From positions 11,622,743 to 11,686,742 of the forward strand of contig NC_134510.1 in assembly GCF_027942865.1 (NCBI RefSeq): a DNA stretch of 64,000 nt, read 5' to 3'. Each line of letters starts with the position of its first letter. Position 1 is the first letter of the stretch. A model generated the notes under the pieces. The model worked only from the letters and a program-made list of their open reading frames with translations, was not told the origin of the DNA and did not search any database. The position numbers and the translations under genes were made by a program. This stretch comes from Odontesthes bonariensis (taxonomy: Eukaryota; Chordata; Actinopteri; Atheriniformes; Atherinopsidae). Below are positions 1 to 64,000 of this stretch, in pieces.

Positions 1-491
1 CTTGGTCTTTTATCAGCTGCCTGCCACCAAGTGATGATTGTTTTGATACTCTCACCCATCTTCGGCCTAAATGTCAATAGCCCCCTTCAAATAGCCTAAC
101 ATGATGCCAGGTTTCTTCGGTCAAAAGCCCTTTCCCGTTTACTATGGTGTTAAGTGCAAACCAAGACCTTATAATCAACAATGTGCCTTTTGCTAATGAT
201 TCTGTCCTGCCCAAAGCACTGTAGAAGGTTGTGACAACACAGCTTGTTGAGCTGTGGTCAGAAGATTCTCATGCAACAAGTGTCTTGGCTGTTGTTTAAC
301 AGGGCTCCTGATGCAAACAAATAGTAGGCATAGCATTTGGAAGCAAGAACTCTTCGGAGGTAAAGCGGCCACAATAATCTTTAAACTAGATGATGCAGTG
401 GCAGAATAGCAATAAGACATGGTATTGCTAAGCAAGGAGTAAACTTGAGTTGCCTTGCCAGTGAAAATGGTCCTCTAGGAGAACTCTGCAA

Positions 492-574
492 TGTCAGAAG
501 TGGGATTTGAACCCACGCCTCCAGGGGAGACTGCGACCTTAACGCAGCACCTTAGACCGCTCAGCCATCCTGAC
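492..574 (-). tRNA. tRNA-Leu (anticodon AAG)
   Basis: An 83-nt tRNA gene read on the minus strand. It begins GTCAGGATGGC, ends CTGACA, and has the long variable arm typical of tRNA-Leu. The seven-base anticodon loop is TTAAGGT, giving anticodon AAG. The T-arm reads GGGTTCAAATCCC. The D-arm has GCTGAGC where the other copies have GCCGAGC, a single change in the A-box region. No intron is present. Confidence 0.9.
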
Positions 575-824
575 TACTAAAAGGAATATTTGACGACACT
601 GTCGGCGGGCCCAGGCATCATTCCAGCAAATATGTGGGTCTGCGTTGTGTTCGTGTTGAAGGGGAATATTGACGAGGCATGCAGCTTCATGGAAGACTCT
701 CCTTCTGAGTGATGGGACTGTGATAGCAATTTTCCTGCACCTTGAAACGGGACAAGAAAATCTTATTTCACTCCTTGGCGATAGTTGTCTTTTCATCTGA
801 CGACTGTGTCAGTCACACAGAAAT

Positions 825-896
825 TCCTTGTTAGTATAATGGATAGTATCTTCGCCTGTCACGCGGAAGATCGGGGTTCGATTCCCAGACGGGGAG
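825..896 (+). tRNA. tRNA-Asp (anticodon GTC)
   Basis: A 72-nt cloverleaf. The acceptor is TCCTTGT paired with ACGGGGA (two G-U pairs), with discriminator G. The anticodon loop CTGTCAC gives anticodon GTC, and the B-box is GGTTCGATTCC. One T-stem mismatch (G opposite A) is visible. A TTTT run about 10 nt downstream can serve as the pol III terminator. It is transcribed divergently from the tRNA-Leu at 492-574. Confidence 0.92.
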
Positions 897-1390
897 AAAA
901 TGGGCTTTTATCAGCTGCCTGCCACCAAGTGATGATTGTTTTGATACTCTCACCCATCTTCGGCCTAAATGTCAATAGCCCCCTTCAAATAGCCTAACAT
1001 GAGGCCAGGTTTCTTCGGTCAAAAGCCCTGTCCCGTTTACTATGGTGTTAAGTGCAAACCAAGACCTTATAATCAACAATGTTCCTTTTGCTAATGATTC
1101 TGTCCTGCCCAAAGCACTGTAGAAGGTTGTGACAACACAGCTTGTTGAGCTGTGGTCAGAAGATTCTCATGCAACAAGTGTCTTGGCTGTTGTTTAACAG
1201 GTCTCCTGAGGCAAACAAATAGTAGGCATAGCATTTGGAAGCAAGAACTCTTCGGAAGGTAAAGCGGCCACAATAATCTTTAAACTAGATGATGCAGTGG
1301 CAGAATAGCAATACGACATGGTATTGCTAAGCAAGGAGTAAACTTGGGTTGCCTAGCCAGTGAAAATTTTTCTCTAGGAGAAATCTGCAA

Positions 1391-1473
1391 TGTCAGAAGT
1401 GGGATTTGAACCCACGCCTCCAGGGGAGACTGCGACCTTAACGCAGCGCCTTAGACCGCTCGGCCATCCTGAC
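1391..1473 (-). tRNA. tRNA-Leu (anticodon AAG), second unit
   Basis: An 83-nt gene one repeat unit downstream of the first, with the consensus A-box region (GGCCGAGCGG) and anticodon loop TTAAGGT (AAG). On the transcribed strand a TTTT run lies about 26 nt beyond the 3' end. The paired tRNA-Asp expected near 1725 is absent because element T begins at 1713. Confidence 0.92.
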
Positions 1474-2139
1474 TAATAAAAGGAATATTTGACGACACTG
1501 TCGTCGGGCCCAGGCATCATTCCAGCGAATATGTGGGTCTGCGTTGTGTTCGTGTTGAAGGGGAATATTGACGTGGCATGCAGCTTCATGGAAGACTCTC
1601 CTTCTGAGTGATGGGACTGTGATAGCAATTTTCCTGCACCTTGAAACGGGACACGAAAATCTTATTTCACTCCTTGGCGATAGTTGTCTTTTCATCTGAC
1701 GACTGTGTCAGTCACTGCATGAAAAGAGGGATTTGTGGATGTATGTGGCCCCTTACATGTCCGCATACGTTAAGCCCCTGCATTTGCGGTGGTAAAAGTG
1801 AAAACTTGGCCCAAGTTGTCGCAAATTGACCTGGCAACTGCTCCCCCATGCCCCCCTCCCCTCCCCTACTTAGGAGAGCCTTTAATATGTAAATGCCAGT
1901 GATCAGGTCAGGAGCTGCCACAGTCATTTTCAAGTGGGGTGGGGTGAGGTGAGGTGGGGGGTGGGCAGGCCTGTTTCTACACGTTCATCACTATCACCTC
2001 CAACTCCAGCCAAGTTTGTTGCTGTGTTGTCTTGAAAAAGAAGAGGTGCACGCTGTCTGCTGGTGACAGGTGATGCATATCTGTTTTTTTTCTCCCAAAC
2101 ACCTCTTTTGTAATACCGCTTTTTGTGGGCAAAATTCAA

Positions 2140-2235
2140 GGATTCAAGGATTCAAAGGTTTATTGTCATATGTGCAGTTAGAAACGTGTTTCCCTGAACA
2201 ATGAAATTCTTTTCTTTGTTGCCCGCACTGGATGT
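2140..2235. repeat. short dispersed repeat inside element T
   Basis: A short stretch with the repeated words attcaagg and attcaaagg, followed by text resembling the conserved 3' tail of a common fish retroposon. The same stretch is in T copy 2 near 53765-53885 in reverse, so it was part of T before T duplicated. The identification as a retroposon tail is from general pattern only. Confidence 0.4.
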
Positions 2236-2740
2236 CCAAATGTATAATAATAAAGATAAGATAAAGATAAAATAAGCATGCAGCAGCAATATTCTAAAAG
2301 GTTTCTTAAATAAAATAGAAATATAGAAATAAAAATATAGAAATCTGGCCTGTATACATAATGTGCAGTAGTGCGCTCAGTGTTTTATTGTGTATGGCTT
2401 AATTCGGTGTCACAATGGTCACAATATCGCCGAGGTCTTTTCTTTGTCCTTGCAGAGTCCATTTTTGTGTCAAAACAGTGCAAATTGCCAGCTGTGGTCA
2501 GACAACATTAACTAGCAAAAGGACGGGAGGTTGTCTCGCGAGTATTCCGTGTAATGACGTATACGCATATGATTGGTGGAGCTTAACGGCTCGCATAAGC
2601 TCTCGTTCAATCACGTATGAGAAACATTGTGTCGTGCAGTGTAAACAAAAAGTTTAAAGAGCAGATCTGGCGGCAGAAAGGCAGACAGAAAGGCAGACAG
2701 AGTCCCGTGCTGTGAAAACTGCCCTGGTTTGCGGAATACA

Positions 2741-3705
2741 ATGGCTGGAAGACGACTTGCTTTCAACTCCTCAGCAACTCTCTGCGGGTCTACAGGTTTG
2801 TGTGTTTTTTTCTACTTGCACATGACCATTTGATTGTTTAATTTTAGTCTTGTTGACACTGTACAGCACTTGGGACAGTTCTCGCTGATTTTAAATGTGC
2901 TGTCTATTAAACTTACTTACTCACTTGCTTACAGGCAGATAAAATGAAAGTCCTGTTGAATGCTATGACCGGGATGTCTCGTATGGTGGCCAGCACTGTG
3001 GATACGGTCGTGGAGAGGGTGCTGGAGGGAATCGACCAGAGATTCGCTAGGTTGGAGGCAAGATGGCCGTCGAGAACGGACTGAAGTTACATTCCAGAGA
3101 AGTTGAAGAGCGCACCCCCAAGAGAAGGCGGATACAGAATCCGAAAATCGCGGTAAGAGTAGGTTATTGACTGTGGCTTTAGGCTAAACTCAACTTAATT
3201 GTGTCCATCACGTGAAAACCAGTGTGAGTTGCTTTATTTAAAAAAATGAATTTCGTGTTTTCAATTTATAGGAAGCAGCTCGCCGCCTGCATAACTCACC
3301 GTGGCATTATAATCCAGGTCAAGGGTAAGAATAAGTGAATGTTCTCCCAATATCTAGTTGAGTTGGACCCGATGTTAAGTTACGTCAATGCAGTTTTTTT
3401 TTATTAACCATAGGCCTATTGTTTTTACAGGCTACTGTCACCTCACAATATGGATGTAACGAGTCGCTTGAAGGAGGCGGTGTCAAACAGTCTGAACTTC
3501 AGAGAGGCAGACGGGGACACTATCGAGGGTGAGCGGCGCTGACTTTTACCACGGCTCTGGCACTGATACTTTTAAGCACTGGTCATTTTATTCATTCCTC
3601 TTGTTGTTTTTTTTAGCAGCGCGACGGACCTGTGTGCTGTGCTACAGGCGCGTCTTGAAGCCAACCCGAAATACTCACAGTCTCACCACAGAAGAGTGAA
3701 AGAGA
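2741..3705 (+). CDS. unrecognised multi-exon gene of element T, copy 1
   Basis: Function unknown. Consensus splice sites define exons 2741-2795, 2935-3152, 3272-3324, 3431-3528 and about 3620-3705. A sixth exon starts at 3815 and is split by the provirus at 3828. Frames join cleanly from ATG 3063 in exon 2 through exons 3, 4 and 5 to TGA 3697-3699. The product is about 90 residues, with a basic PKRRR stretch (possible nuclear signal) near residue 20 and a C-x2-C pair near its C-terminus. Upstream, exon 1 (ATG 2741) and an overlapping frame from ATG 2944 look coding but run in another phase, so the true start is uncertain. Exon lengths 1 to 4 are identical in T copy 2 (53277-52486), which supports the model. 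It could be the DNA-binding or accessory protein of the element or a captured host gene. Confidence 0.5.
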
Positions 3706-3828
3706 GTAAGAACATATACGCTGTCAATATGACTTTCGTTACTTTATAGACAAGTTGTCAATATGCTGTGCATGGATAGACTATGTTTTGATTATTTATT
3801 GGTTATTCCAACAGCTCCCAGAAGCCAG

Positions 3829-4316
3829 TGAAGTGTATGGACCCACAGGCAAAATGGGGCCTAAAGGCGCATGAGGAAATCTGAACTGAGTTCATTGAGT
3901 CCACAGACAAAATGGACGAACCAGAGTTTAATGAGTCCACAGCTGGTTAATTTCAAGACGCCTTCGCACGTCTCCGTGCAAGACACTGAGATACACTGAA
4001 AAACAAGCTCTTAAATAGTTTTACCCAAATAAGGTAGATTTGATATGGGACCGTACAGTCAGACCATATCTTTTGGCTTTACGCCTGGACCAGTGGCCTC
4101 GAATCTTCTTTAAAAGTAAGGGACTTTCTCTCCCCAAGAGAGAGTTTTTCGATTTGACCACAGGCTCTCCCGGGAAATGCATTTTCTGTAACTGAGACGG
4201 ACCTGATGACAGAAATAAAGATTTCTTTTGTTCGACTACGTCCGTTTCAGCAGCTTTCTTCATCACTCATTTTTTACACCGGTTTTTGAAGACGACCTCT
4301 CTCAGAATTTACTACA
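3829..4316 (+). repeat. 5' LTR of the ERV
   Basis: 488 bp, starting TGAAGTG and ending ACTACA. A polyadenylation signal AATAAA lies at 4214-4219. No convincing TATA box was found; an AT-rich TTAAATA near 4012 is the nearest candidate. It is directly followed by the primer-binding-site position. The 81-codon minus-strand ORF inside it is identical in both LTRs simply because the LTRs are. Confidence 0.95.
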
Positions 4317-4334
4317 TTTGGCGTCACAAACACA
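4317..4334 (+). promoter_or_regulatory. primer binding site position
   Basis: The 18 bases just inside the 5' LTR read TTTGGCGTCACAAACACA. TGG a base or two after the LTR end is the usual complement of a tRNA CCA tail. The rest does not match a tRNA I can name with confidence; only the first bases resemble the tRNA-Leu 3' end. Confidence 0.6.
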
Positions 4335-7118
4335 GAAGTCTTTGCTCCAGCATCTGGGTTCCGCCTGTCCTCAGTGGGGCTGCTGTCGTCGTGAGGCCGG
4401 CTAAGAAATAATAGGTGAGTTTGTCATCTTCTCATGGGGGCCGCTTAGCTGCACTGTGGACTGGGGGAAAACTGTTTTGCAGAAAGGGCATGCTTTTAGG
4501 GCCTGTCCGGGGTGGAGAGGTCGCCTACGGTTATCAGTGAGTGGGGAAGAATCTGTCTAAATTGTTGAGGTTGTTGTAAGTACTGAAGTTGATGAAGTGA
4601 AGTTTAACAGGCCGGAGAGAGGCTGTTAGTGAATATGTCACAAGGATTTTGAGGGACCTAAAATAGGCCCACCCTGCGTCGCCGCAATGGGATAAGCCGG
4701 TTCTAGTCGTTCGGTGGGATATGTAACTCAATAATCGTTGTTTTCGGCCAGTGGAGTTTGTTTATGGATTAAACTGCTTCGGTAAACGAGTTTTAAGTGA
4801 TACAGAGTCCAGGGGGTCACTGTGGTGGGGAATCGCGGACGCGCGCTCTCCACTGCAGGCCTTCTGAGTCACAGTGCTTTTGTTGGTTTCGTCAATAATG
4901 CATCATAACATGTGCAGTGTCAAAACGTCAGTCAGGATGTACATTTGCTGAGAGGAAACCGCAGACGCTCTTTTTGGTCTTGGAGCCAATATATGGTTTC
5001 GGTAAATTGATTAATGCGCGTTATCGCTGGGCGCGCTGAGTTGTGAAACGGGTGTCGTTGAAAGACACGTCAAGCGCTAAGAAGAAGTTGTTGTTATTTA
5101 CAGGTCGGGTGACCTGACTGTGGCATTAAGTGATCTGGAACTTTTGTCGGTAAAATGAGTTCGGGCGTGGCCCAGTGCACGCTACAATTATTAAAAATTT
5201 AAACAGCTGTCAACGTAGGGTGCGCGCACAGAGGAAAGGGGAGAGAAGAGGTGCCTTAAGGTTTTGTGTGTTGTCTGACAATGGAGTCTACATGTGTTGC
5301 GTGTGTGTCCTGTTTACATGTTATATGTTCGGCAGTGTGAGACGCTTAACTGTTGTTTGTCTGGGAAAGGGGGGACCCGCTAACCTGCACATAAAGTGCC
5401 GGGCGGCGGTGTTTGCATTCATGACAGATGAACATACACATGATTCCTGAAAATAACATGGGTGTATGAGTGATGGAGACAGGACAATAACTGTCAAGTT
5501 ATGAGTTTTTGTGGCGAATTTCGGCCGGCGCCTGGTTCGCTTTGAGATGCGCCACAAGAAACAGTGTGTCTGATAAGATCTGTCCATCTAATGAGACGAT
5601 CAGTGTGTACGAATTCAGATGTGTTTGATGAACCCATGCATGTTCCAAGCATGATACATACATTTTCTCATAAGCACATTTATGTTAAAAGAATGAGCAG
5701 CGTGTAAGGTAAAGAAAAAGAAAGTGTGGGGGAACGGTGAATGTGTGTGAGCTTGGGGCGGCCTGTGGAGGCGCGTGCACGGCAAGGCAAGAGAGGAGGA
5801 AAAAAGGAGGGGGTGCTGAGGAAGTCGGTTACACGCAGAGTGGAGTTTAGCAAAAAAAAAAAAAAAAAGCGCTGGGGTATAGATCCCAACATATATTGAA
5901 AGACATTCAGTTTTAGTTAATTAACTGTAATCAATACCAACGGAGAAAATTAAGAGATGCACAAGCTTAATATCCGAGTAAAGCACATAATTTCAACGAG
6001 CTAGATTCTTAGAATACACAGAATAGATAGAAATGGTGGGATTTAATTTTGTTTTCCATGAAGTGAATCTTAACATGTACTCTGGTGCACGGAATTAAGT
6101 GTTAAAATGGTGTTCTTGTTTTTTCTGTACCGCATCGAATGTACATGAGAGCCGAAGGAGGGCCAACACCCAAAACTCAAGACCCTCCATATAAGGCGAT
6201 AAAGGACCAACTGGATTCGTGCCATCCCGATTCAGACCCGTCTTCTATAAAAGGCCAGTGTGATTATCCATAAAGTTCTGTTAACATACACACACACACC
6301 CACACACCCACAACACCCACACACACACACACACACATCACAAGACACACCCACAACACCCACACACACACACACCCACAACACCCACACACACACACAC
6401 ACACACATCACAAGACACACCCACAACACCCACACACACACATCACAAGACACACCCACAACACCCACACACACACACACACACCCACAAGACACACCCA
6501 CGACACCCACACACACACACACACACACATCACAAGACACACCCACAACACCCACACACACACACACACACACACCCACAAGACACACCCACAACACCCA
6601 CACACACACACACACACACCCACAAGACACACCCACAACACCCACACACACACACACATCACAAGACACACCCACAACACCCACACACACACACACACAC
6701 ACACACTCACAAGACACATACACACACACACACATACACAAACACACATACTCGTACTCCAAACACTCCCACAACATAAAGACATACACCGGACTTATAC
6801 ACACACACACATTCCGGTAGTAGACACTTAATGAGAAAAACACAAGAACGGGGACATTGATATCAGATATCCGTACTATTCCATACACACATAGATAAAT
6901 TGTATAAATAAAAAGGATAACTTGGTGACAGATTGGGCGTCATATAAAATGATCTAGTCTTTGTCTTTTTATACCTTCAGTTGGTCTGCCGTATTTACAC
7001 GTTGCTTTGTACTTCTTTTGCATATTATTTGGTTTGAGTTCACAGACGTATCAGAGATATAGGTTTGCATTGTGTATTAATTGAGATATAGTGATTTTTG
7101 TAGCAAATCTTTTTCATA
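4335..7118 (+). other. 2.8 kb ERV leader without recognisable genes
   Basis: This stretch between the PBS and gag is unusually long for a simple retrovirus. It holds short ORFs without recognisable motifs, an A-run near 5852-5868, a TATAAAAGG word at 6246-6254, and a CA-rich tandem block at 6283-6818. The packaging signal and splice donor should lie here, but neither can be assigned by eye. Confidence 0.6.
6283..6818. repeat. CA-rich compound microsatellite/minisatellite in the ERV leader
   Basis: About 535 bp of (CA)n interspersed with a repeated cassette containing CACAAGACACACCCACAA, iterated several times with CACACA runs of variable length. Long ORFs on both strands here (186, 218 and 125 codons) are periodic T-H-T-H or C-V-C-V translations of the repeat and are not genes. 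Confidence 0.95.
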
Positions 7119-9239
7119 ATGCCAAAAAAGATTTCCAAAGTTTTACAGGGGACTACCCCAGTCGAGTTAGTTCAGAGGAGTAATCCTCTGGTTAAAGATA
7201 TTGATAAAGTTTCAAAGAAATGGAGCAAGCGTTGGCCAGAAATAAACCAACCCTGGCCAGGGGAGGGGACTCTTAACCCGGGAGTGATTGGGACAATGCA
7301 AGTGCTGGTGTCCTCATATAAGGCCAAACAGAAGAAAGGAAAGAAGGGGAAGAAGCGTACAGAGAAAAGGGACATGGAACTTGGAATCCTACAGCTGTTT
7401 CTGAAAGAAGGACAGAAACGTCTGAAGGCGGATTTCGATAAACAGAAGACCTTCAAAGAAACCATTGACAAGAATGCAGCAACAACAGATAAACTGAGGA
7501 TGGAGACTGACAAACCTTTCTCACACACATCACCAATACAATCTCCCCCACCGTACGAGATGGACATTCAGTACGTGGACATCTATCCTCAACTCCCAGT
7601 GATCAACCAAGAGGGCCGGTATCATATCGAAGATGATCAAGAACGGGTAATAGAAACAGGGAAGGCACAAACAACCATCACAATGTACCCCACGCCCAGG
7701 AGCAAGAAGGAAAAAACACCAAAGGACAGGAAAACAGGATCCCAGAAGACAGCGGATGGAAGAAACAGTGATCAGAGTGACACAGAGGAAGAGGTAGGAG
7801 GATACGACCCAAAGATCAAAAAGATATTGGAAAGAGCTGAAACGAAGGGATCAACACGTTCAAAGAAGCCACTCACAGTGGACCTGGACACCAGTGAACC
7901 TGAGTCTGGAGACAGTGACGACAGCTCGGACGAACGGGGTTCGCCCTACACCTTGTGGTCACCTGAAGGTCGAGAGATCCGCCGAGATTTGATAACAATC
8001 GGGTCAGAAATAAAACAATGTCGTGCGGACCTGAGCCAAGCTAACAGTCTGGAAAATCAACAACGTCTGGAAGAAAAACTTCATACATTAAAGATAACAG
8101 AAAAAGAACTGAAAAAACAAAAGACCTTCCTCAAAGACCCTAAAAGATATTACTTACGTTCAAAAGGCTCAAAGAAAATGGCCCCAGTGTTGGCCCGGGG
8201 ACAAAATCTGGAGTATAAACCTTGGCAGACAACCGATATGACAAGCATACTTGAGAAACTGCCCATCCTTCAGGATGGCGCGCATCCATGGATCTCAAAA
8301 CTAGAAGAAACTTTGGTGGGGACACAAGCGGCCCTTGGGGACATAAAGAGACTTCTGGCAAATCTCCTTGGAGTCCCAGCCATGGAAGAAATCTTTGAAA
8401 AAGCAGGTTTGCGCAGATGTGCTATTAGCACAATAAATGATGCTGATCTGTTTGCAGCAAGTCGAGGACGAATTTGGAGAGCTCTGAGAGAAACGTTCCC
8501 TACTAATGTACACCCGGACAATATTCTCATCGAGCCAATGGGAGACCAGGAAAATCCGAGAGCCTATGTGGCGAGAGCTCATCAATCTTGGAGAAATGTC
8601 ACTGGAAATGATCCTGATGTAAACCAAATGGAACAGTCAATCCTCCGAGCCAAGCTACAAGAGGGACTGCCACCCTCAGTAAGAAACAAGCTGGCTGAGG
8701 TGGTCGGACTTGGGAGTATGACAAAGAGCGTCTACACTGATTATGTAGCACACCAGGTGGAGCTACACCGGAAAAAGGAACAGGCTCAAAAACAGCAAGA
8801 TGAGGACACTATTAGGAAGCTCACACAGATACAACTCACGGAGAACAGGAGAAAGGAGAAGACACAAGCCGTGATCCTACAGGGTCAGTCTACACCACAA
8901 CAATGGGATAAACCACAACCATCGTATGACCAGACAAGATCACAGCTACCAGAAAATTCAACGACTTTTTCGGCACCCCCAGTCGTTGATCAGTCACAAA
9001 CTTGGAGAGGAAGAGGCCGTGGAAACTGGGGAAACGGAGGAAGGGGATCTTTCAATCCGGGTTTTCAACAGCCTCCAGGACCCTGTCATAATTGTGGACA
9101 GTTTGGACACTGGATTCGGGAGTGTAATAAAACCCGTGGAGGATTTCACGGTCAAGGTTACAGAGGAGGTTACAGGGGGCAACCACAGCCACCCCGGGGA
9201 CCGGTAAACCCCAACAGGGGCCCGGAGCCTGGGTTTTAG
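7119..9239 (+). CDS. gag: ERV Gag polyprotein
   Basis: 706 codons, expected to form the viral core. The N-terminal third is lysine-rich and has no glycine at position 2, so no N-myristoylation signal is evident. A long charged middle section is followed by a capsid-like region (about residues 360-560). One nucleocapsid zinc knuckle, C656-x2-C659-x4-H664-x4-C669, lies in a Gly/Arg-rich tail. The start is the first ATG of a long open frame at the end of the leader. The ORF ends in TAG 9237-9239, and the same frame continues into protease, implying readthrough. No internal stop is present, so the copy looks coding-competent here. Confidence 0.9.
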
Positions 9240-9278
9240 GGAGGCCCGGAGAACCCGAGTGGGAGGTGTCAGCTGGTA
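9237..9278 (+). promoter_or_regulatory. gag-pro UAG stop, probable readthrough site
   Basis: Gag ends TTT TAG GGA GGC, and the same frame stays open with no stop and no ATG until codon 11 of the protease ORF. A single UAG followed by G and a GC-rich downstream stretch matches the arrangement used by gammaretroviruses to make Gag-Pro-Pol by stop-codon suppression. The pseudoknot itself has not been modelled. Confidence 0.7.
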
Positions 9279-9989
9279 GTGTCAGGACCGGAGCAAGATC
9301 CAACAATAATGGTAAGAATAAATAAGCAACCATTAAGCATGATGGCGGATAGTGGAGCTGCCTTTACATGTGTTCAGTCCGAAGATGCTACACACCTCCC
9401 CATGTCTGGCAAATTTGTACGGACGATCGGGTTTGAGGGTGTCAAACAGCTGATTCCTTTCACAAAACCTGTCGAGATTAGCTATGGGACCCAAAGGACA
9501 ACCATACCCATACTAGTGTCGGAAAATACACCAATCAGTCTTTTGGGAAGAGACGCTTTATGCAGACTGAACTGTACCATACAATGTACGCCTGACGGCT
9601 GTCGGGTCGAAGTGCCCTATAAGGAGTACCAACAACTAACAGTGACAACAGAGACTGTAGCATCCTCTGTGTTTTGGATCGGAGATTTGAGTCAAGATCT
9701 AATGGAACCAACCAAAGTGTGGGAAAAGTTCATCACTGCAAACATGCCGAACACGACGACCCCCGAATACCCACCTCACTGCACACTCAAATATTTCAAA
9801 ACAGTGGCCACACCAAACCCTGATGACTGGCTGAGCCACCAGCCACAGCAAGTCCAGCTTAGCTCAAGCTGTATAATTTTGGGACCACAAGGGGCGGCTA
9901 TGAAGATCGATCGAAACAGTTATCTCAATAAAGAACATGAAGTCGAACATAGCATCCCACATGTGACTAAGGATAACAGAGGGATATGA
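9279..9989 (+). CDS. pro: ERV protease plus a linker with two H-x-T motifs
   Basis: 236 codons in the gag frame. It probably has no start of its own and is made by readthrough. The aspartic protease active site D24-S25-G26 and the C-terminal L88-L-G-R-D92 motif are clear, so the protease proper occupies roughly residues 10-115. The remaining ~120 residues are not protease. They contain H167-C-T169 after a Pro-Pro pair and H228-V-T230, a spacing reminiscent of 2H phosphoesterases. The ORF ends in TGA at 9987-9989, overlapping the open pol frame (open from 9967), which is in a different phase. Confidence 0.85.
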   Translation: MSGPEQDPTIMVRINKQPLSMMADSGAAFTCVQSEDATHLPMSGKFVRTIGFEGVKQLIPFTKPVEISYGTQRTTIPILVSENTPISLLGRDALCRLNCTIQCTPDGCRVEVPYKEYQQLTVTTETVASSVFWIGDLSQDLMEPTKVWEKFITANMPNTTTPEYPPHCTLKYFKTVATPNPDDWLSHQPQQVQLSSSCIILGPQGAAMKIDRNSYLNKEHEVEHSIPHVTKDNRGI

Positions 9990-10008
9990 ACAGAAACATG
10001 TAGGAGAA

Positions 10009-13000
10009 ATGGTGGCTGAAGCGGAGGACATCACCTTCACACCAATAAAGGAAAACGCTGTTATCTGGAGAAGTGAAGACCAACGGTTTCTAAAGATCAT
10101 GACCTCAGCTCAAGGTCTGGGACGACCACAAACGGTACAGATAACATATGAGTCTATTTGCAGTGTCCAGCCAGGTTCAGATACTTTGAGACAAGAGATG
10201 TTACGACAAGTTCCAGAGTGTTTGTGGTCACAACATAGTACTGACATTGGTTTAGTAATGTCAGCCCAACCAGTGAAAGTTGAGCTCCGACCGGGAGCTA
10301 GACCTCCATGGAAGAACCAATACCCGCTAAAAGAGGAAGCGGTTCGCGGAATTTCATCACAAATTGAAGGACTACTAACAGTAAAGGTCGTGGCAATAAC
10401 CCAAAACCCACAAAGCAACACACCTTTGCTGCCAATAATGAAACCAGATAGTTCTTACCGCATGGTACATGATCTCAGAGCCGTAAATGAAGTCGTGACA
10501 GATTTCCCAGCAGAAGTACCGGACCCACATACCTTGCTGGCCCAAATCCCTCCAGAAGCGATATATTTCACGGTGTTGGACCTGTGTGGAGCCTTCTTTA
10601 GTGTTCCTCTTAGCATTGAATCCCAGGGCTTGTTTGGGTTCACATATCAGGGACAGTATTACAAATACCTGAGGCTTCCCATGGGATTTAAACACAGTCC
10701 TCACATCTTTAACAAAGTCCTGAAAGATGACCTGGAGGGCATAGGTCAGATATTGAAGAGTGTGGTGATTCAGTATGTGGACGACATCATCATCTGCTCT
10801 CCGGACATCGAGACTTGTCACAAAGATTCAGTCAAGCTATTGCAGGTTTTGGCACAAAAAGGCCACAAAGTTTCTCAAAAGAAGCTGCAATATGTTCAGG
10901 AGCAAGTGATCTACCTGGGACAATCTATAACCAAGGGTCATCGGAGAATTTCAGACAGTCATGTGGACGCTATTCAAAAGGCACCAAAGCCTAGGACGGT
11001 CAGAGAAATGATGACGTTCCTGGGAATGGCGGGATATTCTTCATCATGGATTGAGGACTATGCCAAACTGACAGGGCCATTGAGAGTCATGATCAAGGAC
11101 ACAGGAAGTGAACACCTTCATCACCACTTAACGTGGACGCCGGACGGCTGTCTGGCATTTGAAACACTGAAGCAGAAGTTACAGGAGGCACCAGCGCTGG
11201 CATTACCTGATTACTCAAAGAACTTCGTGTTATACGTGTCAACCTCAACAGGGGGTGGATTTGCATGCGCGGTTCTCTGTCAGCCTACAGGCACAGGAAC
11301 GAGTCCACAGCCCGTTGCCTATTACTCTACTGCTTTTTCAGAAGTGGAGCTGGGACTACCATTGTGCTACAGAGCCATGGTGGGGGTGTATTTGATGTAT
11401 GAAAAAGCAGCAGCAGTTACCATGGGTTACCCGGTGACGATCCTTACCCATCACAGTTTGCGGAATCTGTTAAATCACGGAAAGTATACTTTGACCATGT
11501 CCAGATTGAGAAACTACCACAGACTCCTGGAGCAGGAGGATGTTAGTCTAGCAAGATGTACTACCGTGAACCCGGCTGAAAGTCTCCCTACTCTTGAGGA
11601 TGGGGAGCCACACGATTGTGTGAAAGAAGCAGAGAGATACTCTAAGTTGAGATCGGATCTGCAAGCCCTACCATTACCAGAAGCAGATCTGGAACTTTGG
11701 ACCGATGGATCCTGTTATCGGGTAGGCAGTGAGTTGGTAGCAGGCTATGCGATAGTGAAGGCATGCGGAACGGATTTTGTCGTTGAGAAAGCTCAGTTGA
11801 TACCGCAACCGGTATCAGCACAGTTGGCGGAGCTTATTGGCCTGACTGAAGCTTGCCTGATGGCAGAAAACAAACGGGTTACGATCTACACAGACTCGGC
11901 ATATGCTCACAATGTATGTCATTTGTTTGGTGCGGTGTGGAAGAGCCGGGGATTTAAGAAAACGGACGGTTCTCCTATACACCACCATGAACAAATAATT
12001 AAACTGTTGCATGCTATGATGAAACCCAAAGCAATAGCAATAGCGAAGTGCGCGGCCCACAAAACAGATGCGTCGAGAGTTACGCAAGGTAACACAGCGG
12101 CAGATGAGGCAGCGAAAGCAGTCACAGGGGCGCACAAAACGGGTCAGATGTTCCTGGTCACCCATGAGGTGTACCTGGAAGAAAGAATCACACTTAAAGA
12201 TGTGATCTTAATGCAGGAAGCAGCCTCTGCAATGGACAAGCAGCTGTGGACTGAGAGGGGTGCCAGTCAAGACCCTACGGGTCTTTGGAGGAACCATGAG
12301 GGTTTGATGGTGGCGCCCCCAGATTTGTTAGGTCTGCTCATTCAGGAAGCACACGGGCAAGCCCATGTTGCAAGGGGGGAAGTCAGGAGGAAGATCACAC
12401 AAGAGTACGGTTTTTGGGCACCGTACTTGCTCGAACAGGCGGATCACGTCATCGGAAGATGTGCCATTTGTTTGAAAAATAATGTGAGGAGAGGTATGAC
12501 AATTCTTCCAGGGTACATTCCGACTCCAAAAGGCCCTATGCGGGAGTTGGTCATGGATTTTGTTGACATGATAAAACCAGTGGACGGCAAAAGGTACATG
12601 TTGGTGGTAGTGGACAGGTTCTCACGATGGCCAGAGGCCTGCCCAACTAGGCAAAAAGACGCTCAATCTGTCGCTAAGTTCCTGTGTCGTGAAGTCATAC
12701 CCAGATGGGGGCTTCCAGATAGAATATCATCAGATAACGGGCGAGAATTTGTTGAGAAATCTGTAAAACTGATCCTACAGAAACTAGGAATCAAGCAACG
12801 TCTTGGAGCAGTTTATCACCCACAGAGCCAAGGCATATGTGAGAAAATGAACGGCGTGTTGAAAAACCGTCTTGTAAAAATCTGTCAACATACGGGACTG
12901 AATTGGGTGGCAGCGCTTCCACTTGCTCTAATGGCATGCCGTTCAGGCGCACTTCGCGATTTGCAAATGACACCACACGAGTTGGTGACGGGCAGACGAA

Positions 13001-13707
13001 TGCCCACGCCCTTTTTGCGAACAAACGGGAAAGGTCCAAGTTTGTCTCTGTTGGAAGATGAAATGAAGACATACGTTAAGTATATGGTTACTTTACATAG
13101 GAACATATCCACGTATGTCATTGACAGGCAAAAACAGGACCACGAGCAGGAGAAGCTTGCAGAGCAAAAGAGAGACATTTTGCAGCCAGGGGACAAAGTG
13201 TTTGTGAAGGTCTTTAGGAGAAAGTGGTTTAACGCACGCCGGGAAGGACCATTTGAAGTTGTGCGCAGCACAGGGACAGCGGTCCAAGTAAAAGGGTCTC
13301 CCACGTGGTACCACCTGTCACACTGTGTCAAGGCAGCAAAAGAAGAAGAGACTCAAACGGAAGGTACGCAAGACAAAAGGTCCAACGGAGGGAGCACGGA
13401 CAGATTCAAAACACCCGAGAATGCTCAAGATCAAGGTCCAAGAGAAGAGACTGATAATGTTGCAAACAGCTATGATCCTGCTGTACCTGTTCCTGATGAC
13501 ACCGACCGGGGCCCACCAATACAAAGATTTGGGGTCATCGATTTGCAACACGTGCCAGAGATCACGGGGGGCTCTTCTCCAGACAGCAATCCAACAAAGA
13601 TCAAAGAGAACAACAATGACGCTTCAAGAAGTGGCACAGAGTCAGCCGTACCAAGGAGGCCAAAGTCCTTCCGCAGAACGACCAAACCCGAGAGATACGG
13701 CGATTAA
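10009..13707 (+). CDS. pol: ERV Pol: reverse transcriptase, RNase H, integrase
   Basis: 1232 codons from the first ATG; the frame is open from 9967. Domains in order: RT with Y256-V-D-D259; RNase H with D566, E608, D629 and D699; integrase zinc finger H782-x3-H786 and C818-x2-C821; catalytic core D850, D909, E945 with exactly 35 residues between the last two (DD35E); and a C-terminal GPF motif starting at G1080, typical of gamma-type integrases. The last ~130 codons (13325-13707) overlap the env-position ORF in another frame. No stop interrupts it. It is offset by one base relative to pro, either a small indel in this copy or an unusual recoding site. Confidence 0.93.
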   Translation: MVAEAEDITFTPIKENAVIWRSEDQRFLKIMTSAQGLGRPQTVQITYESICSVQPGSDTLRQEMLRQVPECLWSQHSTDIGLVMSAQPVKVELRPGARPPWKNQYPLKEEAVRGISSQIEGLLTVKVVAITQNPQSNTPLLPIMKPDSSYRMVHDLRAVNEVVTDFPAEVPDPHTLLAQIPPEAIYFTVLDLCGAFFSVPLSIESQGLFGFTYQGQYYKYLRLPMGFKHSPHIFNKVLKDDLEGIGQILKSVVIQYVDDIIICSPDIETCHKDSVKLLQVLAQKGHKVSQKKLQYVQEQVIYLGQSITKGHRRISDSHVDAIQKAPKPRTVREMMTFLGMAGYSSSWIEDYAKLTGPLRVMIKDTGSEHLHHHLTWTPDGCLAFETLKQKLQEAPALALPDYSKNFVLYVSTSTGGGFACAVLCQPTGTGTSPQPVAYYSTAFSEVELGLPLCYRAMVGVYLMYEKAAAVTMGYPVTILTHHSLRNLLNHGKYTLTMSRLRNYHRLLEQEDVSLARCTTVNPAESLPTLEDGEPHDCVKEAERYSKLRSDLQALPLPEADLELWTDGSCYRVGSELVAGYAIVKACGTDFVVEKAQLIPQPVSAQLAELIGLTEACLMAENKRVTIYTDSAYAHNVCHLFGAVWKSRGFKKTDGSPIHHHEQIIKLLHAMMKPKAIAIAKCAAHKTDASRVTQGNTAADEAAKAVTGAHKTGQMFLVTHEVYLEERITLKDVILMQEAASAMDKQLWTERGASQDPTGLWRNHEGLMVAPPDLLGLLIQEAHGQAHVARGEVRRKITQEYGFWAPYLLEQADHVIGRCAICLKNNVRRGMTILPGYIPTPKGPMRELVMDFVDMIKPVDGKRYMLVVVDRFSRWPEACPTRQKDAQSVAKFLCREVIPRWGLPDRISSDNGREFVEKSVKLILQKLGIKQRLGAVYHPQSQGICEKMNGVLKNRLVKICQHTGLNWVAALPLALMACRSGALRDLQMTPHELVTGRRMPTPFLRTNGKGPSLSLLEDEMKTYVKYMVTLHRNISTYVIDRQKQDHEQEKLAEQKRDILQPGDKVFVKVFRRKWFNARREGPFEVVRSTGTAVQVKGSPTWYHLSHCVKAAKEEETQTEGTQDKRSNGGSTDRFKTPENAQDQGPREETDNVANSYDPAVPVPDDTDRGPPIQRFGVIDLQHVPEITGGSSPDSNPTKIKENNNDASRSGTESAVPRRPKSFRRTTKPERYGD

Positions 13708-14827
13708 GGTGATAGTGTCCGAAGGTCAGTCGGCCCTGCTTCCATGCGAGTGCAAAGTGATGGACGTGGGAGGACCCCATCTACCACAGTGGAAAGACAA
13801 CTACGGAAAACTGATAACCTACTCAAATGTCACCATCAACGCACCACCAAAGTATGTACTGGTTAATGAGGCAAGGAGGGTGAAACAAGAAGGAGACTGT
13901 AGTCTTTTTGTGCGACATGTTCAAAAAAGGGATCAAGGAATGTATACGTGTATATATTTTGGGTCCCCAACCCAGGGGAAAGAAGGGCGTAATAGAGCTG
14001 AGCCTGAAGTCAAATATGTGAGGTTAAGGTTAAGAAATGGAGGGGCGGAAACAAAGACGATGATTCCTGAAGCAATGCCCGTCTCAACACAACTCCCTCC
14101 ACTCGTACACACGTCCAAAGGGGAAATAACAGAACCGGCAAACACTGGTATTGCTCGGGGGACTGTAGCAAAAATTAACACCGCCTCCAATAACAATAAT
14201 AGGATAGGGAATACCATAGCAAAATCTGCTCCGCCAACAAGCGTGGTGGAGAAAAAGGGGGTACCATCGGACACCATTCACCACGTCAATAGGAAATTAG
14301 ACAAAGAGACACTAGATTTTGAACAGCAAGAAAATGACGCAGCTGCGGACGAACAGACAACTTATAGAAGAGAAAATAAATGGAGGGCGTTTGGGTTTGA
14401 TTCTTCGGTATTGCAGATTACTGACCCATGGGCTAATAAGAACATGTGGTTCCAACAACTGACTCATTCCGTACGGCGAGCTACACTTGATAACTGCCCC
14501 TGCTTTGTAAAGGTTCCAGCACCAAACACATGGCCGTCAATTTTGGAGACAATACCTGAGCCACTTAGTCCCTTGTGTCAGGAGTATGCGTTATCTTGGT
14601 TGTTATATAATCAACGAGCACCAACGGATAGGTGGTTGGCTCTGTCCAAACATCTATTTACACCCCAAAAGGAATGTATATGGTTAAGTGATTTGCCATA
14701 TCTTAATTTACAAGATCAACAGGAGAGGGGGGCAGCAGCAAGGCCTGATCCAATGGAAGTAGTGGCCGTTAAGGCCAAAGCTTGTTTTTGTTCAAACGAC
14801 ACTCACTCGCTGAGGGGATGTTCGTAG
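13325..14827 (+). CDS. env: env-position ORF: signal peptide, Ig V-set-like domain and SU-like region
   Basis: 500 codons from the first ATG, overlapping pol by 383 nt. The functional start is more likely M33 or M45, because residues 44-58 are a hydrophobic signal-peptide core. Residues ~127-215 look like an immunoglobulin V-set domain: C141 (in LLPCEC), W156, then D203-x-G-x-Y-x-C209, with 67 residues between the cysteines. A Ser/Thr/Asn-rich linker follows. From ~365 to the end the sequence resembles a fish ERV surface subunit (NMW motif, C391-P-C393, several Cys). N168-V-T is a possible glycosylation site. It stops at TAG 14825-14827 with no fusion peptide, CX6CC or membrane anchor. The Ig call is from motif reading only. 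The alternative is an SU N-domain that mimics an Ig fold. Confidence 0.75.
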   Translation: MSRQQKKKRLKRKVRKTKGPTEGARTDSKHPRMLKIKVQEKRLIMLQTAMILLYLFLMTPTGAHQYKDLGSSICNTCQRSRGALLQTAIQQRSKRTTMTLQEVAQSQPYQGGQSPSAERPNPRDTAIKVIVSEGQSALLPCECKVMDVGGPHLPQWKDNYGKLITYSNVTINAPPKYVLVNEARRVKQEGDCSLFVRHVQKRDQGMYTCIYFGSPTQGKEGRNRAEPEVKYVRLRLRNGGAETKTMIPEAMPVSTQLPPLVHTSKGEITEPANTGIARGTVAKINTASNNNNRIGNTIAKSAPPTSVVEKKGVPSDTIHHVNRKLDKETLDFEQQENDAAADEQTTYRRENKWRAFGFDSSVLQITDPWANKNMWFQQLTHSVRRATLDNCPCFVKVPAPNTWPSILETIPEPLSPLCQEYALSWLLYNQRAPTDRWLALSKHLFTPQKECIWLSDLPYLNLQDQQERGAAARPDPMEVVAVKAKACFCSNDTHSLRGCS

Positions 14828-15018
14828 GAATATCAGAGTGCGATAGCTATAAGATGCAAGTCAGAAGAGAAACAAACAACAAGATTGAAGGCCAGACAAG
14901 GGTAACTTTCCATGCCCCGGATAACTCAGGACGGGATGATGAAAACGGACTGTGGGACCCTGGACAGGAGAATACGATAAAGAAAAATGGACGTTGGATA
15001 ACAAAAGATGGAAACTAA
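14828..15018 (+). pseudogene. probable out-of-frame continuation of the SU-like region
   Basis: A different frame is open across the env stop (from ATG 14782) and ends at 15016-15018. Its beginning overlaps the cysteine-rich end of the env-position ORF. Downstream it has one further Cys and polar sequence compatible with SU. This suggests that either a frameshift or a natural stop ends the protein at 14827. The joined product is not written out here. Confidence 0.4.
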
Positions 15019-15829
15019 GCTACACGGCTACTCCACTGCAAATGCATTGATATTTTTCAGTAGTACTAGCTTGTTTAAACTCTAGAATTGTGTGGATTGA
15101 GTTATAATCATGAAAATGTAATCGTTGCTGTTATAATCTTGGTTGCTGTTATTAACCATTTCAATCTGCATTGTATGCCATAATGGAGTGTGAACTTATA
15201 TGTTACTTGTGATATTGTTGTCATTATGCTGTGATATAGCCTATTCTCTGTAATACAGTAGGAGCCACGCTTTGTGGACATAATAGGACGAAATTGGACC
15301 AAATTGAACATAAAGGTCCTGAAATTAGACGTTAAGGGTAAAGGTAATTGTTAATACGAAACAGGGATTGCTTGCTTAGATTGGCACCAGAGTGACATTC
15401 CCTTAGGTCATCCAATCTTTTTCCCCACTTTTTAGGAAGGGTGGTTTTTTATCGACTGGATGACAACTGACCTGCAGGTTCCCCACAGAGACACACAGAT
15501 TGTATGGGAGAGCAGGACATGAATGTTTAGTCATGTCAGGAGACTGATGAGCTGTGTGACTGGAGGGAGACCGGTAGGCTGGTTTACTGTAGCCGAATTT
15601 GGACTAATTATATCATAGATTTAACTTACCTAGTCTAAAATAGTTAAAATAATGTGCGCATAGACACGTAAATAGGAGTTGAACTAATCAGTTGACTCAG
15701 AAATTGAGGGCTTATGATATATTAAGAGATTGGGCAATCAATAATGTCGAACAAGTGAGGTCTTTGTTGATGCCGATTCATGGGTTTGATCATGTACCAT
15801 GACAAATATTGTAGAGGCCATTTTGTGTT
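15019..15829 (+). other. ERV 3' region where a TM subunit would be expected; none recognised
   Basis: AT-rich and stop-dense in all plus frames. The only coding-like trace is a 34-codon open stretch at 15079-15183 with a ~12-residue hydrophobic run (VIVAVIILVAVI), which might be the remnant of a membrane anchor. No fusion peptide, immunosuppressive-type segment or CX6CC motif was seen. Confidence 0.5.
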
Positions 15830-15860
15830 TCGGGACTATAAGTAGTCCCGAAGGGGGGAA
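15830..15860 (+). promoter_or_regulatory. hairpin plus polypurine tract before the 3' LTR
   Basis: TCGGGACTA (15830-15838) and TAGTCCCGA (15843-15851) form a perfect 9-bp stem with a 4-nt loop. The polypurine tract AAGGGGGGAA (15851-15860) abuts the 3' LTR, as expected for the plus-strand primer. The hairpin overlaps the first base of the tract. Confidence 0.8.
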
Positions 15861-16348
15861 TGAAGTGTATGGACCCACAGGCAAAATGGGGCCTAAAGGC
15901 ACATGAGGAAATCTGAACTGAGTTCATTGAGTCCACAGACAAAATGGACGAACCAGAGTTTAATGAGTCCACAGCTGGTTAATTTCAAGACGCCTTCGCA
16001 CGTCTCCGTGCAAGACACTGAGATACACTGAAAAACAAGCTCTTAAATAGTTTTACCCAAATAAGGTAGATTTGATATGGGACCGTACAGTCAGACCATA
16101 TCTTTTGGCTTTACGCCTGGACCAGTGGCCTCGAATCTTCTTTAAAAGTAAGGGACTTTCTCTCCCCAAGAGAGAGTTTTTCGATTTGACCACAGGCTCT
16201 CCCGGGAAATGCATTTTCTGTAACTGAGACGGACCTGATGACAGAAATAAAGATTTCTTTTGTTCGACTACGTCCGTTTCAGCAGCTTTCTTCATCACTC
16301 ATTTTTTACACCGGTTTTTGAAGACGACCTCTCTCAGAATTTACTACA
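15861..16348 (+). repeat. 3' LTR of the ERV
   Basis: 488 bp, identical to the 5' LTR except for A at 15901 where the 5' LTR has G (3869), as far as I can compare by eye. The poly(A) signal AATAAA is at 16246-16251. It is followed by the second copy of the CCAG target duplication at 16349-16352. Confidence 0.95.
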
Positions 16349-16572
16349 CCAGCTTCTGATCCAGGATGAGGACGTCTGACAACTCCCGCAGACCCTGCAG
16401 GGACCGGAGTAATGCGAAGAATGCCTAGAGAGTCTGCGGATTCCAAACGGCGGCGTTTAGGCTTATTGTGTATATTGTAGGCTACAGCATTGTGTGTGTA
16501 TATAGTTTTCAATTCTTTATTATCAATATGGTTCTTATTACAATGTAAGCTATGTACATTGTGTGGTGTGGC

Positions 16573-16578
16573 AATAAA
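16573..16578 (+). terminator. poly(A) signal of the element-T gene
   Basis: AATAAA in the last T exon, downstream of the provirus insertion point and followed by an A-rich run. Its position fits transcript termination for the plus-strand T gene. Confidence 0.5.
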
Positions 16579-16861
16579 AGCGGTTTAAAAAAAAAAGTTT
16601 CCTTTTTCATTTCCTCAATAGATTAACGTCATTCATGCCTGCATTAGCCTAGTCATAGTGCAGCTTATAAGAATGACGTGAATATATGAAGTACACAAAC
16701 ATCCCAGGAATATTAGTAATCATAATCACAATTATTAATCATATGCATATATGCATATATTAACCTTATTGGCCAATGGGCGGTCAGCTTTACAGGAGCT
16801 TTTTATGTAATCACGTGCCTTTTTCGTCCAATACCAGCGAGGCCAGTGAGAGGTCCAGGCA

Positions 16862-16912
16862 CTCTCACAGCGGGGTGCTAATCGCTGAGCCATTAGCACC
16901 CCGCTGTGAGAG
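16862..16912. repeat. perfect 21-bp inverted repeat (9-nt loop) near the right end of T
   Basis: Arms 16862-16882 and 16892-16912 are exact reverse complements (CTCTCACAGCGGGG...), with a 9-nt loop. The same arms occur in T copy 2 at 51620-51670. One loop base differs between the copies while both arms are intact, which suggests that the hairpin is structurally conserved. Confidence 0.95.
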
Positions 16913-17399
16913 CCCGCCGCGAGTCGGGTTCGTTTCCGACGATTTTCTCGCTCAACAAACTTAAAGTTTGTCTGCCTGCAAGCGCCCAGGTGCGTCCGAA
17001 AATTAGGCAAATTCGCGGATGTTCACTGCCGTCCACAGTGACACAAATCCCTCTTTTCGTGCAGTGATGCCTACTATTTGTTTGCCTCAGGAGCCCTGTT
17101 AAACAACAGCCAAGACACTTGTTGCATGAGAATCTTCTGACCACAGCTCAACAAGCTGTGTTGTCACAACCTTCTACAGTGCTTTGGGCAGGACAGAATC
17201 ATTAGCAAAAGGAACATTGTTGATTATAAGGTCTTGGTTTGCACTTAACACCCTAGTAAACGGGAAAGGGCTTTTGACCGAAGCAACCTGGCCTCATGTT
17301 AGGCTATTTGAAGGGGGCTATTGACATTTAGGCCGAAGATGGGTGAGAGTATCAAAACAATCATCACTTGGTGGCAGGCAGCTGATAAAAGACCGAGCT

Positions 17400-17471
17400 C
17401 TCCCCGTCGGAGAATCGAACCCCGATCTTCCGCGTGACAGGTAGTGATACTGTCCATTATACTAACGAGGA
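17400..17471 (-). tRNA. tRNA-Asp (anticodon GTC)
   Basis: A 72-nt cloverleaf with 5' end TCCTCGT, anticodon GTC and B-box GGTTCGATTCT. It is divergent from the tRNA-Leu at 17722. The acceptor pairs well, better than in the 825-896 copy. Confidence 0.9.
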
Positions 17472-17721
17472 ATTTCTTTGTGACTGACACAGTCGTCAGA
17501 TGAAAAGACAACTATCGCCAAGGAGTGAAATAAGATTTTCGTGTCCCGTTTCAAGGTGCAGGAAAATTGCTATCACAGTCCCATCACTCAGAAGGAGAGT
17601 CTTCCATGAAGCTTCATGCCTCGTCAATATTCCCCTTCAACACGAACACAACGCAGACCCACATATTCGCTGGAATGATGCCTGGGCCCGCCGACAGTGT
17701 CGTCAAATATACCTTTTAGTA

Positions 17722-17804
17722 GTCAGGATGGCCGAGCGGTCTAAGGCGCTGCGTTCAGGTCGCAGTCTCCCCTGGAGGCGTGGGTTCCAATCCCACTTCT
17801 GACA
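17722..17804 (+). tRNA. tRNA-Leu (anticodon CAG)
   Basis: An 83-nt gene. The anticodon loop TTCAGGT gives CAG, unlike the AAG copies at the left edge of the window. The T-loop reads TTCCAAT where the other copies have TTCAAAT. A TTTT run about 25 nt downstream can terminate transcription. Confidence 0.9.
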
Positions 17805-18297
17805 TTGCAGACTTCTCCTAGAGGACCATTTTCTCTGGCAAGGCAAATCAAGTTTACTCCTTGCTTAGCAATACCATGTCGTATTGCTATTCTGCCACTG
17901 CATCATCTAGTTTAAAGATTATTGTGGCCGCTTTACCTCCGAAGAGTTCTTGCTTCCAAATGCTATGCCTACTATTTGTTTGCCTCAGGAGCCCTGTTAA
18001 ACAACAGCCAAGACACTTGTTGCATGAGAATCTTCTGACCACAGCTCAACAAGCTGTGTTGTCACAACCTTCTACAGTGCTTTGGGCAGGACAGAATCAT
18101 TAGCAAAAGGAACATTGTTGATTATAAGGTCTTGGTTTGCACTTAACACCATAGTAAATGGGAAAGGGCTTTTGACCGAAGCAACCTGGCCTCATGTTAG
18201 GCTATTTGAAGGGGGCTATTGACATTTAGGCCGAAGATGGGTGAGATTATCAAAACAATTATCACTTGGTGGCAGGCAGCTGATAAAAGACCAAGCT

Positions 18298-18369
18298 CTC
18301 CCCGTCGGAGAATCGAACCCCGATCTTCCGCGTGACAGGCAGTGATACTGTCCATTATACTAATGAGGA
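18298..18369 (-). tRNA. tRNA-Asp (anticodon GTC)
   Basis: A 72-nt cloverleaf one unit downstream of 17400-17471. The 5' end is TCCTCAT rather than TCCTCGT. Anticodon GTC and the B-box are intact. Confidence 0.88.
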
Positions 18370-18619
18370 ATTTCTGAGTGACTGACACAGTGGTCAGATG
18401 AAAAGACAACTATCGCCAAGGAGTGAAATAAGATTTTCGTGTCCCGTTTCAAGGTGCAGGAAAATTGCTATCACAGTCCCGTCACTCAGAAGGAGAGTCT
18501 TCCATGAAGCTGCATGCCTCGTCAATATTCCCCTTCAACACGAAGACAACGCAGACCCACATATTCGCTGGAATGATGCCTGGGCCCGCCGACAGTGTCG
18601 TCAAATATTCCTTTTAGTA

Positions 18620-18655
18620 GTCAGGATGGCCGAGCGGTCTAAGGCGCTGCGTTAA
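18620..18655 (+). pseudogene. 5' half of tRNA-Leu(AAG), cut at TTAA in the anticodon loop
   Basis: 36 nt match tRNA-Leu from its first base through GCGTTAA, where the sequence switches to unrelated DNA (AGGCCTAAGG...). The surviving loop bases TTAA indicate that the parental gene was the AAG isoacceptor. The break at a TTAA tetranucleotide fits insertion of a TTAA-specific transposon. No 3' half is found nearby. Confidence 0.85.
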
Positions 18656-18887
18656 AGGCCTAAGGAAAGCTGACACTACACTCAAAACATAATCATAATA
18701 CATACACAGAGGAACAATAATGATCAATGGACCCTACACCAAAACATTTCATAAACCCAGAAATTTGCCGCTTGGAAATCCTTCCTGGAATTCCAGACTG
18801 GGGGCGGGCCTTCCGTGTGACGTCACAGGTGCCATGGGTTTTCCTGGCTGCCACCATTGTAGTATGCTTGTTGAGTGGTGAAGGCTA
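18656..18887. other. left flank of the P2X7-like element; no gene
   Basis: Starts AGGCCTAAGG at the broken tRNA-Leu and runs to the hAT-type end near 18888. GGCCTAA words recur near 20200-20230 on the far side of the P2X7-like exon. This hints at one element spanning about 18656-20240, but true inverted termini are not demonstrated. Confidence 0.35.
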
Positions 18888-19613
18888 GTGGTGCAACGGA
18901 TCATCATTGATCCGTGATCCGTTCGGATCAATTATTTCAGTTCGGCACACACATGATCCTCGGATTGATTTGTGAAAAAAAAATTGTGCGCTTGTTCAGT
19001 CCTCACACAGCCGTTACCATTCCGCTAGTTCCAGGGACAGAGCTACTTTCCATGCTCTGGGTAAAGGTCTGCAACAGTTCCCTCCTCAATAAGCAAACAG
19101 TCCTATGGCTGGAAAATAAAAGTAGGCTAGACTTCGGTGACTACTGTAACGATAACTGCTGCCTCTAGTGCTACGTCCTTTTTCCATATACTCGCGCTGC
19201 CACACAAACCTGTCTTCTAGGTTACCACACAGACATAACACGTAGCTGACATAAAGAAAACCCCTAACCTGCAACACAGCGTGGTCATGGCGAGCGGAGG
19301 AACAGAGGAGCTTGAACGCCCCACGTCATTTAAATCCCGTTTGGGAGCATTTTGGCTTCCCTGTCAAATTTAATGAAGAAGGAAAGAGGTTGGTGGATAA
19401 AACCGTGACGGTGTGTAGGCACTGTGGTACAAGAAAGCCACACAACAGTGGAAACACATCGAGCATGGCCACGTATTTGCAGCGATATCACCCCGGTGTT
19501 TCACTGACAGGAGTGAAACCGAAAGCGGCTCAACAACCGGTCATCACCGCGTTAAGCAGCCCCCTTCCTTCACAATCCGACCGGGCAAAAGCGATCACAA
19601 ACGCTAGAGACTG
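18888..19613 (+). pseudogene. hAT (ZBED-type) element fragment with BED zinc-finger exon
   Basis: The left end (TAGTGGTGCAACGGATCA near 18886) resembles termini of fish hAT elements. A first exon starts at ATG 19287 and ends at the splice donor GTAAGT (19614). It encodes a BED finger (C-R-H-C ... H near residue 45 of the 19312 frame) as in ZBED1-like hAT transposases. The ATG frame and the finger frame differ by one base, so the exon is frameshifted. No transposase exon or right terminus follows; the element is cut before the P2X7-like sequence at ~19800. Confidence 0.65.
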
Positions 19614-19823
19614 GTAAGTCTGACAAGAAGCTATTAAAATTGTGACCCAGCATTCCAGTCTGCACTCACTGACTCCGGCACTGTGTAAAAAGTGTGTTGA
19701 CAGGCTGTCAGTGTCAGTTAGTTTCAGTTGTCAGTGCAGTGCTTATCCCTCTCGACAAAATTATTTATGCCTCATCAACATCGTCCAGACTCGTGGCCTA
19801 GACCAAACACAGTGTATGCTCAC

Positions 19824-20086
19824 CAATCGGCATTCTGAAGACGACCAAAATCACCATGATCACCATCATCGTCCCCACTGCTCTCGGACTCCGACCCACT
19901 GTCACTGGCAATGGCTGGCTCGAACCTGTATGGTTCTAGCCCCAATCCCTCCTCGGTTTCTTCTTCAGGCTCTTCATTGTCTTCTTCATTGTCATCAACA
20001 ATATTCGGATCGAAATTTGCCGTGAAGAAGCTGTCCAGGTATGGCAAACTGCTGACTTCGCTACTAGAACTACTAGTATCAGACAT
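19824..20086 (-). pseudogene. P2X purinoceptor 7-like first exon
   Basis: On the minus strand an ATG at 20086 opens an acidic, Ser-rich segment with a PYRFEP motif, ending in NADW exactly at a splice donor (GTGAGC, 19818-19823). Fish proteins annotated as P2X7-like, which carry only the P2X7 cytosolic cysteine-rich domain, begin this way and continue with a Cys-rich exon. That second exon is absent here. It is multi-copy (partial copy at 55211-55312), so probably spread by a transposon rather than a receptor gene. This family call rests on recognition of motifs only. Confidence 0.5.
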
Positions 20087-20246
20087 GTTGATTGTTGGGG
20101 GTTGTTCCAGCAGCTGGCACTTGTGACGTCACGCACCTGTCGTTTGCTACTTCCGGTTTGCCAAATGGCGGGCTATTCGAGTCAAATGTGGTGATAGTTT
20201 ATTGGGCCTAATCAGGACTATCCAGGGGCCTAAATTTATTTTAAAA

Positions 20247-22344
20247 TCATAAAAAAATTCCATGGTATATAAGGAATCGATCTGCTATTTCAGTTTTGTG
20301 CAAAAAATCACCTTTCTGTAGGCCTTTAACGAGTGCATCGAAGTCAGGTTGAATGTCTGAGGTGGAGATGCGAAGCACAGCTGACAGATGATCGTCAGTG
20401 AGAGATGATCTATACCTGGACTTCGTAAACTTCATCATTGAAAATGTTTGTTCACATATGTAGGCAGAGCCAAAGAGAACCAACATCTTCTGAGCATGTC
20501 TCTTCATGTTTGGAAAGGTCTCCTCCTTGAGAGAAGAGTAGAAATCCAGCAGACATCCTGATTTAAAGTGCTCTGCCAGTACTGCATCAGACTGCAGGTC
20601 AATGAGTTCCAGCTGAACATCACTGGGTGCATTATCCACACTGCAGGTAAAGGGAGAGGAAATCATGTGCATTTCATCCTCGATTGTTCTGAGATCTTCA
20701 AATCTCCTTAAAAACTCACAATGCAATGCTCCTAACATGGATGAGTACCTGTGGAGGTGATCAGCTGATGGTGTGACTTCTTTCAGGGTTTGCATGTGAG
20801 TGAGATTGTTGCTCTCCACTTGGCTTGAAAGAAACAGCATCTTTCTCATGAAAGCCTTCACCAGGGTGTGCATTTCATGAACAAAAAGGCCCCTGCCTTG
20901 CAGTTTGGTGTTCAGTTCATTCATCAGTGCAGTCACATCAACAGCAAATGCAAAATCTGTCATACAGTCCTCATCTGAGAGCTCTGGGATGTCTTTGCCT
21001 TTCATCTGACAAAACTCTCGAATCTCTGTTTTCAGGTCCCAAACTCTTTTTAGCACTTTGCCCAGGCTGAGCCATCTGACAGCTGTGTGGTAGCCGATGT
21101 CACTATGCTCAGACTCATGGTCCTCCAAAAGTGCAACAAACTGTCTGTGATTCAATGCCCGTGCCCTGATGAAGTTTACTATTTTAGTAACAACATCAAT
21201 AACATGGTTCATTTTTAGCAGTGACTTGCACAACACATGTTGGTGTATAATACAATGCAAAAATACCTGTTTCTGATCTGTGTCGATTTCAGTCACTTTA
21301 TCTTGCATACGTTTTAAAAGTCCCACATTTTTCCCTGTAAGATTTGGACAACCGTCCGTTGTGACACCTGCCAGTCTGTCCCATTTCAGTCCCAGTGTGT
21401 CCATGCACGCATTTACCTCCGTGAAGAGATCGCTCCTTAGAGTCGTCCCTTTCATCGACCGCTTTGCTGCCAGCTCCTCCGTAATCTTGAAGTCCGGCGT
21501 TATCCCGCGGACAAATACGAGTAACTGGGTTGTGTCACGGACATCACAGCTTTCGTCCAAAGCCAAGGAGAAAAAGTCAAAACTTGCCACTTCACGTTGC
21601 AGCTGAAGCTCCAGATTCCCCGATATGTCCTCGACCCTTCACGTCATGGTTCGCCTGGAGAGCGGGACTTTCTCAAATGCTTCTTTTTGTTCAGGGCATA
21701 TTAGTGCTGCAGAGTCCACCAAGCACTCTTTGATAAACTCCTCCTCCGAGAATGGCTTACTGTTTTTAGCGATTTTGTGGGATATCACAAAGCTGGTCTT
21801 GGTTGCTGCATCCCTGGATGTGTGAAGCTTGGTAAAAAAGCCTTGCTGCTTTTGCAGTTTAGCTAGCAAAGCTTCCGATGTCCGCGCCCTTTCAGCATCA
21901 GTCACGTTCTTGAATTTCTTCTCCTAATGCTGACTCAAATTGTAGTCCTTAAACACGGCGATCTGCTCCCCGCAAACTAAACACACGGCTTTACCTCTGA
22001 CTTCAGTAAATAAATACTTATCAGTCCAATTTTTGTTGAAAACCCTGCATTCGCCATCTACCTTTCTTTTTTTTAGCATGAGCAGACATTTCTGAGGGCT
22101 AAAGTCGTCTTGTGACTTGCTAGTGACAACGATCCAATCATGTGCATGTCTCGATATACGTTTTACATCATGTACGTGAATAAAAAACAACTTCAAAATA
22201 AAAATAAAATGCAGCTTCAGTCCATGCATCAGGTAAAATAAGAAAATAGGTTTATTTTGTAATTTCCAATTAACCTTACACGGGCCGGTCAGAGTCAACC
22301 AAAGGGCCGTATGCGGCCCGGGGGCCGTACAATGCCCAGGTCTG
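20247..22344 (-). pseudogene. hAT transposase (GTF2IRD2-like/Charlie-type), copy A, decayed
   Basis: Read on the minus strand from the terminus at 22344 (CAGACCTGGGCATTGTACGG, a hAT-type end; possible 8-bp target duplication CACTAGAC at 22345-22352). An N-terminal zinc-finger segment (CLVCGEQ, then H) at about 22090-21935 is followed by the DDE core beginning near 21905 and the C-terminal hAT dimerisation region (NMKRHAQKM...SSLTDDHLSA) near 20520-20380. Lesions are a stop just after the finger (shared with copy B), a CGA-to-TGA stop near 21638, and a 12-nt in-frame deletion after the finger. The left terminus is not identified. Confidence 0.85.
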
Positions 22345-23160
22345 CACTAGACCATCAGGGACCCGAAAGCAGCGCACACGGTACAGGTTGCAACACTGTG
22401 GTAAACTCTTCCTAACTGGCAAATTAATTGGCATAGTGCATTGTACTGAAGTTGTGAACATTTTAGCCTTAGATGAAAGCAATTCTGCGCATCTGGAGAA
22501 TGAATCCAAGCAAGCACAAGTTTCACGCTTTAGACTTCTCTCTTATTTCAGGGAGAAATAGAAAGATTCCTGAGTAAGAGTGAGTGTGTCATAGCCCTGC
22601 AAGAAAAACAGTTGATAGATGACTAAATAAATAAAACATTCCTGACCTACACCACGACAGTGAAAACACCAAATCCTAGCCCGCAAACCACCAGGGAGCC
22701 TTTGATTTTTGTGAGCTATGGATGTTGCCTCTTGTGCCTCGTTGTCCATTTAGCAGCGGGCTATGTGTAGTCAAACGGACGAGGTATGTACAGACACCCT
22801 TTTAAAGAATGATCTTAGGTGAGCAATATAATGGATCGGATCAGTGATGGAAAAGGGAAATCTGATTTGAAGGAATTGGACGAAAGCATTTAAAACTCCC
22901 AAATAGCTTTTTATGCCTGCTGAAATTGTTGGGGCATGTCACGGCAGTAGTCTTAAAGTGGAGGGCAGACTACAGCCTCTTGCCAAGCAATTTACCTACG
23001 TAGCATTCTCGTTCCGTTGCGTCAGCTTCCTGAAATCTTTTTCAGTACTCTGTGAAACAAGAGTTGTACACAGGGTAGTTTTTCCATTTACTGGCTTGTT
23101 TTATCTTGCAATGTCATTCCCCTACCTGTGTTATCTGTGGATATAAATGCAATGTCAGGA
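22345..23160. other. duplicated sequence without a recognisable gene
   Basis: Matches 57571-58400. Short ORFs only. No tRNA, splice-framed exon or clear transposon terminus was found beyond the hAT boundary. Confidence 0.5.
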
Positions 23161-23167
23161 ATATAGG

Positions 23168-23817
23168 GTAGTTACCCTCAATGTAAAGGGCTTACACAAT
23201 CCAATCAAGTGAGGCAAGGTTCTTGCAAAGATGAAGAGAGAGAAACTGCATGTAATATTCTGGCAGGAGACCCATCTCGACAGAATGAAGAGTTAAAAAA
23301 AATATGGTTTTAGAAATACATTCTACTCATGTTATAAGAAAGGGAGAACAAGAGGGGTAGCAATAATGATTCGTAATAGAGTGAATTTCCAAGTGGTTTC
23401 TGAAATCTAGGGGTTCCTTAAACAGAAAGAGGTCACACTAGTTAATGTGTATGTACCACCTGGCAAGGATAATTCCTTTATTAGAGAAATTTTTGGTTTG
23501 ATTGCTTCCGAAGCCACTGGGGTTTTAATATGTGGAGGAGACTGGAATATGCAGCTACAATGTAAGCTAGACTCCTCTAACACATTAAAGAGATCTGCTC
23601 CCACACCAGAGTAACTGTGTCCTGCTGACACATGTTGACAGAGCTCGGGATGATTGATGTATGGAGGGAGCTCCACCCAACAGAAAGACGGTATACATTT
23701 TATTCAGCAAGTCATAGAGTGCACTCAAGAATTGACTATTTCTTTACATATAACTCTGACAGACACAGACTTAAAGAGTGCAGTATAGGGATTCGAGATG
23801 TCATTCACCTAGCCTGA
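23168..23817 (+). pseudogene. L1-type LINE endonuclease fragment, copy A
   Basis: Begins with the L1 ORF2-like start (TLNVKGLHNPI) and runs through endonuclease motifs: FWQETHLD, VYVPPGKDN, then a YFFTYNSD region corresponding to the R-I-D-Y block. It is interrupted by several stops and frame changes and ends abruptly at 23817, so only the AP-endonuclease N-terminal part of ORF2 remains. The same truncated piece is in copy B. Confidence 0.75.
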
Positions 23818-23915
23818 TTAACATAGACTTTCAAATCTCTTCGAGATTCTGGTCTGACCAAGACCATAACGAATACGATTCGAAATGGCCTGGTCAACCC
23901 GCCTCCCTCGGGTTG

Positions 23916-24236
23916 CTACTGGTTGTGGCCAGAAAAGGCTGTGCCTAAGCTTAAGCCAATCACACCACTCTTTCCTCTGACGTATGATTTAGCTACCAGC
24001 GGGGCTAACTGGTAGATTAAACTCTTACCAAAGCTAGTAGGGAGCAAGGCGAAAACGTCTTTCCTGTCAAGAAATGATTCAAGGGCTGTTCTTTGCTAGA
24101 TTTTTAACGAGAATCTCCCGTCGAACACTTTCATTACAGCATCTACAGCAGTGTCAAAAGCTTGACGCTGCTCCATGTTGATATTGAATGAAGCGCTTCC
24201 GTGTACAATCCATGGGTTGAGTGGCAGTTCAACCAC
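23916..24236 (-). pseudogene. RecQ-like helicase exon, copy A, with nonsense mutation
   Basis: The minus-strand exon corresponds to 59157-59477. It has the Walker A region (LLPTGFGKS) in a RecQ-like SF2 context (LPTGxGKSLIYQLAPLVA). In copy A the codon after KI is TAG (24097 region), where copy B has GAG, so A is broken. Only this exon is seen. Such isolated helicase exons in fish genomes often belong to mobile or multi-copy families. Confidence 0.6.
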
Positions 24237-24827
24237 GTCACTACCTTGAACACGCCTCTACCCTGGGCCGTTGGCGCTGCTCAAAGTTGATTGCTTCCCG
24301 ACAAAGTGGATGGAGTTCCCATTTTTTCGGGAACTCGAATCCACCTGAATGAGCAGTTTGCCTGAGTAAGTGTAGCAGAGCCAAAGGTGTTGCGTCACTG
24401 CGAGGGTGGAGCCTGGGTATCATTCACCTGTTTATCTGACCCTACACATAGACAATAAAAAGAAAAACACGTCTTGGCGACTTAATACAAGTATCTTAAA
24501 TGATAACCAGTGTTGGGGTAGTTACTCAAAAAAGCCTATGTGGGCTTCCTGCTGATGGAAGGACCAGCGGATGACAAAGAAACAACAACTCTGACACCAA
24601 CGGAGGACAAAGTGGAACACCTGAGCTACCGCAGGTAACGTATTGTGCAAAACAGGTGAGTGCATGAGGCCGTCGGACTAATGAATGAAATCTAAAGAAA
24701 TGAATGTGTGCTAGCTCACACATGTTGAGTACTTGTGCAGTTTTTCGTTCCTTTTCCTGCTGTGTTTTACCGAGGTGATCAGGGATGATCAAGCGCAGGT
24801 CCGAAAGAGAAAGACTGTGGACCCAAC
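24237..24827. other. duplicated sequence, no gene recognised
   Basis: Matches 59478-60075 with scattered changes. Only short ORFs without motifs were found. Confidence 0.5.
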
Positions 24828-24829
24828 AT

Positions 24830-25606
24830 AGAGCTTGAAAGTCCCGCCCCCTTTTTTGCTTCTTCTTCCTACTTCCGTCGTCCCCATGGGACCTCATGCC
24901 TGGATCTATTGACATGGGCAGGATGATGTCTTCTGTTCCCAGTCATTATATGCCTTTTTACAGTACACGCATGATGTGCTGGGGTTAAATATGGATGAGT
25001 TCATGCAAAAACATTGGCGATTTGTCGTAGGAGTGCCTGGTTAAACGTTGTAAAAAAAAGTTAGGGTAAAAAGACTACATTGCGTCGCATATGCTACGTC
25101 ACTGATCCCACATTAACTGTATACCGGCGGTCTCGCTGGCTGGCATGGACGAACCCAGACATATCACCACCAGCATAGCAGAAGCTCTCCACGTGCCCCG
25201 ACTGGTAGTGGTTCTCTCCTCGGCTCACAAGTTTTCGTTCGCCCTCGAAAAACTGAGTGAAACTGGCCAACGACAGCGCCATTCTTCCACTCCTCGCGCG
25301 CCCAAACGTGATGACATTTATTTTCCGTGCCAAACGCTACATGCTGTAGTTCGAGAAATGCTCAGAAAAATAACTGAACAATGAAGCACTTATGCCCGCT
25401 AAACTGTTACACTATTGGTATGAAAAAATATTAAAAAATGTCCTACACAACATATGTGAAATGCAAGACTCAATTCCATCAAGCGCAAAAAAATAGTTTT
25501 ATTCCGTCTTGGCTCCGTCATTGACTTGAATTGCAAATTATTACACTTCCGTGGTCCCGAGGGGAGGAAGTTGAATGACGTCAAGGAGGCGGGACTTTCA
25601 AGCTCT
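24830..25606. mobile_element. 777-bp MITE with ~20-bp TIRs and AT target duplication
   Basis: The ends are AGAGCTTGAAAGTCCCGCC and its reverse complement, flanked by AT at 24828-24829 and 25607-25608. Copy B of the segmental duplication (near 60075-60085) has the uninterrupted site with a single AT, so both termini and the 2-bp duplication are directly visible. It has no transposase. A 2-bp AT duplication would suit the ISL2EU group, but I am unsure of that assignment. Confidence 0.85.
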
Positions 25607-25896
25607 ATTGCCGTTATGCACCCAGGGTTTCCGTGACGACGAGGAGCTCCCAGCCGGATGAGAGAAGCTGATGTTAAAAAAAAAAGAAATAAAGGAGGAC
25701 TTGGGGTAGGTCCTTTTTAGTGTCACAGAACGTGATTAGTTAAAAGGCACATTATATACTGCATTTAGATGATATTAGCTGATATTATAGAGAAAAGTAA
25801 GGAAACAAGCTGCTATTTTAAAAACAAAATATGACAAAATTGTCACAAAGTTATGCTTAAGCTTAAATCAGGACTTTCTTTCTGTCTTCCTTGTAG

Positions 25897-26013
25897 CACC
25901 TCACAGTGGACATGGACCATTCCCAGGAAGCTCCAGCAGCACAGCCGTCCCCTGAACACACTCCAGCACCAAATCTGCTCCCAGACACCGGACTGTTGAT
26001 CGGCCCCAGCTGA
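25897..26013 (+). CDS. candidate 3' terminal exon, unrecognised gene, copy A
   Basis: A strong polypyrimidine tract and TTGTAG acceptor precede a 38-codon open stretch that is Pro/Ala/Ser-rich and ends ...LLIGPS-stop. A poly(A) signal AATAAA follows at 26268-26273. The exon is unchanged in copy B (60366-60482). No upstream exon is found in the window and the product is not recognised. It could instead be part of a repeat. Confidence 0.35.
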   Translation, partial: HLTVDMDHSQEAPAAQPSPEHTPAPNLLPDTGLLIGPS

Positions 26014-27143
26014 AACGATGAAAAGCATCCCACACCGAGCCGTACAGATGAAGCCGTCTCCGTGTGTGAAGCTCCTCACAGACACACAGAGAAGATCTGC
26101 TCACCTACACCTGCAGAAATAACACAGTCCAGACAAGACGCAGACAATTGGGACTGAAAGACAACCAGTGGGACAGTGTTGTTCTTTAAAGACATTATTT
26201 GTTAATTATGTATTTAAAAAAAAATGGTTTGCATTTACATTTTACATGCTGCTTTGGTGCTGGAATCAATAAAAATGAACAGATTTTACACTTACCCTCT
26301 CTTCTCTTAAATGAAACACCAAACAATAACTTTGCCTCAGAGAACGAGCATCTTCTGATGCAACACTCTTAAAAGCAGACCCTACAAAGCTTTCTGCAGT
26401 CTGTCAGACACATAAGGAATATTTTACTAATCCGAATCCTAAATGATCAGCTATAACATTTGATTTAGTCTTTCTTCTTTGACTAATAGCCTCATTCCAC
26501 AGATATGACAGAACAAACATGGCAGGCAGTTTACAGTAGATATCATCCTGTTGGTAGAATGCCTTTAAAACTCAGAAGAAGCTTTTTTTCTACTCATTTC
26601 TACTAAAGTGCATCAAATTAAATTGTATTATCCAAGAGTCTGGAATTTAACAGGTTTTTCTTCAGGTTTCCTTAACAATGACATGACATCACAGCTCTTT
26701 CAGCTGCATCATGTGGAAATATTTCAGGTTTTTTTGCCAGAGGGCTGGCTCAGTCTAATGAATTTATCTGGAAACATGCATAGTACTGAGGAGGATGTTG
26801 TTTAAAACTCCTTAAACCAGCCATATTCATTTCTGGATATTTGTTATGAAAATAATAATAATAAAAAACATTTAAAAAAGAAAGTAAATAAATGTAAAAG
26901 CTCTATTATAAAATGAAGCTCAAAGGGAAACATGAAACTGTCCAAATGGAACACAGAGATTCTCCTGTATGGATGCTGCTCCATTCATCAAGTTTCCAAA
27001 AACTGAGCTGGGATTTTCTGCGGGAATGAAAACGATCCAAACACTTGTCAGTCTTTGCTGCTCGATGCCGCTGTTGTGTTTGATGACATCAAAATGTCGT
27101 TTACTTCAACAAGCTGAAAGTCTGATAAACGTGAGAGTCTCTC
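26014..27143. other. duplicated DNA leading into the 7SL promoter
   Basis: Up to ~26890 only AT-rich sequence is seen. From ~26900 a ~210-bp block directly upstream of the 7SL gene recurs near 28570, 61370 and, inverted, near 33650-33870. It ends with a CRE-like TGACATCA at 27084-27091, 60 nt before the 7SL start. Confidence 0.6.
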
Positions 27144-27441
27144 GCCGGGTGCTGTGGCGCGCGCCTGTAATCCAAGCTACCGGGAGGCTGAGGCTGGTGG
27201 ATCGCTTGAGCTCAGGAGCTCTGAGCTGCAGTGGACTATGCCGATCGGGTGTCCGCACTAAGCTCGGTACCGATATGGTGCTCCTGGGGGAGCCCGGGAC
27301 CACCAGGTCGTCTAAGGAGGGGAGAACCGGCCCAGGTCGGAAACGGAGCAGGTCAAAGCCCCCGTGCCGCTCAGTAGTGGGATCGCACCTGTGATTAGAC
27401 GCTGCAGTGCAGCCTGAGTCATACAGCGGGACCCAGTCTTT
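27144..27441 (+). ncRNA. 7SL (signal recognition particle) RNA, copy 1
   Basis: The RNA scaffold of SRP, which targets secretory ribosomes to the ER. The ~298-nt sequence starts GCCGGGTGCTGTGGCGCG and contains the Alu domain (TGTAATCC, GAGGCTGAGGCTGG) and the entire S domain. The S domain includes GATCGGGTGTCCGCACTAAG and the helix 8 GGAAAC tetraloop in CAGGTCGGAAACGGAGCAGG. It ends in a T5 pol III terminator at 27439-27443. The S domain excludes an Alu-type SINE. The CRE-like element at -60 resembles the upstream ATF-type site known for vertebrate 7SL. It appears intact. Confidence 0.92.
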
Positions 27442-27443
27442 TT

Positions 27444-28570
27444 ACACTCTTTGTTCTCTCCAACAAAATACTGGGACAACACACACGCTCCAACATCACC
27501 TCTTTACACGTTACAGCAGTTTCTCTATCTTCTCTTTTCCATTGAAAAGCACAGCTGTTTCTTGGACCTGCAGCGCCCCCACCTGGAGAAGACGAGCAAC
27601 GACCATCAGCCACATCACTCACCGCTGCTTCACAGATACACTCTGCTCCATCACTCATTCAATCAAGCTGCTGCTGTCACATCACACACACTTTGAGGAG
27701 ACTTTTACTGCTTTGATTAATTGAATACGTCCACAGAGATTCTTTTGGGGTGACAATGAGACACACACAACATAAATATGCAAACATTTTAGACTGTCTA
27801 TCGTGGGACCTTCTCTACAGTTCTTGGATGTTTGTTAGATTGTAATATCAGCACTTGACATCTCCGAGTGTGTGCAACACTCAGACTATAAGACAGTGAT
27901 GCAGATGAACTGCAAGAATTCTTACTGTTAAACAGCAGAAGTGTAAAGTGAAACATGCTGTGTGTGTTACTGTGCTCATGAGTATTATTTCATGTCTTCT
28001 GCTGTGACAGAGGTCGTACTAATTCTGTGAATTACAACATTCGCTTTGCTCCAATCGTGCAGTTGTGTGGCAACATCACACTTACACTGATTTTTATTTG
28101 AAAATGTCTCTGACTGTTTCTGCAGAGGTGACATGTGGTTTTATCACAAGTGCTTCTACTTCTGCTCAGTTAACATGTTAAACATGATCTTTTTAAAACT
28201 ACCTGATGTGTAATTTAAAGTGTGCGTTCTTTATCTCAGTTAGGTGTTAGAAATGAGCAGTTTCTCCTCTCTCAGGTAGATGTGGTATTTATCAAAATCC
28301 CTTCCTATAATTGTACATTTTAGTTAATAGAGTCAAATAATCTGAGATGGAGACAGGATTCTAATTTGTTAGTGTTGCTAGGTTTCAGGGTGAGAAATGA
28401 ATTACATGTTAAAATGAAATAAGGGCTGAGTCTTTGTACTGACGAACAGAACTGGGAGTTCTATAGTTCACTTCCTGTAAAATACTAAAGAACAAACATG
28501 AAGATGGATCACTGAAGGTTTCTTTATACCTGTAATGGGAAACAAACACAGTTTTGTTGCTTCATCTAAC
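27444..28570. other. 7SL 3' flank and AT-rich spacer
   Basis: The first ~235 bp downstream of 7SL recur after all three copies. From 27680 the sequence is unique to this copy and contains no recognisable gene. Its part at ~28270-28470 is found inverted at 43297-43460. Confidence 0.5.
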
Positions 28571-28784
28571 CGTGTAAAAGTTCTATTATAAAATGATGAA
28601 GCTCAAAGGGAAACATGAAACTGTACAAATGGAACACAGAGATTCTCCTGTATGGATGCTGCTCCATTCATCAAGTTTCCAAAAACTGAGCTGGGATTTT
28701 CTGCAGGAATGAAAACCATCCAAAAACTTGTCAGTCTTTGCTGCTGTTGTGTTTGATGACATCAAAATGTTGTTTACTTCAAAA

Positions 28785-29799
28785 CAGGGCTGTAGTACTC
28801 GAGTCCGGACTCGAGACCGTTTTTTTATGGTCTCGGACTCACTGGTATTTGACTTGGACTTGTCTCGGTCTTGGCCACTGGTCTTGCCAAATATGGTTCT
28901 TGGTCTCGACCGAGTTCAGGCGTCTTTATTTTGTTACAATATTCAAGGGAAAAGTAACCACTTGATAACCAATCGCACACCAGTTTATTTCCGCGCGCCC
29001 TACATCTGAGCCTTGCCAACGTTCTTATCCTTATCGTTCATTTATTGATTCACACACAGTGAGAAGATGTCGGCCAATTCCGCTATAGTGAAATTTGGTT
29101 TTACTAATCACAAAGAATTTCTCAGCACATCACTGAAAAAAAAAAACACAGGGCAGATTGCAGATTCTGCAAATCGACTATCTCGGAGACATCTGGGACG
29201 ACTTCAAACTTCGTGAGACACCTGCAGAGGCATCATTCATCTCGGTAAGTTAACTGCAGAGCTAGGCGGTGCTTAGCCTCATAGGCTAGGCTATGTGTTA
29301 TGCATTAGCTAACATAGCGGAAGATAAGCCAAGGTAATGTGTTTTTGGACATAGTTATCATCACTTACTGTACGTCTGGTATTACTGGTTTCATGAGATA
29401 AAAAAATCAAACGATTGTGAATATGGAATAAGCGATTGGTTGTTGTGAATTACATTTGTGGTTGTGTGATACTGTACTTGTGTTACAAAGGGTAGCAGCT
29501 ACACGAACGCTCGAGCGTTTACGGTAACGTTCACTTTAGGGAAAGGTAAACGTAGGGTAAAATAAATGGTCGGGTAAAGTAAACTGGGTGTTGTGACACT
29601 ATTTTTTCTTTTAGATCAACAAATAATAACCCAAAATGATTGACTTTATACTGTCATGCATACAACTTGTTCTTTTCTGTCCTGGACTCGGTCTTGACTC
29701 GGACTCAAGTCTTTTGGACTTGGTCTTGTCTTGGTCTCGACCGGTCCTGGTCTTGGACTTGTCTTGGACTCGACAAAGGTGGTCTTGACTACAGCCCTG
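28785..29799 (+). mobile_element. hAT element (1015 bp) with only a BED-finger exon
   Basis: Termini CAGGGCTGTAGT and ACTACAGCCCTG, with an 8-bp target duplication CTTCAAAA at 28777-28784 and 29800-29807, are diagnostic of hAT. A plus-strand exon from ATG 29067 to donor 29244 encodes an N-terminal segment and a BED finger (CRFC ... HLQRHH). The finger is put out of frame by an 11-A run. No transposase follows, so it is non-autonomous. A truncated inverted copy is at 32955-33649. It sits inside the promoter of the second 7SL gene. Confidence 0.9.
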
Positions 29800-29839
29800 C
29801 TTCAAAAAGCTGAAAGTCTGATAAACGTGAGAGTCTCTC

Positions 29840-30137
29840 GCCGGGTGCTGTGGCGCGCACCTGTAATCCAAGCTACCGGGAGGCTGAGGCTGGTGGATCG
29901 CTTGAGCTCAGGAGCTCTGAGCTGCAGTGGACTATGCCGATCGGGTGTCCGCACTAAGCTCGGTACCGATATGGTGCTCCTGGGGGAGCCCGGGACCACC
30001 AGGTCGTCTAAGGAGGGGAGAACCGGCCCAGGTCGGAAACGGAGCAGGTCAAAGCCCCCGTGCCGCTCAGTAGTGGGATCGCACCTGTGATTAGACGCTG
30101 CAGTGCAGCCTGAGTCATACAGCGGGACCCAGTCTTT
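29840..30137 (+). ncRNA. 7SL (SRP) RNA, copy 2, promoter split by a hAT element
   Basis: Same length and domains as copy 1, with very few differences (GCGCGCAC for GCGCGCGC near the 5' end). The T5 terminator is at 30135-30139. The transcribed region looks intact. However, the hAT at 28785-29799 lies only ~33 bp upstream, which moves the CRE-like TGACATCA from -60 to about -1083. The copy may therefore be weak or silent. Confidence 0.9.
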
Positions 30138-30373
30138 TTACACTCTTTGTTCTCTCCAACAAAATACTGGGACAACACACACGCTCCAACATCACCTCTT
30201 TACACGTTACAGCAGTTTCTCTATCTTCTCTTTTCCATTGAAAAGCACAGCTGTTTCTTGGACCTGTGGCGCCCCCACCTGGAGAAGACGAGCAACGACC
30301 ATTAGCCACATCACTCACCGCTGCTTCACAGATACACTCTGCTCCATCACTCATTCAATCAAGCTGCTGCTGT

Positions 30374-31902
30374 CAACTCAAAGACTGTCCTTTATCTAAA
30401 TAACGTACCAACTCTGTCAAAAGATTACATTTGACCCCTAACCATGATCATTTCCTAAGCCTCGCTAAGAAGTCTGGATTTTTAAAGTCCCAACCCTGCG
30501 TTATTGGCTAAACCTAAACAGGAAGTGACAAAGTTCCATCCTAATGTGTTGTGTTTACATGTGAACAAGACCACAAGTAAAATGGACACTACTTTTATGT
30601 GCGTCTGTAAGTGATTATGGTACAGAGAGGCCAGTTATTTCAAAGTAAAAGCTTAAGATCTGTCATATTTAGGAGCACTTTCACATGTGACTGTGTGTGG
30701 GTTTTTCCTTTGATCAGCTATCACAGTCTTGAAAAGCAGGTGTCCTGCCCAACAACGGGGTCAGCCCCACTTCCTCATAAGATGAGTTTTTTTTTTTATC
30801 TTTCTTTGCTCAGAGGTGCTGTGATATTCAGGCTCAATAATTACTCTTAAACTATGATTCCGAGCTGCAGGACTTTCAGGTTAAGTTTGCAGTTCCGTGA
30901 GAGGATTCTTAGCTTTGTGGCCACAGCCCAGAGGAATTCCATGATCACCATGGTTCCCTCCTCAGAAGCATCATCATTTAAAAACAAACATAAACACCAT
31001 CAGTCTACACAACTTTTTTTCTTCACTTTTCACTCCACCAGTTGTGGAAGATTCTAACTTCTGCTGAGGACTTGTAGCATCCCAACATGAAGAAAACACT
31101 CTCAGAAACCCAGAAAAGTGGAACAACATACTTCCAACAGGAAAAATATCAGGTTTGAGAAATGTCAAAGTCTGCACTCTTTTCTAAAGTTTCCACTGAG
31201 AAGATTTTGAAAAAGTTCATAGTCACTCATATTCAAATGACCAAAAACCTCTGAAATAAACACTTCCCACCTTCAGCTTAAAGGCAAAGTATGCTGAAGT
31301 CAGGTTTAAACTCGTTTCAAAAGAAAAATCAGCATCCAAACATTAGCTCTTCTAAAATTGGACTAAGTGTAGAACAGGGTCATTTCTTTTATGAATCAAT
31401 CTTTTTTATAGTTACACATAGAAATTGGTATGAAGAGTTGTACATTAAATCATATATATTTATTTATACCGCTGATAAAACTATTCACAGGACAGAAGTC
31501 CTCAGCTTCCTGCTGGGACACATAGTCACATGTAAAGGTAATGCGTTAATTGTGGAAAAACAATCACTGTAATGTTATCTTTTTCAATTTGGGATTAGAA
31601 AGGCATTCTTTCTTGTTTGAATTGAATTGAATCCTAACTCAAAGACTATCCTTTATCCAAATAAGGTACCAACTCCCTGTCAAAAGATTACATTTGACCC
31701 CTAACCATGATCATTTCCTAACCCTCGCTAAGAAGTCTGTATTTTTAAAGTCCCAACCCTGCGTTATTGGCTAAACCTAAACAGGAAGTGACAAAGTTCC
31801 ATCCTAATGTGTTGTGTTTACATGTGAACAAGACCACAAGTAAAATGGACACTACTTTTATGTGCGTCTGTAAGTGATTATGGTACAGAGAGGCCAGTTA
31901 TT
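30374..31902. repeat. ~1.26 kb tandem repeat unit (one full, one partial copy)
   Basis: The block starting ACTCAAAGACTGTCC at 30374 restarts at 31636. The same family appears twice in the second half of the window, at 62150 and 63303. No gene is recognised; ORFs are short and unconserved. Confidence 0.75.
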
Positions 31903-32258
31903 TTGTTCAAATTGGCTTTGTTCTCAGACATTATGAATGAAATAGTCTCTTTACTTTTCCACGATGACCTAAAGTTATCCAGGAAAGGGAAGACAAAACA
32001 ATTGAGAAAGCAGGTGCAAATTCACACACACACACATTGTTTTGGCTGATCCAGAGAATATGACGAAGCATGTTGAACCTACTCATGTCCAATCATACTC
32101 GGTCGAGTGTGAGTCCAACCTATGAGGCTATAAATGCAAATGATACCCGGAAATCGAGGCTCAGTCTGACGGATTTCCTGCAGGAGCTCTGTTCCACTGA
32201 GCCCAGCGCTGATATGATTGACGTGTGACTACCAATAAACATTTTATTTAAAGTGATA
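31903..32258 (+). repeat. LTR-like fragment, copy 1
   Basis: Contains TATAAA at 32129-32134 and AATAAA at 32234-32239 about 105 bp apart, as in an LTR, and closely resembles 46975-47400. A third, partial inverted piece is at 45616-45742. The ends are not defined. Confidence 0.45.
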
Positions 32259-32396
32259 CTCCGGAGTAGATTCAACCTGGGGTCATTTGAACCGTGATAT
32301 CCAGCCAAGTAGCCCACCCGCAGTTTTTTCGATATTGGCTGAACATCAGCTGAGTTACTGAGTTATCCCGAATAGCTTCGTACAAGGGTTAATGGA

Positions 32397-32955
32397 TCCT
32401 GGTCCGTATCTCCAAAATTACCACACTAAAATCACATGCCATGACACCAAACTTCTACAGTAGTACAAATATGGTCTGTACTCACCAAACGATGCATTTG
32501 GAAGTTTGAAAATAGTCCATGAGTTTATTATTATCAACACAAGTCTGATAGCTTCTCTGCAGCTAAAGCTGCGTCGACGTCACTTCAGAGAGCTGGGAGC
32601 TTCAAAGTAAGATGAGGGTTGATCTACTACTGTAGACAACAAAGTATATGCTATATTCTACATGTTTTTTTATGAATTTTTATGTTGTAGAGTTGTGAAG
32701 TTATTTTATCAATGGAGAAACTGAGCAGCCTTGCTTTGTTGTCTACAGTAGTAGATCAACCTTCATCTTATTTTGAAGCTCCCAGCTCTCTGAAGTGACG
32801 TTGACGCAGCTTTAGCTGCAGAGAAAATATCAGGCTTGTGTTGATAATAATTAACTCCTGGACTATTTTCATACAGACCATATTTGTACTCCTGTAGAAG
32901 TTTGGTGTCATGGCTTGTGATTTTAGTGTGGTAATTTTGGAGATACGGACCAGGA
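32397..32955. mobile_element. foldback (long-TIR) MITE, ~560 bp
   Basis: Arms of about 220-250 bp (32397-~32644 and ~32734-32955) are inverted copies with few mismatches. The ends read TCCTGGTCCGTATCTCC and its complement, separated by ~90 bp. It has no ORF of note. The right arm joins directly onto the truncated hAT copy. Confidence 0.8.
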
Positions 32956-33649
32956 CAGTATCACACAACCATAAATGTAATTCACAACAACCAATCGCTT
33001 ATTCCATATTCACAATCGTTTGATTTTTTATCTCATGAAACCAGTAATACCAGACGTACAGTAAGTGATGATAACTATGTCCAAAAACACATTACCATGG
33101 CTTATCTTCCGCTATGTTAGCTAATGCATAACACATAGCCTAGCCTATGAGGCTAAGCACCGCCTAGCTCTGCAGTTAACTTACCGAGATGAATGATGCC
33201 TCTGCAGGTGTCTCACGAAGTTTGAAGTCGTCCCAGATGTCTCCGAGATAGTCGACTTGCAGAATCTGCAATCTGCCCTGTGTTTTTTTTTTTTTTTTCA
33301 GTGATGTGCTGAGAAATTCTTTGTGATTAGTAAAACCAAATTTCACTAGAGCGGAATTGGCCGACATCTTCTCACTGTGTGTGAATCAATAAATGAACGA
33401 TAAGGATAAGAACGTTGGCAAGGCTCAGATGTAGGGCGCGCGGAAATAAACTGGTGTGTGATTGGTTATCAAGTGGTTACTTTTCCCTTGAATATTGTAA
33501 CAAAATAAAGACGCCTGGACTCGGTCGAGACCAAGAACCATATTTGGCAAGACCAGTGGCCAAGACTGAGACAAGTCCAAGTCAAATACCGGTGAGTCCG
33601 AGACCATAAAAAAACGGTCTCGAGTCCGGACTCGAGTACTACAGCCCTG
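32955..33649 (-). mobile_element. truncated inverted copy of the BED-finger hAT
   Basis: Matches 28785-~29480 in reverse. The outer terminus at 33649 (CAGGGCTGTAGT on the minus strand) is followed by TTTTGAAG, the complement of the CTTCAAAA target site. The inner end is lost at the foldback MITE. The A-run in the finger exon is longer here (about 16). Confidence 0.85.
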
Positions 33650-34253
33650 TTTTGAAGTAAACAACATTTTGATGTCATCAAACACAACAGCGGCATCGAG
33701 CAGCAAAGACTGACAAGTGTTTGGATGGTTTTCATTCCTGCAGAAAATCCCAGCTCAGTTTTTGGAAACTTGATGAATGGAGCAGCATCCATACAGGAGA
33801 ATCTCTGTGTTCCATTTGTACAGTTTCATGTTTCCCTTTCAGCTTCATCATTTTATAATAGAACTTTTTACACAATGAGTGAAACAGATGAGATTTCCTC
33901 AACTGTCTCTCTTGAAAATATGTTTTAACATTGTGTTGTTGTATTTGTTTACAGTGTTTGATCCACTCCTTCTCTTACATGAATAATAGTCAGACAGAGT
34001 CAGACGATAACTTACAGTTTATATGAATTTGAGCGGAAATGTTTCAGTTTCTTCCTTTTTATGTATCTAATACAGAAAAAAAAAAAAATCTAAATTCAAG
34101 TTCTTTTTTTAGTTAAATTGATGCTAAAACAAATATGAAGCAACAAAATTGTGTTTGTTTTCCATTACAGGTATAAAGAAACCTTCAGTGATCCATCTTC
34201 ATGTTTGTTCTTTAGTATTTTTCAGGAAGTGAACTATAGAACTCCCAGTTCTG
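33650..34253 (-). repeat. inverted copy of the 7SL-upstream block (part 1)
   Basis: Reverse complement of about 28460-28784, diverging in places, but without a 7SL gene. The remainder of the inverted block resumes at 43297, after a 9 kb insertion. Confidence 0.75.
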
Positions 34254-34735
34254 TCAGAACCACTCTCGTCAAAACGAGACGAGAACAGAGATGAATTTCA
34301 GAAGCTTATTCTGAATGCATACAATTTATGTTTGGCGGTATGGCTCTGTTCGGAGGAAGTTCCCGACTTTTCCATGAGCTCCATGGAAGCCAAGACAGGG
34401 AACAGCAGCATCCTCAGGTGGAGTGCCTTCCATTTGCTGTAAAGGCAACAAACCCCCTAGAACAGAGCAAGCAACAATGAACAACAGTATGACATTGTTT
34501 GGCAATGAGAGTCGGTGGAGCAGGGGAGGTGGTGGGTGCAAGCAGAGAGCAAAAAAAAAAAGTGACAGCAAACCAAGTTTAAATGAAGTGCCCCAAATGC
34601 CAGCATCCAATTGCGAGCATCAGCTGATTACCCATTGAGCGCAGCTGACCATAAGGGTTGGGTCGGCGTCAGCCAATAGGCAAAGGGCGCGTTGACTACG
34701 TGGTCTGCCAGAACTAACGCGATGCTCCATTTCTG
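34254..34735. repeat. 482-bp repeat, complete unit 1
   Basis: Begins TCAGAACCACTCTCGTC and ends CGATGCTCCATTTCTG. It is followed head-to-tail by a second unit at 34736. The preceding TTCTG equals the last five bases of the unit and of the right end at 43292-43296, consistent with a 5-bp target duplication. No terminal inversion is seen; an LTR origin is possible. Confidence 0.7.
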
Positions 34736-34934
34736 TCAGAACCACTCTCGTCAAAACGAGATGAGAACAGAGATGAATTTCAGAAGCTTATTCTGAATGC
34801 ATACAATTTATGTTTGGCGGTATGGCTCTGTTCGGAGGAAGTTCCCGACTTTTCCATGAGCTCCATGGAAGCCAAGACAGGGAACAGCAGCATCCTCAGG
34901 TGGAGTGCCTTCCATTTGCTGTAAAGGCAACAAA

Positions 34935-35071
34935 CCCCCCCCAAACAGACCATACTGAAACGCAGCCAGCCAATTGGATTGTTGGACCAGGGTGTCCTAC
35001 AACCCCCCAACTGACCATACCAGAATGCAGCCAGCACATTGGATTGTTGGACCAGGGTATCCTACCCCCCC
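34935..35071. repeat. two tandem copies of a ~70-bp motif
   Basis: Each copy contains GGATTGTTGGACCAGGGT and TCCTAC, followed by a C-run. It lies at the left junction of the split repeat. Confidence 0.7.
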
Positions 35072-35605
35072 AACGATTTATTAGCTACCAACGTGTGACA
35101 ACATTATGATTAGTAGTAATATTACAAAATAATTATTAAACCGCGCCTAAGCTTGACGTTAAAAAGGTAGAACTGCCGTAGGCTCACATTAACACAGACT
35201 GAAATGTGATGCGAGTATTTAATTGGGGCAAGCATTACATTACGGTCATTTTGCAGACGCTTTTAACCAAAGCGACTTACAATAAGTGCGTTCAACATCG
35301 GTAGGCAAAAGAACTTCAGGTCACAAGAAATCATAAGTGCATTTCCTTCCACTACCAAACAGCTAAGAGCAAAACTAGTGCTAGAGTAAGTGCGATAACC
35401 AACCAGCCTCTCACCAACTGCACACCAGTCACAGCGGGGTGGGGATGCAAACCCTGGTTCGGGTAGGGGAAGAAATAAAAGAGGTAGAAAAAGCAGGAAT
35501 GGGATGCAAACCCTGGTTCGGGTAGGGGGTAATGAAAATATAGAGGGTGCCAGTGGTGGAGGAAACAATAAGTGCGTAAGGAACTAGGACGGCGCAGGTG
35601 CTGTC

Positions 35606-36226
35606 CTAAGAGGGCGGATCAGGGAAGTTTTTCTTGAAGAGGTGGGTTTTCAGCCTACGGCGAAAGATGGGCAGCGACTCAGCTGTCCTGATATCAGTCG
35701 GGAGATCGTTCCACCATCGGGGTGCCAGAACAGAGAAAAGCCGTGACCGTGTCGATCGTGCGCAGGGACCCCTGAGTGACGGGGCAGCCAGGCGCCTGGT
35801 GGCCGCAGAGCGAAGTGGTCGGGCGGGGGTGTAGGGCTTGACCATAGCCTGGAGGTATGAAGGAGCTGTTCCTTCCACTGCCCTGTAGGCCAGCACCAGA
35901 GTCTTAAACTGGATGCGAGCAGCTACAGGGAGCCAGTGTAGAGAGCGGAGAAGGGGAGTGGTGTGGGAGAACTTGGGGAGGTTGAACACCAGACGAGCAG
36001 CAGCTTTCTGAACCAGCTCCAGAGGTCTGATGGCAGAAGCCGGGGCGCCAGCAAGGAGGGAGTTGCAGTAGTCCAGGCGGGAGATGACAAGAGCCTGGAT
36101 GAGCACCTGTGCTGCCTTGTCGGTGAGGAAGGGGCGAATCCTCCGGATGTTGTAGAGGAGGAATCGGCAGGAACGGGTCACTGATGCGATGTTTGGCGAG
36201 AACGACAGTTCATCGTCCAGGGTCAC
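35606..36226 (-). pseudogene. L2 LINE ORF2, C-terminal region
   Basis: 206 open codons in the same frame as the RT segment, separated from it by a single TGA at 36245-36247. The LDYCNSLLAG and SLHWLPVAARI motifs and the final WWNDLP and FKKNF blocks are characteristic of L2/CR1 C-termini. Confidence 0.85.
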
Positions 36227-36244
36227 ACCCAGATTCCTCGCGGT

Positions 36245-37033
36245 TCAGGTTGATGTCACCACAGAGGCATCCATGGTGATGGCCAGGTCTCTGAATGGGC
36301 AGCCCTTCCCCGGGAGAAAAAACAGCTCAGTCTTGTCCAGGTTGAGCTTAAGGTGGTGCATCGACATCCACCCCGAGATGTCTGCCAGGCACGCAGCAAT
36401 GCGTGCTTCCACTTGGGTGTCAGAAGGGGGAAAAGACAGAATCAGCTGGGTGTCATCTGCATAGCAGTGGTAGGAAAAGTTATGGGAGTGGATGACAGAA
36501 CCAAGAGATGATGTGTAGAGGGAGAAAAGAGGACCCAGGACCGAACCTTGGGGAACCCCGGTGGTGAGCCTACGTGGCTTCGACACAGACCCTCTCAGTG
36601 TGACCTGGTAGAAGCGATCTGTCAGGTAGGATGAGAACATGGAGAGTGCAGAGCCAGAAACCCCCATTCCCTCCAGGGTAGAGAGAAGGATGTCGTGGTT
36701 CACTGTGTCAAATGCTGCAGACAGGTCCAGGAGAATCAAGACAGAGGAGAGAGAGTTAGCTCGAGCAGTTTGGAGTGACTCAGTTACTGCTAGGAGGGCC
36801 GTCTCAGTTGAGTGGCCCACCTTGAACCCGGACTGGTAGGGATCCAAGAGGTTGTTCTGGTGGAGGTAAGAGGACAGTTGTTTGAAGACAGCACGTTCAA
36901 GAGTTTTGGACAGAAAGGGTAGAAGGGATACCGGTCTGTAGTTCTTGATCTCTGAAGGGTCAAGAGCTGGTTTCTTTAGAAGAGGAGTGGCTCTGGCAGT
37001 CCTGAAAGCAGAAGGAAAAGAGCCTGATGTCAA
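36245..37033 (-). pseudogene. L2 LINE reverse transcriptase domain
   Basis: 262 codons with the RT palm motifs: KNYRPVSLLPFLSK, LLDLSAAFDTVNH (catalytic D), GVPQGSVLGP and YADDTQL (catalytic DD). It ends in an in-frame TGA, downstream of which homology continues without a shift. Confidence 0.9.
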
Positions 37034-37140
37034 AGATGTGTTAATGAGGTGGGTCAGGTAAGGAAGAAGATCAGGTGTAGCAGAATGAAGGAGAGGGGAA
37101 GGGACTGGGTCAAGGGAACATGTGGTGGGGCGGCTGGATG

Positions 37141-38547
37141 TTACAAGGTGGAGGACCTCATTTGCAGAGAGGGGAGAGAAGTGGGACAGAGAGGGAGGTG
37201 AGGGAGAAGGTGGTAGGGCGGGAGGGCGACAGGTGTGGGTGGTGTGGACAGCTGGGAGGTGAGGGAAGGAAGATCGGATATCGTTAACCTTCTTGTCAAA
37301 GAAGTCGGCGAAATCGTCAGGGAGGAGGAGGGGAGGGGGGATGGGGGTTGGAGGAGGGTTGCGAAAGTTTGGAAGAGTTTTTTGGGGTTGGAAGCAGAAG
37401 TTTGAATTTTGTTACAGAAGAAGGCAGTTTTTGCAGCAGAGAGAGAGGAGGAAAAAGTGGAAAGCAAGGACTGGAAGGCAAGAAGGTCTTCAGGAAGTTT
37501 ACTTTTCCTCCATTTGCGCTCGGCCGCCCTCACGCTCCGCCTCTCAGTACGCACTGAGTCCGACAGCCAAGGGGCAGGTGGAGCTGAGCGTGCAGGCCTG
37601 GAGGTGAGGGGACAGAGTTTGTCCAGAGAGGAGGACAGGGTGGAGAGAAGAAGATCAGTAGAAGTGTCAGGGGAAAGAAGAGAAAAAGATTCAGGGGCAG
37701 GCAGAGCAGAAAGAACAGAAGAGGAGAAGTCAGTGGGGGAGAGGGAGCGGAGATTGGGACGAGAAGATACCAAGTGCGTGGGGGAAGGACGGGGGGTAGG
37801 AGAAGAGAGGGAGAGGGTGTAGGACATGAAGTAGTGGTCAGAGAGATGAAGAGGAGTGACAGAGAGGTTGGCGCTAGAACAGTGTCTGGTGAAGATAAGG
37901 TCCAGTGTGTTGCCAGCCTTGTGGATAGGAGGAGATGGGGAGAGAGCTAGGTCGAAGGAGGAGAGAAGAGAAACAAGAGGGTGAAGCTTCTCTGTCTGGA
38001 TGTTGAAATCACCGAGAAGGGTGAGGCCGGAGCCATCATCAGGGAAGTGAGAGACAAGAGTGTCCAGCTCTTCCAGGAAGTCCCCAATAGGGCCTGGTGG
38101 GCGATAAACTACAGCGATGGTGAGCTTGACTGGGTGAGAGACAGTGACAGCATGAAATTCAAAGGAGGAGGGAGAGAATTGCAAGAGGGAACAAAGAGTA
38201 TTTCCAGTCCTTGGAAATGAGCAGGCCAGTACCACCGCCCCGCCTCGCAGCTCTGGGAGTGTGAGAGAAAGAGTACACATCAGACAGAGCAGCGGGTGTG
38301 GCAGTGTTTTCTGGGGTGATCCAGGTCTCTGTAAGAGCAAGAAAGTTAAGAGCATGGATGCATAATCTGAGATAAACTCAGCCTTCTGCACAGCAGACTG
38401 GCAGTTCCACAGCCCCCCTGCCACCACTTGCTCAATACGAGTAGAGAGAGAAGGGTGGATGAGGTTAGTGGGGTCCCGGCCTCTGGGTCTGACCCTGTAT
38501 CTGCGTGGGCGCCAAGACCGAGAGGAGAGAACGGGAATGAAGCACAT
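37141..38547 (-). pseudogene. L2 LINE endonuclease region, frameshifted
   Basis: 468 open codons covering VVYRPPGPI, LLGDFNIQ (catalytic D/N), NTLDLIFTR and LSDHY(F) (catalytic DH), as in AP-type endonucleases. The N-terminal endonuclease portion is partly in another frame, so at least one frameshift is present. It is not in phase with the RT segment. Confidence 0.85.
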
Positions 38548-38760
38548 GGTTTCTTGGAAAATGGTACTTTACACTTACAGGGACCGTCCAGACGAAGATC
38601 GTCCTTGAGGAAGTCGGACTTGAAAAAGTCAAGTGCCTTTGTACGACAGCCTTCGTTTGAAGACTGACACTTGAAAGCTGACGCTTCCAACAACAGGAGT
38701 TGCTTTGTATTGATTCACTAATTGCTGATTGTCTGCAGGAATGCAGACCCCTCCCACAGA

Positions 38761-39019
38761 TTAAAAGACAAGTGGCCACTCAGGCCTGAAGCTAGTTTCA
38801 ATGGGGCTGTTATCACACAGTGAAAAACAAGCCTACAGCAAATTAACTTTTTACCAGTCAAAATCTACCAAAGAATTAGCAAAGATTTAGCAAAAATCTA
38901 GCAAAAAGCTAAATGGTACACAAGATTAAATGTAGCTTACGAATTCTGGATGAATCATTGAACTCAACCACTTAGGTACACCATAAAAATATATTCAGTC
39001 TCCACAGCAGCGACAGCTC
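38761..39019. other. spacer without recognisable features
   Basis: L2 5' flank. Contains short variations on AAAATCTAGCAAAAAGCTA and nothing coding. Confidence 0.4.
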
Positions 39020-39310
39020 TTTGCGGCAGGGCAAAGCAGAGCAAGAGCCAAGCAGAACAGGATCCGATCCAAGAACAGCAAACGAGATCCAAGCAAGGCA
39101 GAGCAAGATCCAAGCAAGCAGAACAGGATCCAAGCAGAGCACCATCCAAGCAAAGCAGCAACATCCAAGCAAGCAGAGCAACATCCGATCCAAGACAGCA
39201 AAACGAGAGCCAAGCAAGCAGAACAAGATCCAAGCAAAGCACCATCCAAGCAAAGCAGAGCAAGATCCGATCCAAGCAAAGCAGAGCAACATCCAAGCAA
39301 AGCAGAGCCT
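39020..39310. repeat. degenerate minisatellite (AGCAA...ATCCAAGCA)
   Basis: About 290 bp of irregular repeats of 15-25 bp built from GCAGAGCAA, CATCCAAGCAA and GATCCGATCC. ORFs on both strands are translations of the repeat. Confidence 0.9.
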
Positions 39311-40119
39311 TAACACACTTCACCTGACCACCTAGGAAGTTAAAGTCACCATGAGCTTGCATATTTTCCTATCCACACAATTAAAAAGCCATAAAGCATG
39401 ACACAATGACCTCTTTCATTGCTGTTCGTGCCATCAATTCTGGGAGCGGTTTTAATGATTTGACTTCATCCCAAATTTATTTGCGATCTTAATCAGCATC
39501 TTTCATGCAAAGTTAAGTCCTACCAGTGGCTCTTGTTTTATTTAACCGAGGCACAGCTGCACAATTTTTTTTTTTTTTTTTTTTAAATATACCAGTAGGC
39601 AGCTATTCTAAGTGGAAAAACCTTTCAATGACCCATTGAAAACTACCTTCCCAACAGCACATACTCCAGCTAGCTGAAAAATCAGCTTATAGCAGGTTTA
39701 AGTAAAAATATACTGAAAATCTAGCTGTGGCAAGATGACACGTAGCATGGCAACTTGCATCAACAGGGCATCACAATGGCTTTAGTAAGCAGAGAAACAG
39801 GATGCCATTTATTTCAAACTTCCAAGAAGACCGGCAGCCTCCAAAATGACAAAATGAGAAGAGGCAAGTGCTTCCTAACACGAGCACGTCACATGCATAA
39901 GTTGTATACAAATTCCCAGAGCAACACTCAGTATTTGCAAGCAAGAAACTAAAGGGAAGAAAGAAAAGCCTCCAGTGTTTCCTGCAACATGTTTCTCAGA
40001 GGTTCATCCTGCACCAGTACTTACTGGACAGATTGCTCTTATCAGTTCACAGCTGAAATCAGCTTTTACAGGCTGCTTCTCACAGAAGGAAAAAGGACAA
40101 CGCTTCTCCTGAAGGGATA
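39311..40119. other. intergenic stretch, no gene seen
   Basis: Contains a T-run near 39568-39585 and short ORFs only. Confidence 0.5.
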
Positions 40120-40643
40120 AAGGCTCGTGTATACTTCGCAGCAGTGTATCGCAGTGAGCTTGTCGCAGACACGACGCAGTTTTTTTTTTTTTTTTTTTTT
40201 TGCCTTGAAGCGCTGTCTGCGCTATGTTAATCCCACGCCACACGCAAGAGGGACAATCACGAACAAGCTAGGATTGTGGGGTTACGGTTACGGAGGTCAT
40301 TCAACAACAATGCGACTGGACGAATGCGCACTTTGATTGAGATGCAGCTGATCGACTTAGAAATAGAGAAATATTGCTACTACTGGAGCTGGCAGAGAGG
40401 GAAAGAATCGTTACGGTTAGCGTCAGCCGGTTAGCAACCCGGAAATACGCATAGTGTAGAGCGGATGTAGAGTTGACCAATCAGAGGCCTCCTTCTCTCC
40501 TCCCTGCGGCGATGTCTGCGGTGAGTTACAATTTTGAGGAGGTGCACCAGAGTGTCTGCGTAGTGTCTGCGTAGGGGGGGGCATGTCTGTGTTAACTGTG
40601 ACACACACGCAGACGACCTGGTTTCCGAGTATAAATCAGGCTT
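40120..40643. mobile_element. MITE with TTAA-type flanks, first of a pair
   Basis: The ends AAGGCTCGTGTATACTTCG and its imperfect complement CCGAGTATAAATCAGGCTT match a common fish MITE terminus. It includes a ~22-base T-run near 40181. It abuts the next element through a shared TTAA (40642-40645). Confidence 0.65.
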
Positions 40644-41247
40644 AAGCCTGGTTTATAGTCGGTAACGCAAGACGCAACGCAAGCCCTTGCGCGGTTGCAA
40701 GCCCCCCCTTGCGTGCTTGCGTGTGTCACCTCAATTTCTAAACTTTACACAAGACGCAAGCCCAAGCCACTGGCTGTGTTCGAAACCGCCTACTACTTGA
40801 AAACGGCACTCATCGATCTGACAGCATGCAGAGCGTTTACACACAGTGCACTTCACTCCTGTCCGAGCCCAAATCAGCCAGCCTGAAAAGCTGAGTTCCC
40901 TTTAGCTATAAACTCTGTAAATATATAACTATAGCAACATTTGAAACATTTTCAGGCGAGAAAGTAGTCGTTTAGACCCCCAAGGTGTTGAAAATCTGAC
41001 AAAACCGGCTATTTACAAGAAGAAGAAGCATGAATCCACTCGAAGAGGTCCTGGCGGTGAATTTGCTTTCATCGTAGTAGGCTTGTCATTGAAAAAACCC
41101 GCTACTCCACCTACTGTCCTGGCGGTGAATCGCCACGCAGCACACGCAAGCGCCGACAAAGCAAAATGAAGTATAAACGTCTCGAGCCATTACCATACGC
41201 GCAAGACGCAAGCGCAAGGGCAGTTAAAAGAAGTATAACTCAGCCTT
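40644..41247. mobile_element. MITE with TTAA-type flanks, second of a pair
   Basis: The termini AAGCCTGGTTTATAGTCGG and AAGTATAACTCAGCCTT are inverted repeats of the same family as the preceding MITE. The interior is rich in CGCAAGACGCAAG words on both sides, as subterminal repeats. No ORF of note. Confidence 0.65.
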
Positions 41248-42639
41248 TAGTTGTGGCATCAACCGTGGGGACGATGGTTGAAATGTTTTGATGTCATGCA
41301 AATTAGCATGCCATTTGCTGCGCAAGAGCCAATCACAATCAGGCTGGTGTTACGCGAAGTGGCCGGACGCTTGTCCACAAAGCAGCACAACATATGCTGT
41401 AGAACTGCTACAGATGTCAGATCCTTTAAATCATCGAGTGCATCACTGATCTCAAGTGCCATCTTGTGTTTATGCTCAAGCCTTTAAACACAAAAACTGT
41501 TGGACGCATTGTGCCTGAAATTGTCCCCTAAATGGCCCCAAAGAACGAGTGAGGACGGCAGGGATTGTTTGGACGGGAAGCACAAAGCCAGTTGCCAGTA
41601 CTTATGATTCTCTTAGTATATGAGCATCGCAGCTCACACAGCAGTGCTCAGGAGAGCAGTATGTATCCTTATGATATGGTGTTATTTGTAGCTTAGAGGA
41701 CTGCTTTATAGAGCATAAGACTAGCTATCTTATTGTCAGTTATAGAGCGTTAAATAAAGGATTCCTGTTAGAGGCAATAGCTGTGTTTTACTGGACAAGT
41801 CTCTTTAAATCGCTCTATATGAGCGTCTGTAGAGACCTCCACTGTTTAAAAATTTATAATTCCCAGAGCTCATTTACCAGTTGAATATTTATTCAAAGGT
41901 AGTTCAGTCAGCCAAGTACACTTGGGCTCCATTGTTTAACGATTGCCTAAGCTAATCAGCATCTTACTGTTGCTTTTGTTAAGCAAAAAATGCAGCTAAG
42001 TAGTGAAGTGTCACTGTAGGTCTCTGGAGGTTGTTACACGACGAAGTGCATTCCTATAGCAAACAGGGTAGCATCCTGACGTTCTTCTCTTCAGGATCAA
42101 ACCTTTTCAGGGCCTATCAACGATGAGCCGAATTAATACAAGCAGAACATACATGAGCAATAATAATCACAGTGGATCTACATGAGAGCAATTCGACCAC
42201 AGCCACAGTTGGGCTTCATTCACAAAATGCTTTTGTATCCATCCATTCTTCATCCATTGAGCATGGGAGTCAGTTCATGACACCGTGGTCATTTCAGCAG
42301 CAGAACAGCTCTGACTTTGCATTCTCCATGCACAGAATTGATTCTCCCTCCACTGAGTTCACAGTGAAACCCTGAAAACTTGTCAATGAATCTCTGATTT
42401 TATTATAAAAGCACTCACTTCACTTTACCTGGCAGCTTGCATTCAATACAGTGGAAAAAAAATAAAAATAAAATAAAATAGACTTGCTTGCTGGTGGATA
42501 AACGAGCAATGCTGTAGCTAGCAACTGAGAGGAGGAACTAGTCCAAACAATGATTCCGACATTGACCGAGGAAAGGCAATAGTTGTTAATCCTCTGACTC
42601 ACATCACCTCCCACTGTATCCACAGGCACAAGCACTCAC
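41248..42639. other. intergenic stretch, no gene seen
   Basis: AT-rich. Only short ORFs, an A/T simple stretch near 42455-42480, and no recognisable repeat ends. Confidence 0.5.
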
Positions 42640-43060
42640 ACCCGACACGACAGGTGACGCCGCACCCATGCAGACAATGCCGATCAACAGCGTGTGCGCC
42701 AGAGGCGCGCGCTCCACCTTAGAGCATCACCGCGAGGATCCACGGACCAATAGTCACGCAAAATCATGTGAATCGGTGTAAAATAAGCCGCGTGTCTAAC
42801 CGCGGCAAGCCCTGCCACGTACAGGAGCCTGCCGCGGCCTACCTTGACTCTTGACTGCGGCGCGCTGTGACAGCTCGCCCGGTGTCGCGTCTTGGCTCGG
42901 CTGGATGTCCTCCACGCGTCCAACTCAGCCGAATCTCAGCCGAATCTCCGACTCCGCCGGCAGCGGGGATCCATGCCGGACGACAGGGTAAGCAGCACAA
43001 TAATAATACTAGCGTCGGCGCGTATGCTAATCGGAGTTACGTCTTGTAAGCAGAAGCAAA
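42640..43060. promoter_or_regulatory. CpG-rich segment, possible promoter with a short first exon
   Basis: Markedly GC- and CpG-rich against AT-rich surroundings (GAGGCGCGCGCTCC, CTGCGGCGCGCTGTGA and similar). On the plus strand an open stretch from 42892 reaches a consensus-like donor (CAGG|GTAAGC at about 42988). No downstream exon is identified and the segment lies inside the nested insertion, so promoter function is a guess. Confidence 0.3.
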
Positions 43061-43296
43061 ACTTTTTGCCCCTACGCGGGGAGCTGCTGTGGAAGGCTGC
43101 AAGCAGAGAGCAAAAAAAAGCAGTGACAGCAAACCAAGTTTAAATGAAGTGCCCCAAATGCTAGCATCCAATTGCGAGCATCAGCTGATTACCCATTGAG
43201 CGCAGCTGGCCATTAGGGTTGGGTCGGCGTCAGCCAATAGGCAAAGGGCGCGTTGACTACGTGGTCTACCAGAACTAACGCGATGCTCCATTTCTG

Positions 43297-43460
43297 TTCG
43301 TCAGTACAAAGACTCAGCCCTCATTTCACTTTAACATGTAATTCATTTTTCACCCCGAAACCCAGCAACACTAACAATTTAGAATCCTGTCTCCATCTCA
43401 GATTATTTGACTCTGTTAACTAAAATGTACAATTATAGGAAGGGATTTTGATAAACACTC
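43297..43460 (-). repeat. inverted copy of the 7SL-upstream block (part 2)
   Basis: Reverse complement of about 28275-28455. It continues the block interrupted at 34253, showing that 34254-43296 was inserted into it. Confidence 0.75.
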
Positions 43461-43663
43461 AGAACACGCCACGTCAGATTCAACAAACGCTCTTAACTTC
43501 GGAAAAAGTGTGTAAACGACCTGCGTAAATGATGAATCCCACTCGTGCGTATCTACTATCCACGTGCACGAGGATAGTAGATTTGCATACTCCACGCCCA
43601 AGATTATACCATAATAGGCTGCGCTCCCTCGCTCCCGTGCCAGGAAGTGTTGAGTGTTGAGTC

Positions 43664-43888
43664 ATGAGAATGGCATCAAGGCACAAAAAGAACAACTTTA
43701 GGGGCTCTGAGATTGAAGTTCTGCTTTCAGAGATCCAAAAAGGAAAATCTGTCATTTTTAGCAGTGTCAGCAGTGGAATTACGGGACCTGCTAAAGCAAA
43801 GAAATGGGAAGCAATTAGGAGTGCTGTTAATTTCGTGTCACCTGTAGTTGTCACCGAAATAATAAAAAAAAGAAATGGTTTAATATGA
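43664..43888 (+). pseudogene. Harbinger Myb/SANT-like (NAIF1-type) DNA-binding protein fragment
   Basis: 74 codons. The pattern F-R-G-S-E-I-E-V-L-L, then I-F-S-S-V-S-S-G, then K-K-W-E-A-I-R-S-A-V-N, matches the trihelix Myb/SANT fold of Harbinger-encoded accessory proteins and NAIF1. In the family this protein helps the transposase enter the nucleus and bind the ends. The third helix is cut by a changed K-K-R-N-G-L-I end, so the ORF is truncated. Confidence 0.65.
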
Positions 43889-44440
43889 AAATAGCTTTTA
43901 AAAAAAGACGTTGTCGCAGCCACTGCTGAAACTCCAGGGCCAGCTTAAGTGTTTCTTTTCTTTTCCTGGTTTTTCCTTCCACCAGCAGGAGGGGATGCCA
44001 TGCTGCCATGACACACCAGTTTTCTATTGTTTGTTAATTATTCTTCCTTCTATAAATATTTGGTTGCTTCCCCTTTTCTTTGCCAGATTGTTTTTGCATT
44101 AGCTGCGTTATCCTGGTCTTTCAGAGTTATCGTCTTGTTTCATGTTTTTGGAATTTTGGAATATTGGATTACGTCATCCTAAAATAAATATACTTTGGAA
44201 TACCATCTACTTCACCTGTCTCTGTGTATCCGCTCCGGGGTCCACACTTCTCATCAAATCGTGACAGACGTCTCGCCATGGGCAGGCGCTCGATGACTGC
44301 AACTAAAGCCGTGCAATCAGTTGTTGCTTCATTATGATTTTTAGTGTCTGTGTATACTCAGTTTTTAATATGTCTACTTCTGTTTAGATGTGATGTAGTA
44401 GTGCTTTTGTCTGGTCTCTTGTGTTTTATTGTAATGTAAC

Positions 44441-44625
44441 TCAGACATCCCAAGTTCCAAAAACTCATTTCAGGGAGATGACTCAGTCTCCCCCTTGGGA
44501 TGTCTGTGTAACTTTTTTAAGCCGCCTTCTTGGCCAGGACTCCCTGGCAGAAGAGTTATTGTAACTCAATGGGACCATTTCCTGGTTAAAGAAAGGTTAA
44601 ATAAAATAAATAAAACAAAAAATGA
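44441..44625. repeat. inverted repeat and L2-type 3' tail inside Harbinger 1
   Basis: CAGACATCCCAAG (near 44445) and CTTGGGATGTCTG (near 44495) form an inverted pair. This is followed by a GGACCATTTCCTGG / GGTTAAATAAAATAAA tail like that of fish L2/CR1-type LINEs. A short retroposon insertion is likely. Confidence 0.45.
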
Positions 44626-44929
44626 TGGCTCTTTGATGGGGTGGTCCATGAGGGGGGTCTTCTGGCACCACACCTTCTGGTCTGCCTGGGCTGGTTCAGG
44701 TGGAGACCCTCGTTCATGGAAATATTTCGCAAATCTGGCATGCCTTCTCTGGGCTATAGAGCAGTTTGCCCCCCGCTGTATCGAGACGCACTCACCTGGC
44801 CTTCAGCTCAGTGCGCTGCACAACGGCACAGGTGCTTTGATGCGTATATGTGTCTCGTGCTCCAATTATGATTGGCAGTCCAGCCACGACATGAAAGTCT
44901 CATTTAATTTGCACTTGTTGGACAGCGGT

Positions 44930-45290
44930 GTATGGGAATTTGATGTACCGTGGGTGATAACCTGATGAGAGTTTTGATGACCAAGGGGAGCGCACGACTC
45001 ACAGAGGACTGGGACACCCCCGATCTATCTCCAATCTCGCTCTGAAAGGTTCCAGTAGCCAAAACTCCAAGGGTGGTGAGGACCTGGGCATGTGGTAGAA
45101 TTGGGTTAGATCAGCGTGTTTCTCTCTGGAGTTGTGGCTCTAGCAAGTTGCATATTTGCAGCAGCGCAGTCCTTGGCAGTCTTAATCGCGATGTCAGCCA
45201 TTCGTCTGTCTCCGCAGGATATCTACACGGTCTCTTCCAAGAGCCTGACGCACTAAGGCATCCAAAAGTAGCAAGTCAGCCGCTTGTTCG
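44930..45290 (-). pseudogene. HARBI1-type transposase N-terminal remnant
   Basis: On the minus strand, segments reading ALVRQALGRDR and then GVLATGTFQSEIGDR and GVSQSSVSRAL match the N-terminal helix-turn-helix part of Harbinger transposase. Stops lie between them. The catalytic region toward 44640 is not recognisable. Confidence 0.6.
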
Positions 45291-45615
45291 TGTTATATAC
45301 AGAGTCAGATTAACCTTTAATTTAAGTCAAACAGAATAAAGTCAGCATAATTATGGGTATAATGTATTTATTTATTTATGTTTGCTTCAAAGTAATTATA
45401 TATACAATCCATTAGTCAAGCAAACTTGATTTGAATAACAGCGGATTATTTTACGAATCTCCTACGACAGGTCTGGATCACTCGTAAATTCTGTTCGTAC
45501 CTGAAAGAAAACGTAAAATACGAAAAGATTGGTGAATGCGCAAATTCTCTTAAATCACTCGTACGCACGGTTTAAGAACAAATCTGTGCGTACGAACGGT
45601 TCTTGCATGAGGCCC

Positions 45616-45742
45616 AATGTGTGTGTGTGAATCTGCCCTTGCTTTCCCAGGCTTTTCCAATTGTTTTGTCTTCCCATTCCTGGATGGAAAAGTACTGAGA
45701 CTTATTTCATTTATAATGTCTAAGAACAAAGCCAATTTTAAC
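45616..45742 (-). repeat. LTR-like fragment, inverted partial copy
   Basis: Reverse complement of about 46978-47105, including the AAAACAATT...GGAAAGCCTGGGAAAG stretch. It directly abuts the Harbinger terminus. Confidence 0.6.
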
Positions 45743-46974
45743 AATTCCTTTTGAAGTGATTTCTATCATTTCAACCAATTCAGTCAAATAACTGAGGTAG
45801 GAATGTAATCTTCTGTATTGTGTCACATCTGTTTTAGCAGCAGCAAGTTTTTTAGCAGTCCCCCCAAGCTGCAAGACGCCACTTACCTTTAAGATGTAGC
45901 ACAATCAGATAGGAGATTTCTGCCATCTCCATTTTGAAGTGACTTCATGTGTCATTATGAAAGCTTATGTGTAAGCTGTTCTTCTTTGCAATTACAGCAG
46001 CAAGCAAGTCTTCATTGCACAGGCATGTGGAAATAGTGAAAATAATTCTAATGCTTTAGCTAAACTTTCTATATCAGGAGTATTAATCAATGTCTAAGGT
46101 CCCACTCTGATCAGCTGAGTCACACCAATGGCAATGGACATACTAAAAATGATTCATTAACAACATTTAAGAGGAATTCGCTAAATGATTTAAAAATGAA
46201 AACCGAAATACAAATTTAACCAGGGCATGATACCATGAGTATATGAACCTGTTGAGAAATTATGATTAACATTTCTTTTAAATGAACAAAAATGATACAT
46301 ATATTTTTTCTGATGACCATGTGACGAGTCGTGTGGTCTCTTCTGGTCCAATCCTGTCACTGCTTGGTGCTTGGTTCTCCTGTTGGCTGAACGTCCGTTC
46401 AGCATTCTGATCCGGATCTAATCTTGGAAGGAGATGTTACCGGTACGTCCCTCCATAAAGGGTCTTTACCACCCTTTTTCCTAACTAATCTTCTTTTGGG
46501 ATCATTTTGTTGTGTGGTTTTTCCACCATCATCTTGGCATGATGGGCAAGGCCTCCCAGAACTCAAGCTTATGAGTCCTCCGGCCGTACGTCCTGTAGTG
46601 GTTCTGAATCTGTGGAATAATATTAGAAGGACAAGAAATCGCACAGCGCAGTAGTGCAAAATGTCATTTGCACTGTATTTTTATACTTAGGGCATGTCTC
46701 TTTGAAAGGTTCAATCCTAATGCCCAATTCATCATTTATTTATTTATTTTTTCATATGGACCCCAAACCAAAACAAAAACAAAAGAAAAGAAAAATGAAA
46801 TCAAAGAAATCATAAAATAAACATAAACCAAAACAAAACAACTGGCCAGTTGGGATAACCCTTGTTTTTAGGACAATACGAGAATTCTCACCAAGTTGCT
46901 GTCCAGCATTCATGAGAAATTCTGTATTATCAACTTATTCTGTTGTGGAAAAAATTCAAATCATTTAGAGAACT
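45743..46974. other. intergenic stretch, no gene seen
   Basis: Contains an A-rich simple region near 46760-46840. The 76- and 86-codon ORFs near 46400-46660 have no recognisable motif. Confidence 0.5.
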
Positions 46975-47400
46975 GTTAAAATTGGCTTTGTTCTTTGACA
47001 TTATAAATGAAATAAGTCTCAGTACTTTTCCATTATGACCTAAAGTGATCCAGGAGTAGAAAGACAAAACAATTAGGAAAGCCTGGGAAAGCAAGGGCAG
47101 ATTCACACACACACATTGTTTTGGGCTGATCCAGAGAATATGACGAAGCATGTTGAACCTACTCATGTCCAATCATACTCGGTCGAATGTGAGTCCAACC
47201 TATGAGATTATAAATAAACATGATACCCGGAAATCAGCGCGCAGTCTGACAGACTATCTGCGGGGACTCTTTCCCACTGAGCCCAGCGCTGATATGCTTT
47301 GACGTGTGACTACAAATAAACACTTCATTTTCACTTGAATTACTCCGGTCCGTTCTTGAGCTTCCTACTAAAAGAACCGAATCTAACAGAACACATCAAC
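46975..47400 (+). repeat. LTR-like fragment, copy 2
   Basis: Closely related to 31903-32258. TATAAA lies at 47209-47214 and AATAAA at 47315-47320. The 3' part (CCTACTAAAAGAACCGAATC) runs to about 47395 and is followed by AC-rich simple sequence. It is probably a solo or truncated LTR. Confidence 0.45.
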
Positions 47401-48146
47401 ACAGAGACACAAGACAACACAACACAACACAGAACAAAAGAAAGAAGAAAACAAAAGAAGACAAAAACACACACAGAATTTTTGGGAAAATTTGAGAAGT
47501 TTTAGTAAACCATGATTAATTGTTAATTAATTTTTCATTAATTGCCGAACTGCTCCACTGCAGTTTCTCCTCCTGTGTTGTTCTTTGCTGCAGGACAGAA
47601 ATGTTTGTGGTTAGATCTCATTTTGGGAGCAGCACAGCATCAAGAAAGCAGCCATTTCTTCCCAAAGACTAACTGATTAACCTGTTTAGGATAAATATTG
47701 TCTGTCCTCTCTTAATTCAGGTCAGAGCGTTAAAAATAAAATTTCAGCATAATCTGCTTAATTCTCACTTGTTAGTTAGGAATAATGTTGTTTAATTCTT
47801 ACCAGTGGCTGTGTTTCGGGATGCTGAGCCGTCCACAGACAGTTCAGGATCAGCATTGAGTTTTTGGTTTTTTTCCGGTTCTAATTGAATTAGAAACCCC
47901 TCATGTGGTACCAACAGTATGACATCAGAGCTGTTTCTAACATCACATGATACCATAACATGTTTCCATACAGATATTAAAAACATAGGTTCATTTTATT
48001 TCTTTATTCATCCTAATTCATATCCTTTTTCTTTCAACCACATGTTATGACTGAGCACAGATTGAATTGAACCATACCATCTTGTTTCTCATTAAATTGC
48101 AATTGAAGTGGGTTGTTGCCATTTTCCAGAGATCCTTTAGCCACCT
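47401..48146. other. intergenic stretch, no gene seen
   Basis: ACAAC/AAAG-rich simple DNA at its left edge, then AT-rich sequence without features. Confidence 0.4.
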
Positions 48147-48997
48147 GGGGGGTATTCCTAGAAGCTGGCTTAGCGGAAAGCCTGGCTTATTTCGCTACTT
48201 CTGGCTAAATTTAGCGAGAGTTCCGTTCCATAAAGGTGGCTTATTTGAACGCCCGCTGAGTAACCATGGTAATTTATGCTGCTGAACTAGCCTGGTACCG
48301 GGCAGGCTAAAGTTGAAGCTTAGCTTAGCTGCAACTCAAAAAATGTCCGACCGGCTGGAACAGACTCCCGAAAGAAATGTTCACCTAGAATTCTGCGCTC
48401 CCGCAACTCATGTCTTGTCTAAAAAACGAAACAAAAACTGTGGTTATCATATATCCACTTTCACTGTCTCGAAAAATCAATCAGTCGGTGCCAGTGCAAC
48501 TAAAGAAACGCAACTATACACACGTATTGAACATGAAATTAAATGAGAGAGAACATGGTATTCATTAAAACTAATCAATACCTAACAAACATCCGATCTA
48601 CACCCACGTAGGACCAGACTCAGAAAAATGGGGGACAGGTAATAATGTTAATGATACAAATTATTGAAAGCTCCTTTCAAAACAGTCAAGGACTGTACAA
48701 ACAAGATATTAGATAAAACGCAGGAATTAAAAAATCTTACCATATTAAAAATACACAGAACGGAGCAATAAATGGAGGTAAGCGAAGTTAAACGGATGGG
48801 TTTTGAGTTAAGACTTGAACAGAGGGAGAGTGTCAGTATTGCGAATGTCGGAGGGCGGACCTCTGTCCTTTCAGGCTGCTGCTCCACATTTACAGTAGCC
48901 GATAATGTAAAACAACCTACTGAATTAAGTATTTGCATTAAGTTCGTCATCTCCCTCAGGCATCCCCAATGTTATCGGTGCACTACACTGTACCCAT

Positions 48998-49130
48998 GTA
49001 CGCATCCAAGGCAAGGCAATTTGTAGAGCATAATTCGTACACAAGGCAATTCAAAGTGCTTTACAGCTACATAAAATCACAAGGCGGCAATAAAATCATT
49101 CCAAAAAACAAAAAAATCATTAATTAATTA
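48998..49130. repeat. short retroposon-like tail
   Basis: GGCAATTCAAAGTGCTTTAC is a word common to 3' ends of fish retroposons; it is followed by an A-rich end. Boundaries are approximate. Confidence 0.4.
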
Positions 49131-49434
49131 ATTTAAAAGTGAAGAGTGCAGATGAAATACTTTCAGGTGTCATATGCACATCTAAATAGAACTTTCAGTC
49201 TGGATTTAAACATTGTCACATTGTCCAGGCCCCTGCTGGACCCGTGGAGGCTGACTATGTACACCGAACATTTTTCCATATGCTAAATGTACAGGTACAC
49301 TTGGGGATAATTGTCCATAGACTCTGAACTGGATTTCTCATTTTGAAAAACACCACATCAACCCCTTTGAGTAATGCTGAGCATGTTACATTTATGCCCT
49401 GTGAAACCTCATCATTGACTCCTATCCTCCAAGC

Positions 49435-49938
49435 ATACAGATGATCTGTGATGGAGGTCATTTCATTTCCAACATTGAGGCTAAATGGCCGGGATCAGTT
49501 CATGATTCTAGGATCTTCCGAGCATCCTGGCACAGAGGTTTGCACAAGGTGCAAGAATTTTACTTACCTGAAGGAGTGTACTTTTGAAGTAAGGTGTAGC
49601 ATAGGCAGAATTTTGGTAATGTAATGAGAGGTCAGGTGTAGAGGTCATCTTAAGGAATTTAAAGTGCTCGTCCTACTTTATTATAGATAGCCATATAAGG
49701 CACATATTGCATCAAATTGCCAAGTCTTAACACATGCATATACATCCAACATTTCTCTTATTCTGCAGGAGAGTTCAATGGTGTCCTGCTTGGGGACAGA
49801 GGCTATGCATGCTGGCCGTACGTCCTCACACCATATCCTGATCCAGGAACAAGGGCATGCACATGCACATGCACATGCTAAAACAAGGGCACGGATAGAA
49901 ATGACCTTTGGCCAAATTAAATACAGGTCCATTGCTTA
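49435..49938 (+). pseudogene. HARBI1-type DDE transposase, C-terminal exons
   Basis: The first segment (49435-~49580) reads EAKWPGSVHDSRIFRAS, a hallmark of Harbinger nucleases with the first catalytic D. After an intron with acceptor TTCTGCAG (to 49768), the second (49769-49938) reads GVLLGDRGYACWPYVLTPY (catalytic D) and ARIEMTFGQIK (catalytic E), with an inserted HAHAHAHA run from a CATGCA microsatellite. Upstream sequence is broken by stops, so it is inactive. Confidence 0.8.
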
Positions 49939-50171
49939 AAGTTCTCAGGCACCATGGCTGACTTCTGACAGAGCCATCTTAAATTAATAGTATACTTCAT
50001 ATTTTATACATTTTGTCTTGTGGACAACTTTTCAGGCTCAAGTCTTTTCTTCGTTGAGTTCTAGTGCCTGAAAGGACTCAGTTTCTCCTGACACAGTGAG
50101 GGACCTATACAGGGACACACATTTCCTTTGATCCTTATTGTTGTGACCTTTGAGTTAGAACTCCTTTTCAT
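49939..50171. other. short spacer to the tDNA array
   Basis: No features seen. The tDNA unit starts abruptly at about 50172. Confidence 0.4.
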
Positions 50172-50419
50172 CAAGCTGTGTTGTCACAACCTTCTACAGT
50201 GCTTTGGGCAGGACAGAATCATTAGCAAAAGGAACATTGTTGATTTTAAGGTCTTGGTTTGCACTTAACACCATAGTAAACGGGAAAGGGCTTTTGACCG
50301 AAGCAACCTGGCCTCATGTTGGGCTATTTGAAGGGGGCTATTGACATTTAGGCCGAAGATGGGTGAGAGTATCAAAACAATCATCACTTGGTGGCAGGCA
50401 GCTGATAAAAGACCGAGCT

Positions 50420-50491
50420 CTCCCCATCGGGGAATCGAACCCCGATCTTCCGCGTGACAGGTGGAGATACTGTTTATTATACTAACGAGGA
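50420..50491 (-). tRNA. tRNA-Asp (anticodon GTC)
   Basis: A 72-nt cloverleaf with intact T-arm CGGGGTTCGATTCCCCG. The CCCCAT in the acceptor 3' strand leaves one mismatch or G-U type change relative to sister copies. The anticodon GTC is conserved. Confidence 0.85.
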
Positions 50492-50741
50492 ATTTCTGTG
50501 TGACTGACACAGTCGTCAGATGAAAAGACAACTATCGGCAAGGAGTGAAATAAGATTTTGGTGTCCCGTTTCAAGGTGCAGGAAAATTGCTATCACAGTC
50601 CCATCACTCAGAAGGAGAGTCTTCCATGAAGCTGCATGCCTCGTCAATATTCCCCTTCAACACGAACACAACGCAGACCCACATATTCGCTGGAATGATG
50701 CCTGGGCCCGCCGACAGTGTCGTCAAATAGTCTTTTTAGTA

Positions 50742-50824
50742 GTCAGGATGGCCGAGCGGTCTAAGGTGCTGCGTTCAGGTCGCAATCTCCCCTAGAGGCG
50801 TGGGTTCAAATCCCACTCCTGACA
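50742..50824 (+). tRNA. tRNA-Leu (anticodon CAG), slightly degraded
   Basis: 83 nt with loop TTCAGGT (CAG). CGCAATC for CGCAGTC puts a C-A mismatch at the top of the anticodon stem, and CCTAGAGG for CCTGGAGG alters the variable arm. The acceptor end is CTCCTGACA. Confidence 0.8.
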
Positions 50825-51317
50825 TTGCAGACTTCTCCTAGAGAACTATTTTCACTGGCAAGGCAACCCAAGTTTACGCCTTTCTTAGCAATACCATGTC
50901 GTATTGCTATTCTGCCACTGCATCATCTAGTTTAAAGATTATTGTGGCCGCTTTACCTCAGAAGAGTTCTTGCTTCCAAATGCTATGCCTACTTTTTGTT
51001 TGCCTCAGGAGCCCTGTTAAACAACAGCCAAGACACTTGTTGCATGAGAATCTTCTGACCACAGCTCAACTAGTTGTGTTGTCACAACCTTCTACAGTGC
51101 TTTGGTCAGGACAGAATCATTAGCAAAAGGCACATTGTTGATTATAAGGTCTTGGTTTGCACTTAACACCATAGTAAATGGGAAAGGACTTTTGACCGAA
51201 GAAACCTGGCCTCATGTTAGGCTATTTGAAGGGGGCTATTGACATTTAGGCCGAAGATGGGTGAGAGTATCAAAACAATCATCACTTGGTGGCAGGCAGC
51301 TGATAAAAGCCCATTTT

Positions 51318-51389
51318 CTCCCCGTCAGGGAATCGAACCCCGATCTTCCGCGTGACAGGCGGAGATACTGTCCATTATAGTAACGAGGA
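51318..51389 (-). tRNA. tRNA-Asp (anticodon GTC)
   Basis: A 72-nt cloverleaf with 5' end TCCTCGT and anticodon GTC. There is one change in the T-stem (GTCAGGG on the plus strand), similar to the variant at 825-896. Confidence 0.87.
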
Positions 51390-51619
51390 ATTTCTTTGTG
51401 ACTGATACAGTCGTCAGATGAAAAGACAACTATCGCCAAGGCGTGAAATAAGATTTTCGTGTCCCCACTGCACGAAAAGAGGGATTTGTGTCACTGTGGA
51501 CGGCAGTGAACTTCCGCAAATTTGCCTAATTTTCGGACGCACCTGGGCGCTTGCAGGCAGACAAACTTTAAGTTTGTTGAGCGAGAAAATCGTCGGAAAC
51601 GAACCCGGCTCGCGGCGGG

Positions 51620-51670
51620 CTCTCACAGCGGGGTGCTAATGGCCCAGCGATTAGCACCCCGCTGTGAGAG
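51620..51670. repeat. perfect 21-bp inverted repeat in T copy 2
   Basis: Arms 51620-51640 and 51650-51670 are identical to those at 16862-16912. The loop GGCCCAGCG differs from copy 1 by one base. Confidence 0.95.
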
Positions 51671-52316
51671 TGCCTGGACCTCTCACTGGCCTCGCTGGTA
51701 TTGGACGAAAAAGGCACGTGATTACATAAAAAAGCTCCTGCAAAGCTGACCGCCCATTGGCCAATAAGGTTAATATATGCATACTTTATATGGGCATATC
51801 ACTCAGCAATTATGATTAATAATTGTGATTATGATTACTAATATTCCTGGGATGTTTGTGTACTTCATATATTCACGTCATTCTTATAAGCTGCACTATG
51901 ACTAGGCTAATGCAGGCATGAATGACGTGAATCTATTGAGAATGAAAAAGGAAACTTTTTTTTTTTTTTTAAAGCGCTTTTATTGCCACACCACACAATG
52001 TACATAGCTTACATTGTAATAAGAACCATGTTGATATTAAAGAATTGAAAACTATACACACACACTGCTGTAGCCTAAAATATACACAATAAGCCTAAAC
52101 GCCGCCGTTTGGAATCCGCATTCTTCGCATTACTCCGGTCCCTGCAGGGTCTGCGGGAGTTGTCAGACGTCCTCATCCTGGATCAGAAGCTGGCTTCTGG
52201 GAGCTGTTGGAATAACCAATAAATATTTAAAACATAGTCTATCCATGCACAGCATATTGACAACTTGTCTATAAAGTAACAAAAGTCATATTGACAGCGT
52301 ATATGTTCTTACTCTC

Positions 52317-53277
52317 TTCCACTCTTCTGTGGTGAGACTGTGAGTATTTCGGGTTGGCTTCAAGACGCGCCTGTAGCACAGCACACAGGTCCGTCACGCA
52401 GCTAAAAACAAACAAGAGGAATGAATAAAATGACCAGTGCTTAAAAGTATCAGTGCCAGCCGTGGTAAAAGTCAGCGCCGCTCACCCTCGATAGTGTCCC
52501 CGTCTGCCTCTCTGAAGTTCGGACTGTTTGACACCGCCTCCTTCAAGCGACTCGTTACATCCATGTTGTGAGGTGACAGTAGCCTGTAAAAACAACAGGC
52601 CTATGGTTAATAAAAAAAAAAAACTGCATTGACGTAACGTAACATCGGGTCCAACTCAACTAGATATTGGGAGAACATTCACTTATTCTTACCCTTGACC
52701 TGGATTATAATGCCACGGTGAGTTATGCAGGCGGCGAGCTGCTTCCTATAAATTGAAAACACGAAATTCATTTTTTTTAAATAAAGCAACTCACACTGGT
52801 TTTCACGTGATGGACACAATTAAGTTGAGTTTAGCCTAAAGCCACAGTCAATAACCTACTCTTACCGCGATTTTCAGATTCTGTATCCGCCTTCTCTTGG
52901 GGGTGCGCTCTTCAACTTCTCTGGAATGTAACTCCAGTCCGTTCTCGACGGCCATCTTGCCTCCAACCTAGCGAATCTCTGGTCGATTCCCTCCAGCACC
53001 CTCTCCACGACCGTATCCACAGTGCTGGCCACCATACGAGACATTCCGGTCATAGCATTCAACAGGACTTTCATTTTATCTGCCTGTAAGCAAGTGAGTA
53101 AGTAAGTTTAATATACAGCACATTTAAAATCAGCGAGAACTGTCCCAAGTGCTGTACAGTGTCAACAAGACTAAAATTAAGCAATCAAATGGTCATGTGC
53201 AAGTAGAAAAAAACACACAAACCTGTAGACCCGCAGAGAGTTGCCGGGGAGTTGAAAGCAAGTTGTCTTCCAGCCAT
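52317..53277 (-). CDS. unrecognised multi-exon gene of element T, copy 2
   Basis: Minus-strand counterpart of 2741-3705. Exons are at 53277-53223, 53083-52866, 52745-52693, 52583-52486 and about 52400-52317, with the same lengths and splice sites for exons 1-4 (55, 218, 53, 98 nt). In the upstream frame the stop seen in copy 1 (TGA after SRTD) is TGG here, so this copy is more open. The product is unknown, with a basic PKRRR stretch and a late C-x2-C pair. A host-derived gene captured by the element cannot be excluded. Confidence 0.5.
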
Positions 53278-54050
53278 TGTATTCCGCAAACCAGGACAGT
53301 TTTCACAGTACGGGACTCTGTCTGCCTTTCTGTCTGTCTTTCTGTCTGCCTTTCTGCCGCCAGATCTGCTCCTTAAACTTTTTGTTTACACTGCACGACA
53401 CAATGTTTCTCATACGTGATTGAACGAGAGCTTATGCGAGCCGTTAAGCTCCACCAATCATATGCGTATACGTCATTACACGGAATACTCGCGAGACAAC
53501 CTCCCGTCCTTTTGCTAGTTAATGTTGTCTGACCACAGCTGGCAATTTGCACTGTTTTGACACAAAAATGGACTCTGCAAGGACAAAGAAAAGACCTCGG
53601 CGATATTGTGACCATTGTGACACCGAATTAAGCCATACACAATAAAACACTGAGCGCACTGCACATTATGTATACAGGCCAGATTTCTATATTTTTATTT
53701 CTATTTTATTTAAGAAACCTTTTAGAATATTGCTGTTGCATGCTTATTTTCTCTTTATCTTATCTTTATTATTATACATTTGGACATCCAGTGCGGGCAA
53801 CAAAGAAAATAATTTCTTTGTTCAGGGAAACACGTTTCTAACTGCACATATGACAATAAACCTTTGAATCCTTGAATCCTTGAATTTTGCCCACAAAAAG
53901 CGGTATTACAAAAGAGGTGTTTGGGAGAAAAAAAAACAGATATGCATCACCTGTCACCAGCAGACAGCGTGCACCTCTTCTTTTTCAAGACAACACAGCA
54001 ACAAGCTTGGCTGGAGTTGGAGGTGATGAACGTGTAGAAACAGGCCTGCC

Positions 54051-54069
54051 TCAAATCCCACTTCTGACA
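54051..54069 (+). pseudogene. 3' tail of tRNA-Leu fused to element T
   Basis: The 19 nt TCAAATCCCACTTCTGACA are the T-loop, T-stem and acceptor of tRNA-Leu, followed by normal tDNA spacer. The remaining 5' part was replaced by element T at a recombination joint. Confidence 0.85.
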
Positions 54070-54562
54070 TTGCAGACGTCTCCTAGAGAACTAATTTCAC
54101 TGGCAAGGCAACCCAAGTTTACGCCTTTCTTAGCAATACCATGTCGTATTGCTATTCTGCCACTGCATCATCTAGTTTAAAGATTATTGTGGCCGCTTTA
54201 CCTCAGAAGAGTTCTTGCTTCCAAATGCTATGCCTACTATTTGTTTGCCTCAGGAGACCTGTTAAACAACAGCCAAGACACTTGTTGCATGAGAATCTTC
54301 TGACCACTGCTCAACAAGCTGTGTTGTCACAACCTTCTACAGTGCTTTGGGCAGGACAGAATCATTAGCAAAAGGCACATTGTTGATTATAAGGTCTTGG
54401 TTTGCACTTAACACCATTGTAAACGGGAAAGGGCTTTTGACCGAAGAAACCTGGCATCATGTTAGGCTATTTGAAGGGGGCTATTGACATTTAGGCCGAA
54501 GATGGGTGAGAGTATCAAAGCAATCATCACTTGGTGGCAGGCAGCTGATAAAAGACCAAGCT

Positions 54563-54634
54563 CTCCGCGTCGGGGAATCGAACCCCGAGCTTCCGCGTGA
54601 CAGGCGGAGATACTGTCCATTATACTAACGAGTA
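54563..54634 (-). tRNA. tRNA-Asp-like (anticodon GTC), probably degraded
   Basis: 72 nt with an intact T-arm and anticodon GTC. However, TACTCGT at the 5' end opposite ACGCGGA leaves two acceptor-stem mismatches, so folding or charging may be impaired. Confidence 0.7.
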
Positions 54635-54884
54635 ATTTCTGTGTGACAGACACAGTCGTCAGACGAAAAGACAACTATCGCCAAGGAGTGAAATAAGATT
54701 TTGGTGTCCCGTTTCAAGGTGCAGGAAAATTGCTATCACAGTCCCATCACTCAGAAGGAGAGTCTTCCATGAAGCTGCATGCCTCGTCAATATTCCCCTT
54801 CAACACGAACACAACGCAGACCCACATATTCGCTGGAATGATGCCTGGGCCCGCCGACAGTGTCGTCAAATAGTCTTTTTAGTA

Positions 54885-54967
54885 GTCAGGATGGCCGAGC
54901 GGTCTAAGGCGCTGCGTTCAGGTCGCAGTCTCCCCTGGAGGCGTGGGTTCAAATCCCACTTCTGACA
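54885..54967 (+). tRNA. tRNA-Leu (anticodon CAG)
   Basis: 83 nt with consensus A-box region, CAG loop, CTGGAGGCG variable arm and fully paired acceptor. It is the cleanest CAG copy in the window. A TTTT run follows ~25 nt downstream. Confidence 0.92.
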
Positions 54968-55210
54968 TTGCAGACTTCTCCTAGAGAAACATTTTCACTG
55001 GCAAGGCAACCCAAGTTTACTCCTTGCTTAGCAATACCATTTCGTATTGCTATTCTGCCACTGCATCATCTTGTTTAAAGATTATTGTGGCCGCTTTACC
55101 TCCGAAGAGTTCTTGCTTCCAAATGCTATGCCTACTTTTTGTTTGCCTCAGGAGCCCTGTTAAACAACAGCCAAGACACTTGTTGCATGAGAATCTTCTG
55201 ACCACTGCTC

Positions 55211-55312
55211 TTCATTGTCATCAACAATATTCGGATCGAAATTTGCCGTGAAGAAGCTGTCCAGGTCTGGCAAACTGCTGGCTTCGCTACTAGAACTACT
55301 AGTATCAGACAT
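55211..55312 (-). pseudogene. P2X7-like first exon, truncated, copy B
   Basis: Only the first ~34 codons from ATG 55312 remain; the rest is replaced by the tDNA spacer at 55210. Two residue changes relative to copy A are visible. Confidence 0.5.
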
Positions 55313-55488
55313 GTTGATTGTTGGGGGTTGTTCCAGCAGCTGGCACTCGTGACGTCACGCACCTGTCGTCTGCTACTTCCGGTTTGCCAAATGGCGGGCT
55401 ATTCGAGTCAAATGTGGTGATAGTTTATTGGGCCTAATCAGGACTATCCAGGGGCCTAAAATTATTTTAAAACCATAAAAAAATTCCA

Positions 55489-57570
55489 TCGATCTGCTAT
55501 TTCAGTTTTGTGCAAAAAATCACCTTTCTGTAGGCCTTTAACGAGTGCATCGAAGTCAGGTTGAATGTCTGAGGTGGAGATGCGAAGCACAGCTGACAGA
55601 TGGTCGTCAGTGAGAGATGATCTATACCTGGACTTCGTAAACTTCATCATTGAAAATGTTTGTTCACATATGTAGGCAGAGCCAAAGAGAACCAACATCT
55701 TCTGAGCATGTCTCTTCATGTTTGGAAAGTTCTCCTCCTTGAGAGAAGAGTAGAAATCCAGCAGACATCCTTATTTAAAGTGCTCTGCCAGTACTGCATC
55801 AGACTGCAGGTCAATGAGTTCCAGCTGAACATCACTGGGTGCATTATCCACACTGCAGGTAAAGGGAGAGGAAATCATGTGCATTTCATCCTCGATTGTT
55901 CTGAGATCTTCAAATCTCCTTAAAAACTCACAATGCAATGCTCCTAACATGGATGAGTACCTGTGGAGGTGATCAGCTGATGGTGTGACTTCTTTCAGGG
56001 TTTGCATGTGAGTGAGATTGTTGCTCTCCACTTGGCTTGAAAGAAACAGCATCTTTCTCATGAAAGCCTTCACCAGGGTGTGCATTTCATGAACAAAAAG
56101 GCCCCTGCCTTGCAGTTTGGTGTTCAGTTCATTCATCAGTGCAGTCACATCAACAGCAAATGCAAAATCTGCCATACAGTCCTCATCGGAGAGCTCTGGG
56201 ATGTCTTTGCCTTTCATCTGACAAAACTCTTGAATCTCTGTTTTCAGGTCCCAAACTCTTTTTAGCACTTTGCCCAGGCTGAGCCATCTGACAGCTGTGT
56301 GGTAGCCGATGTCACTATGCTCAGACTCATGGTCCTCCAAAAGTGCGACAAACTGTCTGTGATTCAATGCCTGTGCCCTGGTGAAGTTTACTATTTTAGT
56401 AACAACATCAATAACATGGTTCATTTTTAGCAGTGACTTGCACAACACATGTTGGTGTATAATACAATGCAAAAATACCCATTTCTGATCTGTGTCGATT
56501 TCAGTCACTTTATCTTGCATACGTTTTAAAAGTCCCACATTTTTCCCTGTAAGATTTGGACAACCGTCCGTTGTGACACCTGCCAGTCTGTCCCATTTCA
56601 GTCCCAGTGTGTCCATGCACGCATTTACCTCCGTGAAGAGATCGCTCCTTAGAGTCGTCCCTTTCATCGACCGCTTTGCTGCCAGCTCCTCCGTAATCTT
56701 GAAGTCCGGCGTTATCCCGCGGACAAATACGAGTAACTGGGCTGTGTCACGGACATCACAGCTTTCGTCCAAAGACAAGGAGAAAAAGTCAAAAGTTGCC
56801 ACTTCACGTTGCAGCTGAAGCTCCAGATTACCCGATATGTCCTCGACCCTTCTCGTCATGGTTCGCCTGGAGAGCGGGACTTTCTCAAATGCTTCTTTTT
56901 GTTCAGGGCATATTAGTGCTGCAGAGTCCACCAAGCACTCTTTGATAAACTCCTCCTCCGAGAATGGCTTACTGTTTTTAGCGATTTTGTGGGATATCAC
57001 AAAGCTGGTCTTGGTTGCTGCATCCCTGGATGTGTGAAGCTTGGTAAAAAAGCCTTGCTGCTTTTGCAGTTTAGCTAGCAAAGCTTCCGATGTCCGCGCC
57101 CTTTCAGCATCAGTCACGTTCTTGAATTTCTCCGCGTGTTTCGTCTCCTAATGCTGACTCAAATTGTAGTCCTTAAACACGGCGATCTGCTCCCTGCAAA
57201 CTAAACACACGGCTTTACCTCTGACTTCAGTAAATAAATACTTAGCAGTCCAATTTTTGTTGAAAACCCTGCATTCGGCATCTACCTTTCTTTTTTTAGC
57301 ATGAGCAGACATTTCTGAGGGCTAAAGTCGTCTTGTGACTTGCTAGTGACAACGATCCAATCATGTGCATGTCTCGATATACGTTTTACATCATCATGTA
57401 AGTGAATAAAAACAACTTCAAAATAAAAAATAAAATGCAGCTTCAGTCCATGCATCAGGTAAAATAAGAAAATGTGTTTATTTTGTAATTTCCAATTAAC
57501 CTTACACGGGCCGGTCAGAGTCAACCAAAGGGCCGTATGCGGCCCGGGGGCCGTACAATGCCCAGGTCTG
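55489..57570 (-). pseudogene. hAT transposase (GTF2IRD2-like/Charlie-type), copy B
   Basis: The same element as 20247-22344. The frame is open for 448 codons (57117-55771) through the DDE core. It is broken by TAA (FK-stop) at 55771-55773 before the hAT dimerisation region and by the shared stop after the zinc finger. Copy A lacks the TAA but has its own TGA, so each copy has a private lesion. The hAT terminus is at 57570. Confidence 0.85.
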
Positions 57571-58407
57571 CACTAGACCATCAGGGACCCGAAAGCAGTG
57601 CACACGGTACAGGTTGCAACACTGTGGTAAACTCTTCCTAACTGGCAAATTAATTGGCATAGTGCATTGTACTGATAGTGCATTGTACTGAAGTTGTGAA
57701 CATTTTAGCCTTAGATGAAAGCAATTCTGCGCATCTGGAGAATGAATCCAAGCAAGCACAAGTTTCACGCTTTAGACTTCTCTCTTATTTCAGGGAGAAA
57801 TAGAAAGATTCCTGAGTAAGAGTGAGTGTGTCATAGCCCTGCAAGAAAAACAGTTGATAGATGACTAAATAAATAAAACATTCCTGACCTACACCACGAC
57901 AGTGAAAACATCAAATCCTAGCCAGCAGACCACCAGGGAGCCTTTGATTTTTGTGAACTATGGATGTTGCCTCTTGTGCCTCGTTGTCCATTTAGCAGCG
58001 GGCTATGTGTAGTCAAACGGACGAGGTATGTACAGACACCCTTTTAAAGAATGATCTTAGGTGAGCAATATAATGGATCGGATCAGTGATGGAAAAGGGA
58101 AATCTGATTTGAAGGAATTGGACGAAAGCATTTAAAACTCCCAAATAGCTTTTTATGCCTGCTGAAATTGTTGGGGCATGTCACGGCAGTAGTCTTAAAG
58201 TGGAGGGCATACTACAGCCTCTCGCCAAGCAATTTACCTACGTAGCATTCTCGTTCCGTTGCGTCAGCTTCCTGAAATCTTTTTCAGTACTCTGTAAACA
58301 AGAGTTGTACACACGGTAGTTTTTCCATTTACTGGCTTGTTTTATCTTGCAATGTCATTCCCCTACCTGTGTTATCTGTGGATATAAATGCAATGTCAGG
58401 AATATAG
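57571..58407. other. duplicated sequence without recognisable gene
   Basis: Counterpart of 22345-23167. A short local duplication of ATAGTGCATTGTACTG is present only here (57658-57690). Confidence 0.5.
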
Positions 58408-59058
58408 GGTAGTTACCCTCAATGTAAAGGGCTTACACAATCCAATCAAGTGAGGCAAGGTTATTGCAAAGATGAAGAGAGAGAAACTGCATGTAATATT
58501 CTGGCAGGAGACCCATCTCGACAGAATGAAAAGTTAAAAAAAATATGGTTTTAGAAATACATTCTACTCATGTTATAAGAAAGGGAGAAAAAGAGGGGTA
58601 GCAATAATGATTCGTAATAGAGTGAATTTCCAAGTGGTTTCTGAAATCTAGGGGTTCCTTAAACAGAAAGAGGTCACACTAGTTAATGTGTATGTACCAC
58701 CTGGCAAGGATAATTCCTTTATTAGAGAAATTTTTGGTTTGATTGCTTCCGAAGCCACTGGGGTTTTAATATGTGGAGGAGACTGGAATATGCAGCTACA
58801 ATGTAAGCTAGACTCCTCTAACACATTAAAGAGATCTGCTCCCACACCAGAGTAACTGTGTCCTGCTGACACATGTTGACAGAGCTCGGGATGATTGATA
58901 TATGGAGGGAGCTCCACCCAACAGAAAGACGGTATACATTTTATTCAGCAAGTCATAGGGTGCACTCAAGAATTGACTATTTCTTTACATATAACTCTGA
59001 CAGACACAGACTTAAAGAGTGCAGTATAGGGATTCGAGATGTCATTCACCTAGCCTGA
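58408..59058 (+). pseudogene. L1-type LINE endonuclease fragment, copy B
   Basis: Same truncated, frameshifted AP-endonuclease region as 23168-23817, with a few substitutions. Confidence 0.75.
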
Positions 59059-59156
59059 TTAACATAGACTTTCAAATCTCTTCGAGATTCTGGTCTAACC
59101 AAGACCATAACGAATACGATTCGAAATGGCCTGGTCAACCCGCCTCCCTCGGGTTG

Positions 59157-59477
59157 CTACTGGTTGTGGCCAGAAAAGGCTGTGCCTAAGCTTAAGCCAA
59201 TCACACCACTCTTTCCTCTGACGTATGATTTAGCTACCAGCGGGGCTAACTGGTAGATTAAACTCTTACCAAAGCCAGTAGGGAGCAAGGCGAAAACGTC
59301 TTTCCTGTCAAGAAATGATTCAAGGGCTGTTCTTTGCTCGATTTTTAACGAGAATCTCCCGTCGAACACTTTCATTACAGCATCTACAGCAGTGTCAAAA
59401 GCTTGACGCTGCTCCATGTTGATATTGAATGAAGCGCTTCCGTGTACAATCCATGGGTTGAGTGGCAGTTCAACCAC
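59157..59477 (-). pseudogene. RecQ-like helicase exon, copy B (open)
   Basis: A 106-codon open stretch with the Walker A segment LLPTGFGKS and SLIYQLAPLVA. It probably ends at a splice donor near the GTAAGAG word. It is the open counterpart of the nonsense-mutated copy A. No other helicase exon (DEAH box, motifs III-VI) is in the window. Confidence 0.6.
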
Positions 59478-60365
59478 GTCACTACCTTGAACACGCCTCT
59501 ACCCAGGGCCGTTGGCGCTGCTCAAAGTTGATTGCTTCCCGACAAAGTGGATGGAGTTCCCATTTTTTCGGGAACTCGAATCCACCTGAATGAGCAGTTT
59601 GCCTGAGTAAGTGTAGCAGAGCCAAAGGTGTTGCGTCACTGCGAGGGCGGAGCCTGGGTATCATTCACCTGTTTATCTGACCCTACACATAGACAATAAA
59701 AAGAAAAACACGTCTTGGCGACTTAATACAAGTATCTTAAATGATAACCAGTGTTGGGGTAGTTACTCAAAAAAGCCTCTGTGGGCTTCCTGCTGATGGA
59801 AGGACCAGCGGATGACAAAGAAACAACAACTCTGACACCAACGGAGGACAAAGTGGAACACCTGAGCTACCGCAGGTAACGTATTGTGCAAAACAGGTGA
59901 GTGCATGATTCCGTCTAACTAATGAATGAAATCTACAGAAATGAACGTGTGCTAGCTCACACATGTTGAGTACTTGTGCAGTTTTTCCTTCCTTTTCCTG
60001 CTGTGTTTTACCGAGGTGATCAGGGATGAGAGACGACTCGAGCGCAGGTCCGAAGGAGAGAGACTGTGGACCCGACATTGCCGCTATGCACCCAGGGCTT
60101 CCGTGACGACGAGGAGCTCCCAGCCGGATGAGAGAAGCTGATGTTAAAAAAAAAGAAATAAAGGAGGACTTGGGGTAGGTCCTTTTTAGTGTCACAGAAC
60201 GTGATTAGTTAAAAGGCACATTATATACTGCATTTAGATGATATTAGCTGATATTATAGAGAAAAGTAAGGAAACAAGCTGCTATTTTAAAAAGAAAAGA
60301 TGACAAAATTGTCACAAAGTTATGCTTAAGCTTAAATCAGGACTTTCTTTCTGTCTTCCTTGTAG
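59478..60365. other. duplicated sequence, no gene recognised
   Basis: Counterpart of 24237-25896 without the MITE. The intact MITE target site is at about 60077-60082. Confidence 0.5.
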
Positions 60366-60482
60366 CACCTCACAGTGGACATGGACCATTCCCAGGAAGC
60401 TCCAGCAGCACAGCCGTCCCCTGAACACACTCCAGCACCAAATCTGCTCCCAGACACCGGACTGTTGATCGGCCCCAGCTGA
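60366..60482 (+). CDS. candidate 3' terminal exon, unrecognised gene, copy B
   Basis: Identical in length and reading to 25897-26013, with the same acceptor context and a downstream AATAAA near 60737. Its conservation in both copies is weak evidence because the whole block is recent. Confidence 0.35.
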   Translation, partial: HLTVDMDHSQEAPAAQPSPEHTPAPNLLPDTGLLIGPS

Positions 60483-61614
60483 AACGATGAAAAGCATCCC
60501 ACACCGAGCCGTACAGATGAAGCCGTCTCCGTGTGTGAAGCTCCTCACAGACACACAGAGAAGATCTGCTCACCTACACCTGCAGAAATAACACAGTCCA
60601 GACAAGACGCAGACAATTGGGACTGAAAGACAACCAGTGGGACAGTGTTGTTCTTTAAAGACATTATTTGTAAATTATGTATTTAAAAAAAATGGTTTGC
60701 ATTTACATTTTACATGCTGCTTTGGTGCTGGAATCAATAAAAATGAACAGTTTTTACACTTACCCTCTCTTCTGTTAAATGAAACACCAAACAATAACTT
60801 TGCCTCAGAGAACGACCATCTTCTGATGCAACACTCTTAAAAGCAGACCCTACAAAGCTTTCTGCAGTCTGTCAGACACATAAGGAATATTTTACTAATC
60901 CGAATTCTAAATGATCAGCTATAACATTTGATTTAGTCTTTCTTCTTTGACTAATAGCCTCATTCCACAGATATGACAGAACAAACATGGGAGGCAGTTT
61001 ACAGTAGATATCATCCTGTTGGTAGAATGCCTTTAAAACTCAGAAGAAGCTTTTTTTCTACTCATTTCTACTAAAGTGCATCAAATTAAATTGTATTATC
61101 CATGAGTCTGTAATTTAACAGGTTTTTCTTCAGGTTTCCTTAACAATGACATGACATCACAGCTCTTTCAGCTGCATCATGTGGAAATATTTCAGTTTTT
61201 TTTGCCAGAGGGCCAGCTCAGTCTAATGAATTTATCTGGAAACATGCATAGTACTGAGGAGGATGATGTTTAAAACTCCTTAAACCAGCCATATTCATTT
61301 CTGGATATTTGTTATAAAAATAATAATAATAAAAAACATTTAAAAAAGAAAGTAAATAAATGTGAAAGTTCTATTATAAAATGATGAAGCTGAAAGGGAA
61401 ACATGAAACTGTCCAAATGGAACACAGAGATTCTCCTGTATGGATGCTGCTCCATTCATCAAGTTTCCAAAAACTGAGCTGGGATTTTCTGCAGGAATGA
61501 AAACGATCCAAACACTGGTCAGTCTTTGCTGCTCGATGCCGCTGTTGTGTTTGATGACATCAAAATGTCGTTTACTTCAACAAGCTGAAAGTCTGATAAA
61601 CGTGAGAGTCTCTC

Positions 61615-61912
61615 GCCGGGTGCTGTGGCGCGCGCCTGTAATCCAAGCTACCGGGAGGCTGAGGCTGGTGGATCGCTTGAGCTCAGGAGCTCTGAGCTGC
61701 AGTGGGCTATGCCGATCGGGTGTCCGCACTAAGCTCGGTACCGATATGGTGCTCCTGGGGGAGCCCGGGACCACCAGGTTGTCTAAGGAGGGGAGAACCG
61801 GCCCAGGTCGGAAACGGAGCAGGTCAAAGCCCCCGTGCCGCTCAGTAGTGGGATCGCACCTGTGATTAGACGCTGCAGTGCAGCCTGAGTCATACAGCGG
61901 GACCCAGTCTTT
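61615..61912 (+). ncRNA. 7SL (SRP) RNA, copy 3
   Basis: About 298 nt with all Alu- and S-domain landmarks, the helix 8 GGAAAC loop and a T5 terminator (61910-61914). Differences from copy 1 include TTGTCTAAGG for TCGTCTAAGG and GTGGGCTATG for GTGGACTATG. The CRE-like TGACATCA is at 61555-61562, the normal -60 spacing, so the promoter is intact. Confidence 0.92.
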
Positions 61913-62149
61913 TTACACTCTTTGTTCTCTCCAACAAAATACTGGGACAACACACACGCTCCAACATCACCTCTTTACACGTTACAGCAGTTTCTCTATC
62001 TTCTCTTTTCCATTGAAAAGCACAGCTGTTTCTTGGATCTACAGCGCCCCCACCTGGAGAAGACGAGCAACGACCATCAGCCACATCACTCACCGCTGCT
62101 TCACAGATACACTCTGCTCCATCACTCATTCAATCAAGCTGCTGCTGTC

Positions 62150-64000
62150 AACTCAAAGACTGTCTTTTACCCAAATAAGGTACCAACTCCCTGTCAAAAG
62201 ATTACATTTGACCCCTAACCATGATCATTTCCTAACCCTCGCTAAGAAGTCTGGATTTTTAAAGTCCCAACCCTATGTTATTGGCTAAACCTAAACAGGA
62301 AGTAACAAAGTAAAAGCTTAAGATCTGTCATATTTAGGAGCACTTTCACATGTGACTGTGTGGGTTTTTCCTTTGATCAGCAATCACAGTCTTGAAAAGC
62401 AGGTGTCCTGCCCAACAACGGGGTCAGCCCCACTGTCTCATAAGATGAGTTTTTTTTATCTTTCTTTGCTCAGAGGTGCTGTGATATTCAGGCTCAATAG
62501 TTACTCTTAAACTGTGATTCCCAGCTGCAGGACTTTCAGGTTAAGTTTGCAGTTCCGTGAGAGGATTCTTAGCTTTCTGGCCACAGCCCAGAGGAATTCC
62601 ATGATCGCCATGGTTCCCTCCTCAGAAGCATCATCGCAGCATCATTTAAAAACAAACATAAACACCATCAGTCTACACAACTTTTTTTCTTCACATTTCA
62701 CTCCACCAGTTGTGGAAGATTCTAACTTCTGCTGAGGACTTGTTGCATCCCAACATGAAGAAAACACTCTCAGAAACCCAGAAAAGTGGAACAACATACT
62801 TCCAACAGGAAAAATATCAGGTTTGAGAAATGTCAAAGTCTGCACTCTTTTCTAAAGTTTCCACTGAGAAGATTTTGAAAAAGTTCATAGTCACTCATAT
62901 TCAAATGACCAAAAACCTCTGAAATAAACACTTCCCACCTTCAGCTTAAAGGCAAAGTATGCTGAAGTCAGGTTTAAACTCGTTTCAAAAGAAAAAACAG
63001 CATCCAAACATTAGCTCTTCTCAAATTGGACTAAGTGTAGAACAGGGTCTTTTTTTTTAATGAATCAATCTTTTTTATAGTTACACATAGAAATTGGTAT
63101 GAAGAGTTGAACATTAAATCATATATATTCATTTATACAGCTGATAAAACTATTCACAGGACAGAAGTCCTCAGCTTCCTGCTGGGACACATAGTCACAT
63201 GTAAAGGTAATGTGTAAATTGTGGAAAAACAATCACTGTAATGTTATCTTTTTCAACTTGGGATTAGAAAGGCATTCTTTCTTGTTTGAATTGAATTGAA
63301 TCCTAACTCAAAGACTGTCCTTTATCCAAATAAGGTACCAACTCCCTGTCAAAAGATTACATTTGACCCCTAACCATGATCATTTCCTAACCCTCACTAA
63401 GAAGTCTGGATTTTTAAAGTCCCAACCCTGCGTTATTGGCTAAACCTAAACAGGAAGTGACAAAGTTCCATCCTAATGTGTTGTGTTTACATGTGAACAA
63501 GACCACAAGTAAAATGAACACTACTTTTATGTACGTCTGTAAGTGATTATGGTACAGAGAGGCCAGTTATTTCAAAGTAAAAGCTTAAGATCTGTCATAT
63601 TTAGGAGCACTTTCACATGTGACTGTGTGGGTTTTTCCTTTGATCAGCTATCACAGTCTTGAAAAGCAGGTGTCCTGCCCAACAACGGGGTCAGCCCCAC
63701 TTCCTCATAAGATGAGTTTTTTTTATCTTTCTTTGCTCAGAGGTGCTGTGATATTCAGGCTCAATAATTACTCTTAAACTATGATTCCGAGCTGCAGGAC
63801 TTTCAGGTTAAGTTTGCAGTTCCGTGAGAGGATTCTTAGCTTTCTGGCCACAGCCCAGAGGAATTACATGATCGCCATGGTTCCCTCCTCAGAAGCATCA
63901 TCGCAGCATCATTTAAAAACAAACATAAACACCATCAGTCTACACAACTTTTTTTCTTCACATTTCACTCCACCAGTTGTGGAAGATTCTAACTTCTGCT
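62150..64000. repeat. tandem ~1.15 kb units continuing past the window edge
   Basis: The unit starting ACTCAAAGACTGTC at 62150 restarts at 63305 and is still running at 64000. It corresponds to 30374-31902 in the first block. An internal ~130-bp deletion distinguishes the first unit here (62310 region). No gene is recognised. Confidence 0.8.

What the first reader, a model, noticed from the sequence alone, without database searches (positions are those of the whole stretch)
13703..13975. Immunoglobulin V-set-like domain in the env position of a young fish ERV
In the env frame a signal-peptide-like segment is followed by a ~90-residue stretch with the V-set signature: first Cys in an LLPC context (C141), Trp 15 residues later (W156), and D-x-G-x-Y-x-C ending at C209, with 67 residues between the cysteines. 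It starts exactly where pol ends and is followed by an SU-like region. Capture of a host Ig gene by a retroviral envelope would be unusual and could act in receptor binding or immune interaction. The domain is visible in sequence; the role is inferred.
Basis: partly seen in the sequence, partly recalled or inferred. Interest (0 to 1): 0.88.

Follow-up and report, generated by a model that had tools for sequence, protein, structure and literature searches.

The report
Immunoglobulin head on fish retrovirus envelope
A recently inserted retrovirus in a fish genome has an envelope gene that begins with an antibody-like V domain; envelopes built the same way occur in several other fishes, so the domain looks like an old, exchangeable extra head, perhaps for docking on cells, although this particular copy is broken.

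The parts
3829..4316 (+). 5' LTR (TG...CA, 488 bp), target-site duplication CCAG at 3825-3828
   Evidence: Repeat pair at spacing 12032, 1 mismatch in 488
15861..16348 (+). 3' LTR, CCAG again at 16349-16352
7119..9239 (+). gag with CCHC knuckle, ends in TAG
   Evidence: ORF, PF00098, stop codon
9279..9989 (+). protease region, same frame as gag
   Evidence: PF00077, frames
10009..13707 (+). pol (RT, RNase H, integrase), class I
   Evidence: Pfam incl. MLVIN_C; RT piece: best PDB chains are RT/RNase H p80 at 1.6e-81 (MLV/XMRV-type, recalled), a chain named MMLV reverse transcriptase at 9.5e-38
13421..14827 (+). env ORF from its first ATG as it stands; overlaps the end of pol; 3' part broken, TM missing
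13451..13501 (+). hydrophobic leader / signal segment
   Evidence: Kyte-Doolittle peak 2.11; helix at residues 35-57 in the model
13598..13609 (+). furin-like RSKR between leader and V-set
   Evidence: sequence; RxxR-like sites before the V-set in several relatives by eye only
13694..14047 (+). Ig V-set domain, four-cysteine form
   Evidence: Pfam, profile without the window row, Foldseek and VIA-align 2 on a predicted model, alignment A3
14048..14362 (+). low-complexity linker (stalk) between V-set and SU; S+T 17% in this copy, 15-32% in 14 relatives
14366..14371 (+). dibasic site (RR here) at the start of SU
   Evidence: present in 30 of 30 V-set-clade rows in which the SU start was found; basic P4 in 1 of 30
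14369..14824 (+). SU core up to the end of the ORF; frame broken inside SU, a short further SU match lies in another frame, no TM match
   Evidence: tblastn with seven relatives

Best explanation
The stretch is a genuine Ig V-set domain that forms the N-terminal head of the Env of a clade of teleost class-I ERVs. Shown: it lies between a leader and an SU/TM module homologous to ordinary Env, is joined to SU by a variable low-complexity linker, occurs in fishes of several orders, is under purifying selection in this genome, and exists in at least two types that precede nearly identical linkers, once in tandem. Inferred: the domain came from a host Ig gene long ago, stays tethered to SU (the dibasic site before SU lacks a basic P4 residue in 29 of 30 rows), and works as an exchangeable attachment or receptor-binding head, the variable outer part of a conserved fusion machine. 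This copy lacks TM and a full SU, so it cannot itself drive entry.
Against: No binding partner, expression or protein data. The ordinary SU region is retained, so receptor binding could lie there and the V-set could be accessory. V-set constraint in this genome (pN/pS 0.50 and 0.40 at pS 0.05-0.1 and 0.1-0.15, the latter from 10 pairs) is weaker than that of SU (0.25 and 0.21), which fits a variable head but also partial relaxation. V-set-free relatives P0027, P0028 and P0030 have a canonical RKKR/RRKR at the homologous site (by eye), so proteolytic release of the head is possible. Donor gene not found. Bootstraps in both trees had not settled and several rows have long branches.
Confidence: 0.58

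Rival explanations
1. The V-set plus stalk is released as a soluble Ig protein (cut at the dibasic site before SU, or secreted from TM-less copies) and acts as an immune decoy or as a superinfection blocker, not as an entry head.
For: A dibasic site is kept in 30 of 30 V-set-clade rows in which the SU start was found; an RSKR precedes the V-set in the window; only 7 of 40 fetched V-set copies of this genome still match the TM region while 10 of 40 keep an open frame of over 400 residues from the V-set on; other fish viruses have predicted Ig-fold proteins (iridoviruses, salmon gill poxvirus).
Against: P4 is not basic in 29 of 30 rows, so furin would be expected to cut poorly. TM-less copies are also expected from ordinary ERV decay. 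No expression data.
Confidence: 0.22
2. The domain is an ancestral retroviral receptor-binding fold that looks like a V-set, not a host gene taken up.
For: The review passages describe the MLV receptor-binding domain as an arrangement of beta strands (PMC9967133); that it is Ig-like is recalled, from no call. No donor found.
Against: Sequence-level match to cellular V-sets (Pfam E 1.5e-6; profile versus JAML 2e-10 summed over two domains, TIM-3 4e-7) with the C-W-DxGxYxC signature; ordinary Envs show no counterpart to the segment.
Confidence: 0.08
3. The V-set is a tolerated passenger without function.
For: Weaker constraint than SU.
Against: Kept in fishes of several orders, with the two B-strand Cys, the Trp and the D.G..C columns invariant and the E-strand Cys and the Tyr nearly so in 14 V-sets; pN/pS falls to 0.40.
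Confidence: 0.06
4. Chance Cys/Trp pattern in an ordinary SU.
For: None beyond the shortness of the motif.
Confidence: 0.01

Closest known systems
CrocERV31 nectin3 capture (PMC4299795, passages read)
   Same: An ERV carrying a host Ig-superfamily coding sequence in the env position, under purifying selection in that paper
   Different: There a nectin3 coding sequence replaces env and is about 76% identical to a known host gene; here one V-set is fused in frame to an SU/TM Env, is old and has no identified donor
Gamma-type Env (review PMC9967133, passages read)
   Same: Homologous TM and SU, N-terminal variable module, linker, conserved C-terminal SU
   Different: No CXXC found in SU by pattern (0 of 33 rows, some ending inside SU) and CX9C instead of CX6CC in TM, CX9CC in P0023; extra V-set head
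Ordinary Env families of the same genome (L051-L062)
   Same: Same SU/TM framework
   Different: SU follows the leader directly, no V-set hit
TIM / JAML / SIRP-type cellular V-sets
   Same: V-set fold; TIMs also combine IgV with a mucin stalk (recalled); sequence or structure hits
   Different: About 20-24% identity in the structural lists; the Env type has its own LPCxC and DCSL cysteine pair
Ig-fold proteins of large DNA viruses (poxvirus haemagglutinin, iridovirus, herpesvirus)
   Same: Virus-encoded Ig-fold proteins
   Different: Genes of DNA viruses, not the head of a retroviral fusion protein

Membership tests
Immunoglobulin V-set domain | Profile match above curated cut-off | tested here: met
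   28.7 bits, cut-off 26; 7 of 30 relatives scanned also pass, 11 of 30 match below the cut-off, 12 of 30 show no V-set match
Immunoglobulin V-set domain | B-strand Cys, C-strand Trp, DxGxYxC F strand | tested here: met
   C141, W156, C209; columns in A3
Immunoglobulin V-set domain | Beta-sandwich fold | tested here: met
Gamma-type retroviral Env | Homologous SU/TM | tested here: met
   hhalign E=9e-91 between the V-set clade and Envs that include TLV_coat members; the window copy itself lacks TM
Gamma-type retroviral Env | CXXC in SU | tested here: not met
   No C..C in the first 265 residues of SU in 33 rows, 30 of the V-set clade and 3 without V-set, several cut short
Gamma-type retroviral Env | CX6CC in TM | tested here: not met
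   19 V-set-clade rows show CX9C, one of them CX9CC; P0027, P0028 and P0030 also CX9C
Class I (gamma/epsilon-like) ERV | RT and integrase affinity, 4-bp target duplication | tested here: met
   p80-type RT chains closest (MLV/XMRV-type is recalled), MLVIN_C, CCAG duplication
TIM family | Six-cysteine IgV and phosphatidylserine site (recalled) | tested here: inconclusive
   TIM-3/-4 among structural and profile hits; the cysteine layout differs by eye, the binding site was not modelled
Host-derived captured gene | Identifiable donor gene | tested here: inconclusive
   None; wider own-genome query unanswered

The most novel reading that the evidence does not exclude
A lineage of fish retroviruses uses captured Ig V-set domains as interchangeable Env heads: two types, alone or in tandem, shuffled by recombination on a conserved fusion core without the usual covalent SU-TM bond motifs, letting the virus change binding partner by swapping a host-like domain.
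Probability: 0.35. Interest if true: 0.9.

Novelty: new variant of a known kind. Interest (0 to 1): 0.78.

Why it matters
As far as I recall, known gamma-type receptor-binding domains have no traceable cellular origin. A retroviral Env with a plain host-type V-set as its head, spread across teleosts and found in two exchangeable types, makes the question of where viral receptor-binding heads come from directly testable, and offers natural Envs with and without the head in one genome.

Tried and rejected
Chance pattern: rejected. Ordinary SU domain that merely resembles Ig: judged unlikely for sequence reasons. Zebrafish Env38 as precedent: the Ig-like passage that I saw concerns CD4 domains, not Env. 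Viral-contig collection: no relative for the V-set alone or for the alignment. Codon counts: of the window and 40 fetched copies, 3 (L046, L048, L049) were skipped and 13 left out for stops, indels, frame breaks or under 80% identity, leaving 25 (21 distinct); the first count still held three rows with frame-shifted tails (L034, L037, L044), which raised the V-set ratio; they were dropped, leaving 18. The claim of positive selection on the V-set was dropped: one search shows purifying selection. The IQ-TREE codon runs gave no omega in what I printed. Families missing from the structural lists are not taken as excluded. A Foldseek viral hit to F-env of Chelonid alphaherpesvirus 5 was not followed beyond a paper listing. 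A pattern tally of the four cysteines printed nothing; I counted by eye: an E-strand Cys in 24 of 26 full rows, rows having been chosen by the LPCxC and F-strand pattern.

Full report
What is there. The window holds one provirus at 3829-16348, flanked by the 4-base duplication CCAG, with 488-bp LTRs that differ at one position. With fish neutral rates of about 3e-9 to 1e-8 per site and year (recalled) this is roughly 0.1-0.35 million years. gag (7119-9239, ending in TAG) and the protease region share a frame, pol is 10009-13707, and an RT piece is closest in the PDB to chains named RT/RNase H p80 (1.6e-81), which I recall as MLV/XMRV-type; chains that I recall as foamy-virus pol follow at about 1e-40. 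The env frame opens inside the end of pol.

It is a clade, not one element. A protein search with the window ORF gave 11 relatives; one with the SU/TM part of P0003 gave 26, itself included. Of these 26, 17 show the V-set F-strand motif, 4 are gene models that begin downstream of it, 1 is a fused pol-env model, and 4 (P0027-P0030) have no V-set. Pfam V-set passes its cut-off in 7 of 30 relatives scanned and matches below it in 11. Named V-set rows come from Scomber, Colossoma, Takifugu (weak, first Cys lost by eye), Syngnathus, Cyclopterus and Hippoglossus, six orders. On an SU/TM tree the 4 V-set-free rows split from the other 25 (86/81; bootstrap not settled, long branches among the four; 4 of the 25 do not reach the V-set region). 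The window's genome (945 Mb) has 56 V-set matches, some loci counted twice, and 90 SU/TM matches, pieces and distant Envs included.

Where it was put. Profile comparison of the V-set clade with ordinary Envs (P0027-P0030 and five Env frames of the same genome) aligns P0003 335-787, from the dibasic site at the start of SU to beyond the membrane anchor, with probability 100 and E=9e-91, and leaves leader, V-set and linker unaligned. Twelve ordinary Env loci of the window's genome give no hit to the V-set profile in 28 ORFs of 150 or more residues; five Env frames scanned with Pfam hit TLV_coat and no Ig model. So the V-set and its linker are an insertion between leader and SU; the rest of Env is there. 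By pattern no CXXC is found in SU (0 of 33 rows) and TM has CX9C; the V-set-free P0027, P0028 and P0030 also have CX9C, so that change probably came first.

Modularity. V-sets fall in an A-type group (17 rows, 99/100) and others (26 rows in all). P0032 (A) and P0014 (B) are 44/102 identical in the V-set but 102/111 in the linker that follows (P0032 ends in the linker); P0032 and P0035 give 42/102 and 104/111; P0011 (A) and P0039 (B) give 51/106 and 90/105 after it, start of SU included; the two B-types P0014 and P0035 give 100/107 in the V-set. On the SU/TM tree P0014 (B) groups with P0011 (A) (99/100). P0022 has one V-set in the A group and one outside it, and P0043 by eye begins like B and ends like A. 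Either an ancestral tandem lost one or the other domain, or heads were swapped; both make the head a cassette. Median identity over 12 rows is 0.36 in the V-set, 0.21 in the linker, 0.61 in SU and, over 11 rows, 0.83 in TM.

Selection and state of copies. I fetched 40 of the V-set matches. With 18 distinct full-length frames, window included (exclusions under Tried and rejected), V-set pN/pS is 1.50, 0.70, 0.50 and 0.40 in rising bins of pS, 0.55 overall; SU (29 distinct rows of 32 that were at least 85% filled) is 1.19, 0.40, 0.25, 0.21 and 0.16, the last from 4 pairs. Both look to be under purifying selection, the V-set less so. 7 of 40 copies match TM, and 10 of 40 have an open frame of over 400 residues from the V-set on. 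The window copy's SU frame is broken and TM is missing: it could at most yield a secreted V-set-SU fragment.

How it most likely works. The leader directs the protein to the ER and may be removed at the RSKR-like site; the V-set head stays joined to SU, because the old leader/SU site has kept its dibasic but lacks a basic P4 residue in 29 of 30 rows; the head binds a surface partner and the conserved SU/TM core fuses membranes. All of this paragraph is inference from layout. The main rival is release of the head as a soluble immune modulator.

Known or new. Seven paper searches aimed at this in the held open library listed no report of a V-set in a fish retroviral Env; I saw listings of the best-ranked papers, and subscription papers and preprints are mostly not held. 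The nearest is nectin3 in place of env in crocodilian ERVs (PMC4299795, passages). A gamma-type Env review expects novel folds in the N-terminal SU domain (PMC9967133, passages). Term searches in two fish ERV papers (PMC8672886, PMC4977317, passages) showed no Ig domain in Env.

Noticed in passing
P0022 (1001 aa, unnamed source): An Env relative with two V-set domains in tandem, 41.6 bits to Pfam V-set, one in the A-type group and one outside it.
   Followed up: partly
L011-L050: 33 of 40 fetched V-set Env copies in this genome have no TM match, many ending near the same point after SU, yet several keep long open V-set-SU frames: possibly a TM-less sublineage that still amplified.
   Followed up: partly
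window 9237-9260: gag ends in TAG followed in frame by an open protease region, as in gag stop read-through of MLV (recalled); pol lies in another frame.
   Followed up: no
window 4317-7118: Long stretch (2.8 kb) between 5' LTR and gag, holding a tandem repeat near 6272-6780.
   Followed up: no
window 17067-18264: Two direct repeats of at least 300 bases, 99% identical, starts 898 bases apart, just downstream of the provirus.
   Followed up: no
L048 (G000 C27:26090595-26093145): A divergent V-set Env remnant (42% identical) that by eye also starts right after a pol end, without SU/TM match.
   Followed up: partly
model md02527dabbac: Best viral structure match is F-env of Chelonid alphaherpesvirus 5 over 559 columns, a turtle herpesvirus gene whose name suggests a retroviral Env origin.
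   Followed up: no
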